The notes under the pieces are model-generated. The model worked only from the letters and a program-made list of their open reading frames with translations. It had not been told where the DNA came from and did no database searches. A stretch of DNA of 64,000 nucleotides from Flavimaribacter sediminis. Lineage in GTDB: Bacteria; Pseudomonadota; Alphaproteobacteria; Rhizobiales; Rhizobiaceae. Made by a program: the position numbers and the translations under genes. The stretch is taken from the NCBI RefSeq assembly GCF_019492055.1, contig NZ_JAICBX010000001.1, positions 310,001 through 374,000 on the forward strand, written 5' to 3'. This document shows positions 1 through 64,000 of the stretch, in pieces (position 1 is the stretch's first letter; the number at the start of each line of letters is the position of its first letter).

Positions 1-1
1 C

Positions 2-37
2 GTCGCCGCCCTCAACCGTGGCGCCGACGGCATGTAA
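2..37 (+). CDS. C-terminal end of an upstream gene (partial)
   Basis: One reading frame stays open from the window edge to a TAA stop, giving an 11-residue tail that ends NRGADGM. The gene body lies outside the window, so no function can be assigned. It is 45 bases upstream of, and co-directional with, the LysE-family gene. The call rests only on the open frame and a plausible spacing to the next gene. Confidence 0.35.
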   Translation, partial: VAALNRGADGM

Positions 38-82
38 GCGCACTCCGTTTCACCCGTTCTTTCAAGACACGCCGGTTTTCCG

Positions 83-676
83 ATGCCGCTGGAAACATTC
101 TTATGGATGGTGGTGTTCGCCCTCGTGACGTCCGTCACGCCAGGCCCGAACAACCTGATGCTGCTCGCTTCGGGCGTGAATTTCGGTTTCGCGCGCACGA
201 TACCGCACATGTTCGGAATTGCGCTCGGCTTCGGGAGCCTGCTGTTGAGCGTCGGCCTTGGGCTCGGCGCGCTGCTGATCGCCTGGCCGGCGCTAGGCGT
301 GGCGCTAAAAGCGGCGGGCGCCGCCTATCTGCTTTATCTCGCCTGGAAAATCGCCGGCAGCCGCACGATGGGCAGCGCCGGCAAGGCGTCGAAACCGATC
401 ACATTGCTGCAGGCCGCCGCCTTCCAGTGGGTCAATCCGAAGGCCTGGATGATGTCGATCACCGCCATGGCCCTCTACGCCGATCCGCTCAATCCCGGCG
501 TCACGGTTCCGCTGGTTGCGCTCTCCTTCGTAATCGTCAATTTTCCAAGCGTTTCGCTGTGGGCCGGGTTCGGGACCATGCTGCGCAGTTTCCTCGACGA
601 CCCGCAACGCCTGAAATGGTTCAACATCGTCATGGCGGTGCTGCTGGTCGCAACGCTCGTTCCGATGCTGCGCTAG
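83..676 (+). CDS. LysE/RhtB family amino-acid exporter
   Basis: This 197-residue inner-membrane protein is almost wholly hydrophobic. It begins with the signature region of the LysE/RhtB family: a first membrane helix followed by TPGPNNLML near residues 19-27. Five to six membrane segments are visible, and the length matches the family (about 200 residues). Members export amino acids or related small metabolites by proton exchange. The substrate cannot be read from sequence. It stands 74 bases upstream of the nitrile hydratase operon on the same strand, but no functional link is evident. Confidence 0.9.
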   Translation: MPLETFLWMVVFALVTSVTPGPNNLMLLASGVNFGFARTIPHMFGIALGFGSLLLSVGLGLGALLIAWPALGVALKAAGAAYLLYLAWKIAGSRTMGSAGKASKPITLLQAAAFQWVNPKAWMMSITAMALYADPLNPGVTVPLVALSFVIVNFPSVSLWAGFGTMLRSFLDDPQRLKWFNIVMAVLLVATLVPMLR

Positions 677-750
677 GCGCGCGGACGACCTTGGCGGCCT
701 GCGCGACATTCTTCAATTTACTTGCACGTAAGATGCGGTAATGTTGGCGC

Positions 751-1368
751 ATGACCCATGATCACGATGACGGACACGATCACGACAATCATATGGACCC
801 GATGACGGCGCGCGTCCGCGCGCTGGAAACGCTCCTGAGCGACAAGGGGTTGATCGATCCCGCCGCTATCGACGCCATTGTCGACACCTATCAGAACAAG
901 ATCGGCCCTCGGAATGGCGCGCGCGTTGTCGCCCGCGCCTGGAGCGAACCCGACTTTTGCGAATGGCTGAAGCGGGACGCGACCGCGGCCATCGCCTCGA
1001 TGGGATTTTACGGGCGCCAGGGCGAGCACATGAAGGCGGTGTTCAATACGCCGCAGGAGCATAACCTCGTCGTGTGCACCCTGTGCTCCTGTTATCCGTG
1101 GAGCGTCCTCGGCCTTCCGCCGGTCTGGTACAAGTCGCCGCCCTACCGGTCCCGCGCCGTTATGGAGCCGCGCAGCGTGCTCGCCGAATTCGGCGCGCAT
1201 TTGCCGGAAGACGTGCGCATTCGCGTATGGGATTCGACTGCGGAGTTGCGCTATCTCGTCGTGCCGATGCGGCCGGAAGGAACGGATGGCTTAACGCAAG
1301 AGCAACTGGCGGATCTGGTCACGCGCGATTCCATGATCGGAACGGCGTTTGCGGAGGCCCCCCGGTGA
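751..1368 (+). CDS. nthA: nitrile hydratase alpha subunit, cobalt type
   Basis: This is the metal-carrying subunit of nitrile hydratase, which hydrates nitriles to amides in the cytoplasm. The 205-residue protein has the claw-setting motif C109-T110-L111-C112-S113-C114. Threonine after the first cysteine is typical of the non-corrin cobalt enzymes, whereas serine marks the iron type. The N-terminus is rich in His and Asp (residues 2-14), as in many family members. The stop overlaps the beta-subunit start (GTGA), so the two are probably translationally coupled. No amidase follows, although that is the usual partner for converting the amide to an acid. Confidence 0.96.
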
Positions 1369-2018
1369 ACGGACCGCACGATCTCGGCGGACGCATGGGC
1401 TTCGGCCCGGTGGCGCCGGAACAGGACGAGCCTGTTTTTCACGCGGCATGGGAGAAGCGGGCGCTTGGCGTCACAATGTGCGCCGGCGCGTTGGGTCACT
1501 GGACGCTCGATGAGAGCAGACATGCGCGCGAATCGTTGCATCCGGCCGACTATTACGCGTCCAGCTACTACGAGATCTGGATCAAGGCGCTCGAAAAACT
1601 GCTGACGCGCCACGATTGCATCACCCGCGAGGAATTGGTGACGGGCAGGGCGCAGGGCGTCGCGCATCGCGATATCCTGACAGCCGATCGCGTGCCGGCG
1701 GTTCTCGGTGCGGGCGGCCCGTGCGATCGCCCGGTTGCGACAGACCCCGTCTTTGCGGTCGGTCAGCCGGTGCGCATGCGCAACCTCAATCCGCATGGTC
1801 ATACACGGATACCGGGCTATACGAAGGGCAGGCGGGGCGTCATTGAGGCCGTTGCCGGCGGGTTTGTCTTTCCCGACGCCAATGCGCACGGCAAGGGCGA
1901 ACAGCCGCAATGGCTCTACACGGTGGCGTTCACCGGCGAGGAATTGTGGGGCGAGGGCGCCGAGGCTGGACTGTCCGTGTCGGTCGACGCATGGGAGAGC
2001 TATCTTGAACTTGCATGA
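1365..2018 (+). CDS. nthB: nitrile hydratase beta subunit
   Basis: This is the second subunit of the heterodimeric nitrile hydratase. I chose the GTG at 1365, which overlaps the alpha stop by four bases, because it gives the canonical family N-terminus [17 protein letters not shown] longer open frame exists upstream but lies inside nthA. The product is 217 residues, in the normal size range. The C-terminal half contains the SH3-like barrel region ([11 protein letters not shown] and the following strands) that packs against the alpha subunit. It overlaps the accessory-protein gene by several bases. Confidence 0.95.
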
Positions 2019-2349
2019 AGGGGCGGACGGGCCTGCTTTCGAGGAGCCTTGGCAAGCCCAGGCTTTCGCCATGGTTGTCCAACTCAACGAACAGGGGCTC
2101 CTCGACTGGAGCGACTGGGCCGAGGCGCTGTCTGCGGAACTTGGCAGCCCAGGCGCCGCAGCCGACGGCAGCGACTATTACGAATGCTGGCTTGCGGCTC
2201 TGGAGAAGCTGCTTGCGGCGCAAGGCATTGTGTCGGGATCGCAAATCGGGTCGGTCGCCGAAGCCTGGCGGCGCGCTGCGCACGCAACTCCGCACGGTAG
2301 TCCGATCCTGCTTGAAAACGATCCCGGACCTGACGGGGAGACACAATAA
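2011..2349 (+). CDS. nitrile hydratase accessory (activator) protein
   Basis: This small protein of about 112 residues resembles the N-terminal helical part of nitrile hydratase beta subunits: PAFEEPWQAQAFAM, LDWSDWAEAL and DYYECWLAALEKLL. That is the pattern of the P14K-type activators that deliver cobalt and help mature the alpha subunit. The start is uncertain: TTG at 2005 or 2011, both overlapping the nthB stop, precede the conserved region. The first in-frame ATG (2071) would remove conserved residues. Its stop overlaps the next gene's ATG by one base, so all four genes form one coupled operon. Confidence 0.85.
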   Translation: MHEGADGPAFEEPWQAQAFAMVVQLNEQGLLDWSDWAEALSAELGSPGAAADGSDYYECWLAALEKLLAAQGIVSGSQIGSVAEAWRRAAHATPHGSPILLENDPGPDGETQ

Positions 2350-3170
2350 TGGATGCCAGCGTGGAACCGGGATTCATCCTCGATCAAACGTTGACGCTGG
2401 AGCGCAGCGGCAAGGATCTCTACGCGTCGCACACCGACGACCGGTTCTGGAACATGATCGGGCCGTTCGGCGGCTGGATGGCGGCGCTGATGCTCAAGGC
2501 GGCGCTCGCCGACAACGATCCGGCGTTCGAACCGGTCGCCATGACGGTGGATTTCCTCAAGGCGCCGCCGAAGGGGCCGCTCGTGCTGCGGCGTCAATGC
2601 GACCGCGCCGGGCGCACCACGGCTTTTTGGCGGGTTGATCTCGAAACCCCCGACGGCCGCCTCTGCGCGCGGTCTCTCGTCACGCTCGGTCCGCATCGCG
2701 GCACTTTGGCTTTTTCGAAGCACCGCATGCCTGAGACATTGCCGGCTGAAGAGGCTGCCGACGGCAGCAGAACCTTCATGCCGGTGCAATGGGCGAAGCT
2801 CTATGATTGCCGGATCGTGAAGGGCAGGATGGGCGAGGGAAAGCAGGATGCGCATTCCCTCGAGTGGATCCGCGAGGCTGACGGCCGTCCGCTGGACTAC
2901 CTGTCGCTGGCGGCGCTTTGCGATAGTCCGTTTCCGCGGCTGTTCATCGCCACAGGAAGGGCATCGAGCATCTCGACTGTCACGATGACGACGTACTTTC
3001 ATGTGAGTCAGGGCGAAATGGCTGGCGTCGCTGACGACTATGTTTTGTGCGATTCTGTTTGCGAGCGATCGAGCGGGGGCTTTTACGATCAGCATTCAAG
3101 GTTTTTTGAAAAACACGGGTCTCTGCTTGCGACGTCGCACCAGATGGTCTGGTACGACAGGCAGGAATAG
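2349..3170 (+). CDS. acyl-CoA thioesterase family protein (double hot-dog)
   Basis: This 273-residue protein has two hot-dog-like halves. The first contains FGGWMAALMLKAAL (about residues 37-50) followed by a strand resembling VAMTVDFLKAPPKG. The C-terminal half ends with DQHSRFFEKHGSLLATSHQ, close to the acyl-CoA thioesterase II pattern of an Asp, a Gly and a Gln near the end. The family hydrolyses acyl-CoA thioesters in the cytoplasm. It is joined to the nitrile hydratase accessory gene by a one-base overlap. This suggests it works on a metabolite of the same nitrile or acid pathway, though that is inferred only from position. Confidence 0.8.
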   Translation: MDASVEPGFILDQTLTLERSGKDLYASHTDDRFWNMIGPFGGWMAALMLKAALADNDPAFEPVAMTVDFLKAPPKGPLVLRRQCDRAGRTTAFWRVDLETPDGRLCARSLVTLGPHRGTLAFSKHRMPETLPAEEAADGSRTFMPVQWAKLYDCRIVKGRMGEGKQDAHSLEWIREADGRPLDYLSLAALCDSPFPRLFIATGRASSISTVTMTTYFHVSQGEMAGVADDYVLCDSVCERSSGGFYDQHSRFFEKHGSLLATSHQMVWYDRQE

Positions 3171-3454
3171 GGCACTCTCAATACGTGTATTAGCGATTGC
3201 TACACTAAAAACTGGTTGAATGTTCAACAAAAGTGCAAATCTGTCATCTGTAGCGCAGAATCCGGATAGAATTGAAAATTTTTCTTGCATTTCAGTGAAT
3301 GCTGATCGGACAGGATCCGGAGATTCAATTATACAGCAGCTTGGTTTTTCGTCTCCGACAACCAGAAAGAGCAACCGCCTCCGCAAATGGCTGAGAACTT
3401 CTTTGGCTTAGCGGATGGTTGATCGGGAAAGGGCGCAAACCCGACAGCAATTCG

Positions 3455-3608
3455 GATCGGCGGCGTCCGCCGAAGTGAACCGATCTCGTTCGGGTAACGT
3501 TTTATAACAGGTCTACCTGTAAAAAGTTTCATCTGGCGACCCGTTCCGCGCCTCTCGGGTCGCCGTGAAAGGCGTCGCGCTCTTCGGAGTGCGGCGCTTT
3601 TTCTTTCT
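3455..3608 (+). ncRNA. candidate trans-acting small RNA with serial hairpins
   Basis: The 500-base stretch between the thioesterase (ends 3170) and the helicase (starts 3671) has no convincing gene. Its right part holds consecutive perfect hairpins: CGGCGG/CCGCCG (3458-3472), ACAGG/CCTGT (3507-3520), GGCGACCCG/CGGGTCGCC (3535-3564), then an 11-bp stem with a TTCG loop and T-run (3572-3608). Hairpins ending in an intrinsic terminator are the architecture of alphaproteobacterial trans-encoded sRNAs. No promoter was confidently identified, and the 5' end is a guess. An alternative is a structured leader or terminator region only. Confidence 0.45.
3572..3608 (+). terminator. intrinsic terminator
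   Basis: An 11-base stem GCGTCGCGCTC (3572-3582) pairs with GAGTGCGGCGC (3587-3597), including two G-T wobbles. It is closed by the stable tetraloop TTCG and followed by TTTTTCTTTCT. It ends the candidate small RNA, or read-through from the thioesterase operon, before the helicase gene. Confidence 0.8.
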
Positions 3609-3670
3609 CGTGGCGGGTGTCCGCGTCATTCGCGCTTGCCCTGCCGAAACGAATCTAGCCAAGTGGGGCC

Positions 3671-4798
3671 ATGCAGTTTTCGAAACAGCAGGACGAGGCT
3701 CTCAAAGCCGTGGCATCCTGGTTGAAGCGGGGCGACTCGCCGCTCTTCCGGCTCTTTGGCTATGCCGGCACAGGTAAGACGACGCTCGCCCGGCATTTCG
3801 CTGAACATATTGACGGCGACGTTCAGTTCGCAGCCTTTACGGGCAAGGCCGCCCAGGTGCTGCGCTCGAAAGGCGCAAGCAACGCCAAGACCATCCATTC
3901 GTTGATTTATCGTCCCCGCGGCGAGGAAACCGTGGAGGACGAGGAAACCGGAAAAACATCCGTTTCCCCGATGTTTTCGCTGAACCGCCAGAGCCCGGTC
4001 GCCAAAGCCGCGCTGATCATCGTCGACGAGTGCTCCATGGTGGACGAGGATCTCGGCCGCGACCTGATGAGTTTCGGAACGCCGATCCTCGTGCTGGGCG
4101 ATCCCGGACAGCTTCCTCCGATATCCGGCGGCGGCTATTTCACAGAACACGATCCCGATATTCTGCTGACCGAAATACACAGGCAGGCGCGCGACAACCC
4201 GATCATCGATCTGGCCATGCGCGTGCGCGAGGAAGGCGAGATAGGCTACGGAGACCTGGGAGCGGCCAAGGTCATCCACCGCTCGGACGTTACATCTGAA
4301 CTCGTGCTGCAGGCCGACCAGGTGCTGCTCGGCATCAACCGGACGCGCCGCAGATATAATCAGAGATTGCGGGAGCTCAAAGGCTTTGACGCCGCCCATC
4401 CGCAAGCCGGCGACAAGCTCGTCTGCCTGCGCAATGACCCGGCCAAGGGGCTGCTCAACGGATCGCTCTGGCAGGTCATGACGTCATCCAGGGAAACCGT
4501 AAAACCCGGCATCAATCTTCTTGTGCGGCCGGAGGACGACGACATGGATCGCGGCGCGGCGCGCATAAAGCTTTTGAAGGCCCAGTTCGAGGATCCGGAG
4601 GCCGACATCCCCTGGCAGACGAAACGGCGTTATGACGACTTCGACTACGGTTACGCGCTCACCGTTCACAAGGCGCAAGGCTCCCAGTGGAACGAGGTGG
4701 TTCTGTTCGACGAGAGCTTCGCCTTCCGGGACATGCGGGAGCGCTGGCTCTATACGGCGATTACCCGCGCCGCCGAGCGGCTGACGATCGTCAGGTAA
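3671..4798 (+). CDS. RecD2-like superfamily 1 DNA helicase / AAA ATPase
   Basis: This 375-residue protein has an ordered set of SF1 helicase motifs. Walker A is GYAGTGKTT (about residues 34-42), Walker B is IIVDECSMV, motif III is LGDPGQLPPISG, and the C-terminal UvrD-like part holds YALTVHKAQGSQW and LYTAITRAAERL. It is much shorter than full RecD and lacks an obvious N-terminal domain. It probably remodels DNA in repair or recombination, but its partner is unknown. It converges with the nitrilase-like gene, leaving only seven bases between stop codons. Confidence 0.88.
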   Translation: MQFSKQQDEALKAVASWLKRGDSPLFRLFGYAGTGKTTLARHFAEHIDGDVQFAAFTGKAAQVLRSKGASNAKTIHSLIYRPRGEETVEDEETGKTSVSPMFSLNRQSPVAKAALIIVDECSMVDEDLGRDLMSFGTPILVLGDPGQLPPISGGGYFTEHDPDILLTEIHRQARDNPIIDLAMRVREEGEIGYGDLGAAKVIHRSDVTSELVLQADQVLLGINRTRRRYNQRLRELKGFDAAHPQAGDKLVCLRNDPAKGLLNGSLWQVMTSSRETVKPGINLLVRPEDDDMDRGAARIKLLKAQFEDPEADIPWQTKRRYDDFDYGYALTVHKAQGSQWNEVVLFDESFAFRDMRERWLYTAITRAAERLTIVR

Positions 4799-4805
4799 GG
4801 CGTCG

Positions 4806-6704
4806 TTATCGCCAGCAGTCAGCGAAAAAGTCCTCGCTGGCCAGCCATTGCGAGAAGCAATCCCCCTTATGATCGAGTATCAGCGGCACATAGATAGACG
4901 GTCTGCGGCCGTCGATGATGTATTGCTGGCTCGTCCACCAGGTCGTCGGCGCGATCGTCTGGAAATTCAGCGTAATCGCAGTGTCCGAATGTTCCGCTGC
5001 AAGCTGTGGGGGATAATACCCGTTGGTCGGATCGAGCGAGTATAAACCACTGCTGCCTTTGTAACTCTGGTCTGATCCGATGAAATTCGCGACCACCAGA
5101 TAGGCTTGAGCCGTCTTGGCGGTGGAGTACCACATTACATTGGTGTTCTTTGGGTAGGGGACTGCGAGGAATCCCTTGTCAAGCCCATCAGCCACGCCGA
5201 ACTGCCCGTTCCACGCCGCAGGCATGGCGATGACGTCGGCCCGATTGACGCTCAAAACGTCTGCGGCCTCGGGATATTTGGCCTCGCCGCCGAACAGCAG
5301 GCCGATCCGGCCGATCTGTGTATTGAAGACCGACAGACTGTCGCCGCCGGTGAGCCACTCCGCTTCCGTAGCGTCCGGATGGGTCTTTCGGTAACGGCCG
5401 ACAACCACGCCATGCGGATCCAGAAGCTGCGCCAGGGTGTAGAGACTGTCACCGGTCTGCTCCGTCACGCTATAGACAAGGTAGGATGCGTAATTCTTCG
5501 CAAGCGAGGTGAAATACGCGTCAATCCCGTCTTTGAGCCCGGCGAATTGCCGGGCCTGTTCCGTCGAAGTCGGCAATCCGGTCAGGGAATTTTCGGGCAT
5601 TACGATGAGGTTTGTCAGCGTCGTCGCGCTGTCTTCCAGAATGCCGGCGATTTTCAACCTGTTGGCAGCGAGATCGCCGATCTTCGGCTCGTATTGCACG
5701 GCCAGGGCGCTGATTCTGTGGGACTCCTTCGAGCCCAGTATCGGACGCGGCGACATATTGAGCAGGATTTCTCTGTAGAGGTCAGGGCGACGCGTGCTTA
5801 AAAGCGCCTTCGATCCGTTTTCGAAATGCGCGGGATCGACGTCGGCGTAGATTATGCGCGGCTGGCCAGAGCCTGGAGCCACGCCCTTTTGTGTGCTGAC
5901 AGGCGCCTGGGCGAGATTGTGACCGTTCGGATCCCAGACGGACGCGCCGCCAAGATAATGAACGCCGATGCCGAGGGCGTCGTTCTTCTCGATATTGGTC
6001 CGGTTGGTCGCCACAACAAAGAGCCCGTTCATGATCGCCTGCTGCTGGACGTCCGAAATCGAGATATGGACGCCGGCCTCCTGCGGATCGGGATTGAGCA
6101 TGCGTCCCGAACTTGCAATGAACGCCAGGACATTCGCGCCTTTCAGCGCGGCGAGGCGGGCAGACTGATAGAAGTAATCATCGTAGCAGATCATGATCGC
6201 GATCTTGCCGAGCGGCGTATCGAACACCGGAACGCCAAGGTTGCCTTGCGCCGCCCAGGCGGACTCGAGCAGAAACAGGTTGTTCTTTCGGTACTTGCCG
6301 ATGAGCCCGTCCGGTCCAATCAGGAAGGCCGCGTTGTAGTAAAGCCCGGTGTCGTCGTCGACCTCCGGCATGCCGGAAACGATGTAAACGCCGAGTTCCT
6401 TCGCAAGCGGTTCGAAAAACGCTGTCGTCTTTCCCGGGATTGTATCGACGAAGGGCGCGATTTCCGCCCTTGAACCGTAGAGATAGCCCGTCGTCCCCAT
6501 TTCGGGAAAGAGGATCAGCCTGGCTCCCGCTCCGGCGGCTTCCCGGATCGCCGCTTCCATGCCCGGAAAATTCTGCTCACGCTGTTTGAACGTCGGATTG
6601 AACTCGACCGCGGCGACTTTGTACGATTGTGATGCGATCGCCGGGGACAAATCGCTCGCAGACATTATTAAACTCAAGACGAAAACCAATATTGCACAAC
6701 GCAT
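4806..6704 (-). CDS. secreted tandem carbon-nitrogen hydrolase (nitrilase superfamily)
   Basis: The 632-residue protein has an N-terminal signal peptide (hydrophobic residues 4-16, cleavage near AIASQS) and two consecutive nitrilase-fold domains. Domain 1 (about 28-300) keeps the full Glu-Lys-Cys triad: E68 in LFPEMG, K140 in YRKNNL, C173 in MICYDD. Domain 2 (about 330-600) keeps E371 and K440, but the cysteine position is glycine (LLFGGE near 472), so it looks catalytically dead. Members hydrolyse or transfer amide and nitrile carbons. Export to the periplasm is unusual for most branches. The substrate is unknown. Confidence 0.85.
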   Translation of the reverse strand: MRCAILVFVLSLIMSASDLSPAIASQSYKVAAVEFNPTFKQREQNFPGMEAAIREAAGAGARLILFPEMGTTGYLYGSRAEIAPFVDTIPGKTTAFFEPLAKELGVYIVSGMPEVDDDTGLYYNAAFLIGPDGLIGKYRKNNLFLLESAWAAQGNLGVPVFDTPLGKIAIMICYDDYFYQSARLAALKGANVLAFIASSGRMLNPDPQEAGVHISISDVQQQAIMNGLFVVATNRTNIEKNDALGIGVHYLGGASVWDPNGHNLAQAPVSTQKGVAPGSGQPRIIYADVDPAHFENGSKALLSTRRPDLYREILLNMSPRPILGSKESHRISALAVQYEPKIGDLAANRLKIAGILEDSATTLTNLIVMPENSLTGLPTSTEQARQFAGLKDGIDAYFTSLAKNYASYLVYSVTEQTGDSLYTLAQLLDPHGVVVGRYRKTHPDATEAEWLTGGDSLSVFNTQIGRIGLLFGGEAKYPEAADVLSVNRADVIAMPAAWNGQFGVADGLDKGFLAVPYPKNTNVMWYSTAKTAQAYLVVANFIGSDQSYKGSSGLYSLDPTNGYYPPQLAAEHSDTAITLNFQTIAPTTWWTSQQYIIDGRRPSIYVPLILDHKGDCFSQWLASEDFFADCWR

Positions 6705-6865
6705 TGTCGAGCCTCCGAGCTCATATATTCGACTTCAGGAATAGGAATGCACCGACAAATCGAGACACATTGCATGTCTCTATTTGCGCCTACTGCAACA
6801 GAATGAGATGCGTGAACAAGAAATGCAACCGCTGTGATACATGCGGCGTCCGGATGTCGCTGTGA

Positions 6866-7276
6866 TCAGGCGGCGCGCCGCCTGCCGATATCCTCGTTCA
6901 CCCAGGCCCAGGCTTCATCGGCGTCCGCCTCGTCGAAATGGCGCACTTCCATGTTGAAGAGCTGCGGGCAGAACGTGATGGCGAGGGCGATCCAGGACGG
7001 GCCGCCCACAACCGCATAGCGATCGACATGGCTGAGAGCGCGCATCCGGCCAATAAACGACGTCTCGGAAAATGCGGAGGTCCAGTCGACTCCGTTCCAA
7101 GCGTGCAGGCGCACGAGCAGATTTATCCTGTCGAACCTCCGGTAAGCCTTGTCGAGCTCCAGGCTGATGTCGTCGAGCTCTCCGGTGCTGACATGGCCGT
7201 TCACCTCGTAGGCGAAAACATCTTCCCTATCGGTGGGAAGTCTTCTGACAGCGCGTTTTTGCTTTTCGAGCAACAT
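6866..7276 (-). CDS. SpoIIAA-like (STAS-fold) protein
   Basis: This 136-residue protein has the strand-helix pattern of the SpoIIAA-like family (formerly DUF3478): EVNGHVSTGELDDISLELDKAY, then INLLVRLHAWNGVDW, RYAVVGGPSWIALAI and a C-terminal EAWAWVNEDI. The STAS-like fold usually serves protein-protein or lipid interaction; no catalytic residues are evident. It is divergent from pdxJ across a 174-base intergenic region. The start codon ATG at 7276 is preceded by a GGAG-like site in the antisense direction. The physiological role is unknown. Confidence 0.82.
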   Translation of the reverse strand: MLLEKQKRAVRRLPTDREDVFAYEVNGHVSTGELDDISLELDKAYRRFDRINLLVRLHAWNGVDWTSAFSETSFIGRMRALSHVDRYAVVGGPSWIALAITFCPQLFNMEVRHFDEADADEAWAWVNEDIGRRRAA

Positions 7277-7450
7277 GTTTTCCTCCCGTATTGTCTCGAA
7301 TACTACCTATGAGGGATGTCAAAACTGTGATGCCGCGCATTCAGCTGGACGGATCAGCATCACGAATATTTGCATCAACATTCCTGCCTTGAAGCCGGCT
7401 TCGGCAGATTGTAGTGAAGGCGGAATTCAACATTGCCGGACAGACCTTTC

Positions 7451-8215
7451 ATGACAGATGGACACGCGACAAAACTGTCGGTCAATCTCAACGCGGTCGC
7501 GATGCTTCGCAATCGCCGCGATCTGCCCTGGCCGAGTGTTACAGGTCTAGGCCGCATTGCGCTCGCTGCCGGCGCGCATGGGCTGACGGTGCATCCGAGG
7601 CCTGACGAACGCCATATTCGCAGAAGCGACGTTCCCGAACTTCGCGCCCTGATCGACGACGAGTTTCCCCGCGCCGAATTCAATATCGAAGGCTTTCCGA
7701 GCGAAGATTTCCTGGCATTGGTCGAGGCCGCCGAACCCGAACAGGCGACGCTGGTGCCCGACGATCCGGCGCAGGCGACTTCGGACCACGGCTGGGATTT
7801 CGAAAAACATGCGGAGTTTCTGGCGGACGCCGTCGGCCGGCTGAAGCGCAGCGGCGTTCGGGTGTCGTTGTTCGCCGACCCTGACTGCGACGCGCGCGCA
7901 ATCGACTTTGCAAAGCAGACCGGGGCGGACCGGCTGGAGCTTTATACCGGTCCCTATGGCGCCTGCCATGACGCCCCCGGCCGCACTGCAGACGAGATCG
8001 ATCGCCTGGTGAAAACTGCGGACGCGGCGCTTGCAGCGGGCATGGATCTGAACGCCGGTCACGATCTCACGGTCGACAATCTGCCGCCGCTGCTCGCGCG
8101 GATACCGCAGATCCGGGAAGTCTCGATCGGCCACGGTCTGACGGCGGACGCCCTGGAGCACGGCATGGCCGGCGCCGTCCGTCGTTTTCTGCGCGCATGC
8201 GGGCATTCTGATTAG
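7451..8215 (+). CDS. pdxJ: pyridoxine 5'-phosphate synthase
   Basis: PdxJ condenses 1-deoxy-D-xylulose 5-phosphate with 3-amino-2-oxopropyl phosphate to give pyridoxine 5'-phosphate in de novo vitamin B6 synthesis. The 254-residue TIM barrel shows [15 protein letters not shown] near the N-terminus, [21 protein letters not shown], and the phosphate-binding end [12 protein letters not shown] chose ATG 7451 rather than an upstream in-frame TTG because homologues start just before the LSVN strand. The transcript ends in a strong bidirectional terminator shared with the omp gene. Confidence 0.96.
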
Positions 8216-8248
8216 CCGCCGCCGGGCATCTGACTTTTTCTTCAAATA

Positions 8249-8277
8249 AAAAAGGGCGCCGCAAGGGCGCCCTTTTT
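8249..8277. terminator. bidirectional intrinsic terminator
   Basis: A perfect 12-base inverted repeat (AAAAAGGGCGCC and GGCGCCCTTTTT) encloses a five-base loop. It lies between the converging pdxJ and outer-membrane-protein genes, with T-runs in both directions. Confidence 0.9.
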
Positions 8278-8296
8278 GTCATTCTGTCCGTAGGGA

Positions 8297-8875
8297 TCAG
8301 AAATTGTAGTTCAGGTTGAGCTTCAGAACATTGATGTCGGAACCGCCCGAATTGTTCGATCCGAAATCGATGTAGTTGTAGCTTGCGCCGAGCGACCAGT
8401 CTTCGACGACCATGAAGTCCATGCCGGCGCCGACTGTCCAGCCAGCTGGCGAGTCGTCAAAGCCCGGAGCGAAACCGCTCGACTTCAGGCTTGCGATCGC
8501 GCCGCCGGCCGTGCCGTAAAGCGCAACCGTGTCGTTAGCCCAACCGAGCTTGCCCTGTGCGATGCCCAGTCCGTTCACGTTCGACTGCGAACCGCCGACA
8601 TCGACCCAGGAACCGCTGATTTCAGCGCCAAGCAGGAAGCCTGAAGGGGAAACCCAGTTGTAACCACCCTGACCGCCGAGCAGCCAGCCGTCACCCGAAT
8701 AGGATCCGGACTGCCAGCCGTAACCGCCGTGGATACCAAGATAGAATCCATCGAACGGATTGGTCTCTTCGACGATAACAACCGGAGGCGCCATCGGAGT
8801 TTGCTCAACCAGGTCCGCTGCATGGGAAGCTGTCGTTATCAGCGCAATGGCTGTTGTTGCTAGAAGTACTCTCAC
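8297..8875 (-). CDS. outer-membrane beta-barrel protein, Omp25/RopB-like
   Basis: The 192-residue precursor starts with a signal peptide (MRVLLATTAIALITTASHAA) and continues into glycine- and aromatic-rich amphipathic strands such as FDGFYLGIHGGYGW and GWLLGGQGGYNW. It ends in a terminal phenylalanine (LNLNYNF), the C-terminal signature for Bam-dependent insertion. Size and pattern match the small eight-stranded Omp25/Omp31/RopB porin-like proteins common in rhizobia and relatives. These are structural surface proteins and not enzymes. The gene is monocistronic, with its terminator downstream. Confidence 0.9.
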   Translation of the reverse strand: MRVLLATTAIALITTASHAADLVEQTPMAPPVVIVEETNPFDGFYLGIHGGYGWQSGSYSGDGWLLGGQGGYNWVSPSGFLLGAEISGSWVDVGGSQSNVNGLGIAQGKLGWANDTVALYGTAGGAIASLKSSGFAPGFDDSPAGWTVGAGMDFMVVEDWSLGASYNYIDFGSNNSGGSDINVLKLNLNYNF

Positions 8876-9057
8876 TTACTCATCCTCTTCGGTTACTCGC
8901 AGGATATTGATCATCCGCGCCTGAGCCTGTTTTTATGCAAAATGTGTCAATGTTGAGTTTACATTAAGGCAGAGCGCACGGATTTTCTGGCTAGTTGCCT
9001 TTTTGCAACAGATATACTTTATGCGCGAACAGTAAAGAAATTCTCACACGCCAAAGT

Positions 9058-9328
9058 TCAGCGACGCCCCTGAATGCCAGAACTTTGTCGCTGTGCTTGT
9101 GGATATGTAAAGCGCCGGCTTACCGGCGCTCCCGGAAAGTAATGATCCCGGCTGCTGCCGTCATATTTGCCGCTCTTCAGGCAGCAGCGTTTATAGCGCT
9201 TGCCCGAGCCGCAGGGGCAGGGGTCGTTGCGACCGAGTTTTTCCTGAAGTTCGACATCGCCCGTGCACCGTGCGGTCGCCAGTCTTGACCTGCGTCTCGG
9301 ACGGGTAAGACTTACGCCGTTTGGACAT
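9058..9328 (-). pseudogene. SEC-C zinc-binding protein, frameshifted
   Basis: Reading from an ATG at 9328 gives [19 protein letters not shown], a plausible start. The SEC-C motif ([18 protein letters not shown]) lies in another frame. Removing one base from the CCC run at 9260-9262 (GGG on the coding strand) joins the halves as [20 protein letters not shown], so a one-base insertion has broken the gene. SEC-C motifs bind zinc and resemble the SecA tail. An assembly error in the short homopolymer is the main alternative. Confidence 0.65.
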
Positions 9329-9560
9329 GACCTCGAAAGGAGGGGCGGTCTTCGAATGAATTGCGCTTTACCATGACAACCTCCATTGATTGGAACGAAC
9401 ACGCGCGGCTTATAGCGCCGCCCGGGCGCAGACGCCAGCCGTCAAATTTCATGGTCGCGGACGGCGGCTTGCCCCTATGGTTTCGGCAAGCCCAGGCTGA
9501 TCCAGAACCGCCTCACTTCGAATCAATGCAAATTGTTTCCTTGCCAACAGTCAAAAGCGT

Positions 9561-10082
9561 ATGCAGACTTTCCCGATGAACGGTGATGCATGGATCGAAC
9601 TGCCGCGTGAAGAAGAGGATCCGATTTGGCGAAAGGTCTATGACGACCTTGGCTTCAAACCCAGCACGCGAGCAACAGATTTCCCGGGCTTCAAGGAACC
9701 GGGACCATCTGTCACCTATTCGATTTCCGGCATTTGGGGAGATGATTTTGAAGCGCTCGAAGCGGATCTGCATGCAAAGGCGCACAGCATTTTCAATAAA
9801 GTGACGCCTGAAGGGGATTTTCTCTACGCACTGGACTGGCAGCATGAGTGCTACAGGTACTTTCCGTATATCAGCGATTCGTCGGTTGCAGATCAATGGA
9901 AGATCCCGGTCCTTCCCAACGGTGATTATTATCTTTTTTTGGAGAGAACTCTGAGATTTGGTTGGCTTGGCCATCCATGGGAGCAAACGATATGTGTTTT
10001 CGGCAAACCGCTTCTCACTGAGCTGAAACACTCACAGCCAAAAGTTTACAGGAATCCCGTCCGCAGGAAGGATGACCGTTAA
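9561..10082 (+). CDS. DUF2716 family protein
   Basis: This 173-residue acidic, aromatic-rich protein matches the DUF2716 pattern as I remember it: an opening WIELPREEEDPIWRKVY, central SVTYSISGIW, LYALDWQHECYRY, IPVLPNGDYYLFL and GHPWEQTICVFG. No signal peptide or membrane segment is seen. A second start (ATG 9576, MNGDAWIEL) would fit the family start better. Function is unknown. It lies in a lower-GC pocket with the next unknown gene, suggesting acquisition. Confidence 0.7.
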   Translation: MQTFPMNGDAWIELPREEEDPIWRKVYDDLGFKPSTRATDFPGFKEPGPSVTYSISGIWGDDFEALEADLHAKAHSIFNKVTPEGDFLYALDWQHECYRYFPYISDSSVADQWKIPVLPNGDYYLFLERTLRFGWLGHPWEQTICVFGKPLLTELKHSQPKVYRNPVRRKDDR

Positions 10083-10194
10083 GGATCATCAATACTCGCG
10101 GGCAGGTGCTTTATTGGAAGCCGGGGGAGCGGATGCCGAGGCGTGGGTCGGATGTGTGGGTAATAAGGATCTGGTATTGCAGTGTATCAAATGA
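10072..10194 (+). CDS. possible 40-residue small ORF
   Basis: An ATG directly after AGGAAGG overlaps the last bases of the DUF2716 gene and opens a 40-codon frame (MTVKDHQYSRAGALLEAGGA at the start, ending LVLQCIK). Its end overlaps the region just before the next gene. It may be a small protein or the decayed start of a larger gene. Only the ribosome-site-like sequence and overlap support it. Confidence 0.25.
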   Translation: MTVKDHQYSRAGALLEAGGADAEAWVGCVGNKDLVLQCIK

Positions 10195-10208
10195 GTGAGG
10201 TGAAACCG

Positions 10209-10910
10209 ATGCCAATGACAAATATCTGGAATGAGTTTGGGCCTTCCATACAAGGCAGTCCGAAGATGACTTTGGCGGCCTTCCTGGGCGATGAGGAGAG
10301 TATTGCTGAATGCAAAATACAAGGGATTGGGTTTCCGTTGCTCGCAGACTTCGACAGCGACAGCGTATACGATCCAAATCCGTACAATCGTAAGCTGGAT
10401 ACTGGCCTGCTCGGCAACAACCAACTCGTTCTTTGCCTTATGACATGGGGAAAGGAGCCAATATTTTTGATTGCGAACGCCAGCGCTCAACTGCAATGCG
10501 CCTGTAACAAAGAGCCTGACCCGGCAATTAACGCTCTTCAAGTTGAAACAGCATCTGCGGTTCAGTCATACGTTCAGGAACCAACAACCCGGATTTTAGA
10601 ATCTGTGAAAAAATTGGTGAAAGCATGTCGCGAATTGTATTCGCCGTACGAGGATGATCCTGACAGCGAAGAAGCCAGAATTGTTTGGTATCAATTAGGG
10701 GCTCCCTGGTTTGCCGCAGAAACAATCTGCAATGACTGGGAAATCCAATCCTATGACGGAACTCCGCCTCCCGAGGCGCAATCAACATGGATCAAACGCA
10801 ACTCGATGTGGACCAAGCGAGCTGTGGATTCAGCAGCCGAGTGGTCATCCCACGAGCGGGTTAACGACGAGATGCGAAAGACTGCGCTAAAATGGGCGCT
10901 GTCAAGCTGA
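10209..10910 (+). CDS. hypothetical protein
   Basis: This protein of about 233 residues is not recognised. I chose ATG 10209 because GAGG lies eight bases upstream; GTG 10182 and ATG 10191 are in the same frame. It is acidic and soluble, with a middle segment LVLCLMTWGKEPIFLI that looks like a buried strand pair. Its tryptophan-rich C-terminal helices include IKRNSMWTKRAVDSAAEW. Base composition is less GC-rich than the flanking core genes, as in the DUF2716 gene upstream, and both may have arrived together. Confidence 0.6.
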   Translation: MPMTNIWNEFGPSIQGSPKMTLAAFLGDEESIAECKIQGIGFPLLADFDSDSVYDPNPYNRKLDTGLLGNNQLVLCLMTWGKEPIFLIANASAQLQCACNKEPDPAINALQVETASAVQSYVQEPTTRILESVKKLVKACRELYSPYEDDPDSEEARIVWYQLGAPWFAAETICNDWEIQSYDGTPPPEAQSTWIKRNSMWTKRAVDSAAEWSSHERVNDEMRKTALKWALSS

Positions 10911-10944
10911 GATGACCTGCTGAATCTGGGAGATATGCAATCCC

Positions 10945-11058
10945 TTAACTCAGGTTTCGCCACCCATCCATATCGATCAGCGTACACCGCCGCCCTGCAA
11001 TGAGCTTGCTGTTGCGGGACTTGTCTAACGTGACGATGTGGTACAGGACCTGCCGCCC
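10945..11058 (-). other. possible gene remnant downstream of the protease
   Basis: On the minus strand a 37-codon frame between stops reads VLYHIVTLDKSRNSKLIAG then RRCTLIDMDGWRNLS before a TAA. The composition is protein-like, but there is no clear start codon. It may be the C-terminal end of a lost gene. Nothing else is evident between the unknown gene and the protease. Confidence 0.25.
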
Positions 11059-11070
11059 TCATTGTCGCAA

Positions 11071-11802
11071 CTAAGATTCAGTCAGCGTCATGAGAATGTC
11101 GGCATACCAGGTGCAGTTCAATCCGAGCGCCTCGTCGATCTGGTGATCGCGGGTGCCGACGTCGAGCCTTGCCGAGTGAATACCGAGAAGATAGTAGGGT
11201 AACTGGCCCGCTGAAGAATTCTCCACTTGCGTTTTCATAACAACGGGCGCGCCGCTGGTGCCCCTGTGTGTACGGCCGTCGGCTAGAAAATATCCGTTAC
11301 CCTGAAAGCGCAAACCGAACGAAGACGCGATAACGGCATGACGAACCACCGGCATGTGGTGGAGCGTGTCATGAAAGCCGAGCGGAAATCCGATCACCAG
11401 CAACGAGGAGCCGATTTCCGGCTGCAATTCCGGCGCGGGAATATTCTCCGGTGTAAACGCGGCGATGGATGCCGTGTCCGGCAAGGCTTCCCGGTCGATT
11501 TCCACCACGGCGACATCGATCGAACCGGCGCTGTCCTGGCCCTGACGCCATATGCTCGTTCCGTCACGGTAAAGCAGTATCGAGAAGCCGATCGATTGGG
11601 TGAGGTTAATTGCATCGGTATGCACTTCGAATTCAATCCGGTCCGGCATGTGCCCGGAAGGCTCGTCAATGACAACATGCCGGCTGGTCACGAGAAACAG
11701 CCGGGCGCCGCGCCTGAAGAAAAAACCGGTCGCATTGGTAAGATGATTGTTACCGGCAAAGGTGCGGATCGCAGTGGTGGTCAGCAGTAGAGGCTCCAGC
11801 AT
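11071..11802 (-). CDS. trypsin-like serine protease domain protein
   Basis: This 243-residue protein has a chymotrypsin-fold triad in the right order: H42 in VTSRHVV, D96 in GSIDVAVVEID, and S183 in THRGTSGAPVV. The GTSGAP motif is the classical active-site serine region of the S1/S46-like bacterial trypsins. No signal peptide is seen, so it probably acts in the cytoplasm, which is unusual outside stress-control and defence settings. There is no PDZ domain, unlike DegP/HtrA. A remnant follows it. Its target is unknown. Confidence 0.78.
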   Translation of the reverse strand: MLEPLLLTTTAIRTFAGNNHLTNATGFFFRRGARLFLVTSRHVVIDEPSGHMPDRIEFEVHTDAINLTQSIGFSILLYRDGTSIWRQGQDSAGSIDVAVVEIDREALPDTASIAAFTPENIPAPELQPEIGSSLLVIGFPLGFHDTLHHMPVVRHAVIASSFGLRFQGNGYFLADGRTHRGTSGAPVVMKTQVENSSAGQLPYYLLGIHSARLDVGTRDHQIDEALGLNCTWYADILMTLTES

Positions 11803-12126
11803 GGTGTGCTCACTATGTAAAGATCAGGCTTCTATAGGCTTGCGATCTGTTTGCGTTGAACTGACAGGAAAACAGCTATCTTCAGATCCTCACATCGAGG
11901 GTCGGAGATCAGCGCTGTTTTGCGATCGACAAGGACAATCGTTATCGCGTTTACCCGGCTGTTAACAGCCGTACCGGATTTTTGGTTCCTTTCCCCTTTC
12001 AATCTGCTGCCGAAATTGCTGCCTACAGCTGCTGCAATTGAGAGCTGCTTCTACGATTTCCGCCCTTCTTAAACCCCTGAAAATCTCTTGACGCGCCGGC
12101 GCTTCTGCATTACGTGCCACGGAACC
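11803..12126. other. intergenic region between protease and TetR genes
   Basis: This 324-base region separates the divergent protease and TetR genes. I see no convincing open frame or hairpin terminator. It presumably holds both promoters. The only clear signal is the palindrome at its right edge. Confidence 0.4.
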
Positions 12127-12140
12127 GTACCGTACGGTAC
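12127..12140. promoter_or_regulatory. perfect palindrome, probable TetR operator
   Basis: GTACCGTACGGTAC is a perfect 14-base palindrome, 34 bases before the chosen TetR start. The ACCGTACGGT core resembles known TetR-family operators. Autorepression is the likely role. Its position inside a longer open frame argues for the downstream start codon. Confidence 0.65.
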
Positions 12141-12174
12141 TCTATGCAATGGCTCGAACCCAAAGAGACCCCGC

Positions 12175-13901
<1,727 letters not shown>

Positions 13902-13923
13902 TCCGCGTTTCAGCGCATTTTTG

Positions 13924-13956
13924 AAAGCCGCGGGGTTGCCGCCCCGCGGCTTTTTT
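13924..13956 (+). terminator. intrinsic terminator of ilvC
   Basis: A 12-base stem (AAAGCCGCGGGG with CCCCGCGGCTTT) with a six-base loop is followed by a run of T residues just after the ilvC stop. Confidence 0.92.
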
Positions 13957-14027
13957 ATGTCCGAGGTTTCCCCGGACGCGCCGAGCGTTTAAGAAAAACC
14001 TCCCTGCAAACAATCGGCTCGCTTCGC

Positions 14028-15137
14028 ATGTCGCTTCGCCTCGCCACCTTCAACATCGAGAACCTGATGAACCGGTTCGATTTCTCGGGCTTTCGCAACG
14101 AGTTGCGCCAGGACCGGGTGCTGCGGATGTTCGACATTGATTCCAAGGAAGACTATCGGGCGCTCGAACAGGCGCGCGCCGTCTCTATCGCCGACGACAA
14201 GCGGCAGCTCAGCGCGCTCGCGATCGCCGAGGCCCGGGCCGACATCCTCTGCCTGCAGGAGGTCGACAACATGGCGGCGCTGCAGGCCTTCGAATATGGC
14301 TATCTCTACAAGATGGTCGGCCGCGGCTATCTCAACAAATACATGGTGGAGGGCAATGATTCACGCGGCATCGACGTCGCCGTGATGATGCGCGAGGAGA
14401 CACGCGACGGTCAGAAGATCGAGTTTCGCAACATGCAGAGCCACGCGCATCTGACCTATGGCGAGCTTGGCCTGTTCACGGCGGAAATCGCCAAGACCAA
14501 TGTCGAGGACGACTTCGTCTTCCGGCGCGACTGCCTGGAGATCGACGTGACGGTCGGCGGGCGGCCGCTGACCCTCTATGTCGTTCATCTGAAATCGATG
14601 GGTTCGCCGCGCGCCGGGCTCGACGGCCGCACGGCCAGCATGCCGGTGCGCCGGGCCGAGGCGCTCGCCATTCGCCACATCATCGAAAAGCGTTTCGGCG
14701 CGGAGCGCGCCGCCTCGAAACGCTGGGCCATCTGCGGCGATTTCAACGACTATGGCGAACGCGTCATGATCGGCGGCGACGGCGTTGACGGCTACACCTT
14801 TACCCCCGTCAGGGAAGAGACGAGCGCGCTGGACGTGCTGACAGCGGACGGCTTTGCGGAAAACGTCGTCGAACGATTGCCCGAAATGGACCGCTGGACG
14901 CTTTATCACACGCGCGGACCGCAAGAGCGGCATCTGTGCCAGCTCGACTATATCCTGCTGTCGCCGTCGCTCGCCGCGCGCAACGCCCAACAGGTTCCGG
15001 AGATCGTGCGCGCCGGCCAGCCGTACCGAACGATCTTCCCGCCCGGCCAGGAGGTTGAGCGCTATCCGCGCACCGGCTGGGACCGGCCGAAGGCGTCTGA
15101 TCACTGTCCGGTCGTCATAAGGCTGGATATGGCCTGA
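14028..15137 (+). CDS. endonuclease/exonuclease/phosphatase family protein
   Basis: This 369-residue protein carries the Mg-dependent EEP fold motifs in order: TFNIENLM near the start, LCLQEVDN with the metal-ligand Glu, VVHLKSMGSPRAG, CGDFNDYGE, and the terminal SDHCPVVIR with the catalytic His. There is no signal peptide. Family members cleave nucleic acids or phosphodiesters; the exact substrate cannot be told. The gene starts about 70 bases after the ilvC terminator and so is a separate unit. Confidence 0.88.
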   Translation: MSLRLATFNIENLMNRFDFSGFRNELRQDRVLRMFDIDSKEDYRALEQARAVSIADDKRQLSALAIAEARADILCLQEVDNMAALQAFEYGYLYKMVGRGYLNKYMVEGNDSRGIDVAVMMREETRDGQKIEFRNMQSHAHLTYGELGLFTAEIAKTNVEDDFVFRRDCLEIDVTVGGRPLTLYVVHLKSMGSPRAGLDGRTASMPVRRAEALAIRHIIEKRFGAERAASKRWAICGDFNDYGERVMIGGDGVDGYTFTPVREETSALDVLTADGFAENVVERLPEMDRWTLYHTRGPQERHLCQLDYILLSPSLAARNAQQVPEIVRAGQPYRTIFPPGQEVERYPRTGWDRPKASDHCPVVIRLDMA

Positions 15138-15221
15138 TTGCGGCGGTCCGCTTCCTTGTGCGCCCCTGGCAATTCGGCTATGCCACAAGGTCTCCAACAC
15201 GCACAGGGGCGGCGACGGACA

Positions 15222-16142
15222 ATGGCGAGAGACTATGCAATCTACGATGTTTTCACCGACAGGGCTCTGACCGGGAATCCGCTTGCCGTCGTCTTTGACG
15301 GCGAGGGGCTTTCGGACGAGGCGATGCAGAAGATCGCGGCGGAATTCAACCTTTCGGAGACCGTTTTCGTCTTGCCTGCAGACCAATCGGCGCATTCGGC
15401 GAAACTGCGCATTTTTACCCCGGCGCGGGAGCTTCCCTTTGCAGGCCATCCGACCGTAGGCGCGGCGATTGCGCTTGCCGAACGCCAGGCGGGCGGGGAG
15501 GGAGCCGACCTCGACGTCATGGCGGTGTTCGAGGAAAAGGTCGGGCCCGTGCGCTGCGTCACGCGGCTTGAAAAGAACGGATGCAGCTTTGCCGAATTCG
15601 ATCTGCCGAGACTGTCGACGCCGGTTCGCGCCGAGCCCGACCGGGATACTGTGGCCGCCGCGTTGGGGATCAAGCCGCAGGATATCGGCTTCGAGAACCA
15701 CCGTATTTCCGTGTGGGACGCAGGCGTGCCTTTTGTCATGACGCCGGTCCGCGATCTATCCGTCGCCGCGAGCGTCGAATGCAATGCGATCCAGTGGGAG
15801 AAGCTGGCGCCGCTCGCCGGCGGCCAACTCGCCGACGCCTTCGTCTATTGTCGAGGCGGGATCGACCACGAGGCGCATTTCCACGCCCGCATGTTCGCGC
15901 CGCATGTCGGCATTGCGGAAGATCCGGCGACCGGCTCCGCCGCAGCCGCCTTCTCCGGCGCGGTTCACCAGTTCGACGAACTGCTCGACGGCCATCACGC
16001 GCTTCAGATCGAACAGGGCGTGGAGATGGGTCGGCCCTCGAAAATCCACCTGCATCTGGAGGTGGACGAGGGCAAGATCACCCAGGGCCGTATCGGCGGT
16101 AATGCGGTCAAGGCCGCCGAGGGCGTGCTGCTCGGCGTATAA
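15222..16142 (+). CDS. PhzF family isomerase/epimerase-like protein
   Basis: This 306-residue protein has the two-lobed diaminopimelate-epimerase-like PhzF fold. The N-terminal YAIYDVFTDRALTGNPLAVV and NLSETVFV carry the catalytic glutamate E46. LPFAGHPTVGAA and the C-terminal EDPATGSAAAAFSG are also diagnostic. I chose ATG 15222 over an upstream TTG because homologues begin there. PhzF proper isomerises a phenazine intermediate; most homologues, like this one with no phenazine genes nearby, have unknown substrates. Confidence 0.9.
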   Translation: MARDYAIYDVFTDRALTGNPLAVVFDGEGLSDEAMQKIAAEFNLSETVFVLPADQSAHSAKLRIFTPARELPFAGHPTVGAAIALAERQAGGEGADLDVMAVFEEKVGPVRCVTRLEKNGCSFAEFDLPRLSTPVRAEPDRDTVAAALGIKPQDIGFENHRISVWDAGVPFVMTPVRDLSVAASVECNAIQWEKLAPLAGGQLADAFVYCRGGIDHEAHFHARMFAPHVGIAEDPATGSAAAAFSGAVHQFDELLDGHHALQIEQGVEMGRPSKIHLHLEVDEGKITQGRIGGNAVKAAEGVLLGV

Positions 16143-16233
16143 CGCACGCACAACGCCAGATTTTCTGGCGATGGACGCTGGACAGTTCGACCGAAGCCGT
16201 TTATATGCGGCGCTCAATCCGGCGTCGGATGAC

Positions 16234-16310
<77 letters not shown>

Positions 16311-16318
16311 TAAAATCA

Positions 16319-17003
16319 TGTACAGCCCGGAGACATAGGTAACAGATCGTACCTAAGACATGGGTGACAACCTCGTGCCGAACGGGTTGTCGATTGTCTG
16401 CAGTGTTCTGTGTTCCAGGTCGATGTATCCCAGATCATAGCGCATGAAGCTTATCAGCCAAATCCCATCGTCGACCTCCTTTATTCCGAGCTTTTGACCT
16501 GCGAGCACGGTCGAGACGTTGATTTTCTTTCGCGCCATGCAGATTCGACCGCATGCTGTGACGATGATGTAGCGGTCGTGGAAAGGGTATTCCACGTCCG
16601 GCAGGCCCTCATAAGGTGTTGAGGAAGGTGCATAGAGTTCGGCCGGGGTCCTCATGTCGAGCGCCTCGTGGGGCCGTTCCTCATTGAATTCGCTGATGAA
16701 GCCGTCGAACCTGGCCTGCTGCTGGAGGGCGTTCATGCCGGGTGGGCGCGCCGTCTCCTGCTTCAGGGTCCGGTGCATTCGCTCGTGGCGTCCGTTCTGC
16801 TGCGGGTTGCCCGGCTTGATGCGCTCGATGGCGATGCCGAGCCTGAGTCAGAAAACCGAGAGCTTTGACAGGTTGTAGAGGCCATTGGGGCTGGCAAAAG
16901 GCAAGCCGTTGTCACTCCTGATCGCCGATGGCTGGCCGCGATCCTTGAAGAGCCGGACAAAGGCTTCGATGACCGGCTGTTCCTTCGTGCTTTCAAAGGC
17001 TTC
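16319..17003 (-). mobile_element. IS481-like insertion sequence remnant
   Basis: The element begins ten bases after the tRNA CCA with an end (TGTACAGCCCGGAGACATAG) that looks like a terminal repeat of IS481-type elements. The transposase gene follows on the minus strand and loses similarity near 17003, so the other end is missing. The remaining sequence up to 17274 is the promoter region of the transporter operon, with no gene seen. Confidence 0.6.
16353..17003 (-). pseudogene. IS481-like transposase, truncated with internal stop
   Basis: The minus strand encodes the DDE-integrase core and tail: PSAIRSDNGLPFASPNGLYN, then IERIKPGNPQQNGRHERMHR, FNEERPHEALDMRTPAELY and a C-terminal beta domain ending GTRLSPMS. 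An in-frame TGA at 16848-16850 stands where the family has tryptophan (SVF-stop-LRLG). A TAA just upstream of the first recognisable residues, and the lost N-terminus, confirm that it is dead. It is dated only as younger than, or contemporary with, the att junction it abuts. Confidence 0.75.
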
Positions 17004-17274
17004 TGCGGATTATTCTGCCGTTTCTCAACGGACAGTTTCAGCCTTATCTGTTGGGCGCCCAGATCCGATCCAAGATTGCAAACCAACCGGCTGAGGGAGT
17101 CCAATTCCCGAAATTGGTATGTCTCAATAATCACAATGGACCTACAAGGCGAACCAATTTTTATGTGTCCTAGAATAGATCAAGATCGCCAAGACTTCAG
17201 ATCGAAGCCGGTTTCGACCGGTATTCTGTAGTTACGGCTTCAGGACGAGAAACAACAACAGGGGAATGGAACAA

Positions 17275-18852
17275 ATGAGATCAGGTTTTATTCGAATAGT
17301 AATGGCTGTGACGGCCTTGTTTCTGGGTGTCAGCGCAGCCATTAGCCAGGAACTTACGGTCGCTACTCCAAATGACCCGTCGATTGACCCACATTTCCTT
17401 TATGTCTCGACCAACGCCGCGTATGGGCGCCACCTATTCGGAAAGCTGCTCGACCGCGATGGTGAAGCGCGGACCGTTCCGGATCTTGCGGTCGAATGGG
17501 AAAATGTCGACCCCCTGACCTGGCGCTTCAAGCTCCGGGAGGGTGTCAAGTTTCATGATGGGTCCGACTTCACGGCAGAGGACGTGATCTTCTCGTTCGA
17601 TCGTGTGCCGAACGTACCCAACAATCCGGCGAGCTATGCATCGAATTCGGACATGATCGAGTCCATCACAGCGGATGGCCCATACGAGATCACCATCAAG
17701 ACGAAGACACCATATCCGCTCCTGCTGCGGCGGATTTCCGGCGTCTCGATCGTATCGAAGGATGCGGTCGAGGGTAAGACGACCGCCGATTTCACATCCG
17801 GCGAGATTGCGATTGGAACGGGACCCTACAAATTTTCCGAATACATTCCCGGTGAGCGGTACGTCATGGCGCGCAACGAAGATTACTGGGGCGAGAAGCC
17901 GGCCTATGAGAAGGTGACATTCCTGATCATGCCGAACGCCGCCTCCAGAGTTGCGGCCCTGCTCGGTGGAGATGTCGATATCGTGGAAGGTTTTTCCCCG
18001 TCATCGGTTCCTACCCTTGAGGAAAAAGACGGGTTCTATGTCGCCAAGCGCGCATCCTCCAGAACGATGTGGCTCTATGTGGATACGGAAAATGACGTTT
18101 CACCCTTCGTCACCGACAATGACGGCAACGCGATGGAGAGCAATCCGCTGAAGGATCTGAAGGTTCGCGAAGCCATCTCCTTGTCGATCAACCGGGAGGC
18201 GATCGTCGAACGCGTCATGGACGGTCTGGCGGAGGTCGCCAACCAGCTTGTTCCGAACGGATGGTACAGTTTCGACGCCGACATTCCGGAAGCCAAATAT
18301 AACCCGGAAGAAGCCAAAAAACTGCTTGCCGATGCCGGTTATCCGGACGGTTTCGGACTGACGATCCATGCCCCGAACGACCGTTATGTGAACGATGCGA
18401 AGGTCGCGCAGGCGATTGCCCAGATGCTGGCAAGCATTGGCATTACCACAAAGGTCGAGACCATGCCGAAGTCTGTCTATTTTGGCCGACTGAACAATCA
18501 GGAATTCAGCTTGAGCCTGATCGGCTGGGACAACAGCCTGACGGGATCGTCGATGATGGGTCTTATGGCCGCCTTCCACACCCGCGACAAGGACAAGGGT
18601 TACGGTTCCTGGAATGCCGGCGGCTATTCCAATGCCGAATTCGACAAGGCGATGGAGAGCGCCGAAGCAGAGTTCGACAACGACAAGCGCGAAGCCTATC
18701 TGAAGGAAGCGATGGATATCCTGATCGCCGAGGACCAGGGCGCTATCCCGCTCTATTCCCAGTTCACCATCCTGGGAGCGGTGGATGGCGTGAAATACAC
18801 GCCGCGTGTCGACGAGCATTTCTCCGCAATGCAGGCCGAGCCTGCCAGCTAA
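17275..18852 (+). CDS. ABC transporter periplasmic substrate-binding protein (peptide/nickel/opine family 5)
   Basis: The precursor of about 525 residues has a signal peptide (hydrophobic AVTALFLGVSA, cleavage near ISQ). It follows the SBP family 5 layout: DPHFLYVSTNAAYGRHLF, VEWENVDPLTWRFKLREGVKFHD, GTGPYKFSEYIPGERYVM, and REAISLSINREAIVERV. ATG 17275 is preferred, with GGGG ten bases upstream; ATG 17266 would place the ribosome site too close. Members capture oligopeptides, opines, nickel or glutathione. The downstream dipeptidase and amino-acid oxidases point to a peptide- or opine-like ligand. Confidence 0.92.
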   Translation: MRSGFIRIVMAVTALFLGVSAAISQELTVATPNDPSIDPHFLYVSTNAAYGRHLFGKLLDRDGEARTVPDLAVEWENVDPLTWRFKLREGVKFHDGSDFTAEDVIFSFDRVPNVPNNPASYASNSDMIESITADGPYEITIKTKTPYPLLLRRISGVSIVSKDAVEGKTTADFTSGEIAIGTGPYKFSEYIPGERYVMARNEDYWGEKPAYEKVTFLIMPNAASRVAALLGGDVDIVEGFSPSSVPTLEEKDGFYVAKRASSRTMWLYVDTENDVSPFVTDNDGNAMESNPLKDLKVREAISLSINREAIVERVMDGLAEVANQLVPNGWYSFDADIPEAKYNPEEAKKLLADAGYPDGFGLTIHAPNDRYVNDAKVAQAIAQMLASIGITTKVETMPKSVYFGRLNNQEFSLSLIGWDNSLTGSSMMGLMAAFHTRDKDKGYGSWNAGGYSNAEFDKAMESAEAEFDNDKREAYLKEAMDILIAEDQGAIPLYSQFTILGAVDGVKYTPRVDEHFSAMQAEPAS

Positions 18853-18950
18853 ATCCTGCGTCGGGTCGCGAATTGAATTTCGCGGCCCGGTATTTTCATG
18901 AGAACCTCCGCCTCGATGAACGTCTGAGTTAACTTCACAGGCCCTGACAA

Positions 18951-19922
18951 ATGCTGGTTTTTCTGATCCGGAGGCTTCTGCAAAGCGCGGTGGTTCTATT
19001 GGTCATGTCGCTGGTGGTGTTCACCGGAGTTTTTGCCATCGGGAACCCGGTCGATTCCCTGATCAATCCGGAGGCGACGGAGCAGCAAAGAGAGAAGACC
19101 ATTTCGCAGCTTGGTTTGGACAAGCCTCTCCACGAGCAATATTTTATCTTCCTGCAGAATGCCGTGAAGGGCGAACTTGGTACGTCATTCGTTCATAATC
19201 GCCCGGCAATCAAGCTTATACTTGAACGTCTGCCAGCCACTCTTGAACTTACTATTTCAGCACTTTTCATAGCGATCTTGTTCGGAATTCCTCTGGGACT
19301 GGCTGCAGGTCTGAATCCCGATGGTCTGATCGGGCGAACCATCTCCTCCGGATCGATCCTTTTCTTCAGCGTTCCGACTTTCTGGGCAGGTCTGATGTTG
19401 ATCATGGTCTTTTCCGTTCAACTCAACTGGCTGCCGACGACGGGCAGGGGAGAAACCGTGGATCTATGGGGCTTCAGGACCAGCCTACTGACCCTTGACG
19501 GGCTTCGCCACCTCATCCTTCCGGCGGTCAATCTGGGACTTTATCCGCTCGCTCTGATCATTCGGTTGACCGCGTCGGGCGTTCAGGAAACGATGCCGCT
19601 TGAGTTCATGAAATTCGCGAGGGCGAAAGGGCTCCGGAAGTCGCGAATCATTTCCGTTCATCTCATGAAGAACATACTGATCCCGATCGTTACCGTCATC
19701 GGGCTGCAGTTTTCGGTGCTTCTGGCGTTCGCTGTTGTGACGGAAACCATCTTTGCCTGGCCCGGAATGGGCCGCCTGATCATCGAGTCCATCAATCTCC
19801 TGGATCGTCCGGTCATCGTCGCCTATCTGCTGGTTGTCGTCACCGTCTTCATGGTCGTCAATATCCTGGTCGACATTGTCTATTCCTATCTGGATCCCAG
19901 AATCCGGATCGGGAGCATGTAG
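18951..19922 (+). CDS. ABC transporter permease, DppB type
   Basis: This 323-residue inner-membrane protein has about six membrane spans. The first is LLQSAVVLLVMSLVVFTGVFA. The cytoplasmic EAA loop (EFMKFARAKGLRKSRIISVH) docks the ATPases. The N-terminal family pattern, ending in a large periplasmic loop with a LGxSFVHNRPA-like element, is typical of DppB/OppB. It lies 98 bases after the binding-protein gene and nine before the second permease. It forms the heterodimeric channel with that protein. Confidence 0.93.
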   Translation: MLVFLIRRLLQSAVVLLVMSLVVFTGVFAIGNPVDSLINPEATEQQREKTISQLGLDKPLHEQYFIFLQNAVKGELGTSFVHNRPAIKLILERLPATLELTISALFIAILFGIPLGLAAGLNPDGLIGRTISSGSILFFSVPTFWAGLMLIMVFSVQLNWLPTTGRGETVDLWGFRTSLLTLDGLRHLILPAVNLGLYPLALIIRLTASGVQETMPLEFMKFARAKGLRKSRIISVHLMKNILIPIVTVIGLQFSVLLAFAVVTETIFAWPGMGRLIIESINLLDRPVIVAYLLVVVTVFMVVNILVDIVYSYLDPRIRIGSM

Positions 19923-19930
19923 GCGCAAGC

Positions 19931-20809
19931 ATGGAATACACATCTCCCTGGCGACAGTTCGTCGAGAATTTCACCAGCAGGAAATCGGCTGTCATATCGC
20001 TGGCCGTGCTTTTCCTGATCTTTGTCGCCGCTTTTGTCGGGCCGTACTTCACGCTGCAGGATCCATACGACCTCGCACAGATATCGATCCTTGATTCAAG
20101 CCTGCCGCCCGGTTCTACGGACATGGCCGGAAACACCTTCTGGCTCGGCACGGATGACCAGGGTCGCGACCTGCTCAGCGCCATCATCTACGGACTGCGC
20201 ATCAGTCTAGTCGTCGGCGTCGTCAGCGGTCTTATGGCGGTGGTCGTCGGTGTCGGCATTGGCATCATCGGCGCCTATTTCGGCGGACGGATCGACAGCC
20301 TGATTATGCGCGTGGTCGACCTTTTCCTGGGATTTCCCAGCTTTCTCATCGCGCTGATCTGTCTTGCGGTTCTGGGTCGTGGCGTCGAGAAGGTCGTGCT
20401 CGCCCTGGTGCTCAGCCAGTGGGCCACATTCGCAAGAATCGTCAGGGGAGTGGCTGTCGTCGAGCGCGAAAAGGAATACATCGATTCCGCGAGGGGCCTG
20501 GTCCTGCCGAGGCACCGGATCATCTTCGGTCATCTCCTGCCGAACTGTCTGCCGCCGCTGATTGTCGTCGCGACAATGAACGTCGCCTTTTCCATCACGC
20601 TGGAAGCCTCGCTTTCTTTCCTCGGGGTCGGCCTGCCGATCACGGAACCGTCGCTCGGTCTGCTGATCGCAAACGGATACGAATACATCCTGACCGGCAA
20701 ATACTGGCTGAGTTTCTATCCGGGCATTGCCCTCCTGATCACGGTGATGTCGCTCAATCTCGTCGCCGACCATCTGCGTCGCGTGCTCAATCCGAGGCTG
20801 GAAACATGA
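19931..20809 (+). CDS. ABC transporter permease, DppC type
   Basis: The 292-residue second permease has an N-terminal cytoplasmic segment (FVENFTSRKSAVISLAVLFL), a periplasmic loop with FWLGTDDQGRDLLS typical of DppC/OppC, and a C-terminal transport domain with the EAA loop (EYIDSARGLVLPRHRIIFGH). It pairs with the DppB-type protein. Its stop codon overlaps the start of the first ATPase gene (ATGA), indicating coupled translation. Confidence 0.93.
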   Translation: MEYTSPWRQFVENFTSRKSAVISLAVLFLIFVAAFVGPYFTLQDPYDLAQISILDSSLPPGSTDMAGNTFWLGTDDQGRDLLSAIIYGLRISLVVGVVSGLMAVVVGVGIGIIGAYFGGRIDSLIMRVVDLFLGFPSFLIALICLAVLGRGVEKVVLALVLSQWATFARIVRGVAVVEREKEYIDSARGLVLPRHRIIFGHLLPNCLPPLIVVATMNVAFSITLEASLSFLGVGLPITEPSLGLLIANGYEYILTGKYWLSFYPGIALLITVMSLNLVADHLRRVLNPRLET

Positions 20810-21816
20810 CGTCGCAAGGTGAACCCGCTCTGAGCGTGAAGGGATTGAAGACCCACTTCTTCACCAAGGCCGGCGTGGCAAGGGCAGTGGACGGCGTATC
20901 CTTCGAATTAGTGCCCGGCGAGATACTCGGTATCGTCGGCGAGTCCGGATCGGGCAAGTCCGTGACGGGCATGTCCATTATGGGCCTGGTCGATCCGCCG
21001 GGCCGTGTTGTCGAAGGAAGCGTCAGGCTTGCGGGCAAGGAACTAATCACAGCGACCGAGGAGGATCGGCGGCAGCTGCTCGGCAACCGCATCGCCATGA
21101 TCTTCCAGGAAGCGACGACTGCGCTGAACCCGGTACTCAGCATCGACACGCAGATGATTGAGGCGGTGAAGGCGCATCAGGACGTATCGACCCGGCAAGC
21201 ACGCAAAATTGCGATACGGGCGCTGCAGGTGGTCGGAATTCCTTCGGCAGAGGAAAGGATCAAATCCTATCCGCATGAATTTTCGGGTGGCATGAGACAG
21301 CGGGTGCTGATTGCGACCGCCCTCTTGAACGAGCCGGATATCATCATCGCGGATGAACCGACGACGGCGCTGGACGTAACGATCCAGGCGCAGATCCTGT
21401 CGGAGACGCAGAAGCTTTGTCGCGAGCGCGGAACCTCCCTCATATGGATCACCCACGACCTGACCGTGGTTGCCGGCCTCGTGGACAAGGTTTGTGTCAT
21501 GTATGCCGGAAAGATCGTGGAACGGGGTCCGGTGGACGTCATTCTCGATCGCCCGAAGCACCCCTATACGGTCGGTCTCATCGGTTCGATTCCAAGCATG
21601 AATACCCGCGGCAAGCGATTGAGCCAGATTCCCGGAATGACGCCGTCACTGCTGACCTTGAAGCCTGGCTGCGCATTTCGCGATCGATGTTTGCGCGCCG
21701 ACGAGAGATGTCTTCAGGACCCTCCGGAGACTTGGACCGGGGACGGGTCTGCCGTGCGCTGCTTCCATCCTGTCGAACATCCGGCCAAGGTCCTCGAGGA
21801 GAGCCGGCGATCATGA
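20806..21816 (+). CDS. ABC transporter ATP-binding protein, DppD type
   Basis: This 336-residue ATPase has Walker A GESGSGKS (about residues 45-52), signature FSGGMRQRV, Walker B IIIADEPTTALD and the H-loop WITHDLTVV. It has the C-terminal oligopeptide-transporter extension with a cysteine cluster (CAFRDRC, then C residues near ERC and VRC) that binds an iron-sulfur cluster in Dpp/Opp ATPases. The start was set at ATG 20806, overlapping the DppC-type stop. The last bases overlap the DppF-type gene. Confidence 0.94.
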   Translation: MTSQGEPALSVKGLKTHFFTKAGVARAVDGVSFELVPGEILGIVGESGSGKSVTGMSIMGLVDPPGRVVEGSVRLAGKELITATEEDRRQLLGNRIAMIFQEATTALNPVLSIDTQMIEAVKAHQDVSTRQARKIAIRALQVVGIPSAEERIKSYPHEFSGGMRQRVLIATALLNEPDIIIADEPTTALDVTIQAQILSETQKLCRERGTSLIWITHDLTVVAGLVDKVCVMYAGKIVERGPVDVILDRPKHPYTVGLIGSIPSMNTRGKRLSQIPGMTPSLLTLKPGCAFRDRCLRADERCLQDPPETWTGDGSAVRCFHPVEHPAKVLEESRRS

Positions 21817-22823
21817 CTGTGCCTCTGATCCAGCTTTCGGGAGTATCGAAGCGCTTTACCCAGAAGTCGGACCTGGCTTCCAAAATCGTGCAGTTTTTCG
21901 GCAGTAAGAAACATACCTATGCGGTGCAGGCGGTCGAAGATGTCGACCTTGAGATCAGCAAAGGCGAAGTCCTTGGTCTCGTTGGCGAATCCGGATGCGG
22001 AAAATCCACGCTGGGTCGCATTGCCGCAGGCCTGCTGGAGCCCACGGTTGGACAGATCCGATTTAACGGCGAGGAAGTTGCCAAACTCGGTCCGAAAGAA
22101 GCCAGGGATGTCGCGCTGAACATCCAGATGATCTTCCAGGATCCCTTTGCCTCGCTCAATCCGCGCAAGAGGATCGGAGAAATCATCGGCGAGGCGCCGC
22201 GCATTCACAAGTTGGTCCCCGAAAGCGAAATGGACGGCTTTCTCGACGATCTGATGCGGCGCTGCGGACTGGATCCGGCCTTCAAATCACGCTTCCCGCA
22301 CCAGTTTTCGGGTGGCCAACGCCAGAGGATTGCGATTGCACGTGCTCTGGCTGTCAATGCCGAGTTCATTGTTTGCGACGAATCCGTATCGGCCCTCGAT
22401 GTGTCGGTGCAGGCGCAGATCCTCAATCTATTTATGGATCTCAAGGACGAATTCAACCTGACGACGCTGTTCATCAGCCACGATCTCGGCGTGGTGGAAC
22501 ATGTCAGTGACCGGGTCGCCATCATGTATCTCGGACGTATCGTTGAACTTGCAGCCACGGAAAATCTATTCGGATCGCCTTTGCATCCCTACACGCAGGG
22601 CCTCCTGCACGAAGTCCCAAGCCTCGATAGGCGGAACATGAAGTTTGCCGCGATCAAGGGCGAAATCCCGTCTCCCCTGAATCCGCCGGAAGGATGCCGG
22701 TTTCATCCCCGGTGTCCGTTTGCCACCGAAATCTGCAAGACGTCACCACCGGAAATACGGTCACTGCGACCCGGACATTTCGTATCATGCCATCACGCGG
22801 AAAAATTACAGGAACGACAATGA
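21813..22823 (+). CDS. ABC transporter ATP-binding protein, DppF type
   Basis: The 336-residue second ATPase has GESGCGKSTLG (Walker A), FSGGQRQRIAIA (signature), FIVCDESVSALDVS (Walker B, with Ser where Pro is usual) and the C-terminal CRFHPRCPFATEIC cysteine extension. ATG 21813 overlaps the preceding stop. Its own stop overlaps the dipeptidase start (ATGA). With the other four genes it makes a complete Dpp-type importer. Confidence 0.94.
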   Translation: MTVPLIQLSGVSKRFTQKSDLASKIVQFFGSKKHTYAVQAVEDVDLEISKGEVLGLVGESGCGKSTLGRIAAGLLEPTVGQIRFNGEEVAKLGPKEARDVALNIQMIFQDPFASLNPRKRIGEIIGEAPRIHKLVPESEMDGFLDDLMRRCGLDPAFKSRFPHQFSGGQRQRIAIARALAVNAEFIVCDESVSALDVSVQAQILNLFMDLKDEFNLTTLFISHDLGVVEHVSDRVAIMYLGRIVELAATENLFGSPLHPYTQGLLHEVPSLDRRNMKFAAIKGEIPSPLNPPEGCRFHPRCPFATEICKTSPPEIRSLRPGHFVSCHHAEKLQERQ

Positions 22824-23851
22824 ACACGATCAGCGATGCTCCCGATATCGTCGAGAAATGGAACGTCAGCGAGGCGGCTGCAAAGCTGCATCGGGAAGCC
22901 TGTATCTGCGACATGACCCTGCCATGGGTGCCCGAGGCGGACGGAAAGGAAGAGGCGCTCCAGCGCTTCCGCAATTCCGGCTTCAACTTCCTGAGTCTCA
23001 GCGTCGGCGTCGAGCGGATGGGGCTCGGTGCGACCTTGCGCTATCTGCTGGCCATCCGCGACGGCTTCAAATCGCAGCCGGGCAAGTTCAAATTCGTTTA
23101 CTCGGTCGAGGACATTCGCGACGCTCACAGGAACGGAAAGCTTGCCATCGGTTTCCATTTCCAGGGCAGCGAAATGCTAGAGCGGGACACCAGGCTGGTC
23201 GAGGTCTTTTACGATCTCGGCATCCGGCACATGCTGATCGCAAAGGACTACCGTTCAAGGGCGGCAGACGGTTGTTACGAAAAATCCAATGCTGGCCTGA
23301 GCCGGTTCGGTATCGATTTGATCCGGGAAATGAACCGTGTGGGCATGGTTCTGGACCTGACGCATACTGGATACGCTAGCACCATGGAAGCGATGGACGT
23401 GTCCACCGAGCCGGTGATCTTTTCCCATTCCAATCCGCAAGGGGTGCTGGCTCAGACCCGCAATATCAAGGATGACCAGATCAGAGGATGCGCGAAATCG
23501 GGCGGCGTTGTGGGCATTGTCGGCTTCGGCCACTTTCTGAAGGACACCAACGTAACCGCACAGGGCCTGTTCGAAAACGTTGACTACGTGTCACAGCTGG
23601 TAGGCGCGCAACATGCGGCGCTAGGCCTGGACTACGTCTACTATCCTGATCTCTTCCTGAGACAGGTCGAAGCCAATCCCGGCTCCTGGCCGCCCGAATA
23701 CATGCAGAACATGAAGGGCTTCAACTACGTCCCGCCGGAAGCGCTGCCGGAGCTGACCGAGCTCATGCTCAGTCACGGCTACAGCGATGAGGACGCCAAG
23801 GGCGTTCTCGGAGAAAATTTCCTTCGCGTATGCCAACAGGTCTGGAAGTGA
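22820..23851 (+). CDS. M19 membrane-dipeptidase-like protein with altered metal site
   Basis: The 343-residue protein follows the M19 (renal dipeptidase) barrel: GIRHMLIAKDYRS, VLDLTHTGY, IFSHSNPQGV, RNIKDDQIRGCAKSGGVVGI and LGLDYVYYPD. The family normally uses a dinuclear zinc site that includes an N-terminal His-x-Asp and a Glu. Here the N-terminal motif is CDMTLPW (residues 30-36), without the usual His and Asp, and the Glu position looks like Gln (FHFQGSE). The two later histidines are kept. It may be a divergent dipeptidase or have another hydrolytic role. It is coupled to the importer by ATGA. Confidence 0.8.
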   Translation: MNTISDAPDIVEKWNVSEAAAKLHREACICDMTLPWVPEADGKEEALQRFRNSGFNFLSLSVGVERMGLGATLRYLLAIRDGFKSQPGKFKFVYSVEDIRDAHRNGKLAIGFHFQGSEMLERDTRLVEVFYDLGIRHMLIAKDYRSRAADGCYEKSNAGLSRFGIDLIREMNRVGMVLDLTHTGYASTMEAMDVSTEPVIFSHSNPQGVLAQTRNIKDDQIRGCAKSGGVVGIVGFGHFLKDTNVTAQGLFENVDYVSQLVGAQHAALGLDYVYYPDLFLRQVEANPGSWPPEYMQNMKGFNYVPPEALPELTELMLSHGYSDEDAKGVLGENFLRVCQQVWK

Positions 23852-23878
23852 TGGCGGATACCGTTCTGGTACGGTCCA

Positions 23879-25486
23879 GTGAGGCCTGACTATATCGTCA
23901 TTGGCGCGGGCTCTGCCGGATGCCTCGTTGCCGCCGGTTTGACCGAGGGCGGAAAGAACACGGTCCTGTTGCTCGAGACTGGCCCCACAGACCGGCATCC
24001 GTTGGTCAAGATTCCGCTGGGATACGGGCTGCTGCTCAATGACGAGACCCGAAACTATCGCTACAACAGCGCGCCTGAACCAAATCTCCACGGAAGGGAA
24101 ATCTATCTGCCGCGCGGCAGGACCGTGGGCGGATCGGGATCGATCAATGCGATGGTCTACTGCCGGGGCATGCCGCATGATTACGAGAGCTGGAAAGAAA
24201 CCGGGCTTGACCGCTGGGGATGGGACGATGTCCGTGCTGCCTTCGAGGCCAATGAGAGCCCGACCGGACAAGGTGGCGTCAGTGTCACCGATCCTGTCGA
24301 CGAACGGCATCCGTTTACCCGGTATTTCCGCGATGCGACCGCAGAACTCGGCATTGCCTATACCGACGACTTCAATGGAGAGACGCCGGAAGGCGCTGGC
24401 TACTACCGTATCACCACGCGAAACGGGTTTCGCCATACCAGTGCCGATGCGTTTCTGCGGCCTGCATTGCGTAACGGTGGACTGCGACTGGTTTGTGGAG
24501 CGACCGTCCAGAAGCTGCTCTTCGAAGGCAGAAAAGCCGTTGGGGTTCGTTATATAAAAAACGCGAAGGACCGGGATGTTCACGCCGCCAAGGCCGTCAT
24601 TGTCTGTGCCGGCGCGATCAACTCACCGCAAATTCTGCAAATTTCAGGCATCGGCGATCCGGAGCATCTGGCAAATCTCGGTATCGACGCAGTGTTGGCG
24701 AACGCGAATGTTGGAGCGCATCTGCAGGATCATTTCACGCTTGCCTACTATTTTCGGGCTCGTGTGCCGACCCTCAACAGCGAGCTTAGTACCCTGCCGG
24801 CACGTATCCGCCAGGCGGTTCGCTACGCACTGACACGTCGTGGCCCCTTGAGCGTCAGCGTCAATCAGTATGGCGGTTTCATCCGGACATCACCCGATTT
24901 GCCGGCACCGGATCAGCAGCTCTACTTCAATGCCGCCTCCTACAGCATTGCAAGGGCACGCGGCGGTCGCCCGTTTGTCCAGGCCGATTCCTTTCCTGGC
25001 TTCAGCCTGTGCTACCAGCCGACGCGGCCAACGAGCCGCGGCAGGATCAGCGCCGTCTCCGCAGATGTTGCCGTTCCGCCAAGGATCGAACTGAATGCAC
25101 TGGATACCGAGAAGGATCGCCAGGATGCGGTCAATGGCGGGCGGTTTATCGGAAGGGTCGTACAGACGAAGGCGTTGCAGCCGGTTATCGATCGACCGCT
25201 CCTCGTGTCACCGGACCAACTGAGTGATGAGGAGATACTGGAGGATTTCCGCGAACGGTGCGGAACGACGTTCCACCAAAGCGGCAGCTGCGCCATGGGC
25301 AATAACCCTTCCACGTCCGTGGTGGATTCCGAAATGCGCGTTCACGGGGTTGACGGGCTCTATGTCGTTGACGCGTCGGTTTTTCCATCCGTCCCGTCCG
25401 GAAACATCAATGCACCTACACTGATGGTGGCGCGCAGGGGCGTGGACTTCATTCTGAAACACCAGTCGTCCCGGACAATAGCATGA
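23879..25486 (+). CDS. GMC-family FAD oxidoreductase (choline-dehydrogenase-like)
   Basis: The 535-residue flavoprotein has the N-terminal dinucleotide-binding motif IVIGAGSAGCLVAAGLTE, the GMC signature LPRGRTVGGSGSINAMVYCR, and the second signature GAINSPQILQISGIGDP. The C-terminal active-site region includes FHQSGSCAMG and the terminal INAPTLMVARRGVDFI. Such enzymes oxidise primary alcohols or polyols. The start is GTG at 23879, 27 bases after the dipeptidase stop; no in-frame ATG precedes the GxGxxG motif. It is probably part of the same operon. Confidence 0.9.
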   Translation: MRPDYIVIGAGSAGCLVAAGLTEGGKNTVLLLETGPTDRHPLVKIPLGYGLLLNDETRNYRYNSAPEPNLHGREIYLPRGRTVGGSGSINAMVYCRGMPHDYESWKETGLDRWGWDDVRAAFEANESPTGQGGVSVTDPVDERHPFTRYFRDATAELGIAYTDDFNGETPEGAGYYRITTRNGFRHTSADAFLRPALRNGGLRLVCGATVQKLLFEGRKAVGVRYIKNAKDRDVHAAKAVIVCAGAINSPQILQISGIGDPEHLANLGIDAVLANANVGAHLQDHFTLAYYFRARVPTLNSELSTLPARIRQAVRYALTRRGPLSVSVNQYGGFIRTSPDLPAPDQQLYFNAASYSIARARGGRPFVQADSFPGFSLCYQPTRPTSRGRISAVSADVAVPPRIELNALDTEKDRQDAVNGGRFIGRVVQTKALQPVIDRPLLVSPDQLSDEEILEDFRERCGTTFHQSGSCAMGNNPSTSVVDSEMRVHGVDGLYVVDASVFPSVPSGNINAPTLMVARRGVDFILKHQSSRTIA

Positions 25487-25564
25487 ACGCGTTTCCTGAA
25501 TGGTTCTGTTCCTTAGCGCCGGCAGATTCTAACGTGCTGCAGCAGGAAGGTCTTGGAGTAGCAG

Positions 25565-26809
25565 ATGAGTGAAAAACGAGTTTTGGTCATCGGCGCAGGC
25601 ATTACCGGTGTGTCGATAGCCGAGTGGTTGCGGCGGACAGGATGGACAGTATCCCTTGTCGATCCCGTGTTGCCCGGCAGTGCGGAGCAAACATCTTACG
25701 GAAACGCGGGTCTGCTTTCCCGCAACTCGATCATGCCTGCGGCGACGCCGACGCTCGTAAAGAAGGGACTTTCAATGGCTCTGGATTCAGGCTCACCCCT
25801 GTTTCTGCGATGGTCCTACCTGCCGCGCCTGCTTCCCTGGCTCATCCCGTTTCTCAGCAATGCGAACGAGGACAGGATAAGGGTCATCGCCGAAGGCCTC
25901 GCTCCCCTCGTCTTCGATACGGCGGAACAGCATCAGTCGCTGGCGAAAGATACCGTTGCGGAAAAATACATAAGCCACGGTGAGTACATCAAGCTGTTTC
26001 CGAATAGGGCCGGTCACGATGCAGACGTGTTTTCGGCCGAGATGAGAAAGCAGTACGGGCATGTCTTCGAGGAACTGACGCGGGAAGACATCGTCTCTCG
26101 TGATCCAAATGTCGGGCCGGCCTATACGTTCGCCACGGTCTTCAAGGATTATTGCTGGATCGCCTCTCCCGGCGGCTATGTTGCAGCCCTGTTCGAGCAT
26201 TTCAGAGAGCATGGCGGGCAGTTCGAGCAACGCCGGGTCGTGTCGGTTGCTGCTGGAGACAGGCCGTCCGTTTCCCTTGAGGGAGGGGACGTGCTGCACG
26301 CCGACAAAATCATCCTGTCGACAGGAGCATGGTCGGGAAAGCTGGTCCGGACCTCAGGGATCCGCGTCAAGCTGGAGGCGGAACGCGGCTATCACATATC
26401 CATCCGCGATCCGGCCTTTACGGCTCCCCAACCATATATGATCTCGGACGCAAAGTTCATCATGACGCCGATGAATGGCGCCCTGCGCGCCGCCGGAATG
26501 GTTGAGTTTGCAGGTCTTGACGCCCCGGCGACGGAGGCGCCGATCGCGTTGCTGAAGAAAGGAGTCAGGAAAGTCTATCCGGGACTTCCTCTCGATATCG
26601 TGGAACCTTGGATGGGCCGCCGCCCGACCACGCCCGACAGTCTCCCGGTTATCGGCGAGTCACGATCGACACCGAACGTGGTTCACGCCTATGGAGGTCA
26701 ACATATTGGCCTCACAATAGGTCCCAAGGTAGGACGATTGATTTCCAGCTTACTTGCTGGAAAGCAACCGAACATGGATATGGCTCCGTATCTGCCGGAT
26801 CGTTTTTGA
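25565..26809 (+). CDS. DadA-type FAD-dependent amino-acid oxidoreductase
   Basis: The 414-residue protein opens with the Rossmann motif VLVIGAGITGVSIAEWLRR and ends with the DAO-family pattern GRRPTTPDSLPVIGES, followed by YGGQHIGLTIGPKVGRLIS. This matches D-amino-acid dehydrogenase DadA and related enzymes, which oxidise D-amino acids or N-alkyl amino acids to keto acids. The gene starts 78 bases after the GMC gene. The context of an importer and peptidase suggests that a released amine or D-amino acid is the substrate. The exact substrate is unknown. Confidence 0.9.
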   Translation: MSEKRVLVIGAGITGVSIAEWLRRTGWTVSLVDPVLPGSAEQTSYGNAGLLSRNSIMPAATPTLVKKGLSMALDSGSPLFLRWSYLPRLLPWLIPFLSNANEDRIRVIAEGLAPLVFDTAEQHQSLAKDTVAEKYISHGEYIKLFPNRAGHDADVFSAEMRKQYGHVFEELTREDIVSRDPNVGPAYTFATVFKDYCWIASPGGYVAALFEHFREHGGQFEQRRVVSVAAGDRPSVSLEGGDVLHADKIILSTGAWSGKLVRTSGIRVKLEAERGYHISIRDPAFTAPQPYMISDAKFIMTPMNGALRAAGMVEFAGLDAPATEAPIALLKKGVRKVYPGLPLDIVEPWMGRRPTTPDSLPVIGESRSTPNVVHAYGGQHIGLTIGPKVGRLISSLLAGKQPNMDMAPYLPDRF

Positions 26810-26820
26810 GGTTCGCGACA

Positions 26821-28314
26821 TCAGGCGGCGAGTGCGCCGTCGGCAACAAGAGACCCGAGAATTTCCATTCCCCTCTCTATCTCGTCCGGGGAAGCGCTGC
26901 CGAACCCAATCACGAACCCGTTTTCTTCCATGGGGGCCAAGCAGTAACGGCCGAGCGGCGCCAGAACAACGCCACGGGAACGCGCCTGCTTTACCAGACT
27001 GTCCACATCGAACCGACTATCGAGGCGCGCCCAAGTGTGAAAACCACCACTCGTCTCCTGTATCTGCACCGTATCCGGAAGCCTGGTGGCTGCACGTATC
27101 AGGGCATCGTAACGTGCCTTATAGAGACGGCGCATCATCCTGATATGGGTGGCGAAATGGCCCTCGTCCATGAAGTCGGCAACGACGGCCTGGGTCGCCG
27201 TCGGTGGTCCTCCGACCCAGGATTCGAAAAGCTCGTTGAAGGCTGAAACCATGCGTTCGGGAGCCAGGATGAAGCCCAGTCTCAGCGAAGGGAAGAGGGA
27301 CTTCGAGAACGTGCCGACGTAAATAACCTGCCCCTGACTGTCGATGCTCCTGAGCGCCGGTTGCGGCGCATTGCCGAAGTAGAATTCGCCATCGTAATCA
27401 TCCTCGATGATCAGAGCCCTGGCCTGTTCCACAGCTTCCAGCAACTCGAACCGTCGCTCCAGCGACATGACATATCCGAGCGGCTGTTGGTGCGAAGGGG
27501 TGATGAAGGCGAGTTGGAAGTCGGGTGCCTTCGCCAGTCCGTCCTTGACGACGAGACCGGACCGGTCAACGGCGATGGGCACCAGTTCGGCTCCTGCGGA
27601 TAACAGCGCATTCCGCGCACCCGATGCCCCCGGGTTCTCCATCCAGACACGGTCTCCCGCGTTCAGCAGCATCTGGCCGATCAGAGAGAAGGCGTGCTGT
27701 GCTCCGGAGGTAATGAAGACCTGTGCAGGATCGCAGGTTATGCCCCTGACGGCGTTCAAATGCGTGGCGATCGCACTGCGCAGACCTTCATGTCCCTGAG
27801 GCTGTCCGTATCCCATCACGTCGTTGCGGTTGCCACGCAGATGGCGTGCGTAAATGCGTGTCCAGGTCGCCATCGGGAACGCGTCGAGTGCTGGCATCGC
27901 CGTTACGAACGGCTTCGTGGTGTGCGGCAGCCATTTGCGTTTGGCATAGGACTTCTGGGCATGTCTTAGTGTGCCTGACAAGGCCGGCGCGTGGTTTATC
28001 GTTTCATCGCTGGACCTTGTTATCCTGGCAGTCGGTCTTTGCCTGTCAAGCGTGTCGCTCACATAAGTTCCCGAACCGACCCTCGATACTAGCATGCCAT
28101 CGGCCGTTAAACGCTCGATCGCGTCAATGACCGTGGTGCGGGAAACACCGATTTCTTTTGCAAGGGTTCGGGTCGCCGGCAACCGGTCGCCTGCCTTGAG
28201 CCCTCCCGATAGGATTGTATCCCTGAGCGCCATGTAAAGTTGGACGCTGATGCTCTTGCGAGACTGGCGATCCAGCTTGATGGACGACAGCAGCGCACCG
28301 GCTGCATTCTTCAT
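26821..28314 (-). CDS. MocR/PdxR-type GntR regulator with aminotransferase domain
   Basis: The 497-residue protein fuses an N-terminal winged helix (SISVQLYMALRDTILSGG, then GDRLPATRTLAKEIGVSRTT) to a fold-type I aminotransferase domain. The PLP lysine region is YVGTFSKSLFPSLRLGF, and the earlier IIEDDYDGEF holds the cofactor aspartate. MocR regulators sense PLP and a cognate amino compound. I chose ATG 28314 because the upstream extension to 28485 is unlike the family and overlaps the divergent gene. It converges on the DadA-type gene and is divergent from the enolase-family gene, so it probably controls this island module. Confidence 0.9.
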   Translation of the reverse strand: MKNAAGALLSSIKLDRQSRKSISVQLYMALRDTILSGGLKAGDRLPATRTLAKEIGVSRTTVIDAIERLTADGMLVSRVGSGTYVSDTLDRQRPTARITRSSDETINHAPALSGTLRHAQKSYAKRKWLPHTTKPFVTAMPALDAFPMATWTRIYARHLRGNRNDVMGYGQPQGHEGLRSAIATHLNAVRGITCDPAQVFITSGAQHAFSLIGQMLLNAGDRVWMENPGASGARNALLSAGAELVPIAVDRSGLVVKDGLAKAPDFQLAFITPSHQQPLGYVMSLERRFELLEAVEQARALIIEDDYDGEFYFGNAPQPALRSIDSQGQVIYVGTFSKSLFPSLRLGFILAPERMVSAFNELFESWVGGPPTATQAVVADFMDEGHFATHIRMMRRLYKARYDALIRAATRLPDTVQIQETSGGFHTWARLDSRFDVDSLVKQARSRGVVLAPLGRYCLAPMEENGFVIGFGSASPDEIERGMEILGSLVADGALAA

Positions 28315-28351
28315 GTCTGCCCCCTGAAAAATTGGTCTAGGATTAGTTCCT

Positions 28352-28377
28352 GAATGGATATTACCATCATGCCATTC
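28352..28377. promoter_or_regulatory. inverted repeat in the MocR/enolase divergent promoter
   Basis: GAATGG (28352-28357) and CCATTC (28372-28377) form an inverted repeat in the 112-base region between the divergent MocR and enolase-family genes. It is a candidate operator. The short arms and lack of a second copy keep confidence low. Confidence 0.3.
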
Positions 28378-28426
28378 GGATTTATGGTCAAGGGAGCACC
28401 GCCCTCCCTTCTCAAATGGAATATCC

Positions 28427-29533
28427 ATGAAAATCCATACGATAGAGACATTCACGAATGAGTTTATCTGCTTTGTTCGCGTCACCTCCGACGAGGGATC
28501 GCAAGGGTGGGGCCAGGTCGCGCCCTATTTTGCCGATATTACCGCGCAGATCATCCATCGGCAGGTTGCGCCGCATGTTCTGGGCCTGGATTGCTTCGAC
28601 ATCGACGCGATAGGCAAAACGGTCTGCCATCGCGAGCACAAGTTTCCCGGTTCCTATTTGCGACGGGCCATCGGCGGCGTCGATACGGCACTCTGGGATA
28701 TGCGCGGAAAGCTGGAATCGAAGCCGGTATGCGCGCTGATCGGCGGCACGCCCGGTCCAATCCGGGCCTATGCCTCTTCGATGAAAAGGGACATTACCGC
28801 CGAGCAGGAGGTGGAGCGCTTCAAGAGCCTCCGCGACACGAAAGGGTTTGACGCCTTCAAGTTCCGTATCGGGTCCGAGGTCGGGGAGAACCAGGATGAA
28901 TGGCCCGGCAGGACGGAAGAGATCGTGCCTGCCATCCGCCAGTCATTTGATGAGTCAGTGGCGCTGCTCGTCGATGCCAACTCCTGCTATTCGCCGTCAC
29001 GGGCCATCGAAATCGGACATATGCTTGAGGATAACGGCATCTCGCACTACGAAGAACCGTGCCCCTATTGGCATTTCGAACAGACAAAGCAGGTGACTGA
29101 GGCTCTGGATATAGATGTCACCGGAGGCGAACAGGACTGCATGATGGCGAACTGGAAGCAGATGATCGACGAAAAGGTCGTCGACATTCTGCAGCCCGAC
29201 ATCTGCTATCTCGGGGGACTGTCCCGTACGTTGCGCGTCGCGAAAATGGCGGAAAATGCCGGCATCCCGGTGACACCGCACAGCGCCAATCTTTCGATGG
29301 TCACGGTTTTCACAATGCATCTGCTTCGGGCCATTCCCAACGCCGGCAAATACCTTGAATACTCTATCGAGGGAGAGGATTACTATCCGTGGCAGGAAGG
29401 TCTCTTTGCCAATGATCCACATGAAATCATCGATGGCAAGGCGACGGTCACCGACGCACCGGGGTGGGGGATAGAAATCAGTCCCGAATGGTTGAGCAAG
29501 TCTTCCTACCGGATAAGCACGAACACAGAGTAA
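28427..29533 (+). CDS. mandelate racemase/muconate lactonizing enzyme family protein (enolase superfamily)
   Basis: The 368-residue protein has a capping domain and a beta/alpha barrel carrying metal and acid-base residues. FKFRIGSEV supplies the strand-2 lysine, LLVDANSCYSP the first carboxylate, and HYEEPCPYW the second. VTGGEQD, then ILQPDICYLGG and the strand-7/8 HSAN, follow. Members abstract a proton next to a carboxylate, giving racemisation, cycloisomerisation or dehydration. In this setting a dehydratase or epimerase acting on an imported compound is likely. It is divergent from the MocR regulator and followed within ten bases by another FAD enzyme. Confidence 0.9.
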   Translation: MKIHTIETFTNEFICFVRVTSDEGSQGWGQVAPYFADITAQIIHRQVAPHVLGLDCFDIDAIGKTVCHREHKFPGSYLRRAIGGVDTALWDMRGKLESKPVCALIGGTPGPIRAYASSMKRDITAEQEVERFKSLRDTKGFDAFKFRIGSEVGENQDEWPGRTEEIVPAIRQSFDESVALLVDANSCYSPSRAIEIGHMLEDNGISHYEEPCPYWHFEQTKQVTEALDIDVTGGEQDCMMANWKQMIDEKVVDILQPDICYLGGLSRTLRVAKMAENAGIPVTPHSANLSMVTVFTMHLLRAIPNAGKYLEYSIEGEDYYPWQEGLFANDPHEIIDGKATVTDAPGWGIEISPEWLSKSSYRISTNTE

Positions 29534-29542
29534 TAGCGAGTG

Positions 29543-30844
29543 ATGCAAGTGCAGGACATTTTCAGCGAAGACTACCAGGAAAAGCCGTATTGGTGGGACA
29601 TCAATCCGGCCCCGCAGATTCCCGACCAGCAATTGCCGGCCAGGACGGAGGTGGCGATCGTCGGCTCCGGCTATACCGGTGTTTGTGCGGCCATACAGAC
29701 CGCCCGGGGCGGGCGCGAAACCCTGGTCCTGGATGCGGACCGGCTGGGATGGGGATGCAGTTCCCGAAACGGCGGACAGATCAGCAATACGTTGAAGCCG
29801 TCACTCTCTACGCTGACCCGGAAGTATGGTGCCGATCTCGCTCTGCAGATCCTGCAGGAAGGTCAGCGTTCGATGACGTTCATTCGCGATTTCATTGCCG
29901 AAGAGCAGCTTGACTGCGATTTCCGACCGAAGGGAAAATTCCGCGCTGCCCACAACCCTGCCCAGTACGAGGCGATGGCGAAGAAATACGCCAACCAGAC
30001 GAAGGGGCTGGAGGTCGAGGCACATATGGTGCCGCGTTCGGAGCAGCGCAGTGAAATCGGAACGGATGCCTATTTCGGCGGTGCGGTGTTGCCGGAAAAT
30101 GCCGCGTTGGACCCGGCAAAGCTCCAAAACGAACTTCTGGATCGCGCGCACGAGGCAGGGGCCACTTTCATGTCCCACTGCGGTGTCGAGAACATCAGTC
30201 GCGAGGGAAAAGGCTTCAGGCTACGGACCGCCAAAGGCGAGGTTTTCGCTGACGATGTCATCATCGCGACGAGTGGCTACACCGGCGAGGTGACGCCCTG
30301 GTTGCGCAGGCGCGTAATCCCGATCGGCAGCTATATGATCGCGACAGAGGAGCTGCCGCCCGACACCGTTCGCGAGATGTTTCCCAACGATCGCATCGTC
30401 ACGGATTCACGCAATCTGGTCTACTATTATCGTGCTTCTCCAGATGGGCGCAGGGTACTGTTCGGCGGTCGTGTCTGCCTGACGGAAACAGATCCGAGGG
30501 CCAGTGCACCGTTGCTGAGAAAGGAACTGATTGCCCTGTTTCCACAGATCAGCGATGTCCGGGTCAGCCATTCCTGGATGGGCTTCGTCGACTTTACCTT
30601 CGATTCCATGCCGCATGTCGGCAAGCATGACGGCATGTACTACGCTATGGGCTATTGCGGCTCGGGCATTGCGACGGCGACCTATCTCGGAACCAGGGTC
30701 GGCCAGCAACTGCTCGGACTGCCGGAAGGCAGGACGCCGCTCGACGAGACACGCTTTTCGACACGGCCGTTCTATACAGGAAATCCGTGGTTCCTGTCCC
30801 AGTCTATCCGTTATTATCGCTGGAAAGACGCATCAGGGCGGTAG
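29543..30844 (+). CDS. FAD-dependent oxidoreductase, OrdL/PuuB-like
   Basis: The 433-residue flavoprotein has an N-terminal leader YWWDINPAPQIPDQQL, the FAD motif VAIVGSGYTGVCAAIQTARG, and GWGCSSRNGGQISN, typical of gamma-glutamylputrescine oxidase and OrdL-like enzymes. The C-terminal DAO motif DSMPHVGKHDGMYYAMGYCG follows. These oxidise amines or N-substituted amino acids with O2. ATG 29543 is preferred over GTG 29540. It lies nine bases after the enolase-family gene. It is the last gene before the island's right-hand tRNA repeat. Confidence 0.9.
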   Translation: MQVQDIFSEDYQEKPYWWDINPAPQIPDQQLPARTEVAIVGSGYTGVCAAIQTARGGRETLVLDADRLGWGCSSRNGGQISNTLKPSLSTLTRKYGADLALQILQEGQRSMTFIRDFIAEEQLDCDFRPKGKFRAAHNPAQYEAMAKKYANQTKGLEVEAHMVPRSEQRSEIGTDAYFGGAVLPENAALDPAKLQNELLDRAHEAGATFMSHCGVENISREGKGFRLRTAKGEVFADDVIIATSGYTGEVTPWLRRRVIPIGSYMIATEELPPDTVREMFPNDRIVTDSRNLVYYYRASPDGRRVLFGGRVCLTETDPRASAPLLRKELIALFPQISDVRVSHSWMGFVDFTFDSMPHVGKHDGMYYAMGYCGSGIATATYLGTRVGQQLLGLPEGRTPLDETRFSTRPFYTGNPWFLSQSIRYYRWKDASGR

Positions 30845-31207
30845 CAGCGTTACGTGTGCATGATTTCTACCAGAGCCAGGATATTGATCGAAGCGTGTCT
30901 CGCAATAAAACTTCAATTGTCGCGCTCGATGATGAAACTTTTTTACAATTGAGATTTACTTATTCTGATTTCATTGAGTTTTTTCGGGGCTATTTTTACA
31001 ATCTCCGAAGCTTTAAACGACTGATTTTGAAGCAGTAGCCTGTTGATTCTTAATCAGCGGGTCCAGGGTTCGAGTCCCTGCTCACCCACCAACAAAATCA
31101 AATAGTTAGCAAGCAAACAAGCGAAACAGACCGTGAACATGCGACGATTTTGGGGACGGTGCGGTTTTAGGGCGAGTTCGCGGCTCCCATTGAGCATGTA
31201 ACCAATT
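30845..31207. other. island 1/2 junction region
   Basis: This region has no gene. The AT-rich left part (to about 31040) is unlike the flanking coding DNA. It is followed by the 45-bp tRNA-Lys repeat and about 60 bases that resemble the flank of copy C (AACAAAATCAAAT-type start, then CGAAACAGA and GAACATGCGACG). Confidence 0.6.
31048..31092 (+). repeat. attachment-type direct repeat, copy B (tRNA-Lys 3' half)
   Basis: This is an exact 45-base copy of 16266-16310 (tRNA-Lys anticodon loop through CCA). It is not a complete tRNA because the 5' half is absent. It marks the right end of island segment 1. Confidence 0.85.
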
Positions 31208-32008
31208 TCACTGAACGCGCGCCTTCACGGCCCAGGCCTTTGCTTTCAGCCGAACAGGACCTCCGTCGTCAAGCCGTTCGGAAAGTTTTGATTTCAAGGT
31301 TTGCTGTTGCTCTTCTGTGAGACTGCCGCAGTATCCGGGCGCTGGACCGGCTCCCAATGTGAAGGGGCGCCAGAAGGCTTCAAAGTCAGGAAACTCCGTT
31401 GCGATCTCAATCGGGGCGATTTCGGCGTCGGGAAGACAGGCCTCTGCACACAGTTTGGACAGACCGTCAAACGTGCAAAAGGGAAACCGGGCGCTTTCAT
31501 CGAGTTCAGATGCCTTTAAATCCAGCGTGGCGGCCGCTTTCCAGAAGGCGTCAATAAAACAGACGCCACCCCCTGGATAATCCCAGATGTAAAATGAGAG
31601 GACGCCGCCCGGCCGCAATATACGCTGCATTTCGTTCAGTGCCGCCAGGCGGTCTGGCAGGAAGTTCAGAACCAGCGCTGAAGTAACGATATCGACACTA
31701 TTGTTTTTGGCAGGCAGGGCCTGCGCCGGAGCGGCTTTGAACTCCACATTCGGATGCTGGATGATCTCGCGTACGTGGTGAACGAAATCCTAGGAAGCGT
31801 CAGTCGCAAGAACCGAATTCGGAGCGCAGTTCTGAAGGATTGTCGAGGTAAGCGCGCCTGTGCCGCAGCCAAACTCCAGCCAGTCGGGTCCCTTTTCAGG
31901 ATTGAGCCAAGTCAGGTGCTCCGCCGCGATCCTGCGACTCCAACGGCCCATATAGTGCTCGTAACTTTTTCCGGCGCTCCATGCATCGAAGTCTGACCGT
32001 GATTGCAT
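31208..32008 (-). pseudogene. class I SAM-dependent methyltransferase with internal amber stop
   Basis: The minus strand encodes a methyltransferase of about 266 codons. The N-terminus SYEHYMGRWSRRIAAEHL leads to the SAM motif LEFGCGTGALTSTIL, then VLATDAS. A TAG codon follows, after which the same frame continues with HHVREIIQHPNVEFKAAPA, TSALVLNFLPD and ILRPGGVLSFYIWDYPGGG. One nonsense codon therefore splits an otherwise intact gene near codon 73. Either the gene is dead or the base call is wrong. The target is unknown. Confidence 0.75.
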
Positions 32009-32105
32009 TTTTCCCTTCGAAATTCTTCAGCTGCTTCCTTGAATACGCGCACCTCACGCCGAGACCTCAGCACGAATACGCCCGCAAGTCGGCCAAAGGC
32101 AGACT

Positions 32106-32640
32106 GTGGATGTTGTTACTGAGGAACCGAATGCTTCGATCCTGCTCAGCGTCGGCGCGCCGATCCTCGCCGGCATCCTGAAATCGAAGGGCGGCAAAGG
32201 CGGCGCGATCGCCGGCGACGTCATCGAGGCCGTGGCGGACAAACTCGGCACGGACGCCACGCCACACGCGATCGAGAACGCCCTACAAAGCCGATGCGGA
32301 GATCTTCACGAAGACTGTGCGGACGATCGAGACCGACTATGCGGCCATCGCCCGCGCCGGCGCGGAAGCGCAAGTGGCCTATATCGAGTTCGCGAAGGGC
32401 GACCGCGACAGCGCCGATCTCTTGATAAGGATCTGGCGACCGATGAACGGCTTTCTGTTTCCCGTCGGCTGCCTGATCATCGTGGCGACAATCTGCGTCA
32501 TGCTTTTGTCGCGAATTCCCGTCGACGCCTCTGTCGTGCCGCTGATCGGCATTGTCGTACCCGTCATAACCGCCTGGGCCGGCGTCGTCGGCTGCTATGT
32601 CGGCCAGCGCACAAAAGAGAAGACGACAGGGGCGATGTGA
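32106..32640 (+). pseudogene. GTA/phage 3-TM holin, frameshifted
   Basis: The first part (SVGAPILAGILKSKGGKGGA, then VADKLGTDATPHAIENAL) and the second part (YKADAEIFTKTVRTIETDYA, AYIEFAKGDRDSADLLIRIW, FPVGCLIIVATICVMLL) lie in different frames that switch near 32285. The joined protein fits the three-membrane-segment holin family found in gene-transfer agents and phages, which lets lysins cross the membrane. The start GTG 32106 may not be original. With the next gene it is a relic of a lysis cassette. Confidence 0.6.
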
Positions 32641-32951
32641 TGGCGATCAACGAGACGCACTCCAACGGACGCCGGTTCATCGACTGGCGCCTCTCCGTCG
32701 GCAACATCATCACCATTCTCGGCATGATCATCGGGGGCCTCAGCATGTGGTTAGGCCTCGGCGAGCGGGTGACCCTGCTTGAAACGAACCTCACCTCACA
32801 GGCGGCCGATATCGTGCAGATGTCGGGCCGCCTTCAGCGGGTCGAAGAACGGGCTGGCGATGTTCGGGAAAGGTTAAAGGGTATCGAGGTAACCCAACAG
32901 CAACAGAACGAAACGCTCAAGCGAATTCTGCAGGCGGTGGAGAACCAGTAA
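32640..32951 (+). CDS. small membrane-anchored coiled-coil protein (phage lysis-cassette type)
   Basis: The 103-residue protein starts at ATG 32640, overlapping the holin stop by one base. It has one membrane segment (VGNIITILGMIIGGLSMWLG) followed by a long coiled coil (LLETNLTSQAADIVQMSGRL, VEERAGDVRERLKGIE). This is the layout of Rz/spanin-like or holin-accessory phage proteins, but no lipobox is visible. Reading through the holin frameshift artificially fuses it to the holin N-terminus. Confidence 0.65.
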   Translation: MAINETHSNGRRFIDWRLSVGNIITILGMIIGGLSMWLGLGERVTLLETNLTSQAADIVQMSGRLQRVEERAGDVRERLKGIEVTQQQQNETLKRILQAVENQ

Positions 32952-32978
32952 ATATGGATGATCGCTTGCTGGATTCCA

Positions 32979-33245
32979 CTATCCGCGGAAATCGACTGCC
33001 TTCAGTATGCATAGTGTTTTACGTCCACGAGAATACGCTTTGCAGGCTGCCCTGTGGATCGAAGCGAGAGATGAATCGAACGCGGTGAGGCAATCAGTCT
33101 CGGACAAGAGACCGCCGCCATGCTTACCCAATGCTTCCGCCTCGATCAAAAACGCCACTTCAAACATCCCGTCATGTCCAACGAAGCGGACTGCGTTACG
33201 GGTTCTGTCATAGCTGCGACTAGAATTCGGAAACGCCAAGGTCAT
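32979..33245 (-). CDS. DUF1488 family protein
   Basis: The 88-residue protein matches the DUF1488 pattern: LAFPNSSRSYDRTRNAVRF, VGHDGMFEVAFLIE, and the C-terminal IHRAACKAYSRGRK. The function of the family is unknown. Its start overlaps the stop of the upstream gene by ATGA, so the three minus-strand genes here are probably translated in series. Confidence 0.75.
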   Translation of the reverse strand: MTLAFPNSSRSYDRTRNAVRFVGHDGMFEVAFLIEAEALGKHGGGLLSETDCLTAFDSSLASIHRAACKAYSRGRKTLCILKAVDFRG

Positions 33246-33478
33246 GACAGCGGTTGCATCCTTGCAGACGGTTCCGGGAGAGGCGATTTATTGATAAGTT
33301 TTTCACGGAGGTCGGTCCTCCAACGACTGACGACCAGGATGTCCGGGACATCGGCCAACCGGTCCGTACGAGTTTTGTTTAGTATGTATTCCGTGACGCC
33401 GGGACCGGGAGCGATATCCTCATTCTCCCGGATGTCAACAGAGATAATGTTTCGAGGCTGTGCACTATAGCTAATCAT
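33242..33478 (-). CDS. hypothetical protein, middle gene of coupled trio
   Basis: The 78-residue product (start MISYSAQPRNIISVDIREN) has no recognisable domain. It overlaps both neighbours by ATGA junctions: its start with the upstream 73-residue gene and its stop with the DUF1488 gene. Those overlaps are the main reason to accept it as a real gene. Antisense coding was considered but no better frame exists. Confidence 0.55.
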   Translation of the reverse strand: MISYSAQPRNIISVDIRENEDIAPGPGVTEYILNKTRTDRLADVPDILVVSRWRTDLREKLINKSPLPEPSARMQPLS

Positions 33479-33696
33479 GTTTGGAGCCTTTCTATTGCGC
33501 CCGAGTAGATCATTGCGCCGTCGGCATCCATGATTGATACGCCGTCGGGTTGTTGCGGCATGTCGAGGGTCGTGGAAAGTTTCCAGACAGTTTCGATCGC
33601 GTCTTCGATGTCGGCTACTTCCATGGTCTGTTGACCGATCACGGCACGCAGGTCGTCGGCATCACGGGTGCGATAAAACTCGACCACAACCTTCAT
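33475..33696 (-). CDS. hypothetical small protein, first gene of coupled trio
   Basis: The 73-residue acidic protein (VVVEFYRTRDADDLRAVIG, then EVADIEDAIETVWKLS and GVSIMDADGAMIYSG) resembles small conserved rhizobial proteins with a strand-helix-helix-strand pattern. No named domain is recognised. Its stop overlaps the next start by ATGA. A GGAGG-like element precedes its ATG in the antisense direction. Confidence 0.65.
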   Translation of the reverse strand: MKVVVEFYRTRDADDLRAVIGQQTMEVADIEDAIETVWKLSTTLDMPQQPDGVSIMDADGAMIYSGAIERLQT

Positions 33697-33729
33697 CGAC
33701 CAGACCTCCGGTTCGCAGTTGTGTGATTG

Positions 33730-33870
33730 TTAGCTATTGCCTTTGCCGCGTCGGATATTCGGTTCCGCCTGCCTTATCTGATTACTGAACGTGTTTTCAG
33801 GTTTTTGGGGTGATTTCGGCTGCTTGGGTTTCCTGATTTCCCGGTTCCCGCGCTTTTGTCCTTTGGCCAT
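33730..33870 (-). CDS. small basic conserved protein
   Basis: The 46-residue, lysine- and arginine-rich peptide begins MAKGQKRGNREIRKPK and ends EPNIRRGKGNS. It is close to short basic proteins widespread in Hyphomicrobiales, of unknown function. The ATG at 33870 has AAAGGAAA upstream, whereas the longer frame to 34038 is unlike the family. Confidence 0.7.
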   Translation of the reverse strand: MAKGQKRGNREIRKPKQPKSPQKPENTFSNQIRQAEPNIRRGKGNS

Positions 33871-34428
33871 GTTCGAATTTCCTTTCTCCAGTAATCCCGA
33901 TCGGGGAACCGCTTCCGAAACTGCCACTACATCCGTTGTCAATATCGGTTGGTTCCTGGTTCGAGCAGGAGCATGCGCGACGATCACGCCATGCGCTATT
34001 TTGATGAAATTTGGTGGTAAATGGCGGGTCTCTGACACCGCGAAGCCACATCGGCCAAATCAAGGTAAGCTATATTATCCATATGTGTTCCGGGTGTGGC
34101 GGAAACAAGGACGCGGAGCGATTTAGTTTTCCAGAACCCAAAACTGTCTGTCATGGGGAATTGGCAAGCTCCACATTTGTCGGGAACCCAGGTGAGCGCC
34201 CTGTCGTTGCCGCAGGCATGCGGGCAAAATCATTTGGCAACAGGCCTTGTTTCCAACACAGTTCAGGTCCATATAAGGTATATCGATTTTACGGCCGATT
34301 TTGACTATGGCCCGCGTTTACCGCGCTTGCTTCCGTCTCTTTTACCTTGATCTCGAATAATCGTTCGCAATGTGTTTGATCACCATTCGCGAGCATACGA
34401 AGCAATTGCATCATAAAGGATAAGCGCA
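33871..34428. other. intergenic region upstream of cspA
   Basis: This 558-base region has no convincing gene. Short open frames near 34096 lack ribosome sites and family resemblance. The right end, just before cspA, is likely its promoter and a long 5' untranslated leader, as is common for cold-shock genes. AAAGGA lies close to the cspA start. Confidence 0.4.
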
Positions 34429-34638
34429 ATGGCTACAGGCACAGTTAAATGGTTCAACTCCGCAAAAGGCTTCGGCTTCATCGAGCCCGTTGATGGCGGA
34501 AAAGACGTCTTCGTTCACGCCACAGCGATCGAACGGGCAGGAATGCCGAGCCTCGTTGAGGGCCAGAAGGTCAATTTCGAAGTTGTCGACGATCGCAGGA
34601 CCGGCAAGTCGTCGGCTGATCAGCTTAGCGCCGCCTAA
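34429..34638 (+). CDS. cspA: cold-shock protein, CspA family
   Basis: The 69-residue single cold-shock domain has the RNA-binding motifs KGFGFI (RNP1) and VFVHA (RNP2) and the family start [15 protein letters not shown]. These proteins melt RNA structure, often at low temperature. AAAGGA lies upstream of the ATG and a clear terminator follows. It heads a set of cold-linked genes in island segment 2. Confidence 0.95.
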
Positions 34639-34724
34639 TAGACGCAACACCTTTGCGCGCCTGTCGAGTCACGGATGTACTGGCAGGCAGGCAGCGAATT
34701 GGTGTAGCGCGCGGCGCAATGGGA

Positions 34725-34748
34725 AGGCGGGGTCAAACCCGCCTTTTT
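34725..34748 (+). terminator. intrinsic terminator of cspA
   Basis: The stem AGGCGGG/CCCGCCT has a six-base loop and is followed by TTTT. It lies about 90 bases after the cspA stop, before the next ribosome site. Confidence 0.85.
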
Positions 34749-34792
34749 CATTTCGGCTTCCGATTTTTTATTCCCCTCACCAGGAGGCTTCC

Positions 34793-35077
34793 ATGCAACA
34801 GCAGCATTACAAGGCCGGAGACCAGGTAAACCTCAGACCGAATTTTGCAGGCGTAAGATCGGTTCAGAGCCTTTGCCGGATCGTGAGTGTCCTGCCCGTC
34901 AGCGACTGGGGCGAATCCCAGTACAAAGTCCGCTTCGAAAACGAAAAATTCGACCGCCGTGTTCTTGCGTCCGATATCGAAGCAGGGATTTCGATCCAGC
35001 CCATGGCTGGCCTACGCTCACCAGAAGCCGCAGAAGAAGGCTGGCTGAACGCTTCTCGCATCAAGGTAAGCAAATAA
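34793..35077 (+). CDS. conserved hypothetical protein (94 residues)
   Basis: The small soluble protein starts [20 protein letters not shown] and continues [20 protein letters not shown], then [10 protein letters not shown]. The pattern of a flexible start and SH3/KOW-like strands suggests a nucleic-acid or protein-binding barrel, but no family is named with confidence. CAGGAGG seven bases before the ATG is a strong ribosome site. The ribosomal-protein gene follows after 26 bases. Confidence 0.7.
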
Positions 35078-35103
35078 CGCCCGCAAGGGAGAAAGCGCCG
35101 AAT

Positions 35104-35334
35104 TTGGAGATTATCGTTCGTGACAACGACGTCGACCAGGCTCTCCGTGTCCTGAAAAGAAAAATGCAGCGCGAGGGACTTTTTCGTGAACTGCGACGAC
35201 GCCAAGCTTATGAAAAGCCATCCGTGAAGCGAGCGAGGCAGAAGGCCGAAGGCATTCGCAGGCAACGCAAACTCACAAGGAAGCTGGCCCAGCGTGAAGG
35301 TCTCATTCCCGGCAAAAAACCGCGCGCCCGCTAG
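35104..35334 (+). CDS. rpsU: 30S ribosomal protein bS21
   Basis: The 76-residue basic protein has the bS21 pattern: [39 protein letters not shown] and a C-terminal [13 protein letters not shown]. It sits on the 30S platform near the mRNA start region. The start appears to be TTG at 35104, because the conserved region begins with EIIVRDN and no ATG or GTG precedes it. This may be a second copy carried by the island, as most genomes also have a core rpsU. That cannot be tested within the window. Confidence 0.88.
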
Positions 35335-35367
35335 GGCAAGCGACATCAACGTCAAAAGAAAGGCGTC

Positions 35368-35595
35368 ATGACTGTGGACAAGAACAATCTCTTCAAACCT
35401 GACAGACGCAGCAAAGCCGAAGCAACCGATCACACCGCCCGCGCCATTATGGTGGCGGAAGCCAAGGCGCGTGAAAAAAAGAACAAGAAACTGCGAGCTA
35501 TGAGACTGGAACGGGAGGCTGCCGAGAAGGCGGCTGAGCCGGACGGGAAAAAGCGGCCGGCTTCGTCCAGAACAAAAAGTCGAGCGGCCAATTGA
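35368..35595 (+). CDS. small lysine-rich hypothetical protein
   Basis: The 75-residue protein (LFKPDRRSKAEATDHTARAI, then AKAREKKNKKLRAMRLEREA) is highly charged and probably helical. It resembles short conserved rhizobial proteins of unknown function. An AAGAAAGG sequence precedes the ATG. Its stop overlaps the TTG start of the desaturase gene, implying coupling. Confidence 0.65.
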   Translation: MTVDKNNLFKPDRRSKAEATDHTARAIMVAEAKAREKKNKKLRAMRLEREAAEKAAEPDGKKRPASSRTKSRAAN

Positions 35596-36614
35596 AGGCG
35601 GATACCTCGTCAACCGATGCAGAGGACGCGCGGCGCTGGTCTCGCGTTCTTTACCGCTACAAGCAACCACACACCGGGCGGGGCTTTGTCGAGATCGCGA
35701 TAACGCTGGTGCCGTTCATCTTGTTCTGGGCCGCCGCCGCCCTGGCCTTGCATTATGGGTACTGGACTGGCCTGCTGCTTGCTGTACCGGCGGCCGCGTT
35801 TCTGGTGCGGATGTTCATGATTCAGCACGATTGCGGCCACGGCTCTTTTGTCAGTTCTCGTTCCGGCAACGACTGGATCGGCCGTTTTATTGGCGTCCTT
35901 ACGCTAACTCCCTATGATTTCTGGAAGCGCACGCACAATCTCCATCACGCGAATTCGGGCTCCCTTGAGCGCCGCGGCTTCGGGGATGTGAGTACACTGA
36001 CCGTTTCGGAGTACAAGGCTCTTGGTCGCTTCGGCCGTTTGAAATATCGGCTTTATCGCAATCCGGTCGTCATGTTTGGTCTCGGACCGGTCTACGTTTT
36101 CCTCCTGCAGCACAGGCTGCCCGTCGGGTTCATGAAACAGGGATGGAAGCCATGGCTCAGCACCATGAGCACCAACGCGGGCATCGTCCTCGCAGCCGGC
36201 GCCGTGATCTGGTTCACCGGGGTCGGCGCGTTTCTTGCCATCCATCTTTCGGCGACGCTGCTCGCCGGGGCGGCAGGAATATGGCTCTTCTATGTGCAGC
36301 ATCAGTTTGAACATACATTGTGGGATCGGGAAAAGGACTGGAACTGGCACGAGGCTGCATTGCAGGGTAGTTCGCACTATCGACTGCCGTCTATCCTGCG
36401 CTGGCTGACCGCAAATATCGGCATGCATCATGTCCATCACCTGTCCAGCCGCATACCTTACTACCGGTTGCCGGACGTGCTGGGCGATCATCCTGAATTG
36501 AAGGATATCAACACGCTGTCGCTTATGGACAGCGTACGTTGCGTAAGACTCGTGCTCTGGGACGAGGAGAACCGACGCCTGGTTTCATTCAAAGACGCCG
36601 GAGCAATGGCATAG
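35592..36614 (+). CDS. membrane fatty-acid desaturase
   Basis: The 340-residue membrane protein has the three histidine boxes of acyl-lipid desaturases: HDCGH (79-83), HNLHH (115-119) and HHVHH near residue 280. Several hydrophobic segments (for example ITLVPFILFWAAAALALHYG) separate them. The boxes bind the di-iron centre that introduces a double bond into membrane acyl chains, lowering the melting point at low temperature. It starts at TTG 35592, overlapping the preceding stop. Its neighbours (CspA, bS21, second CspA) fit a cold-adaptation role. Confidence 0.9.
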   Translation: MKADTSSTDAEDARRWSRVLYRYKQPHTGRGFVEIAITLVPFILFWAAAALALHYGYWTGLLLAVPAAAFLVRMFMIQHDCGHGSFVSSRSGNDWIGRFIGVLTLTPYDFWKRTHNLHHANSGSLERRGFGDVSTLTVSEYKALGRFGRLKYRLYRNPVVMFGLGPVYVFLLQHRLPVGFMKQGWKPWLSTMSTNAGIVLAAGAVIWFTGVGAFLAIHLSATLLAGAAGIWLFYVQHQFEHTLWDREKDWNWHEAALQGSSHYRLPSILRWLTANIGMHHVHHLSSRIPYYRLPDVLGDHPELKDINTLSLMDSVRCVRLVLWDEENRRLVSFKDAGAMA

Positions 36615-36737
36615 GCGCGGCAAAGCGCATTCCGGATGTTTTAATCGCGAAAGTTTACCGGAGTGTAACAGTCTGTGTTAGGGTGCCGATACTGACGGGC
36701 AATTATGCTTGTCAGCCAACATTGATTGGAATTTATC

Positions 36738-37085
36738 ATGAAATTACCTGCATGGCTGTCACCCGCACTTTATGGTGCGGTCGCTGGAGCTATTTTCCTG
36801 GCCATCGTCGGGTTCTCCTGGGGCGGATGGGTAACCGGAAGCACGGCTTCCGAGATGTCCGAGAACGCCGCTGAAACTGCTGTCGTGGAAAGCCTCACGC
36901 CCTATTGTGTGAGGTTGTCGCAACAGGATCCAAACGCCAAGGCCGTTCTGGCCGAGATGAAAGCAGCAAGCAACTTCAACCGCAGGGGAATCGTCGAAAA
37001 GGCGGGATGGGCGACACCGTTGGGTGAAGAAGAACCGAACCGGGAGCTTGCCCGGGCCTGCGAGAAGGCGATCGCCGAAAGCTGA
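36738..37085 (+). CDS. single-span membrane protein of unknown function
   Basis: The 115-residue protein has one N-terminal membrane segment (LYGAVAGAIFLAIVGFSWGG) and a soluble tail with two cysteines (PYCVRLSQQDPN and RACEKAIAES). I chose ATG 36738 over an in-frame TTG upstream. It looks like a conserved small rhizobial membrane protein. No function is assigned. Confidence 0.7.
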   Translation: MKLPAWLSPALYGAVAGAIFLAIVGFSWGGWVTGSTASEMSENAAETAVVESLTPYCVRLSQQDPNAKAVLAEMKAASNFNRRGIVEKAGWATPLGEEEPNRELARACEKAIAES

Positions 37086-37147
37086 CGCTTCGACAGAACT
37101 TCTGGCGGGCAGGCGCGACGTACGGCTGCCCGTCGCAACCTCAGGTT

Positions 37148-37372
37148 CTAGCGTTTGTCATTCTTCGGAAACAACTTCAATCTGACTGCAGAGCTACGCC
37201 CGAAGTGATCGATCTTGATTTCGAAGTTCAGCCTTTGGCCAACCGCCAATCGGCTTACATAAGCGCGATCCACTTCTTTGATGTTAACGTATATGTCCTT
37301 GCCTCCACCTTCAGGACTTATGTATCCGTATCCCTTTTTGCCATCATAGTTACCAACAGTACCGCTGATCAT
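37148..37372 (-). CDS. divergent cold-shock-domain protein
   Basis: The 74-residue domain (start MISGTVGNYDGKKGYGYISP) has RNP1 as KGYGYI and a modified RNP2 (DIYVNIKEV in place of VFVHA). The tail LNFEIKIDHFGRSSAVRLKL matches the fold. ATG 37372 has GAGG upstream, whereas the longer frame to 37456 is unlike the family. It is the second cold-shock protein in island segment 2. Confidence 0.85.
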   Translation of the reverse strand: MISGTVGNYDGKKGYGYISPEGGGKDIYVNIKEVDRAYVSRLAVGQRLNFEIKIDHFGRSSAVRLKLFPKNDKR

Positions 37373-37600
37373 AAGAATATCCTCGAATTGGATGACAAAA
37401 TCTGAACCAAAAAAATTGGATAAATGAAAAAGACGACCTCTACATGAGGCGCTCATGCAGAGGTACTGACAATTTGCATCAGTCGGCGGTTGTAAAACCG
37501 CGTCTTTTTCCGCCTTTTTGACGGATGTATACTTGCTCAGTTTTGGTGAGCGGGGTCAACAGCTTATTTTGACTGGCAGGAAAACACAGAAGGATTCTTT

Positions 37601-37786
37601 ATGTCATACGAAAATATTGTCGCCGCAGAAAATTCTGCCAACAAGAACCAACGATTGGATGTTCTAACTGCTGCGTTGGAAGAGATTATTGATCGAAGCT
37701 ACAATGGAGAACTTGGGACATCCAAAGTGATTGATATGCGAAAGATTGCACAGGCGGCTTTGCAGGACTTGCCACAAAACGTGTGA
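37601..37786 (+). CDS. small hypothetical protein
   Basis: The 61-residue acidic, helical protein (start MSYENIVAAENSANKNQRLD) has an AAGGA site before the ATG. No family is recognised. It lies 75 bases before the third tRNA repeat, at the right end of segment 2. Confidence 0.55.
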   Translation: MSYENIVAAENSANKNQRLDVLTAALEEIIDRSYNGELGTSKVIDMRKIAQAALQDLPQNV

Positions 37787-38164
37787 TTTCCTGCTTGTAA
37801 CAGGCGGCAATTTTGCGGGGGGAGGGTGTAAGGTGTTGTTTGTATTGCAATAAATTAAAATCTTAATCAGCGGGCCCAGGGTTCGAGTCAACGCTCACCC
37901 ACCAACAAAGTCAAATGGTTAGCACATAGTGCATCGAAACAGATCATGAACATGCGACGCTCATGAGACTAAAAAAGTTAGTCTAACGGTCTCATGTGAT
38001 ACTTTTTGTTCTTTTCTGTCTCAAGAGCCCTCGGGGACGGGCAGCGCTCACATTCCGATCTCCATGATCAGCGGCGCGGGCTGCGGCTTCGGGGGGCGGC
38101 GTCGACCGCGCCGAGGAGCACTTGCACGCGTTCTCTGCACCGACCTGATAAAGTCACCTGTCCG
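37787..38164. other. island 2/3 junction region
   Basis: This region has no convincing gene. It holds the third tRNA-Lys repeat (37861-37905) and flanking sequence that resembles the flanks at 31092 (CAACAAA.TCAAATGGTTAGC) and, further right, part of 42010-42060 (GCGCTCA.ATTCCGAT). Confidence 0.55.
37861..37905 (+). repeat. attachment-type direct repeat, copy C (tRNA-Lys 3' half, diverged)
   Basis: It matches 41 of 45 bases of copy A. The mismatches are a T-to-C change at its 15th base and three changes in the T-arm region (GAGTCAACGC in place of GAGTCCCTGC). It separates segment 2 from segment 3. Confidence 0.75.
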
Positions 38165-40075
38165 CTATCCTTGCGGGGTGTACCAGATGGGCGAGGTATA
38201 GGCGCGGTCCTGTTGCGTCATCACCGCGTCGTCGGGCAGGTCCAGATTGCCGTAGAACGCCTCGTCATAGGCGAGCCAGGACGGCGTCGGGATTTCCAGC
38301 ACCCGCACATAGTAGTAGGCGCGCCGGGATGGATCGAATTCCGGATCGATCCAGTATCCACCAAGCGCCGCAACGCCGATTGTGTTGGTATAGTCCGAGC
38401 CGTTGACCGTACTGCCGACCGGCGGCAGTTTGCCTTCGGCGCCCGGTTCGCGGTCACCGGACCATGATACGTCAAACACCTTTGTCTGCGGTTCCCCTTC
38501 TGCGTTCACCCAGCCCTTCACGATCTGGATTCGGTCGAGATTCGCGCCAACCGGGTCGCGCAACGCACGGACCATGAAAGTGGGCGCGGCGCCTTCAGGC
38601 CCTTTGAACAAGTCGGCCCCCATCGGCACGCCGCGATCGTAGCCCGTTTCGGCGAAATCGGGCCGGTGCACCTCGTCTTCCCCGAAGTCCCATCCCGCAA
38701 AGACCCGCACCGTGATCCGCGAGCCTGTCGTCGCGTAGACTTCCTTGCGCCTGAAGGCGTCCCAGATTGCTTCGCGGGTATTCTCCCGGGCCCATGCGCC
38801 CGCCAGCCCTGAAGCGAGCGTCTCATAGTGTCGTACAGCAATATCCTCGCCCAGAATGACGGGCTGAACGATGAAATCCTCGTAGCGGGCTTCGCCGGTT
38901 CCGGGCTCGACGATGGACGCCTTTCCGAAATAATTGTCCTCCCTCGACGTGGCAAGCGAGGTATGGCTGTCAGTCGATCCGATCAAACCGAACTTGAAGG
39001 GGTTGGCGCCGATCTCCTCATCGTATTTGAGGCCACGGGCCAGCGCCTGGCGGGCATATTCGCGCGGCAGCATGTCAGGCGTCTTCAACTTGGTTCCAAA
39101 GTTGCCACGGTCCCAGGTATAGTAATCGGCGAACTCGTCGTTCGGCGACAATGACGGATGCGTTTCGCCGTCACCCTTGATCTGGGTAACTTCGTAGAGG
39201 GGCTCCCAGCGCATTCGGCGCTCGGCGTAATCGATATCCAGCGGCTCGCCATTCATCCGCACGTCGTCGAACATCAATCCATTCGAAAGATTGCCATTGT
39301 GGGCGAACGCCATGACCTTTCCTCCGGTATTGCGTTCATAAGCTTCCATCCAGTCCCACAGATCTTCGGGGTCGCTGCTGTCGTAGGCGGAGAAGGGCAC
39401 CAGATCCTCCACCTTGTCTCCGTCGTCACGAAACATGACGATCCGGTGCAGATTGTTGGCGTCGGGCCCCGACGACCACTCAAATCCGTGCAACGCGGTG
39501 AAGACTCCCGGCTCGTTGAAGCTTTCGGCGCTGTCGACGATCCGGTTCCACATGGTTCGCTGGAGATCATCGTCGTTGATCCGGTCGGTAGCCGAATTCA
39601 GAGCGGCGCCCCACTCGACATAGGCCGCGATGGGGTCGCCGCCCTTGACGAGGTCGTGGAGTTGACGTCCCCAATCATTGGCAAGCAGCCCGGGGTTTGA
39701 TTCCGCGATCATCGGCGCAAGGCCGAGGTTTTCCGAGTGATCGGCGACCACGAGGAAATCGAGCGGTCGCACAAGCTGGGCGTAATCGCCAACCGAAGCG
39801 CGCACCTTTTCGCCACGCGCGAACCGGAAGGCCTCGTCCGGGCCGAGCGTGTTTCCAATCATACCGGCGTCGGTCGAATAGGACGTGTGCAGATGCGTGT
39901 CACCCCAGAGAACCCGGTTGGGATAGGTCTGATCGAGATACGGCGAATAATGCCTGGCCCCGAGCTTCACGTCTTCCTCGCTGATTGCAACATCGCCGAC
40001 ATAGCCCTGCTCCTGCGCGAGAGCAGTTGCTGTCCAAAGTGCAGCAAGTATAAGAAATCCTTGTGCGTTTTTCAT
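38165..40075 (-). CDS. DUF3604 family protein, exported PHP-like hydrolase
   Basis: The 636-residue protein has a signal peptide (FLILAALWTATALAQ) and a PHP-like metal-binding start, LWGDTHLHTSYSTDAGM. Later histidines and acids occur in VADHSENLGL, FEWSSGPDANNLHR and GSTDSHTSLATS. It ends with the family's RAYTSPIWYTPQ. DUF3604 proteins are predicted metal-dependent hydrolases; their substrates are unknown. Export suggests a role at the envelope. It is the main gene of segment 3. Confidence 0.88.
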   Translation of the reverse strand: MKNAQGFLILAALWTATALAQEQGYVGDVAISEEDVKLGARHYSPYLDQTYPNRVLWGDTHLHTSYSTDAGMIGNTLGPDEAFRFARGEKVRASVGDYAQLVRPLDFLVVADHSENLGLAPMIAESNPGLLANDWGRQLHDLVKGGDPIAAYVEWGAALNSATDRINDDDLQRTMWNRIVDSAESFNEPGVFTALHGFEWSSGPDANNLHRIVMFRDDGDKVEDLVPFSAYDSSDPEDLWDWMEAYERNTGGKVMAFAHNGNLSNGLMFDDVRMNGEPLDIDYAERRMRWEPLYEVTQIKGDGETHPSLSPNDEFADYYTWDRGNFGTKLKTPDMLPREYARQALARGLKYDEEIGANPFKFGLIGSTDSHTSLATSREDNYFGKASIVEPGTGEARYEDFIVQPVILGEDIAVRHYETLASGLAGAWARENTREAIWDAFRRKEVYATTGSRITVRVFAGWDFGEDEVHRPDFAETGYDRGVPMGADLFKGPEGAAPTFMVRALRDPVGANLDRIQIVKGWVNAEGEPQTKVFDVSWSGDREPGAEGKLPPVGSTVNGSDYTNTIGVAALGGYWIDPEFDPSRRAYYYVRVLEIPTPSWLAYDEAFYGNLDLPDDAVMTQQDRAYTSPIWYTPQG

Positions 40076-40439
40076 CTTGATCCTCCCAACGGATTCGATC
40101 CACTTGCAAGCTGGCTATCAATACTTACTACTTTTGCCGATTTATTGTTTTGATCTCCATCAATACATTACATGCTGGGCGGTATGATGGTCAAAGACTG
40201 CGATGGTTCAAGCTTGCAAATGCCGCGTCTTCGGTTCATTCCCGCGGTCTACACTCTGCTTTTGAGGCTCATTGTTGCGGTTTGCCAGTTGCCCCCGCAT
40301 CCATCCCCATAACCCGAGCTCATCATTCGGGCAGAGCTGCGCAGCTGGAGGGGGAGGGCGGCATTTCGCAGAAGGGGTTTTCGAACTTCCTCGAGGCGGT
40401 CTATGGCGGGGCGATCGAGGGCGGGTTGCTGAACGAACC
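40076..40439. other. intergenic region upstream of the DUF3604 gene
   Basis: I see no complete gene here. The left part should hold the DUF3604 promoter. A short plus-strand frame ends in ISQKGFSNFLEAVYGGAIEG before a stop at 40441 and could be the tail of a lost gene, but no family is recognised. Confidence 0.35.
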
Positions 40440-40670
40440 CTAAAGCGCCGAACAGCAGATAGTCGGAATTGGGCGGGCTATTGGCAAGGTGCTGAATGTC
40501 CTTCAGCTGCTTGTCGTGCGAAACGTCAACGCCGTCAAACTTCTTGCGTCAGGTGTAAAAGGCGGCATCCGGGACGCCGTGCTTTCGGCGTAATTCGGCT
40601 GGCGGCTTGCCCGCCTGATGCTCCTCAAAAATGCTGATGATCTGTTCTTCCGAAAAACATGTCGTTTCAT
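40440..40670 (-). pseudogene. IS3-family OrfA transposase remnant
   Basis: The minus strand reads MKRHVF from ATG 40670, then shifts frame at the A-run 40653-40657 into SEEQIISIFEEHQAGKPPAE and LRRKHGVPDAAFYT. An in-frame TGA (40549-40551) stands where the family has Trp (FYTWRKKF). This is the helix-turn-helix OrfA of IS3-type elements. A frameshift and a nonsense codon make it inactive, and no OrfB remains. Confidence 0.65.
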
Positions 40671-40748
40671 TGCCTGCCCCTTCGTTGAGGGACAGGCCAA
40701 ATCGAAATCGGGAACATCTCAGGGAAGGAGGTAAGGCCTTCAAGCAAG

Positions 40749-41087
40749 TCAATCTGCAGACTGACAACCTTTCAGCGCGTTGTCTATGGAAAGACAGAAG
40801 CAGCCAGCCAGACGCGTTGCGTAATCGACATGGGCATTGGAAGGATTCTTCATGCAATCGTCAATTTCATCACCGGCCCCAAGTGCTTGAGACATGAATT
40901 GCGGATTTTGCGATTGTTTGCGAACTGTACGTTGCAGCTTTGGTGAGATTATTGTCGATTGTGCCTTCATGGATTGCGCAAACAGAGGCGACGGGAACGT
41001 GATGCTGCTCACGGTCATGATGCCTGTTGTGGCAATCGTTACTGCAATTACACTTGCAACAATACTGGATTTGACAGTTCTGGTCAT
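40749..41087 (-). CDS. small secreted protein, unknown
   Basis: The 112-residue precursor starts at ATG 41087 with GGAG eight bases upstream. It has a signal peptide (SSIVASVIAVTIATTGIMTV, cleavage near LFAQS). The mature part has a cysteine-rich end (DDCMKNPSNAHVD, GCFCLSIDNALKGC), suggesting disulfides. No family is recognised. It is downstream of the next secreted protein and of lower GC content than the chromosome. Confidence 0.6.
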   Translation of the reverse strand: MTRTVKSSIVASVIAVTIATTGIMTVSSITFPSPLFAQSMKAQSTIISPKLQRTVRKQSQNPQFMSQALGAGDEIDDCMKNPSNAHVDYATRLAGCFCLSIDNALKGCQSAD

Positions 41088-41146
41088 AGGTTTAACTCCA
41101 ATAATTGTTTTGCGGATGCGTAATGGCCAACTGAGTGTCGCCAAGG

Positions 41147-41704
41147 TTACTTGCAGGGCGTTGCTGACAAGTTGCAGGTGATTTTGCCGGGAAACTGGCT
41201 ATCGGCGCCACAAGTAAAATGCTTGTTTGTTGCATTTTTATAGAAGCTGTATTTCATGCCGTGTTCAGCCGCCGCCAGCTTTTCCCAGGCATCTTTAACG
41301 CCCTTTTGAGCGCCTGCTTTGTTTGGATGGTACCATCTGGCTCGTATTTTGCCGGACGCACACATTTTGACATTTGCAACAGGCTTGCCACTGGCTTTGC
41401 AGGTCCAGAGTTTCTTGCCGTTGCCTTGATGAAACTTGCTGTTGCAATCAAAACTGGTTTGTTTTGCTTGACCCCATTTACCGTAGTTCATGCCATGCTG
41501 GATTACGGCTTTCTTCTCCCAACGACCAACGGCAGAGTTTTTCGCATGCTCTTTTTGATAATAGGACTTGCCGGAAACGCTGAGCGTTGGCTTTATGTCG
41601 GTTGCGGCAACGGCTTGAGTTGTGACGCCAAGTGAGCCGACCCCGCCGATTACGGTTGCGATGGCGATTGCTGTAAGTGCGTTAGTGAAGGTTATCATGT
41701 TCAT
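41147..41704 (-). CDS. secreted protein with duplicated cysteine-containing domain
   Basis: The precursor of about 185 residues has a signal peptide (FTNALTAIAIATVIGGVGSL, cleavage near AVAA) and two similar halves. RWEKKAVIQHGMNYGKWGQA is followed by FDCNSKFHQG and LWTCKASGKPV. AWEKLAAAEHGMKYSFYKNA is followed by FTCGADSQF and ITCNLSATPC. Each half keeps a WEK helix, an HGM..Y turn and a Cys pair, implying internal duplication. The start may be ATG 41704 or 41698. Function is unknown; periplasmic or extracellular binding is possible. Confidence 0.65.
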   Translation of the reverse strand: MNMITFTNALTAIAIATVIGGVGSLGVTTQAVAATDIKPTLSVSGKSYYQKEHAKNSAVGRWEKKAVIQHGMNYGKWGQAKQTSFDCNSKFHQGNGKKLWTCKASGKPVANVKMCASGKIRARWYHPNKAGAQKGVKDAWEKLAAAEHGMKYSFYKNATNKHFTCGADSQFPGKITCNLSATPCK

Positions 41705-41755
41705 GTCTCCAAGGTATCCAGAAGTTTTTCTGGTGTTTCGTGAGCGCCTGAACAA

Positions 41756-42107
41756 ATTTCTAACTCGCAGTGACTGGCTTTTTGCTGAATAGCATATTCA
41801 TTTTCCATTCATTTGAATGGCAATTCATGCGTGATTTCCTTTATGTCGGTAGCGGAAATCTTGCTCTGGGTTCGACTAATTAACAGGTAAAAGGTTAGAG
41901 TTCCCGCATACTCAACAATAAAATCATATGGTTGGCGGATCGCACCGTTATGATGCGACGCTCGTGAAATCGTCGTACATCGGGCTTCTTGTCGATTTCT
42001 TTTCTCACGGTTTCTGGGATTTGATAGCGCTCAGATTCCGATTGCGAGCATCGCAACAGTCGACTGATTTGCCGATCGTCGACCAGACTCCGGGGATAAA
42101 CCGCGCA
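41756..42107. other. right boundary region of the tRNA-Lys accretion zone
   Basis: No gene is seen in these 352 bases. They include the decayed fourth repeat copy and short stretches resembling the flank after copy C (TGCGACGCTC, then GCGCTCAGATTCCGAT). Confidence 0.45.
41898..41927 (+). repeat. decayed tRNA-Lys repeat, copy D
   Basis: It matches 24 of 30 bases of the tRNA-Lys 3' end and flank, with CAATAAAATCAT identical to the sequence just after the intact tRNA. It probably marks the ancestral right flank of the insertion site. Confidence 0.5.
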
Positions 42108-43826
42108 TTAACCAACGATCCTCAGATCGATAAGCGCCTGCGTTCCCGCATCGACCGAAGCAAGCGCACGGTCCAGCGCGGCAGGCAATTCGGCGACGCT
42201 TGCGACCGTTTCGGCGTGTCCGCCATGGGCGCGGCAGATCGCGGCATAGTCAGGGCTGGGCGACAGGTCCGCCAGGAACATGCCGTCGGCCGCGGCGGCG
42301 GCGCCCTGCGGATACATGGCCAGCGTCGAATTGCGCACCGCGCCCCATCGACCGTTGTTGAAGATAATCGTCACCACCGGCAGCTTGTGGGCTGCTGACG
42401 CCCAATGGCACGCGACCGGATTGTTGAACATGTATGCGCCGTCGCCGAGCATGGCGACGACGGGACCGGTCGCCCCGTCGTCCCGGTTCTGCGCCGCCTG
42501 GATTCCGAGCGCTGCGCCGAAGCCGAAGCCGAGCCCGCCCGCCGGCGTGAAACCGTAGAACTGGCCCGGCCGCTCGAAACGCGCAAGCTCCGTTTTGAAC
42601 GAGTACTCGTTGACGACGATCGCTTGTGGCGGAAGCTGCGCCGCAAGAATTGCGCTTGCCGATTCCGCGGTCAGCCGGTCCATGTCCAGCTTGTCGGGCG
42701 ACAGGCGCTTCTCGCGTTCCCGGGCGACGATGCGACGCCTCTTGTCGATTCGGGGCTGATCGTCCGGTCCCGGCCGGCCGAGCGCTTCCGACAAGGCAAG
42801 GAGCGCCGCGGCCGGACCGGACGTGATCGATTCCGCAGCGGGAAAGCTGCGGAGCGGGTAGCGCGAAAACAGCGGGTCGTGATCGATCTCCCAGAGAACG
42901 CCTTGAGGCTTCGGTCGCGTCACCCTTGGTATCCAGGGCACGTCGCAGGCGATCGACAGCAGCAGATCGGCCGACCCCAGCAGATCCCTGGTGTCGAAGC
43001 CGAGAGCCATGGGATGGTCGAAGGGCAGATTGACCGAGCGGGGATTGAACTGCACCACCGGCAACGCCCAGGCGCGCGTCAGTTCGTCGAGCAGGGCGGC
43101 GGCGGCCGGTTCGCGTCCCGCGTTGCTCGTCACGATCACCGGATAGTCGGCTTTGCGGATTGCATCGGCCAGTCGTGCGATCGCTTCGCTGTCGGGAGCG
43201 GCGGCGCTGACCCGGCTGCGCGCCCGGTCGGGACGGTCAGGCGCGACGCGCGCCGCCAGCAATTCGCGCGGCAGGGAAAGATAGACCGGTCCCGCCGGGG
43301 GCGTCGACGCAATGTCGAGCGCCCGTATGGCGACATCCTCGACCTGCTCGGGATGGCGCAATTCGAAGTCCCACTTCACCGCTTCGCGGATCATGCCGCC
43401 CTGGTCGAACATTTCCTGCGCCCAGTGAATGAACCGGGTCCGCGTGCCTTCGGGACCATCCTCGGTCAGGGGCGTTCGGCCGGCGCTCAAAAGCAGCGGC
43501 ACGCCGTCGCGAATGGCGTTCAACGCCCCGCAAACCATGTTGGCCGTGCCGACGCTGACATGCACCATCGCCGCCTGCGGCCTGTCGCTGCGCAGCGCGT
43601 CGCCGTGCGCCATGGCGACGGCCAGGTTCTCGTGCGGGACGGTAAAGGCCTTCGGGAGCGTCGCGCCCGTCATTGGCGCGCGCTCATAGGCTTCCACAAC
43701 CGAGGGAAAATCGGTCCCGGCCACAGCGTAGAGCGAATCCACGCCGCCTTTCGTCAGCGCCTGCAGATATGCTTCGGCGGCGAGCACGCCTTGCGTCTCC
43801 CCGGTGTTCTCGACAGGTTTGTTCAA
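42108..43826 (-). CDS. thiamine-diphosphate-dependent enzyme (acetolactate-synthase-like)
   Basis: The 572-residue protein has the three ThDP-enzyme domains. The N-terminal Pyr domain includes PHENLAVAMAHG with the activating E66. The middle domain contains VIVTSNAGREPAAA and LLSIACDVPW. The C-terminal PP domain includes VVAMLGDGAYMFNN, with the GDG...N cofactor motif. It groups with acetolactate-synthase/benzoylformate-decarboxylase-like enzymes that handle 2-oxo acids. It is divergent from the TRAP binding-protein gene, and a perfect palindrome lies between them. Its substrate is unknown. Confidence 0.9.
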   Translation of the reverse strand: MNKPVENTGETQGVLAAEAYLQALTKGGVDSLYAVAGTDFPSVVEAYERAPMTGATLPKAFTVPHENLAVAMAHGDALRSDRPQAAMVHVSVGTANMVCGALNAIRDGVPLLLSAGRTPLTEDGPEGTRTRFIHWAQEMFDQGGMIREAVKWDFELRHPEQVEDVAIRALDIASTPPAGPVYLSLPRELLAARVAPDRPDRARSRVSAAAPDSEAIARLADAIRKADYPVIVTSNAGREPAAAALLDELTRAWALPVVQFNPRSVNLPFDHPMALGFDTRDLLGSADLLLSIACDVPWIPRVTRPKPQGVLWEIDHDPLFSRYPLRSFPAAESITSGPAAALLALSEALGRPGPDDQPRIDKRRRIVAREREKRLSPDKLDMDRLTAESASAILAAQLPPQAIVVNEYSFKTELARFERPGQFYGFTPAGGLGFGFGAALGIQAAQNRDDGATGPVVAMLGDGAYMFNNPVACHWASAAHKLPVVTIIFNNGRWGAVRNSTLAMYPQGAAAAADGMFLADLSPSPDYAAICRAHGGHAETVASVAELPAALDRALASVDAGTQALIDLRIVG

Positions 43827-43966
43827 GCTGCTAACCTCCCTGGATTTGTTAGTACATTATGCGTGAAAATGGCGACGTTTAAAGTGAAAATCGACGGATC
43901 AGGACAGTCCGGCATCTCGCAAACACCAGAAATCAGGGATTGAATGCAATTCTGCACGGTGGAAAA

Positions 43967-43980
43967 TTTGTCATGACAAA
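43967..43980. promoter_or_regulatory. perfect palindromic operator, class 1
   Basis: TTTGTCATGACAAA is a perfect 14-base palindrome between the divergent ThDP enzyme and TRAP binding-protein genes. Related sites with the pattern TTTGTC-NN-GACAAA occur near 51935, 58458 and 63814. The form fits operators of HutC/UTRA-type GntR regulators. Confidence 0.65.
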
Positions 43981-44061
43981 CTTGCCTTATGTGGGTTACT
44001 CTTGTGGAGTATAACGCCTGAGGCACAAAGTGCCGATATCGGGATAGAGGAAGGAACAACG

Positions 44062-45024
44062 ATGACACACAGACCATCTTTCAGCCGCAGGCTTCTCGGC
44101 GCAGCAGTGGTCGCTGCAGTCGCGGCCTTTGCGGCCGCGCCGGTTTCGGCGCAGACGCTCGGACTGGGAACAACCAAGGGCGGGGCGACCGGCCAGATTG
44201 GCACCGCGCTTTCGCAGGTGATCTCGCTGAACACCGATCTCCAGGTCATTCCGCAGGTCAGCGCCAATACTTCACAGTACATTCCGCTGCTGGATTCGGG
44301 CAAGGTGGAGCTGGCGATCGCCAACTATCCCCAGACCTATTACGCCGTCACGGGCACCGGCATGTCCAGCGAACCGGCTGAGAACCTGCGGCTTGTCGCC
44401 ACCATGATGCCTTTCTACGCGGCTCTCGTCGCCGCGGAGTCCAGCGGCATCAAGAGCTATGCCGACATCAAGGGTCACAAGGTGCCGCGGTACAAGGAAA
44501 ACTCGCTGGGAGATTTCGTGGTGCAGGCGGCGCTTGCCTCCGGCGGACTGACCTATGACGACGTGGAAAGCGTTCCGATCGCCAATTTCCCGCAGCAGTA
44601 CGAAGCCTTCAAGGACAAGCGTATCGACGTTTCGATCGCGGCGCTGGGATCCCAGGCCACATTCGACCTCGAGGCGTCGCTCGGCGATATCCAGTTTCTG
44701 CCCGTGCCGGAAGAAGCGCTGGCGAAAGTCCAGGAATTTCTGCCCGGCGCCTACCTGTATGACGTGGAAGCCAATGAGGATCTTCCCGGCCTCGACGAGC
44801 CGACACGGGTGTTCGCCTACGACTATCTGCTGTTCGCCAATGCGGATGTCGACGATGAAACCATCAAGACGGTCACCAGGGCCGTCTACGAAGGCGCCGA
44901 CGATCTGAAGAAAACCGGTCCGCTGTGGAATGGCTTCAATCCGGAGACCATCGGCAAGAAGGCCGACATTCCCTACCATCCGGGCGCAATCGCGTTCTTC
45001 AAGGAACAGGGGCTCGAACAATAG
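44062..45024 (+). CDS. TAXI family TRAP transporter solute-binding protein
   Basis: The 320-residue precursor has a signal peptide (LLGAAVVAAVAAFAAAPVSA) and the TAXI pattern: TLGLGTTKGGATGQIGTALS, VSANTSQYIPLLDSGKVELA and a C-terminal PYHPGAIAFFKEQG. TAXI proteins feed small carboxylic acids to TRAP permeases driven by ion gradients. I chose ATG 44062, with GGAAGGAAC upstream. The matching permease is convergent at 45080, sharing a terminator, which is unusual because the two normally form an operon. Confidence 0.92.
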   Translation: MTHRPSFSRRLLGAAVVAAVAAFAAAPVSAQTLGLGTTKGGATGQIGTALSQVISLNTDLQVIPQVSANTSQYIPLLDSGKVELAIANYPQTYYAVTGTGMSSEPAENLRLVATMMPFYAALVAAESSGIKSYADIKGHKVPRYKENSLGDFVVQAALASGGLTYDDVESVPIANFPQQYEAFKDKRIDVSIAALGSQATFDLEASLGDIQFLPVPEEALAKVQEFLPGAYLYDVEANEDLPGLDEPTRVFAYDYLLFANADVDDETIKTVTRAVYEGADDLKKTGPLWNGFNPETIGKKADIPYHPGAIAFFKEQGLEQ

Positions 45025-45052
45025 CCTGAACAACAGTTCAAACGAACTGGTG

Positions 45053-45080
45053 AAAACCGGGGCTCCAACCCCGGTTTTTT
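45053..45080. terminator. bidirectional terminator between TAXI genes
   Basis: AAAACCGGGG (45053-45062) pairs with CCCCGGTTTT (45069-45078) across a six-base loop, with T-runs on both sides. It ends the binding-protein gene and the converging permease gene. Confidence 0.9.
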
Positions 45081-47023
45081 CATGTGTCCGAAGCTGTCGC
45101 CACTTTCTCGCCCCGGGCCGCCTCGGCGACCGTACGGGTCTGAACGAAGTAGATGGCGAGGATCGCCAGGCCCAGGCCGGAGACGGAAAACTCCAGATAT
45201 GCCGGGCCGATCTGCCGCAATGGCGCTATGATCAGCAGCCCCGTGACGATCCAGAGCGCCCGAACGGGCCAGCGCAGCGGCGTAAGCGCGTGGCCGACCA
45301 TGCCGCCGCAAACCAGCAGCAGCGCCGTCAGCGAACTGACGAAGACATACGCGATCTCGTACCAGTGACCTTCCATCAGCAAGCCCGGCTTGTAAACAAA
45401 CAGGAACGGCAGGAGATAGGCCACCCAACCGAAACGCAGCGCTTGCATACCGGTTTGCAGTTGCGGTGCGCCGGAAATCGAGGCCGCGGCGAAAGCGGCG
45501 AGCGCGATTGGCGGCGTGATCATCGACAGCATGCCGTAGTAGAAGACGAACATATGCGCGGACAGCGGCTCGATGCCCAGCTGCACCAGCGCCGGGGCGG
45601 CCATCGAAGCCAGCAACAGGTATACGCCCGTGGTCGGCAGACCAAGGCCCAGCACGATCCCGACGAGCCCCGTTATAACCAGCAGTCCGAAGAGGCTCTT
45701 TCCGCCAAAACCGATCAGGAAGAAGGAAAGGGAAAACCCGAGGCCAGTCGCCGACAAAAGACCAATGATCATCCCGGCCGCCGCGCAAATCAGCAGGATG
45801 TCGCAAATCTGGCCGCCGGTCTTCGTTACGTTGGCGGCGATCTCGCGCGGGCTGAGCTTTGGCCTGCCCCTGCCTGCGAGCCAGAGACTTCCGGATACGA
45901 TGACAAGAACGGCGATGGACCAGATAGCCGCCACTTCGGCGCGCTTGTTCCAGGTGAAGATGCTTCCAATCAGAACAACGATCGCGATCAGGGGCAGCCA
46001 GCCCTTCGACAGGACGGACAGCATCGGTTCCCGGTCCAGCCAGTCGGCTGCGCCGTGCTTGTCGCGACGCGCGATGAAGTCGATCTGCGCGTAGACGGAG
46101 AGATAGTAGATGATGGCCGGTATGATGGCGGCGAGAAGGATCGACCGGTAGGGCATCTGAAGCAGTTCGGCCATCAGGAACGCGGCCGCTCCCATCACCG
46201 GCGGCGCAAGTTGACCGCCCGTCGAGGCGACAGCCTCGATCGCTCCGGCCTGGGCGGGCTTGAAACCGGATCGCTTCATCATCGGGATGGTCATCACGCC
46301 CGTGGACATTACGTTGGAGACCGCGCTGCCTGAAATGGAGCCGAAAAGACCCGAAGCGACGACCGCGACCTTGGCTGTGTTCCCGGGGCCTCTGCCTGCA
46401 ACGCGCATGGCCGCCTGGGTGAAGAATTCGCCGCCGCCGATCGCCAGAAGCAAGCCGCCGAACAGGACGAAGATGACGACGACGAAGGCGGCGATCTGCA
46501 ATGCGGGTCCCCAGGTTCCGCCGCTGTCAGTGCCGACGAACCGCATCACGTCGCCGAATTCCATGCCGCGTCCGCGCAACGGGCCCGGCACGTAGTCGCC
46601 ATAGAGCGCATAGAGCAGCATCAGGAAGGTGATGACGACTAGCGTCCAGCCGACTACTCTTCGCAGGCCTTCGAGCACGAGAATGGTGACGAGAATACCG
46701 AGAATCAGCCCTTCGGTGGGATACTGATAGACGTCTTCCGTCAGGACGGGAAATCGAAAGTAGACATATATGCCGAGTCCGATCGAGGCTATGGCCAGAG
46801 CCGAGTCGAGCAATTGCCGCGCCGGGCGTTTCTCACTCATGTCCCGGGCGAAAACGACAAACAGCGCGGCGCCCAGCATGAAGGCCGCGACCTGTTCCGG
46901 GTAGATCAGAAACCCCATTCTCTGGGGAACGGACAAAACCCAGACAACGGCGGTCACCGGAACCAGAAACGAAAAAGCGGACACCAGTGCTTCAAAGGCG
47001 GGTTTGACCGGATTCAAAGCCAT
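45080..47023 (-). CDS. TRAP transporter fused permease (TAXI type)
   Basis: The 647-residue membrane protein fuses the small (DctQ-like) and large (DctM-like) TRAP permease subunits. Many membrane spans are seen, with conserved loops such as FGSISGSAVSNVMSTG, EAVASTGGQLAPPVMGAAAF and GLGLPTTGVYLLLASM. A fused permease is the rule for TAXI systems. It is the partner of the binding protein at 44062. The usual substrates are C4-dicarboxylates or amino/keto acids. It lies downstream of the ABC cluster on the minus strand but behind that cluster's terminator. Confidence 0.93.
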   Translation of the reverse strand: MALNPVKPAFEALVSAFSFLVPVTAVVWVLSVPQRMGFLIYPEQVAAFMLGAALFVVFARDMSEKRPARQLLDSALAIASIGLGIYVYFRFPVLTEDVYQYPTEGLILGILVTILVLEGLRRVVGWTLVVITFLMLLYALYGDYVPGPLRGRGMEFGDVMRFVGTDSGGTWGPALQIAAFVVVIFVLFGGLLLAIGGGEFFTQAAMRVAGRGPGNTAKVAVVASGLFGSISGSAVSNVMSTGVMTIPMMKRSGFKPAQAGAIEAVASTGGQLAPPVMGAAAFLMAELLQMPYRSILLAAIIPAIIYYLSVYAQIDFIARRDKHGAADWLDREPMLSVLSKGWLPLIAIVVLIGSIFTWNKRAEVAAIWSIAVLVIVSGSLWLAGRGRPKLSPREIAANVTKTGGQICDILLICAAAGMIIGLLSATGLGFSLSFFLIGFGGKSLFGLLVITGLVGIVLGLGLPTTGVYLLLASMAAPALVQLGIEPLSAHMFVFYYGMLSMITPPIALAAFAAASISGAPQLQTGMQALRFGWVAYLLPFLFVYKPGLLMEGHWYEIAYVFVSSLTALLLVCGGMVGHALTPLRWPVRALWIVTGLLIIAPLRQIGPAYLEFSVSGLGLAILAIYFVQTRTVAEAARGEKVATASDT

Positions 47024-47055
47024 GGTGTTTCTCCGCTAAAACTTGATCATAGCAT

Positions 47056-47084
47056 GAAGAAAACCGCCCCGTGCAGGGGCGGTT
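47056..47084 (-). terminator. intrinsic terminator of the branched-chain ABC operon
   Basis: AACCGCCCC (47062-47070) and GGGGCGGTT (47076-47084) form a nine-base stem with a five-base loop. On the minus strand it is followed by TTTTCTTC. It separates the ABC operon from the TRAP permease gene. Confidence 0.85.
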
Positions 47085-47099
47085 CCATTTCGACTGCTG

Positions 47100-48284
47100 T
47101 CAGTCGCACTTGTCGGCGGGCGCTTCGTCGAACTTCGTCCACTCACCGTCCTTGATCTCGATGACGTAACCGGCGAGTTCCGCGTCGTTGCCGTCGAAGC
47201 AGATGTCGTCGGCGAGGATGCCGCTGAAGCGGATGCCCTTCATGCCGTCAGCCAGCGCTTCGCGCTCTTCCTGCAGCTTGTCGGGATCGCCGGTGGTTCC
47301 GGCCGCTTCCATGAGCTGCTTGATGAGGTAGACGGTGTCATAGGCCTGGGCGTCGGAATGGTGCGCGCCGGCTTTCGGGATGCCGCGTTCATTGGCCAGT
47401 TCGACGAACTTTTCGTTGAAGGCCTGGCTTTCCGGGGTTCTTCCTTTCCAGAAACCGGCCATCATGAGTGTGCCGTCGCCGGCGGGACCGAAGAGTTCGA
47501 CGACATTGGGATCGGAGAAGATCTGAGAACCAATAACCCGTCCCTGATAGTCCTGGCGGTCCAGTTCAGCGATCAGCTTGGAAGCCGATCCGGGCAGGGC
47601 GGCGACCGCGACGATGTCCGGATTGCTCTGCAGGATCTTCGCCACCTGGGCGGAGAGGTCGAAGCTCTTGTACTGGACCGGGATCGGATCGCCATGCTTG
47701 ATGCCGGCCTGCTCCAGCAGCGCCGGATAGAGCTTGGTGCCGGCGGCGTTGGAAACGACTTCCTCCGAAATATAGACGATTTCGGCGGTGTCCATCTTGA
47801 TGCCGGCTTTCTTCATTGCGGCAAGCAGACGACCGAACTGCTTGAACTCGTCTTCCGACAGGCGCCAGCCGTAGCGCTTGCCATCGGTCAGGCCCGGCGC
47901 CGAGGACGATGTCGGCATCATCAGAACCTTGAGGCGTTCGGCGTCGTTCAGGGCAACGGAGGCTTCGCCGGACGAGAAGGGTCCGACGATCGCGAGCACC
48001 TTGTCGTCCTGGGCCAGCGTGCGGGCGGCGACTGCGGCCTGTTTCGGGTCGGATCCGGTGTCGTAGCGGATCAGTTCGATCGGCTTTCCATTGATGCCGC
48101 CGGCGGCGTTGATTTCGTCGACGGCGATGTCCACTGCGACGACCGTCGGCTCGGCGGCGCTTTTGAGGACGCCTGCGGTTGCGACGATATTGCCGATCTT
48201 GATGGTTTCCTGCGCCCATGACGCGCCGGCGCAGAGGGCGATAGCCGCGGCAGCGGCGAGGATGCCTGCTGTTCTCTTTCTCAT
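47100..48284 (-). CDS. branched-chain-type ABC transporter substrate-binding protein
   Basis: The 394-residue precursor has a signal peptide (GILAAAAAIALCAGASWAQ) and the type I periplasmic-binding fold of Leu/Ile/Val-binding proteins: IKIGNIVATAGVLKSAAEPT, AAGGINGKPIELIRYDTGSD and VLAIVGPFSSGEASVALNDA. ATG 48284 is preferred, with AAGGAA upstream. Proteins of this family often bind aromatic or amide compounds as well as amino acids. It is the last gene of the livHMGF-type operon. Confidence 0.92.
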   Translation of the reverse strand: MRKRTAGILAAAAAIALCAGASWAQETIKIGNIVATAGVLKSAAEPTVVAVDIAVDEINAAGGINGKPIELIRYDTGSDPKQAAVAARTLAQDDKVLAIVGPFSSGEASVALNDAERLKVLMMPTSSSAPGLTDGKRYGWRLSEDEFKQFGRLLAAMKKAGIKMDTAEIVYISEEVVSNAAGTKLYPALLEQAGIKHGDPIPVQYKSFDLSAQVAKILQSNPDIVAVAALPGSASKLIAELDRQDYQGRVIGSQIFSDPNVVELFGPAGDGTLMMAGFWKGRTPESQAFNEKFVELANERGIPKAGAHHSDAQAYDTVYLIKQLMEAAGTTGDPDKLQEEREALADGMKGIRFSGILADDICFDGNDAELAGYVIEIKDGEWTKFDEAPADKCD

Positions 48285-48309
48285 CTGGAAGTTCCTTTTC
48301 TGCATTGTT

Positions 48310-49053
48310 TTATGGTTGCTCTTCGAGCACACGCGCTGATCCGTCGCCGTCACTGCCTCCCAGATAGGCCTCGGTCAACGCTGTGTTTGTTGCGAGGGCC
48401 TCCGCCTGGTCCTCGAGTACTTTCCTGCCAAGCTCCAGAACGTATCCGCGCGACGCGATGTCCAACGCCATGCTCGTGTTCTGCTCGACAAGCAGGATGG
48501 CGATCCCGTCCTTGTTGAGTTCGCCGAGAAGATTGAACAGCCGGTCGACGTAGAGCGGCGACAGGCCGAGAGAGGGCTCGTCCAGCATGATCAGTCGCGG
48601 TCTTCCAACCAGTGCGCGACCGATGGCGAGCATCTGCTGCTCGCCGCCCGACAGCGTCTTTGCGCTCATGTGACGTCTTTCGGCGAGATTGGGAAACCGG
48701 TCGTAGATCTCCGTCAGATCCTTCTCGATGTTGTCGTCACGACGCAGATAGGCGCCCATCAACAGGTTTTCGTTCACGGTCATCGAAACGAATATCTGTC
48801 GGCCTTCGGGAACGAGAACCATGCCGGCCTTCACCCTTGCCGCAGGTGATTTCGATGTCATGTCCTTGCCGTCGAACACGATGCGGCCGCCGCTTGTTCC
48901 CACCGCGCCCTGCAAGGCCCTCAAAAGCGATGTCTTTCCCGCGCCATTGGAGCCGAGAACCGTGACGACCTCGTTGTCGCCAACCGTCATGTCGAGCGAC
49001 TGGACCGCTCGCGTCCGTCCGTAGGTAACGTTGAGAGCCTCGACCTCAAGCAT
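48310..49053 (-). CDS. branched-chain-type ABC transporter ATP-binding protein (LivF type)
   Basis: The 247-residue ATPase has GSNGAGKTSLLRAL (Walker A), LSGGEQQMLAIGRAL (signature), LIMLDEPSLGLSP (Walker B) and ILLVEQNTSMALDIA (H-loop region). Its short length and pattern match LivF. ATG 49053 overlaps the end of the LivG-type gene by eight bases. It pairs with the LivG-type ATPase under the two permeases. Confidence 0.94.
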   Translation of the reverse strand: MLEVEALNVTYGRTRAVQSLDMTVGDNEVVTVLGSNGAGKTSLLRALQGAVGTSGGRIVFDGKDMTSKSPAARVKAGMVLVPEGRQIFVSMTVNENLLMGAYLRRDDNIEKDLTEIYDRFPNLAERRHMSAKTLSGGEQQMLAIGRALVGRPRLIMLDEPSLGLSPLYVDRLFNLLGELNKDGIAILLVEQNTSMALDIASRGYVLELGRKVLEDQAEALATNTALTEAYLGGSDGDGSARVLEEQP

Positions 49054-49840
49054 CTGCGCCTCCGGCGACAACGTGATCCTTGACGTGACGCGAACCCAGA
49101 TAGGCTTCCAGCACCAGCGGATCGTCCTGTACGTATTTTGTCGAGCCCTCGTAGATCTTGCTGCCGAAGTTGAGGACAACCGCCTCCTCGCAGAGGCTGC
49201 GCACCAGCCCCATGTCGTGCTCCACGATCAGAATGGTCGTGCCTGTCTCGGAGATGGTGATCAGAAAATCGCGCAGGCTTGCCGTTTCAGCCGGGTTCAG
49301 GCCGGCGGCGGGTTCGTCCAGCATGAGCAACTTTGGCTTCGCCGCCAGCGCCCGAACGACCTCGATCTTCTTGCGGATGCCGTAGGGCAACGTCGCCACG
49401 ACGTCTCCGGGAAAGGTGCCCAGTCCCATGCTGGCGAGCAGGTCCTCGGCCTCGCGGCGCGAACGCGACCGGCGGAACAGCGGCAGCGCCATATCACTCG
49501 GACCTGACGCGTGCGACTGCTGACCGAGCATGATGTTCTCGACGACCGACAGGTGCGGCATCAGGCGGATATTCTGGAAACTTCTGGCAAGGCCGAGGCC
49601 GATCCGCTTGCGCGACGGCACTGCGGTAATGTCCGCGCCATCGAAGCTGATGGAGCCGCTGTCGGGCGTATAGACGCCGGATATGAGGTTGAAGATCGTT
49701 GTCTTTCCAGCCCCGTTCGGTCCGATCAGCGCAATCCGGGATCCGCTCTCGACGTCGAAGCTGACATCCGAGATGACCTGCAGCCCGCCGAAGCTTTTGC
49801 TGACGGCGTTCACGGATAGCAGGGGTTGCGCAGAACTCAT
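49046..49840 (-). CDS. branched-chain-type ABC transporter ATP-binding protein (LivG type)
   Basis: The 264-residue ATPase has GPNGAGKTTIFNLISG (Walker A), LPYGIRKKIEVVRAL (atypical signature as in LivG), LLMLDEPAAGLNP (Walker B) and ILIVEHDMGLV. The insert with FQNIRLMPHLSVVENIMLG is typical. The start overlaps the LivM-type stop by four bases and its stop overlaps LivF. Confidence 0.94.
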   Translation of the reverse strand: MSSAQPLLSVNAVSKSFGGLQVISDVSFDVESGSRIALIGPNGAGKTTIFNLISGVYTPDSGSISFDGADITAVPSRKRIGLGLARSFQNIRLMPHLSVVENIMLGQQSHASGPSDMALPLFRRSRSRREAEDLLASMGLGTFPGDVVATLPYGIRKKIEVVRALAAKPKLLMLDEPAAGLNPAETASLRDFLITISETGTTILIVEHDMGLVRSLCEEAVVLNFGSKIYEGSTKYVQDDPLVLEAYLGSRHVKDHVVAGGADA

Positions 49841-50766
49841 TCCAGCACCTCCCCGCCAGGGTTGCGCGCACTCGGTTTGCGCAGCCGCAGATGAGCGAGC
49901 ATCGGTCTCGTGATGAGGCCTTCAGGGCGGAACACCATCATCAGAACCGTCAGGACCCCCAGGATGACGAAGCGCCAGGATTCGTCCGGCGGGGCGACGT
50001 TTTCAGCATCGCCGAACAGGCCGACGAGGAAGGTCTTCGTTGCCGGCAGCAAATCCCGCAAAACCTCTGGAAGCAGGGTGAAGAAGGTGGCGCCCGCCAG
50101 AGGCCCCCAGGCGGTCTGGGTGCCTCCTAGCAGAACGTAGAGCAGCACGTAAATGGAGAGAATGGCGTTGAAGCTTTGAACTTCCACGAAGGTGAACGTA
50201 TGCGCATAGAGACCGCCGGCAAGACCCGCCAGCGCCGCTCCCATCGAAAAAGCGATGACCTTCACCTTGCGGATCGGAACGCCCATCAGGTCAGACACTT
50301 CTTCATCGTCATGGATTGCGCGCATGTTCAGGCCGAAGCGCGTCGACATGATGTAGAACACGAACAGGGTGACGACCGCGGCGATGATGACCGGCACATA
50401 CCATTCGACGTATCCGGGAACGGATATGCCCATCGCGCCGCCGAAAGTATCGGAATTCAGCAAGGCGCCGGCGATTACCTCGGCGAAAGCGAATGTCGCC
50501 AGGACGAGATAGACGCCGCGGGTCCTCAGGATCGGCAATGCGATTGCGAAACCGAAAACACCGGAGAGCAAAAGCCCGGACAGCAGCGTCAGAAAGACGG
50601 GAAAACCGTAGGTGGCTGAAAGATAGGCCGCCGCATAGGCGCCAACGGCCTGGAAACCTGCGCCGCCGAGATTGAGCTGTCCGGTGGCGACGGAGAGATA
50701 TATGCCATAGGCGAAAATGATGTTTATGGCGAGAATCGCCAGGATTCCCGACATGTAGCCGCTCAT
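49837..50766 (-). CDS. branched-chain-type ABC transporter permease (LivM type)
   Basis: The 309-residue permease has about eight to nine membrane spans, starting ILAILAINIIFAYGIYLSVA, with the family motif GQLNLGGAGFQAVGAYAAAY and the EAA-like loop DDEEVSDLMGVPIRKVKVIA. ATG 50766 lies one base after the LivH-type stop. Together with the LivH-type protein it forms the membrane channel. Confidence 0.93.
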   Translation of the reverse strand: MSGYMSGILAILAINIIFAYGIYLSVATGQLNLGGAGFQAVGAYAAAYLSATYGFPVFLTLLSGLLLSGVFGFAIALPILRTRGVYLVLATFAFAEVIAGALLNSDTFGGAMGISVPGYVEWYVPVIIAAVVTLFVFYIMSTRFGLNMRAIHDDEEVSDLMGVPIRKVKVIAFSMGAALAGLAGGLYAHTFTFVEVQSFNAILSIYVLLYVLLGGTQTAWGPLAGATFFTLLPEVLRDLLPATKTFLVGLFGDAENVAPPDESWRFVILGVLTVLMMVFRPEGLITRPMLAHLRLRKPSARNPGGEVLE

Positions 50767-50767
50767 G

Positions 50768-51685
50768 TCAGAGTTTCCCCTTGCCGATGGCGTTGTGGCC
50801 GAGCAGTCCGCTCGGATAGGCGATGAGCGTAAGAAGCAGCGCGCCCCAGACAACCACCTGAACGGTGTCCGCGCCGAAGAAGTGAACCGTCATCAGTTCG
50901 AGAACGCCGACAATCAGACCTCCGATGACCGCGCCCCAGATCGAACCAAGGCCGCCGATCACCATTCCCGCGATCGCCTTCGTGCCGATATCCTCGCCCA
51001 TCAGCGGCGAGACCTCGCCGTAGTTCACCGCGAAAAGAGCGCCCGCCAGGCCGCACAGGAGTCCCGTCAGCATGAAAACCACAGGTACGACGCGCTTGGT
51101 GTCCACGCCAAGAATATTGGCCGCGTCGGGGTTCTCGGCAATCGCCCTCAGTCCCCGACCGATTCGCGTGCGCCGGATCAGCATGGTCAGGAAAATCACG
51201 ATCAGAACGGTGACAAACAGGCTGATCAACTGCGGAACCCGAATGAACAGGCCGCCGACGTTGAGCGTGAGGTCAGCGTCCGGTCCGGCGAACCGGCGCT
51301 CCTCGGTCCCGTAGCCGATCCGGACAAGGTTTTCGAGGATCAGCAGAAATCCAAGAGAACTCACCAGCGGAATGGCGTGCTCGGTGGAGTCGCCGTAGCG
51401 CGTCTTCAGATACCGGAAGGTGAACCGCTCAACCAGCAACGAAGCCAGAATGGCGAGCACTACGCCCGCGGCAAGCGCCAGGGGCCAGGGCATAGGTCCG
51501 GACAACCCGAACGGCAGACCGTAGTAGGACAGCGCCCACCCCATCATGCCGGCGAGCATGAACAGCGTCGGAATGGTGAAATTGAGGAAGTTGAGAATGC
51601 CGATCGTCAGTGTGAAGGCGACGGCCACCGTCACGTAAACGCTGCCGAGCATGATGCTGTTTACGAGTTGCTGAACCAGAAGCAT
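50768..51685 (-). CDS. branched-chain-type ABC transporter permease (LivH type)
   Basis: The 305-residue permease starts MLLVQQLVNSIMLGSVYVTV and has about eight membrane spans, with the family motif FTLTIGILNFLNFTIPTLFM and the EAA-like loop ENPDAANILGVDTKRV. It is the first gene of the operon. Its promoter region, shared with the divergent monooxygenase gene, holds paired TTGTACACAA sites. Confidence 0.93.
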   Translation of the reverse strand: MLLVQQLVNSIMLGSVYVTVAVAFTLTIGILNFLNFTIPTLFMLAGMMGWALSYYGLPFGLSGPMPWPLALAAGVVLAILASLLVERFTFRYLKTRYGDSTEHAIPLVSSLGFLLILENLVRIGYGTEERRFAGPDADLTLNVGGLFIRVPQLISLFVTVLIVIFLTMLIRRTRIGRGLRAIAENPDAANILGVDTKRVVPVVFMLTGLLCGLAGALFAVNYGEVSPLMGEDIGTKAIAGMVIGGLGSIWGAVIGGLIVGVLELMTVHFFGADTVQVVVWGALLLTLIAYPSGLLGHNAIGKGKL

Positions 51686-51714
51686 CAGTCACATCCCGCG
51701 ACGATCAAGCGATG

Positions 51715-51725
51715 TTTGTACACAA
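51715..51725. promoter_or_regulatory. class 2 operator candidate, copy 1
   Basis: TTTGTACACAA contains TTGT-AC-ACAA, an inverted repeat with a two-base spacer, 30 bases upstream of the LivH-type start. An identical copy lies at 51948. The TNGT...ACNA form is typical of FadR/FCD-type GntR operators. Confidence 0.5.
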
Positions 51726-51934
51726 ATATCGCAGTTTCTTCGCCTTGCGCAAAGGAAAAACGGACAAGCCGCCTGTTCGCGGCTTGCAGTCCCTGAATCC
51801 ATTGGCAACACGTAAAATTCCCGGAATAGACGGTCATTATCTTCTGTCGAGCCAGTTTCTTGCCTTTTCGGGAATTCTGACCACCGGTCAAAGCACCCTT
51901 AATTTGATATGCATTTCAAAAAATCAGGAGTTGA

Positions 51935-51948
51935 TTTGTCCTGACCTT
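51935..51948. promoter_or_regulatory. class 1 operator-like site
   Basis: TTTGTCCTGACCTT matches the perfect palindrome at 43967 in 10 of 14 positions, including TTTGTC and the facing GAC. It directly abuts the class 2 site and lies about 60 bases before the monooxygenase start. Confidence 0.4.
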
Positions 51949-51958
51949 TTGTACACAA
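51948..51958. promoter_or_regulatory. class 2 operator candidate, copy 2
   Basis: This is an identical TTTGTACACAA to that at 51715, about 50 bases before the monooxygenase start. One copy near each divergent gene suggests joint repression by one GntR protein, most simply the FCD-type regulator at 54915. Confidence 0.5.
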
Positions 51959-52007
51959 TGCTGAGCATCATAAAGGTTGTCAAGTGTATATGCGGAGGCA
52001 AATGGAA

Positions 52008-53210
52008 ATGTCGGACGGTGCGGAACGGGTCTTGGTTGTGGGCGCAGGTCCGGTCGGTCTGGTAACGGCGGCCTGCCTCGGCGAAGCAGGCATTCCCGTC
52101 ACGGTTATCGACGCTTACGAAGAACTGCCAAAGGATCTGCGCGCGTCCACTTTCCATCCTCCGACCCTCGACATGCTCGACCGCTTCGGCATTTCCGAAA
52201 AGCTCATCGCGCGTGGACTGATCTGCCCGAAATGGCAGTTTCGGGATCGCGCGGAGGGCGTCGTCGCGGAATTCGATCTGGGACACCTGAAGGATGAAAC
52301 CAACCATCCCTATCGGCTGCAATGCGAGCAGTGGAAGCTGTCCGAGCACCTGCGCGAACTGATCGAAGACTCCGATCTGATCGATCTGCAATACGGGCTG
52401 GAGGGCCAGTCCGTGTCGCAGACCGACGACGGCGTTGTGCTGACGGTGCGCAATCCGGATGGATCCATTGGGGAGATGCGCGCGCGCTATCTGGTCGCCG
52501 CCGACGGGGCGCACAGCAATGTCCGCAAGTCGCTCGACATCGAATTCGAGGGATTGACCATTCCGGAAATATTCCTGTCGATGTCGACGGAGTTCGACTT
52601 CGGTGAGGCAATTCCGGATCTGGCGCCCATCGCCTATCTGACGGATCCGGACGAATGGGCGGTTCTTCTGCGAACGCCTTCGCTGTGGCGCGTCCTTTTG
52701 CCGACTGATCCGAACCTTACGGACGAAGAGATCAAGGCGCCCGACAACATGGAGATGCGTCTCCAGAAACTCTGCCCCAAACCCGGCCGCTACGACGTCG
52801 TCCACTCGACTGCCTACCGGGTGCACCAGCGCGTCGCGAAATCATACGTCAAGGGTCGGATTTTTCTGACCGGCGACGCCGCGCATCTCAACAATCCGCT
52901 GGGCGGCATGGGCATGAACGGCGGCATTCACGACGCCGTCAACCTGACCGAAAAACTTGTGCTTGTATGGCGCGGCGCGCCTCTGGAAAGCCTCGGTCGC
53001 TATGAACGGCAGCGCCGCAAGGTGGCGATCGACACGGTCCAGTCCCAGTCACTGCGCAACCGGCAGATCATGGCCGAAAATGATCCGGAAGCGCGCCGGG
53101 CGTACCATGACGAACTGCGGGCGATTGCCGCCGATCCGGCCCGGCACAAGGAGTATCTGATGAAATCGTCAATGCTCCAGTCTCTGCGCGATCTCGAAAA
53201 AGTCGAATAA
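52008..53210 (+). CDS. FAD-dependent monooxygenase (PHBH/UbiH-like)
   Basis: The 400-residue flavoprotein has the class A monooxygenase motifs: VLVVGAGPVGLVTAACLGEA (FAD), the DG motif YLVAADGAHSNVRKSL, and the GD motif IFLTGDAAHLNNPLGGMGMN. Such enzymes hydroxylate or oxidatively open aromatic and N-heteroaromatic rings with NAD(P)H and O2. I chose ATG 52008, with GGAGG nine bases upstream. It heads the right-going catabolic cluster and is divergent from the ABC importer, which suggests it attacks the imported compound. Confidence 0.92.
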   Translation: MSDGAERVLVVGAGPVGLVTAACLGEAGIPVTVIDAYEELPKDLRASTFHPPTLDMLDRFGISEKLIARGLICPKWQFRDRAEGVVAEFDLGHLKDETNHPYRLQCEQWKLSEHLRELIEDSDLIDLQYGLEGQSVSQTDDGVVLTVRNPDGSIGEMRARYLVAADGAHSNVRKSLDIEFEGLTIPEIFLSMSTEFDFGEAIPDLAPIAYLTDPDEWAVLLRTPSLWRVLLPTDPNLTDEEIKAPDNMEMRLQKLCPKPGRYDVVHSTAYRVHQRVAKSYVKGRIFLTGDAAHLNNPLGGMGMNGGIHDAVNLTEKLVLVWRGAPLESLGRYERQRRKVAIDTVQSQSLRNRQIMAENDPEARRAYHDELRAIAADPARHKEYLMKSSMLQSLRDLEKVE

Positions 53211-53234
53211 TTACAACTGCCAAGGATAAGAATC

Positions 53235-53981
53235 ATGACTGACAGTCTCGGCTACCGAATGAAATTCGGCGTCATTGCCCCTTCGACCAACACGTCCGTC
53301 CAGCCCGAATTTGATGATATGCGCCCGGTCGGTGTGACCAATCACTTTTCGCGCATCATCATTCCGGATGATCCAGTCCATTCGGACGAGGATTTCAACG
53401 AGCTCGTAATGCGAATTCGCGCCGAGACAATGAACGCCATCGATGCGGTCAAGACCTGTTCGCCGGGCGCAATGATCATGGGCATGTCCGCGGAAACCTT
53501 CTGGGACGGCAAGGAACGCGCCGACACGCTGAAGGCCCAGGTCGAGGAAAGGGCGGGTATGCCGGTCGCCATGGGCTCCGACGCCTGCCAGGCGGCTTTG
53601 GCGAAGATGGGCGGCATCAAGCGCATCGCAGTCATTACGCCCTATATGCCGATCGGCGACGAGCAGGTCCGCAAATTCTTCACCGATTGCGGCTATGAAG
53701 TCGTGACCGTGAAGGGGCTGAAATGCAAGAGTCCGATGCTGATCGCCCATGAAAGCGAACAGACGCTGCGCGACGCCATCATCGAGGTCAATGATCCTTC
53801 CGTCGAAGCGATCATCCAGGCGGGCACCAACCTCGCGATGGCGCGCGTGGGAGCAATTGCGGAGTTCTGGCTCGACAAGCCGGTCATCGCGATCAACACG
53901 GCGACCTACTGGCATGCGCTGCGCATGAACGGCATCGAAGACAAGATTCAAGGCTTCGGGTCGCTTTTATCCCATCACTGA
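53235..53981 (+). CDS. Asp/Glu racemase-family (maleate isomerase/AMDase-like) protein without the two cysteines
   Basis: The 248-residue protein matches the Asp/Glu/hydantoin racemase superfamily: MKFGVIAPSTNTSVQPEFDD, MIMGMSAETFWDG, VAMGSDACQAALAKMGGIKR and a C-terminal NTATYWHALRMNGIEDK. Aligned by eye with the paralogue at 58522, the two catalytic-cysteine positions are M84 and G197, so classical two-cysteine isomerisation looks impossible. It may be a decarboxylase-like, binding or otherwise altered enzyme. It lies 24 bases after the monooxygenase. Confidence 0.82.
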   Translation: MTDSLGYRMKFGVIAPSTNTSVQPEFDDMRPVGVTNHFSRIIIPDDPVHSDEDFNELVMRIRAETMNAIDAVKTCSPGAMIMGMSAETFWDGKERADTLKAQVEERAGMPVAMGSDACQAALAKMGGIKRIAVITPYMPIGDEQVRKFFTDCGYEVVTVKGLKCKSPMLIAHESEQTLRDAIIEVNDPSVEAIIQAGTNLAMARVGAIAEFWLDKPVIAINTATYWHALRMNGIEDKIQGFGSLLSHH

Positions 53982-54000
53982 GCCGGAGCGCGGATCCCTC

Positions 54001-54912
54001 ATGCACTACGACTATGTTCCAATATCCAAACGAAATCCGCTGCGCTGGCCGAATGGCCAGCGTCTCGCGATTTTTCTGACCATCAATTTCGAGTACTGGG
54101 ATCCGGTGCAGGAGTCCGAGAAGCCCTATTATCCGGGCGGGCCGGGTATTGTCGGTGGCAATCTGCCGGGTAATGTCTACGACAATCCGAATTTCACCTG
54201 GCGCGAATACGGTCAGCGGGTTGGCGTCTGGCGGTTGTTCGACGTCCTCGACGCCGAAGATGTTGCGGCGAGTTGCACGATGAATGCGAAAATGGCGCTC
54301 GAGCGGCGCGAAGTCATTGACGCGGCGCTGGAGCGGGACTGGGAAATCGTCGCCCACAATTATGTCCAGGACGAACTGTTGACGGACTACATGTTCGACG
54401 AGGCGGCCGAACGGGATGTCATCCGCCGCACGCTGGACGTCTACGAGCAGGCGGTCGGCAAGAAGGCCAGGGGCTGGCTGTCGAGTTCGTTGCGCTCTAC
54501 GCTCAATACGATCGATATCCTGGCTGAAGAGGGGCTGCTTTTTATCACGGACCTACTCAATGACGATCAGCCCTATCTGGTGGAGACCCGGTCGGGACGC
54601 CCGATGGTGTCCATTTCCTACACATCCGAAGTGAATGACTTCAGTTTCCTTCGTCAGGGTTTGACGGTCGACACCGGCTTCCAGATGTTCAAGGAACAGT
54701 TCGACTGGCTTTATGCGGAAAGCGAGACGAGCGGGAGGTTCATGAACATCGGCCTGCATCCGCATGTCATCGGGCAGCCGTTCCGCATTCGCGCCCTGCG
54801 GGACTTTATTCGCTACGCCAAGCAGTTCGATGGCGTCTGGTTTGCCAAGCGGGAGGACATCGCTACATGGTATCTCGACCACCATCAGGAACACATCCCT
54901 CCGAAAGGGTGA
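54001..54912 (+). CDS. polysaccharide-deacetylase-family hydrolase (PuuE/imidase-like)
   Basis: The 303-residue protein belongs to the NodB-fold subgroup seen in allantoinase PuuE and bacterial cyclic-imide hydrolases: NGQRLAIFLTINFEYWDP, FTWREYGQRVGVWRLFDVLD, WEIVAHNYVQDELL and a C-terminal IGLHPHVIGQPFRIRALRDF. There is no signal peptide, which argues against a cell-wall sugar substrate. Ring opening of a cyclic amide or imide is therefore plausible. It sits 19 bases after the racemase-family gene and two bases before the GntR gene. Confidence 0.85.
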   Translation: MHYDYVPISKRNPLRWPNGQRLAIFLTINFEYWDPVQESEKPYYPGGPGIVGGNLPGNVYDNPNFTWREYGQRVGVWRLFDVLDAEDVAASCTMNAKMALERREVIDAALERDWEIVAHNYVQDELLTDYMFDEAAERDVIRRTLDVYEQAVGKKARGWLSSSLRSTLNTIDILAEEGLLFITDLLNDDQPYLVETRSGRPMVSISYTSEVNDFSFLRQGLTVDTGFQMFKEQFDWLYAESETSGRFMNIGLHPHVIGQPFRIRALRDFIRYAKQFDGVWFAKREDIATWYLDHHQEHIPPKG

Positions 54913-54914
54913 GC

Positions 54915-55631
54915 ATGTTCAGTGGAAATGGCCGTTCCGGCGCCGCCGACGCCGAAATTCTGGCGGGTGAACTTGATCTCGAAGAGATCGAGAGACCGGC
55001 GGAACGGGCCTACCAGGGAATACGCCATGCGATCCTGAGCGGCGCTCTGCCGGGCGGTTCGCACCTTCCCGAAGAAGCGCTTGCCCAGATGACCGGGACA
55101 AGCCGCACGCCCGTACGTGAAGCCCTGCGCCGTCTCGTCGCCGAGGGGTTGGCACGCGCCGACAACCGGCACCGCTATGTGGCCGATTTTTCATACCAGG
55201 AACTCAAGATCGTGTTCGATATCAGGGCCAGGCTTGAGAGTTACGCGTCCCGCGTCGCAGCCGAACTGATAACCAAGGCCGAGATTGCCGAACTGGAGCG
55301 CATCGTCGAACAGATTGATGAAATCGGAGAGACCGAGGATCCTGCGCAGATCCGGCTGTTCGCCGACCTGAACACACGGTTTCACACGACTATCGTCGAG
55401 GCCACCCGATCGATACAGATGCAATCGTTGACCGCACAGGCGATTTCGCTGCCGCTTGAATTGATCAAACAGTTCGTCTGGGAGCAGCGCATCAACATCA
55501 CTCGCTCCAACAACCAGCACCGCGATATTGTTGCGGCCTTGCGGGCGCGCGATCCGGAATGGGCCGAAACCGCAATGTCGGGACACATCCTTTCCACACG
55601 TCCGCGCCGCAAGGCGATGTCGTTGAGCTGA
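54915..55631 (+). CDS. GntR-family regulator, FCD type
   Basis: The 238-residue regulator has an N-terminal winged helix (RAYQGIRHAILSGALPGGSH, then EEALAQMTGTSRTPVREALR) and a helical FCD ligand domain. FCD acids and histidines are seen in FDIRARLESYASRVA, DLNTRFHTTIVEAT and NQHRDIVAALRARD. FCD domains bind metal plus an organic acid. It is embedded in the cluster, two bases after the hydrolase gene, and probably controls it through the TTGTACACAA pair. Confidence 0.9.
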   Translation: MFSGNGRSGAADAEILAGELDLEEIERPAERAYQGIRHAILSGALPGGSHLPEEALAQMTGTSRTPVREALRRLVAEGLARADNRHRYVADFSYQELKIVFDIRARLESYASRVAAELITKAEIAELERIVEQIDEIGETEDPAQIRLFADLNTRFHTTIVEATRSIQMQSLTAQAISLPLELIKQFVWEQRINITRSNNQHRDIVAALRARDPEWAETAMSGHILSTRPRRKAMSLS

Positions 55632-55643
55632 ACGGAACTGCCA

Positions 55644-56471
55644 ATGAGCTATCGTCATTCTTCTCTCGACGGCCGCGTTGTCATCGTCACAGGCGGCGCT
55701 CGCGGTCTCGGAAAGGAGATGGCTCTGGAACTCTCGGAAGCCGGAGCGAACCTTGTCATTACGGGATCCGCCGGGTCTGCTGCGCTGGATGAGACTGCAG
55801 CGCTCATGCCGGCCGATCGGACCTTGGCTTTGGCCGCGGACGTTGCGGATCCACAGGCCGGCGAAAGCGTCGCCGCCGCGACGATTGCGCGTTTCAGGCG
55901 CATCGACGTGCTGGTCAACAACGCCGGCCGCGGCATGCGCCTCATAAGCGAGACATTCAACACGAAACCGACCAAATTCTGGGAAGCCGATCCGCAATCC
56001 TGGAAGTCGATCATCGATATCAACGTAAACGGAACCTTCAACATGGCGCGCGCGGTTGCCCCCGACATGATCGCGCGCGGTTTCGGCAAGATCATCAACG
56101 TCTCGACGTCCGATCAGACGATGGTCAGGCGCGGGTACTCCCCCTATGGACCTTCGAAGGCGGCGCTTGAAGCGGCGTCGCGCGTATGGGCGCAAGACCT
56201 TGAAGGCACGGGCGTCGACGTCAATGTCTATCTGCCCGGAGGGGCCGCCGATACGGATTTGCTGCCTCCCGGACCTGCAAAGAAAGGCGCGGACGGCAAC
56301 CTTCTTTCGCCGGCGATCATGCGCCGTGGCATTGGCTGGCTGTGTTCGGACGCGTCCAATGGCGTTACCGGCGCGCGGTTCATCGCCCGGCTGTGGGACG
56401 AATCCCTGGATGCGGAAACCGCCGCGGCGGGGGCGCGATCTCAGCACGTCGAACGACCATCCATAATGTGA
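55644..56471 (+). CDS. short-chain dehydrogenase/reductase
   Basis: The 275-residue SDR has the nucleotide motif VIVTGGARGLGKEMALELSE, VLVNNAGRGM, the catalytic Ser in INVSTSDQT and the YxxxK pair in YSPYGPSKAALEA. The family oxidises or reduces alcohols with NAD(P). It lies 12 bases after the GntR gene and seven before the MBL gene. It probably handles a hydroxyl or carbonyl group generated in the pathway. Confidence 0.9.
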   Translation: MSYRHSSLDGRVVIVTGGARGLGKEMALELSEAGANLVITGSAGSAALDETAALMPADRTLALAADVADPQAGESVAAATIARFRRIDVLVNNAGRGMRLISETFNTKPTKFWEADPQSWKSIIDINVNGTFNMARAVAPDMIARGFGKIINVSTSDQTMVRRGYSPYGPSKAALEAASRVWAQDLEGTGVDVNVYLPGGAADTDLLPPGPAKKGADGNLLSPAIMRRGIGWLCSDASNGVTGARFIARLWDESLDAETAAAGARSQHVERPSIM

Positions 56472-56477
56472 GGCGCC

Positions 56478-57356
56478 ATGTTCAAGCTCGGCCCTGCCAC
56501 CGTGAGCAAGATCGTCGACTTCGATCCCTTTGTTCTTCCGTTCGATTTCCTGCTGCCCGGCCGGGATCCGGCGGAACTCGCCGGTCAATCCGCAGTGCTC
56601 TCTCCCGATCACGTGGACTTCAAGACAGGCAGCATCCTGCTGAGCCTGCACAGCTTCGTGCTCAGGATCGGCGGATTGACGGTGCTCATCGATACCTGCG
56701 TCGGCGAGCACAAACCGCGCGCGCGCCGGCAAGACTGGGATCAAAGACACGACACCGGCTATTTGACGCGCCTGGCGGCCGCCGGTTTTGCGCCTGAAGA
56801 CATCGATATCGTGATGTGCACGCATCTGCATGCAGACCATGTCGGCTGGAACACCAGGCTTGAGAACGGCCGCTGGACGCCGACATTCCCAAATGCGCGC
56901 TATGTCATGGGCCGAAGCGAACTGGATCATTGGCGTGATCTGGAAAGCCGTGAACCTGGCAAGCACAATCATGGTTGCTATGCCGACAGCGTCTTGCCGG
57001 TTGTGGAAGCCGGTCTCGTCGAAGAGGTCGACGACGGTTTCGAACTGACGTCAGGTCTGGAAATTATCCCTCTCCACGGGCATTCCCCAGGTCAGATCGG
57101 GCTGGACCTGAATTGCGGCGACGGCGGCCATGCGCTGTTCTGCGGCGATGCGTTTCATTCCCCGGTCCAGATATTTCGTCCGCATTGGAGCAGCGCGTTT
57201 TGCCACGACGCCGTGCAGGCCGGCGAGCTTCGCCATCAACTGGCTGAACGATGCGCGGGAGACGGCGCGCTCCTCATGCCCGCGCATTTGCGAGGCAGCA
57301 GCGGGATGCGCGTTGAAGGAAACGACGTCTCCGGTTTCCGGCCGGTATTTGTGTGA
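56478..57356 (+). CDS. MBL-fold metallo-hydrolase
   Basis: The 292-residue protein has the metallo-beta-lactamase signature CTHLHADHVGWN with the HxHxDH ligands. Later ligands are in IIPLHGHSPGQIG and LFCGDAFHSP, and an ending of the family occurs near LLMPAHLRG. Cytosolic MBL proteins of this type hydrolyse lactones, thioesters or amides. It is the last plus-strand gene of the left half of the cluster and converges with the second GntR gene. Confidence 0.9.
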   Translation: MFKLGPATVSKIVDFDPFVLPFDFLLPGRDPAELAGQSAVLSPDHVDFKTGSILLSLHSFVLRIGGLTVLIDTCVGEHKPRARRQDWDQRHDTGYLTRLAAAGFAPEDIDIVMCTHLHADHVGWNTRLENGRWTPTFPNARYVMGRSELDHWRDLESREPGKHNHGCYADSVLPVVEAGLVEEVDDGFELTSGLEIIPLHGHSPGQIGLDLNCGDGGHALFCGDAFHSPVQIFRPHWSSAFCHDAVQAGELRHQLAERCAGDGALLMPAHLRGSSGMRVEGNDVSGFRPVFV

Positions 57357-57368
57357 TCACCGAAGCCG

Positions 57369-57445
57369 CTGGTGGAGCAACTTTGACATTCGAGTCCCGC
57401 AAGACGCGAACTCGTTTTCAAATGTCAGATTTAGAGCTCCACCAG
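57369..57445. repeat. imperfect inverted repeat 1
   Basis: CTGGTGGAGC (57369-57378) and GCTCCACCAG (57436-57445) form a perfect 10-base outer pair, with inner TGACATT/AATGTCA also facing. It may be a hairpin terminator for the MBL operon or an end-to-end miniature element. Confidence 0.5.
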
Positions 57446-57459
57446 AAATATAATCTGGC

Positions 57460-57534
57460 TAGTGGTCCTGAAGATTCCGACATTTGCTACAGGACAAGTC
57501 GCATCGGGAGGCAAATGTCGGAATCGGACCACTA
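57460..57534. repeat. inverted repeat 2
   Basis: TAGTGGTCC (57460-57468) plus GATTCCGACATTTGC (57473-57487) pair with GCAAATGTCGGAATC (57511-57525) plus GGACCACTA (57526-57534). The left arm has an extra TGAA. The 24-base arms with a short centre resemble a bidirectional terminator or a miniature transposable element. It overlaps the stop codon of the second GntR gene. Confidence 0.55.
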
Positions 57535-58317
57535 AGCGGATTGCCGGCCTCGCCTGATGCGCATTCTATAGGTCATCTGGTCAGCCGGGTGCCAGTTGAA
57601 GGAAGCGATCAACACGCCGGAATCCGTAATGTAGCGCCTCAGGATCTGAAGTGAGCGCGATTCTGCGGGAAGCCCCAGCGACGCGGCGATTTCCGGCGGC
57701 ATGGCCTCCGCCCGAATTTCCTGCTGCGTCTCCTTGATCGTTTCGCGCGAATATCCTTCGAGAATATTGAAGAATGGCCCCTGGTAGGTCGCCAGTTCCG
57801 GGATCACCGCTTCAAAGCGCTCGGGGATGAAGCTCTGGATATAGCAAATCGGTCGACCGCCGGGTTCGGTCCAGCGTATGCCGTCGACGCGGATCCACTG
57901 TTCCCCTTCCTGTCCGCCAACCCGCTCGGCGAGCTTTGCGTCAAGCGTGACAGTCTTGTTGCCCAGAACGACAAGGTAGGTGTCGAGGGCGATCTGGAAC
58001 AGTTCCTGCAGCGATTCGAACGACTGATAGTAGCCGGACAGCGGTTTGGCCGAGATTACTCGCGTTCCCATACCCTGACGGCGCTCGACATAGCCGTCTT
58101 CCGTCATGCAGCGCAGCGCCTCACGAATCGTGAAGCGGCTGGTGTCAAACTCCTGAGCCAGCTCGGCTTCGGTCGGGATAAGCCTTCCGACGGGATAGAC
58201 GCCATTGGCGATTCGGCCGACCAACTCCTTCTGTATCCGGGAGTAGCGGGGACCGGACGATTCGTCGCTCATCTGGCTATCTTCGCTCGGACTGTTCTTC
58301 TTCAGTGACTGCTCCAT
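57532..58317 (-). CDS. GntR-family regulator, HutC/UTRA type
   Basis: The 261-residue regulator has an N-terminal winged helix (YSRIQKELVGRIANGVYPVG, then TEAELAQEFDTSRFTIREAL) and a UTRA ligand domain (LQELFQIALDTYLVVLG, PICYIQSFIPERFEAVIP and the C-terminal ITDSGVLIASFNWHPADQMT). The start is ATG 58317, within a 17-bp tandem duplication. It is divergent from the maleate-isomerase gene. HutC-type operators often read TTGTC-NN-GACAA, which matches the class 1 palindromes in this region. Confidence 0.9.
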   Translation of the reverse strand: MEQSLKKNSPSEDSQMSDESSGPRYSRIQKELVGRIANGVYPVGRLIPTEAELAQEFDTSRFTIREALRCMTEDGYVERRQGMGTRVISAKPLSGYYQSFESLQELFQIALDTYLVVLGNKTVTLDAKLAERVGGQEGEQWIRVDGIRWTEPGGRPICYIQSFIPERFEAVIPELATYQGPFFNILEGYSRETIKETQQEIRAEAMPPEIAASLGLPAESRSLQILRRYITDSGVLIASFNWHPADQMTYRMRIRRGRQSA

Positions 58318-58334
58318 TTGAGTGACTGCTCCAT
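58304..58334. repeat. short tandem duplication over a start codon
   Basis: AGTGACTGCTCCAT occurs at 58304-58317 and again at 58321-58334, a 17-base period. It duplicates the start codon of the HutC-type gene. The second copy would start a ten-codon out-of-frame peptide. Confidence 0.6.
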
Positions 58335-58457
58335 GGCGATCTTCCTCTGAAGATCCGGAATCGCTCCTGTTCGCAACTGTATCTCGTTAATGCGCCGAAA
58401 CCGGCCACCGAATTCGATGACTGATACGGCAGTGGCCGCGAGACTGCAAAGAGAAAA

Positions 58458-58471
58458 TTGATACGGACAAA
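58458..58471. promoter_or_regulatory. weak class 1 operator-like site
   Basis: TTGATACGGACAAA keeps the GACAAA half and spacing of the class 1 palindrome, but its left half is poor. It lies about 50 bases before the maleate-isomerase start, in the promoter region shared with the HutC-type regulator. Confidence 0.3.
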
Positions 58472-58521
58472 TAGATCACGCCTTTGCCAATTCGTCATTA
58501 TCAACTATAGATTATCAGGCA

Positions 58522-59268
58522 ATGAAAGCAAAACACCAGTCCACCTATTCCAGCCGGGCCAAACTCGGGCTCATCGTTCCGCCAACGAACACCGTCAACG
58601 AGGCGGAGTGGGCGCGCATGGTTCCGGACGGCGTGACATACCACACCCACAGGATGAGTCTGCATTCCGATACACATACCGAAGCTGGCGAAGCCGCGCT
58701 CTACGCCGACCTCGACACGGCGATCGGCATGCTGGCCCAGTGCGGCGCCGATGCGATCGCCTATGCATGCACCGCCGGGTCCATGATAACGCCTGCGCAG
58801 TCGATGCCTGACAGGCTGAGCGAGCGCACCGGTCGACAGTGCGTCACAACGTCGGCCGCAATTATTGACGCCCTGAAAACGCTCGGCGTGGTCCAACTTT
58901 CGGTCGCAACCCCCTATGCCGACGCTTTGAACGCCCATGAAACCGAATTCCTGGAAGCGCACGGCTTCGAGGTGTTGCGGCTGATCGGGCTCGGCATTGG
59001 AGCCGGCGGTCCGAGCGAGTACCCGCGCATCGCCAGGACGCCGCTTGAAGCCGTCGCGGACCACGCCAGGGCGGCGTTCGTCCCGGGCAGCGACGCGCTT
59101 CTTGTCACCTGCACCGATTTCCCGACCCTGCCTCTGGTCGAAAGCCTCGAGGCTGAATTGGGCGTTCCGGTTGTCACCTCCAATCAGGCGACCTTCTGGT
59201 CGATGCTGCGCGCCGTCGGCGTGCAGGACCGGTTCCAGCCATTTGGTCGCCTCCTTTCCAGCCACTGA
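58522..59268 (+). CDS. maleate cis-trans isomerase-like protein (Asp/Glu racemase superfamily)
   Basis: The 248-residue protein keeps both catalytic cysteines of maleate isomerase: C83 in YACTAGSM and C197 in LVTCTDFPTLP. The substrate-binding PPTNTVNEAEW and TSNQATFWSMLRA are also typical. Maleate isomerase converts maleate to fumarate through a cysteine adduct. It starts the second half of the cluster, divergent from the HutC-type regulator. The paralogue at 53235 lacks both cysteines. A substituted maleate is a possible substrate. Confidence 0.88.
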   Translation: MKAKHQSTYSSRAKLGLIVPPTNTVNEAEWARMVPDGVTYHTHRMSLHSDTHTEAGEAALYADLDTAIGMLAQCGADAIAYACTAGSMITPAQSMPDRLSERTGRQCVTTSAAIIDALKTLGVVQLSVATPYADALNAHETEFLEAHGFEVLRLIGLGIGAGGPSEYPRIARTPLEAVADHARAAFVPGSDALLVTCTDFPTLPLVESLEAELGVPVVTSNQATFWSMLRAVGVQDRFQPFGRLLSSH

Positions 59269-59299
59269 CGCGACGCCAGAAAAGAAACGAGTGAATTCC

Positions 59300-60160
59300 A
59301 TGGCCGATCCAGCTCTGAAAAATGCAATCCGTTCCGGGGACCTGATCCTGGCGCCCGGCGTTTTTGAAATGATTTCGGCGCTGATCGCCGACGAAGTCGG
59401 CTTCAAGGCGCTTTACGTCACCGGCTACGGAACGGTTGCGTCCTACCTCGGGCTTCCGGACGCCGGTATCGCAACCTATTCGGACATGATCGACCGTGTC
59501 GCAAGCATTGCCGGCCGCACGAAAACACCGGTCATTGCGGACGCCGACACCGGATACGGGGGCCTTTTGAACGTCCGTCATACTGTTCGCGGTTATGAGC
59601 AAGCTGGCGTAACCGCGATCCAGCTGGAGGATCAGGAGTTTCCGAAGAAGTGCGGTCACACGCCCAACCGGCGCGTTGTGCCGCTGGAAGACATGATCCG
59701 GAAGATCGAGGTCGCCATCGACAGCAGGCGGAGCGATGACTTCCTGATCATCGCCAGAACGGACGCGCGAACGGGTCTCGGCCTCGACGAGGCGATCAAA
59801 CGCGGCAAGGCCTTCGCGAAGGCTGGCGCCGACATTGTCTTCGTGGAATCGCCCGAGTCCGAGGAGGAAATGCAGCGTGTCGCGGATGAGATCGATGCGC
59901 CGTTGATGGCCAATATCGTCAATGGCGGCCGGACGCCGTTATTGTCTGCGGACACATTGCAGTCGCTCGGTTTTGCGGTCGCTATCCATCCCGCGATCGG
60001 TTTCCTGTCCATGGGAGCGGCGCTGAAGAATGCCTATACGGATCTCTACCGGAATGGGGAGACCAGCAAGGCGATCGACCTCTATGATTTCCAGCAGTTC
60101 AACGAACTGCTCGGCTTCCCGGACATCTGGGAGTTCGAAAAGAAATACGTTTCGGCTTGA
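59300..60160 (+). CDS. isocitrate lyase/PEP mutase-family C-C lyase
   Basis: The 286-residue alpha/beta barrel has APGVFEMISALIADEVG, the Mg site VIADADTGYGG (D81, D83) with QLEDQEFPKKCGH (E110, D111), and the catalytic loop KKCGH with C118. The cysteine loop marks true lyases such as methylisocitrate, dimethylmalate or oxaloacetate-type cleavers, and not PEP mutase. It probably splits a 2-hydroxy (malate-like) acid to a 2-oxo acid plus another acid. The LeuCD-like genes downstream could supply such a substrate. A second homologue begins at 63929. Confidence 0.9.
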   Translation: MADPALKNAIRSGDLILAPGVFEMISALIADEVGFKALYVTGYGTVASYLGLPDAGIATYSDMIDRVASIAGRTKTPVIADADTGYGGLLNVRHTVRGYEQAGVTAIQLEDQEFPKKCGHTPNRRVVPLEDMIRKIEVAIDSRRSDDFLIIARTDARTGLGLDEAIKRGKAFAKAGADIVFVESPESEEEMQRVADEIDAPLMANIVNGGRTPLLSADTLQSLGFAVAIHPAIGFLSMGAALKNAYTDLYRNGETSKAIDLYDFQQFNELLGFPDIWEFEKKYVSA

Positions 60161-60203
60161 AGCAAAGGCGGTTCGGGCGACAGTCCATCTGGAGAGATTT
60201 GAA

Positions 60204-60266
60204 ATGACAACGAAGCGAGCGTCAGCCATGAAGTTCGGATTTCCGCATTGGAGGCGCGTGTCATGA
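60204..60266 (+). CDS. possible 20-residue leader peptide
   Basis: ATG 60204, preceded by GGAGAG, opens a 20-codon frame (MTTKRASAMKFGFPHWRRVS). Its stop overlaps the SDR start as ATGA. It could be a translational-coupling leader. Only the ribosome-site-like sequence and overlap support it. Confidence 0.3.
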   Translation: MTTKRASAMKFGFPHWRRVS

Positions 60267-60994
60267 GCCGCCGGATCGCGATCCTTGGCGGGGCAGGGGG
60301 CATCGGGCGCGCCCTCGTCGCGGCGCTGACGGAAGCGGGGGACGACGTCGTCGTTCTCGACCTTCCGGCATCCATCGAACGCCATCGTCCCACGACGCGG
60401 ACGATCGACATCGATGTGCTTTCGGAGGAGGCGATCAACACTGCCGCTCGCGAACTTGCCGACCATTGGCCGGCAGTCGACGGGTATGTCCATTTGGCCG
60501 GCTACAATCCCTCGATCCATTCCGTGGCCGACACGCCAACGGACTATTTCGACAATATCGTTTCCGGAAACCTGCGGGGCGCCTTCCTGTCGGCGAAGGC
60601 GATCATGCCTTTGATGTCCGATGGCGGCAGCGTCGTCATGATCGCCTCCGGCCTCGGCCGCTACATCCGCCCCGGCTTCGCATCCTATGCCTCGGCCAAA
60701 GCCGGCCTGATGGCGCTGGCCAATACGCTGGCGCTCGAATATGCGCCAAAGGTGCGGGTCAACACCGTGGCGCCCGGCTTCGTCGATACGGCGTTTTCGC
60801 ACGGCGGCACGGGCATCTCCGACGAAACCGCCGAAATCGAAGTCGATCTCGCAAAATATGTCAGCGTCATTCCGCTCGCGCGCGTCGCCGAGCCGGAAGA
60901 CATCGTCGGCCCGATCCGCTTTCTGCTTGGGCCCGAGAGCGCCTACATGACCGGCCAGGTGCTGTGGGTCAATGGCGGCGCATACATGCCGTGA
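60263..60994 (+). CDS. short-chain dehydrogenase/reductase
   Basis: The 243-residue SDR has IAILGGAGGIGRALVAALTE, a HLAGYNPSIHS loop in place of NNAG, catalytic Ser in MIASGLGRYI, and YASAKAGLMAL for the YxxxK pair. It ends with the family's ILLGPESAYMTGQ-type region and VNGGAYMP. I chose ATG 60263, with GGAGG eight bases upstream. It lies between the lyase and the LeuC-like gene and probably acts on a hydroxy or oxo intermediate. Confidence 0.9.
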   Translation: MSRRIAILGGAGGIGRALVAALTEAGDDVVVLDLPASIERHRPTTRTIDIDVLSEEAINTAARELADHWPAVDGYVHLAGYNPSIHSVADTPTDYFDNIVSGNLRGAFLSAKAIMPLMSDGGSVVMIASGLGRYIRPGFASYASAKAGLMALANTLALEYAPKVRVNTVAPGFVDTAFSHGGTGISDETAEIEVDLAKYVSVIPLARVAEPEDIVGPIRFLLGPESAYMTGQVLWVNGGAYMP

Positions 60995-61010
60995 GGTTGG
61001 AGTATCGGTA

Positions 61011-62414
61011 ATGGTCGCGCAAACGCTCTATGACAAGATCTGGGACAGCCACGTGGTCGCGGACCGCGGCAATGGCGAGCATCTCATCTATGTCGATCGC
61101 CACCTGGTGCAGGAAGTGTCGAGCCCGCAGGCTTTTGCGGCCCTTGACCAGGATGGACGGAAGGTCCGCTGTCCGGAGGCGCACATCGCCGTCGCCGACC
61201 ACGCCGTGCCGACATTGCGCGGCGACAGGCCATTCGCCGAAGGCCTTGCGTTTTCCCAGGTCGAACGCCTCAAGGAAAACGCCGCGAAACACGGCATCGC
61301 CTATATGCCCATGGATGGCGAACGACATGGCATCGTTCACGTCATCGGCCCTGAACTGGGTTTCACCTTGCCAGGCGTCGTTCTTGTATGCGGAGACAGT
61401 CACACCTGCACCCATGGCGCCTTTGGGTGCATCGCCTTCGGCATAGGGGCCAGCGAATGCACCAGTATCTTCGCGACGCAAACGCTTCGCCAGCGCAAGC
61501 AGAAGACGATGCGGGTCAATCTGGAGGGCGGATTGCCGGACGGCGTAACCGTCAAGGATGTCATTCTTGCTCTCATCGCCGAAATCGGAACCGGCGGCGG
61601 CGTCGGATACGCCCTGGAATACGCCGGATCCACCGTGCGCGAGCTTTCGATGGCGGCCCGCATGACGCTCTGCAACATGTCGATCGAGGCTGGAAGCCGG
61701 GTCGGCGTCGTGGCGCCGGACGAAAAGACGTTTGCATACCTCGAAGGCCGTCCGCTGGCGCCTTCGGGCGATGCCTGGAAGCAGGCCATGGCGGCATGGT
61801 CTGATCTGCATAGCGACGCTGATGCGGTTTTCGATCGCGAGGTGACGTTCAATACCGCTGATCTGGCGCCACAGGTCTCCTGGGGAACGACCCCGGAGCA
61901 CACATGCGCGGTCACGGGTCAGGTGCCCGATCCGGAACGGGAAGCGGATCAGAACAGCAAGTCGAGACTGCGCAAGAGCCTTGCCTATATGGGCCTGGAG
62001 CCGGGAACCGCAATTCGCGACATCCCGGTCGACCGCGTGTTCGTCGGATCCTGCACCAATGGCCGTCTGGAAGACCTGCGGGCGGCGGCGCAGGTGCTTT
62101 CCGGCAGGAAGGTGGCGGACAGCGTCAAGGCGATCGCGGTGCCGGGATCGGCTGCCGTCAAGATCGCCGCGGAGCGCGAGGGCCTGCACGAGATATTCCT
62201 GTCCGCCGGCTTCGAATGGCGTGACGCGGGATGTTCGATGTGTGTCGCGATGAACGACGACCGGCTTGCCGAGGGCGAGCGCTGCGCCTCAACCTCCAAC
62301 CGCAATTTCGAAGGTCGTCAGGGCAAGGGCGGACGCACCCACCTGATGAGCCCGCCGATGGCTGCGGCAGCCGCCGTAACCGGAAAGATCACCGACGTGC
62401 GGGAGCTGTTGTGA
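61011..62414 (+). CDS. aconitase-superfamily hydro-lyase, large subunit (LeuC-like)
   Basis: The 467-residue protein follows LeuC: TLYDKIWDSHVV, YVDRHLVQEVSSPQAF, VLVCGDSHTCTHGAFG and cluster cysteines C348 (VGSCTNGR), C408 and C411 (CSMC). It would carry a 4Fe-4S cluster and pair with the next gene. LeuCD homologues include isopropylmalate, citraconate/maleate and dimethylmaleate hydratases. No leuA or leuB is nearby, and catabolic genes surround it. Hydration of a (substituted) maleate is therefore favoured over leucine synthesis. ATG 61011 has GGAG upstream. Confidence 0.9.
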   Translation: MVAQTLYDKIWDSHVVADRGNGEHLIYVDRHLVQEVSSPQAFAALDQDGRKVRCPEAHIAVADHAVPTLRGDRPFAEGLAFSQVERLKENAAKHGIAYMPMDGERHGIVHVIGPELGFTLPGVVLVCGDSHTCTHGAFGCIAFGIGASECTSIFATQTLRQRKQKTMRVNLEGGLPDGVTVKDVILALIAEIGTGGGVGYALEYAGSTVRELSMAARMTLCNMSIEAGSRVGVVAPDEKTFAYLEGRPLAPSGDAWKQAMAAWSDLHSDADAVFDREVTFNTADLAPQVSWGTTPEHTCAVTGQVPDPEREADQNSKSRLRKSLAYMGLEPGTAIRDIPVDRVFVGSCTNGRLEDLRAAAQVLSGRKVADSVKAIAVPGSAAVKIAAEREGLHEIFLSAGFEWRDAGCSMCVAMNDDRLAEGERCASTSNRNFEGRQGKGGRTHLMSPPMAAAAAVTGKITDVRELL

Positions 62415-62416
62415 CC

Positions 62417-63058
62417 ATGGAAAAGTTCACCACAGTCAAAAGCGTCGCCGCGCCGCTTCTGGAAAACGCGATCGACACCGACGTCATCTTTCCGGCGCGC
62501 TTTCTGCTGTTGCTCGACCGCGAGGGCCTTGGCCGCTACGCTTTCAGCGAACGCCGCAACGGGCCTGAGCCTTTCGTGCTCGACACGCCGCCATACGATA
62601 CGGCGAAGATCCTTGTGACCGGCGAGAATTTCGGCACGGGCTCCAGCCGCGAGCAGGCGGTATGGACCATCGCCGATCTCGGTATACGCTGCGTGATCGC
62701 CAGGAGTTTCGGCGAGATCTTTTTCGCCAACTGCTTCAAGAACGGCGTCCTGCCTGTCCGCCTCGGCGGAGACGATATGGCGGCGGTGGAGCGCGCCGCC
62801 GAGGCGGCGGAAGAGATCACGATCGACCTGGAGGCCCAGTCGATCCGGCTTTCGTCAGGACGCGAGATCCGCTTCGACATCGAACCGAACCTCAAGCGGT
62901 TGTTGCTCTTGGGTCTCGACGAGGTCGGCATGATCCTCGCCGAGGACGGGGACGCCATCAAGGCTTTCGAAGCGCGACGGAAGGCGGATCAGCCCTGGAT
63001 GTCGATTGGCATCGAAAAATTGCATGCACTGGCCGAAGAACAGGATAAAAACGGATGA
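62417..63058 (+). CDS. aconitase-superfamily hydro-lyase, small subunit (LeuD-like)
   Basis: The 213-residue swivelling domain has VAAPLLENAIDTDVIFPARF, LVTGENFGTGSSREQAVW, ARSFGEIFFANCFKNGVLP and a C-terminal helical tail. These are the LeuD/DmdB substrate-binding motifs. ATG 62417 is preferred, with GTG 62411 overlapping the large-subunit stop as an alternative. The two subunits form one enzyme. Its stop overlaps the amidase start. Confidence 0.9.
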   Translation: MEKFTTVKSVAAPLLENAIDTDVIFPARFLLLLDREGLGRYAFSERRNGPEPFVLDTPPYDTAKILVTGENFGTGSSREQAVWTIADLGIRCVIARSFGEIFFANCFKNGVLPVRLGGDDMAAVERAAEAAEEITIDLEAQSIRLSSGREIRFDIEPNLKRLLLLGLDEVGMILAEDGDAIKAFEARRKADQPWMSIGIEKLHALAEEQDKNG

Positions 63059-63696
63059 GCACCAGCGAAAATCTTCTCGATAACTACAAGCGGGCCTATG
63101 ACAACCGGATCGGTTTCGGCGCCAGACCTGCCCTGATCATGATTGATTTCGTGCAAGCCTATTTCGAACCGGAGTGCGAGCTTTACGCCGGCGTGGAGGA
63201 CACCCTCAAATCGGCGCTGAGAATACGAGACAAGGCGCGCGAATGCGGCGTGCCGATCATCCTGACCAATGTGGTCTATCAGGCCGGCGGGTGCGATGGC
63301 GGGCGGTTCTTCCAGAAGGCCAGGCCGCTCCGAAACTTCATTGCAGGCAATCCCATGGGCGCCTGGCCGGAAGGGCTGGACGTCGCCGAAAACGAGATCG
63401 TGATCTCCAAACAGTATCCCAGCGCCTTCTTCGGCACGTCGCTGGCCTCAACGCTGGCGACATTAGGCGTCGACACGCTCGTTCACACAGGCGTCACCAC
63501 AAGCGGCTGCGTCCGTGCGACCTGCGTCGACTGCTGCTCTCACGGTTTCATTCCGATCATCGCGCGCGAAGCGGTCGGTGACCGGCATGCCTCTCCCCAC
63601 GAGGCCAATCTGTTCGACATGGACGCCAAATACGGCGACGTCGTCGATGAGGAAGAGATCCTCGATTATTTCGAGAAGACGAAGATATCCGGTTGA
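63055..63696 (+). CDS. isochorismatase-family cysteine amidohydrolase (maleamate amidase/carbamoylsarcosinase-like)
   Basis: The 213-residue enzyme has the Asp-Lys-Cys triad: D31 in MIDFVQAYF, K119 in VISKQYPSAFFGT, and C152 in GVTTSGCVRATCVD. The FFGT and TTSGCVRAT motifs match N-carbamoylsarcosine amidase and maleamate amidase (NicF-like). These release ammonia from an amide or carbamoyl group. It is coupled to the LeuD-like gene by ATGA. In this cluster, hydrolysis of a half-amide to a dicarboxylate is the natural role. Confidence 0.9.
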   Translation: MSTSENLLDNYKRAYDNRIGFGARPALIMIDFVQAYFEPECELYAGVEDTLKSALRIRDKARECGVPIILTNVVYQAGGCDGGRFFQKARPLRNFIAGNPMGAWPEGLDVAENEIVISKQYPSAFFGTSLASTLATLGVDTLVHTGVTTSGCVRATCVDCCSHGFIPIIAREAVGDRHASPHEANLFDMDAKYGDVVDEEEILDYFEKTKISG

Positions 63697-63813
63697 GAAA
63701 GCCGGGTTTGCGCGCCAGTGGCTGGCGTTCTACCCGGCATAAACAGGTCCCTTTCCAATCAGTTTCGGAAAATCCTCATGGTTGCAAATCGGGGGATTTC
63801 CAAAATTACAAAA

Positions 63814-63827
63814 TTGGTCTGGACAAA
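63814..63827. promoter_or_regulatory. class 1 operator candidate
   Basis: TTGGTCTGGACAAA is a near-palindrome matching TTTGTC-NN-GACAAA. It lies about 100 bases before the second lyase gene. The rest of the 232-base gap after the amidase shows no gene. Confidence 0.5.
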
Positions 63828-63928
63828 TACTTCATCGCCGTGGCAGGTACGGGGCAAATTCGACGTAGCCGCCGGTGGGGCGGCGGGCGTCCTGTCATGC
63901 AATCCATCAAACTGGAGAAATGTCCTCA

Positions 63929-64000
63929 ATGGCCGATCCTGCCCTCAGGAGAGCTTTGCTAACTGGTGAGTTCGTCACCGCACCCGGCGTATTTGAATTG
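63929..64000 (+). CDS. second isocitrate lyase/PEP mutase-family lyase (5' end only)
   Basis: The last 24 codons read MADPALRRALLTGEFVTAPG followed by VFEL and run off the window. This closely matches the start of the lyase at 59300 (MADPALKNAIRSGDLILAPG). An upstream in-frame ATG at 63920 is too close to GGAG, so 63929 is preferred. It is a paralogue and not the same gene. Confidence 0.85.
   Translation, partial: MADPALRRALLTGEFVTAPGVFEL

Follow-up and report, generated by a model that had tools for sequence, protein, structure and literature searches.

A cysteine-less clade with the arylmalonate decarboxylase/maleate isomerase fold and its putative role in N-heterocycle conversion

The window, that is, the whole stretch of 64,000 nucleotides of Flavimaribacter sediminis DNA that was analyzed, contains two genes encoding members of the Asp/Glu/hydantoin racemase superfamily, designated P1 and P2, together with genes for a monooxygenase, hydrolases, dehydrogenases, a hydratase, a lyase and two regulators (Table 1). 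PnpA and HspB, the closest solved relatives of the monooxygenase, hydroxylate a phenol and a hydroxypyridine, respectively. An HspB-like monooxygenase and maleamate/maleate-like last steps would be reminiscent of nicotinate or nicotine degradation; this name is not claimed, because a dihydroxypyridine dioxygenase is not seen in the cluster of the window. Maleimide, citrazinate or a vitamin B6 product would each match some of the genes, and none of them is claimed as the substrate. In a search of the open literature, no catabolic cluster with the gene set of P1 was found.

Table 1. Features of the P1/P2 gene cluster (positions within the window).
Feature	Position	Strand	Basis
FAD-dependent (group A) monooxygenase; closest solved relatives PnpA (6ain) and HspB (7da9)	51984..53210	+	homology
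P1, Cys-less member with AMDase (arylmalonate decarboxylase)/maleate isomerase fold, 248 aa; Met84 at Cys1 site, Gly197 at Cys2 site	53235..53981	+	
Codons Met84-Ser85 of P1: Cys1 site and next hydroxyl residue	53484..53489	+	
Codons Gln195-Ala196-Gly197-Thr198-Asn199 of P1: clade signature QxGxN in place of [ILV]xCxD	53817..53831	+	
PuuE-like polysaccharide-deacetylase-family hydrolase (cyclic amide/imide type)	54001..54912	+	homology
GntR/FCD regulator, start uncertain	54867..55631	+	homology
Short-chain dehydrogenase	55644..56471	+	homology
Metallo-beta-lactamase-fold lactonase-like hydrolase	56478..57356	+	homology
GntR/UTRA regulator, between both operons	57532..58317	-	homology
P2, Cys83/Cys197 enzyme, 248 aa; sister branch to maleate cis-trans isomerases	58522..59268	+	
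PEP-mutase/isocitrate-lyase family C-C lyase, near methylisocitrate lyase	59300..60160	+	homology
Second short-chain dehydrogenase	60263..60994	+	homology
LeuC-like hydratase large subunit, start uncertain	60972..62414	+	homology
LeuD-like hydratase small subunit	62417..63058	+	homology
Isochorismatase-family amidase; closest solved relative N-carbamoylsarcosine amidohydrolase	63055..63696	+	homology

Both reading frames are confirmed, as is the sequence-only reading that P1 carries Met84 and Gly197 where P2 carries Cys83 and Cys197; the same replacements emerge from the alignment with the maleate isomerases 2xec and 4fq7, the arylmalonate decarboxylase 2vlb and the P2 family. In the pairwise alignment with AMDase, Gly74 of that enzyme may instead pair with Gly83 of P1, with no cysteine in either placement. 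The four cysteines of P1 (75, 118, 152 and 164) all align away from the two catalytic sites, which settles the objection that C75, C118 or C152 might occupy them; among the close relatives, these three are retained in 51/70, 41/70 and 51/70 sequences, respectively, and C164, which had been absent from the earlier list, in 53/70. P2, whose cysteines are found at positions 74, 83, 107 and 197, possesses both cysteines expected of a maleate cis-trans isomerase (EC 5.2.1.1). It is a conventional enzyme of the Cys/Cys type and the sister of the maleate isomerase group, a place that P1 does not take. P1 and P2 are 28% identical and are located on separate branches of the family tree, so that the term paralogues does not hold in the sense of a recent pair.

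Despite the missing cysteines the fold is kept, as had been supposed. The AF2 model of P1 (pLDDT 92.8) adopts the pseudo-symmetric two-domain fold of the superfamily and is matched best, among solved structures, by the succinyl-cysteine complex of maleate isomerase, 2xed (Z 30.7, rmsd 1.9 over 234 residues), with Z values of 24-31 to AMDase and maleate isomerase and of 13-18 to racemases. From the maleate isomerases (Nocardia farcinica, 2xec/2xed; Pseudomonas putida Iso, 4fq7), P1 has kept the carboxylate-binding Asn17 and Tyr133 as Asn19 and Tyr137; both Cys76 and Cys194 (N. farcinica numbering) are lost, and the Asn of the second carboxylate site is replaced by Pro167. At the latter position, the AMDase of Bordetella bronchiseptica (2vlb/3dg9) has Val156 of its hydrophobic pocket, so that a hydrophobic residue is common to AMDase and P1; moreover, Tyr126 and Thr75 of AMDase correspond to Tyr137 and Ser85 of P1, and Cys1 is replaced by Gly in AMDase and by Met in P1. 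AMDase differs from P1 in having Cys188, where P1 has Gly197, as well as motifs of its own, and the two are only 16-19% identical in structure alignments. Public annotation names P1 an arylmalonate decarboxylase (EC 4.1.1.76). It does score 63.6 bits with the Pfam family Amdase (PF17645; gathering score 25.9), but reaches just 59.6 bits with the AMDase equivalog NF052327 (cut-off 225) and 62.2 bits with EutA of ectoine utilization (TIGR02990; equivalog cut-off 318). The combination of LMGTSLSF, ILLSCGGL, G74 and C188 by which AMDases are searched for is not present, the corresponding stretches of P1 reading IMGMSAETF and IIQAGTNL.

The loss of both cysteines is a property of a whole clade and is coupled to the exchange of a motif. 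A total of 135 relatives form a single branch (SH-aLRT 99) in which not one member has a cysteine at position 83, 84 or 197, whereas outside the clade cysteine is present at position 84 in 22/22 and at position 197 in 24/24 scored sequences; chance or error as the cause of the loss in P1 is thereby rejected. Gly197 is invariant (134/134) and is accompanied by Gln195 and Asn199, giving the signature QxGxN at positions 195-199 where the cysteine-bearing relatives have [ILV]xCxD. Position 84 is occupied by M, I, H, V or L and is mostly hydrophobic, and in the sample no intermediates between this combination and C84 with [ILV]xCxD were encountered. The proposed clade motif MGMSAETFW holds for the close subclade of 70 sequences (G83, S85, E87, T88, F89 and W90 each 70/70; M84 68/70), but varies in the wider clade, of which QxGxN is the constant signature; Glu87, for instance, is found there in 108/134 members and is otherwise replaced by D, L, I or V. 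Asn19 (133/133) and Tyr137 (126/134) are retained, and Asn19, Arg40, Tyr137, Asn221 and Arg230 are common to the clade and its Cys-type relatives. OPAG_01669 of Rhodococcus opacus (4ix1), a protein of unknown function, has the same fold and Gly at both cysteine positions; it does not belong to the clade, its branch is very long, and it is devoid of QxGxN.

P1 is subject to purifying selection (dN/dS about 0.03-0.16; dN 0.035-0.18, with dS about 0.9-1.6). No other enzyme of the cluster is as well conserved: P1 surpasses the monooxygenase in 39/40 loci and P2 in 17/17 loci, which bears out its description as a conserved operon gene. A frameshift, a sequencing error or a decayed copy is rejected in view of 94% identity in another genus at a dN/dS of ~0.03. 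Since the residues that have taken over at the vacated sites (Gly197, Gln195, Asn199 and Ser85) are conserved to the same degree, dN is low and no enzyme of the cluster is better conserved, a decayed or idle protein is disfavored.

The neighborhood was surveyed, on the basis of seeds, for 100 non-redundant clade members. A flavin monooxygenase of any of three unrelated types lies within 6 kb in 42 of them, namely group A in 36 (against an expectation of about 3%, given some 15 genes of this type in the 5.69 Mb genome), HpaB in four and luciferase/RutA in two. An amide hydrolase is found near the P1 homologue in 55 members (PuuE-like in 34, isochorismatase in 24, hydantoinase A/B in four), and MlrC-like hydrolases also adjoin some of them; with the seeds used, 35 members have neither type of partner nearby. 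The P1-type gene is tightly adjacent to the monooxygenase gene in 26/36 loci. Gene order varies from locus to locus and may be co-directional, divergent or PSD-ISO-P1-FMO-PEPM-P2. Fusion proteins that might identify the partner step were sought and none was found, with the monooxygenase or otherwise, the long reading frames looking like upstream extensions or out-of-frame run-ons. The neighbors speak for membership in a pathway, not for a reaction step.

A biosynthetic context is provided by indigoidine, a pyridinedione pigment whose operon includes igiC and igiD. Indigoidine synthetase alone suffices for indigoidine formation in other hosts, so that IgiC may be accessory. The Leisingera IgiC (46% identical to P1; PMC5014874 Table 2) of the indigoidine operon known from Leisingera and Vogesella falls within the Cys-less clade by its profile score and its QxGTN motif, and is annotated as arylmalonate decarboxylase or glutamate racemase; it differs from P1 in the motif at the Cys1 site (AVSPDGYW versus GMSAETFW) and in belonging to a biosynthetic instead of a catabolic operon. 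According to PMC12826045, igiC is implicated genetically in indigoidine production; an insertion in igiC could be polar on igiD.

With both catalytic cysteines missing from a gene conserved in operons, a chemistry other than Cys acid-base catalysis, as suggested earlier, is likely. From homology, neighbors and alignment we infer, with a probability of about one half, that P1 would be a cofactor-free, Cys-independent enzyme acting on an oxidized N-heterocycle between the FAD monooxygenase and the PuuE-like hydrolase. The monooxygenase encoded directly upstream would provide the oxidized heterocycle (a hydroxypyridone or a cyclic imide), and P1 would pass its product to the downstream cyclic-amide hydrolase; the isochorismatase-family amidase, P2 as cis-trans isomerase, the LeuCD-like hydratase and the methylisocitrate-lyase-like lyase would finish the open chain. 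In the active site, Asn19, Tyr137, Ser85 and Thr198 may hold carbonyl or oxyanion groups in place of thiol acid-base chemistry, and Gln195 and Asn199 may hold the lactam or imide edge in the space freed by Gly197. The reaction of P1 would most likely be an enolization (ring tautomerization) presenting the dione form to the hydrolase, with hydrolytic ring opening or non-Cys decarboxylation as the next candidates. More tentatively, this large clade as a whole may have replaced thiol acid-base chemistry with a network of amide and hydroxyl groups (QxGxN and Ser85) and may convert pyridinediones or cyclic imides in a novel reaction that needs no cofactor, common to heterocycle catabolism and indigoidine biosynthesis.

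Decarboxylation had been put forward before. Its arylmalonate type is disfavored, because Cys188, the sole residue described as donating a proton in AMDase (PMC4996985), is missing from P1. Conceivably, P1 might retain the dioxyanion hole of AMDase, release CO2 from an activated carboxylate and leave the protonation of the carbanion to water or to a residue other than Cys188. Such a decarboxylase would agree with the Pfam match, the Tyr137/Ser85 correspondence and Pro167 at the Val156 site, yet it is considered unlikely in view of Gly197 in place of Cys188, the absent AMDase motifs and the low equivalog score. Equally improbable is hydrolytic opening of the oxidized ring by P1, in which a polar residue, for instance Glu87 or the Gln/Asn pair, would activate the water and the PuuE-like protein would be left with a later amide: clade members beside hydantoinase A/B and MlrC-like hydrolases, and the constancy of Glu87 in the close subclade, are in its favor, but in the wider clade Glu87 varies, and dedicated amide hydrolases already adjoin P1. 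A non-catalytic role, in which P1 would bind a reactive quinonoid compound formed by the monooxygenase and protect or channel it, would agree with the loss of both cysteines and the tight adjacency to the monooxygenase gene; it is rendered still less probable by pocket residues that are near-invariant over 135 members, by an evolution of P1 slower than that of the surrounding catalysts and by the lack of a fusion. Least probable is a usual racemase or isomerase with other acid/base residues, as the shared fold and the five residues common to Cys-type relatives would permit, because Gly197 is invariant and position 84 mostly hydrophobic, which leaves both faces of the pseudo-symmetric site without an acid or base at the usual place.

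Summarizing, the superfamily is defined by its catalytic cysteines, of which there are one or two; the present clade is widespread, is devoid of both and is more strongly constrained than its partner enzymes, which points to an uncharacterized reaction on a well-studied biocatalytic scaffold. If the assumption of an amide/hydroxyl network with a new reaction is true, the name arylmalonate decarboxylase would be wrong for hundreds of genes that now bear it. The finding corrects a systematic misannotation and opens both the role of igiC in indigoidine operons and a putative, undescribed cluster for heterocycle degradation to direct tests.

The two open reading frames proposed in the sequence-only reading are present (table), namely that of P1, an Amdase-fold protein devoid of the catalytic cysteines, and that of P2, its Cys83/Cys197 relative. 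Both match the Pfam family Amdase (63.6 and 111.3 bits, resp.), share 28% identity over 248 columns, and do not reach the NCBIfam cut-offs for arylmalonate decarboxylase and EutA. Cysteines are found at positions 74, 83, 107, and 197 of P2 and at positions 75, 118, 152, and 164 of P1. In an alignment with the P2 family, the arylmalonate decarboxylase 2vlb and the maleate isomerases 2xec and 4fq7, the Cys1 and Cys2 sites of P1 are taken by Met84 and Gly197, as had been seen by eye, and a hydroxyl residue directly follows both sites in P1 and P2 alike; one pairwise alignment with arylmalonate decarboxylase places Gly83 at the first site, a one-residue shift that leaves the result unchanged. All four cysteines of P1 lie off the catalytic sites and are variable among relatives. 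The genome, GCF_019492055.1, encodes four Pfam Amdase proteins, and since the two besides P1 and P2 also contain both cysteines, P1 is the sole Cys-less one there. P2 and its relatives carry a GGPSEY-like insertion at the position of the second carboxylate Asn of maleate isomerase, for which reason the compound that P2 isomerises may not be maleate.

Coordinates of the features discussed
Feature	Sequence	Position	Strand	Length
P1	window	53235-53981	+	248 aa
P2	window	58522-59268	+	248 aa
LeuC/LeuD-like hydratase pair	window	60972-63058		
Clade member locus with RutA-like monooxygenase	L116	8001-9862		

The AlphaFold2 model of P1 (70 relatives; mean pLDDT 92.8, pTM 0.91) is best matched by 2xed, a maleate isomerase with a covalent succinyl-cysteine (Z 30.7, rmsd 1.9, 234 residues), followed by P. 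putida Iso (Z 29.6), arylmalonate decarboxylase (28.7), and racemases (13-18). The solved structure 4ix1, of unknown function, has Gly at both Cys positions but lies outside the clade of P1, representing a separate Cys-less lineage.

Relatives were taken from whole genomes, plasmids, and 80 named contigs (at least 581 encoding places among candidates), and their profile scores are bimodal (≥160 versus ≤107 bits). The missing cysteine pair proved to be general, a property of a QxGxN clade and not an oddity of one protein: none of the 135 distinct clade members has Cys at 83, 84, or 197. Gly197 is found in 134/134, Gln195 in 132/134, Asn199 in 129/134, and Ser85 in 127/134, with position 84 being M (101), I (16), L (6), H (5), or V (3). 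In the Cys-bearing relatives that these loci also encode, position 84 is Cys in 22/22 and position 197 in 24/24, and Asp occupies 199 in 22; intermediates between the two joint states were absent among the scored sequences. What is likely new here is the Cys-less clade itself, in which the active-site residues were swapped in a coupled manner. As residue 195 ends a strand two positions before 197, Gln195 could, judging from the alignment, reach into the space of the lost Cys2. In a quick 95-row tree, made without bootstrap and with long branches for 4ix1, 2dgd, and arylmalonate decarboxylase, one branch separates the 49 clade representatives (SH-aLRT 99), and P2 is placed in a different group beside maleate isomerases (support 81). 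Some clusters (L072, L089, L109, L054) encode, next to the monooxygenase, a further paralogue that lacks the cysteines, shares 43-47% identity with P1, and has MSAITFYGG or a similar motif; alphaproteobacterial genomes of one family (G029, G160, G258) encode 4-9 matching homologues each, several in the clade, which represents a lineage expansion.

P1 is 94% identical to its Rhodobacter xinxiangensis relative, and against seven relatives its dN is 0.035-0.18 at a dS of 0.9-1.6 (Nei-Gojobori). Among loci that contain both genes, P1 surpasses the monooxygenase in conservation in 39 of 40, the isochorismatase in 21/21, P2 in 17/17, and the PuuE-like protein in 26/30, a comparison somewhat biased toward P1 by the choice of loci through similarity to it. 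This selection bias notwithstanding, P1 does not behave like a decaying or dispensable protein.

In the window, P1 is located in a run of monooxygenase, P1, PuuE-like hydrolase, GntR, SDR, and MBL genes separated by no more than about 25 bp; beyond a GntR gene on the opposite strand, a second run comprises P2, lyase, SDR, LeuC, LeuD, and isochorismatase. Nearest to the monooxygenase are PnpA and HspB, to the PuuE-like hydrolase PuuE allantoinase, to the isochorismatase-family amidase N-carbamoylsarcosine amidohydrolase, and to the lyase the methylisocitrate-lyase group. The LeuC/LeuD-like pair lies within a catabolic run and probably does not serve leucine synthesis; a few relatives (L045, L100, L110) share it. 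A census of 100 clade members (<85% identity, 6 kb), seeded solely from these loci so that other partner types may be missed, found flavin monooxygenases of group A (36), HpaB type (4), and luciferase/RutA type (2), and PuuE-like (34), isochorismatase (24), and hydantoinase (4) hydrolases; any flavin monooxygenase occurs in 42, any amide hydrolase in 55, and neither in 35. For group A, chance alone would give about 3% (about 15 strong genes per 5.69 Mb in the own genome) against the 36/100 observed, an excess whose significance a binomial test overstates because the loci share ancestry. The order varies from co-directional (window) to divergent (Caulobacter, sphingomonads) and, in L079, PuuE-like hydrolase, isochorismatase, P1, monooxygenase, PEP-mutase-family lyase, and P2; the same members in different orders argue for a functional link. 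At L116, a clade member lies beside a RutA-like monooxygenase of the luciferase family and an ABC transporter of the oligopeptide type.

Indigoidine, a pyridine-2,6-dione, is made from cyclised glutamine. Plasmid-borne clade members of Leisingera and Rhizobium jaguaris, 43-46% identical to P1, retain QVGTN and have no Cys at either site. Their clusters encode a TetR regulator, a hydroxyisobutyrate-dehydrogenase-like protein, an NRPS (AMP-binding, PCP, thioesterase), a tautomerase, and a transporter, in the igiRBCDFE order of the indigoidine operon with the clade member at the place of igiC; a shorter version is found in Bradyrhizobium elkanii. The indigoidine-synthetase-like clusters with IgiC-type members are those of L114, L115, and L117, conjugative rhizobial plasmids included. 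The igiC gene is listed as arylmalonate decarboxylase in Table 2 of PMC5014874, and a passage of PMC12826045 credits earlier work with implicating igiB and igiC in indigoidine production, although the effect of igiC insertion could be polarity on igiD. The igiC member ties the clade to the substrate class suggested by the catabolic neighbours.

Membership of P1 among the arylmalonate decarboxylases fails on the tested features, and this public annotation is therefore unfit as a function for the clade. On the best reading, P1 would be a cofactor-free, thiol-independent enzyme of pyridinone or cyclic-imide chemistry, acting after the monooxygenase and before the PuuE-like hydrolase. Its step may be a tautomerisation of the hydroxylated ring to the dione form; this is slightly favoured over hydrolysis, non-Cys decarboxylation, or a binding role, since only as the dione would the hydroxylated ring be open to attack by a cyclic-amide hydrolase. 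The reaction of the Cys-less clade is now testable.
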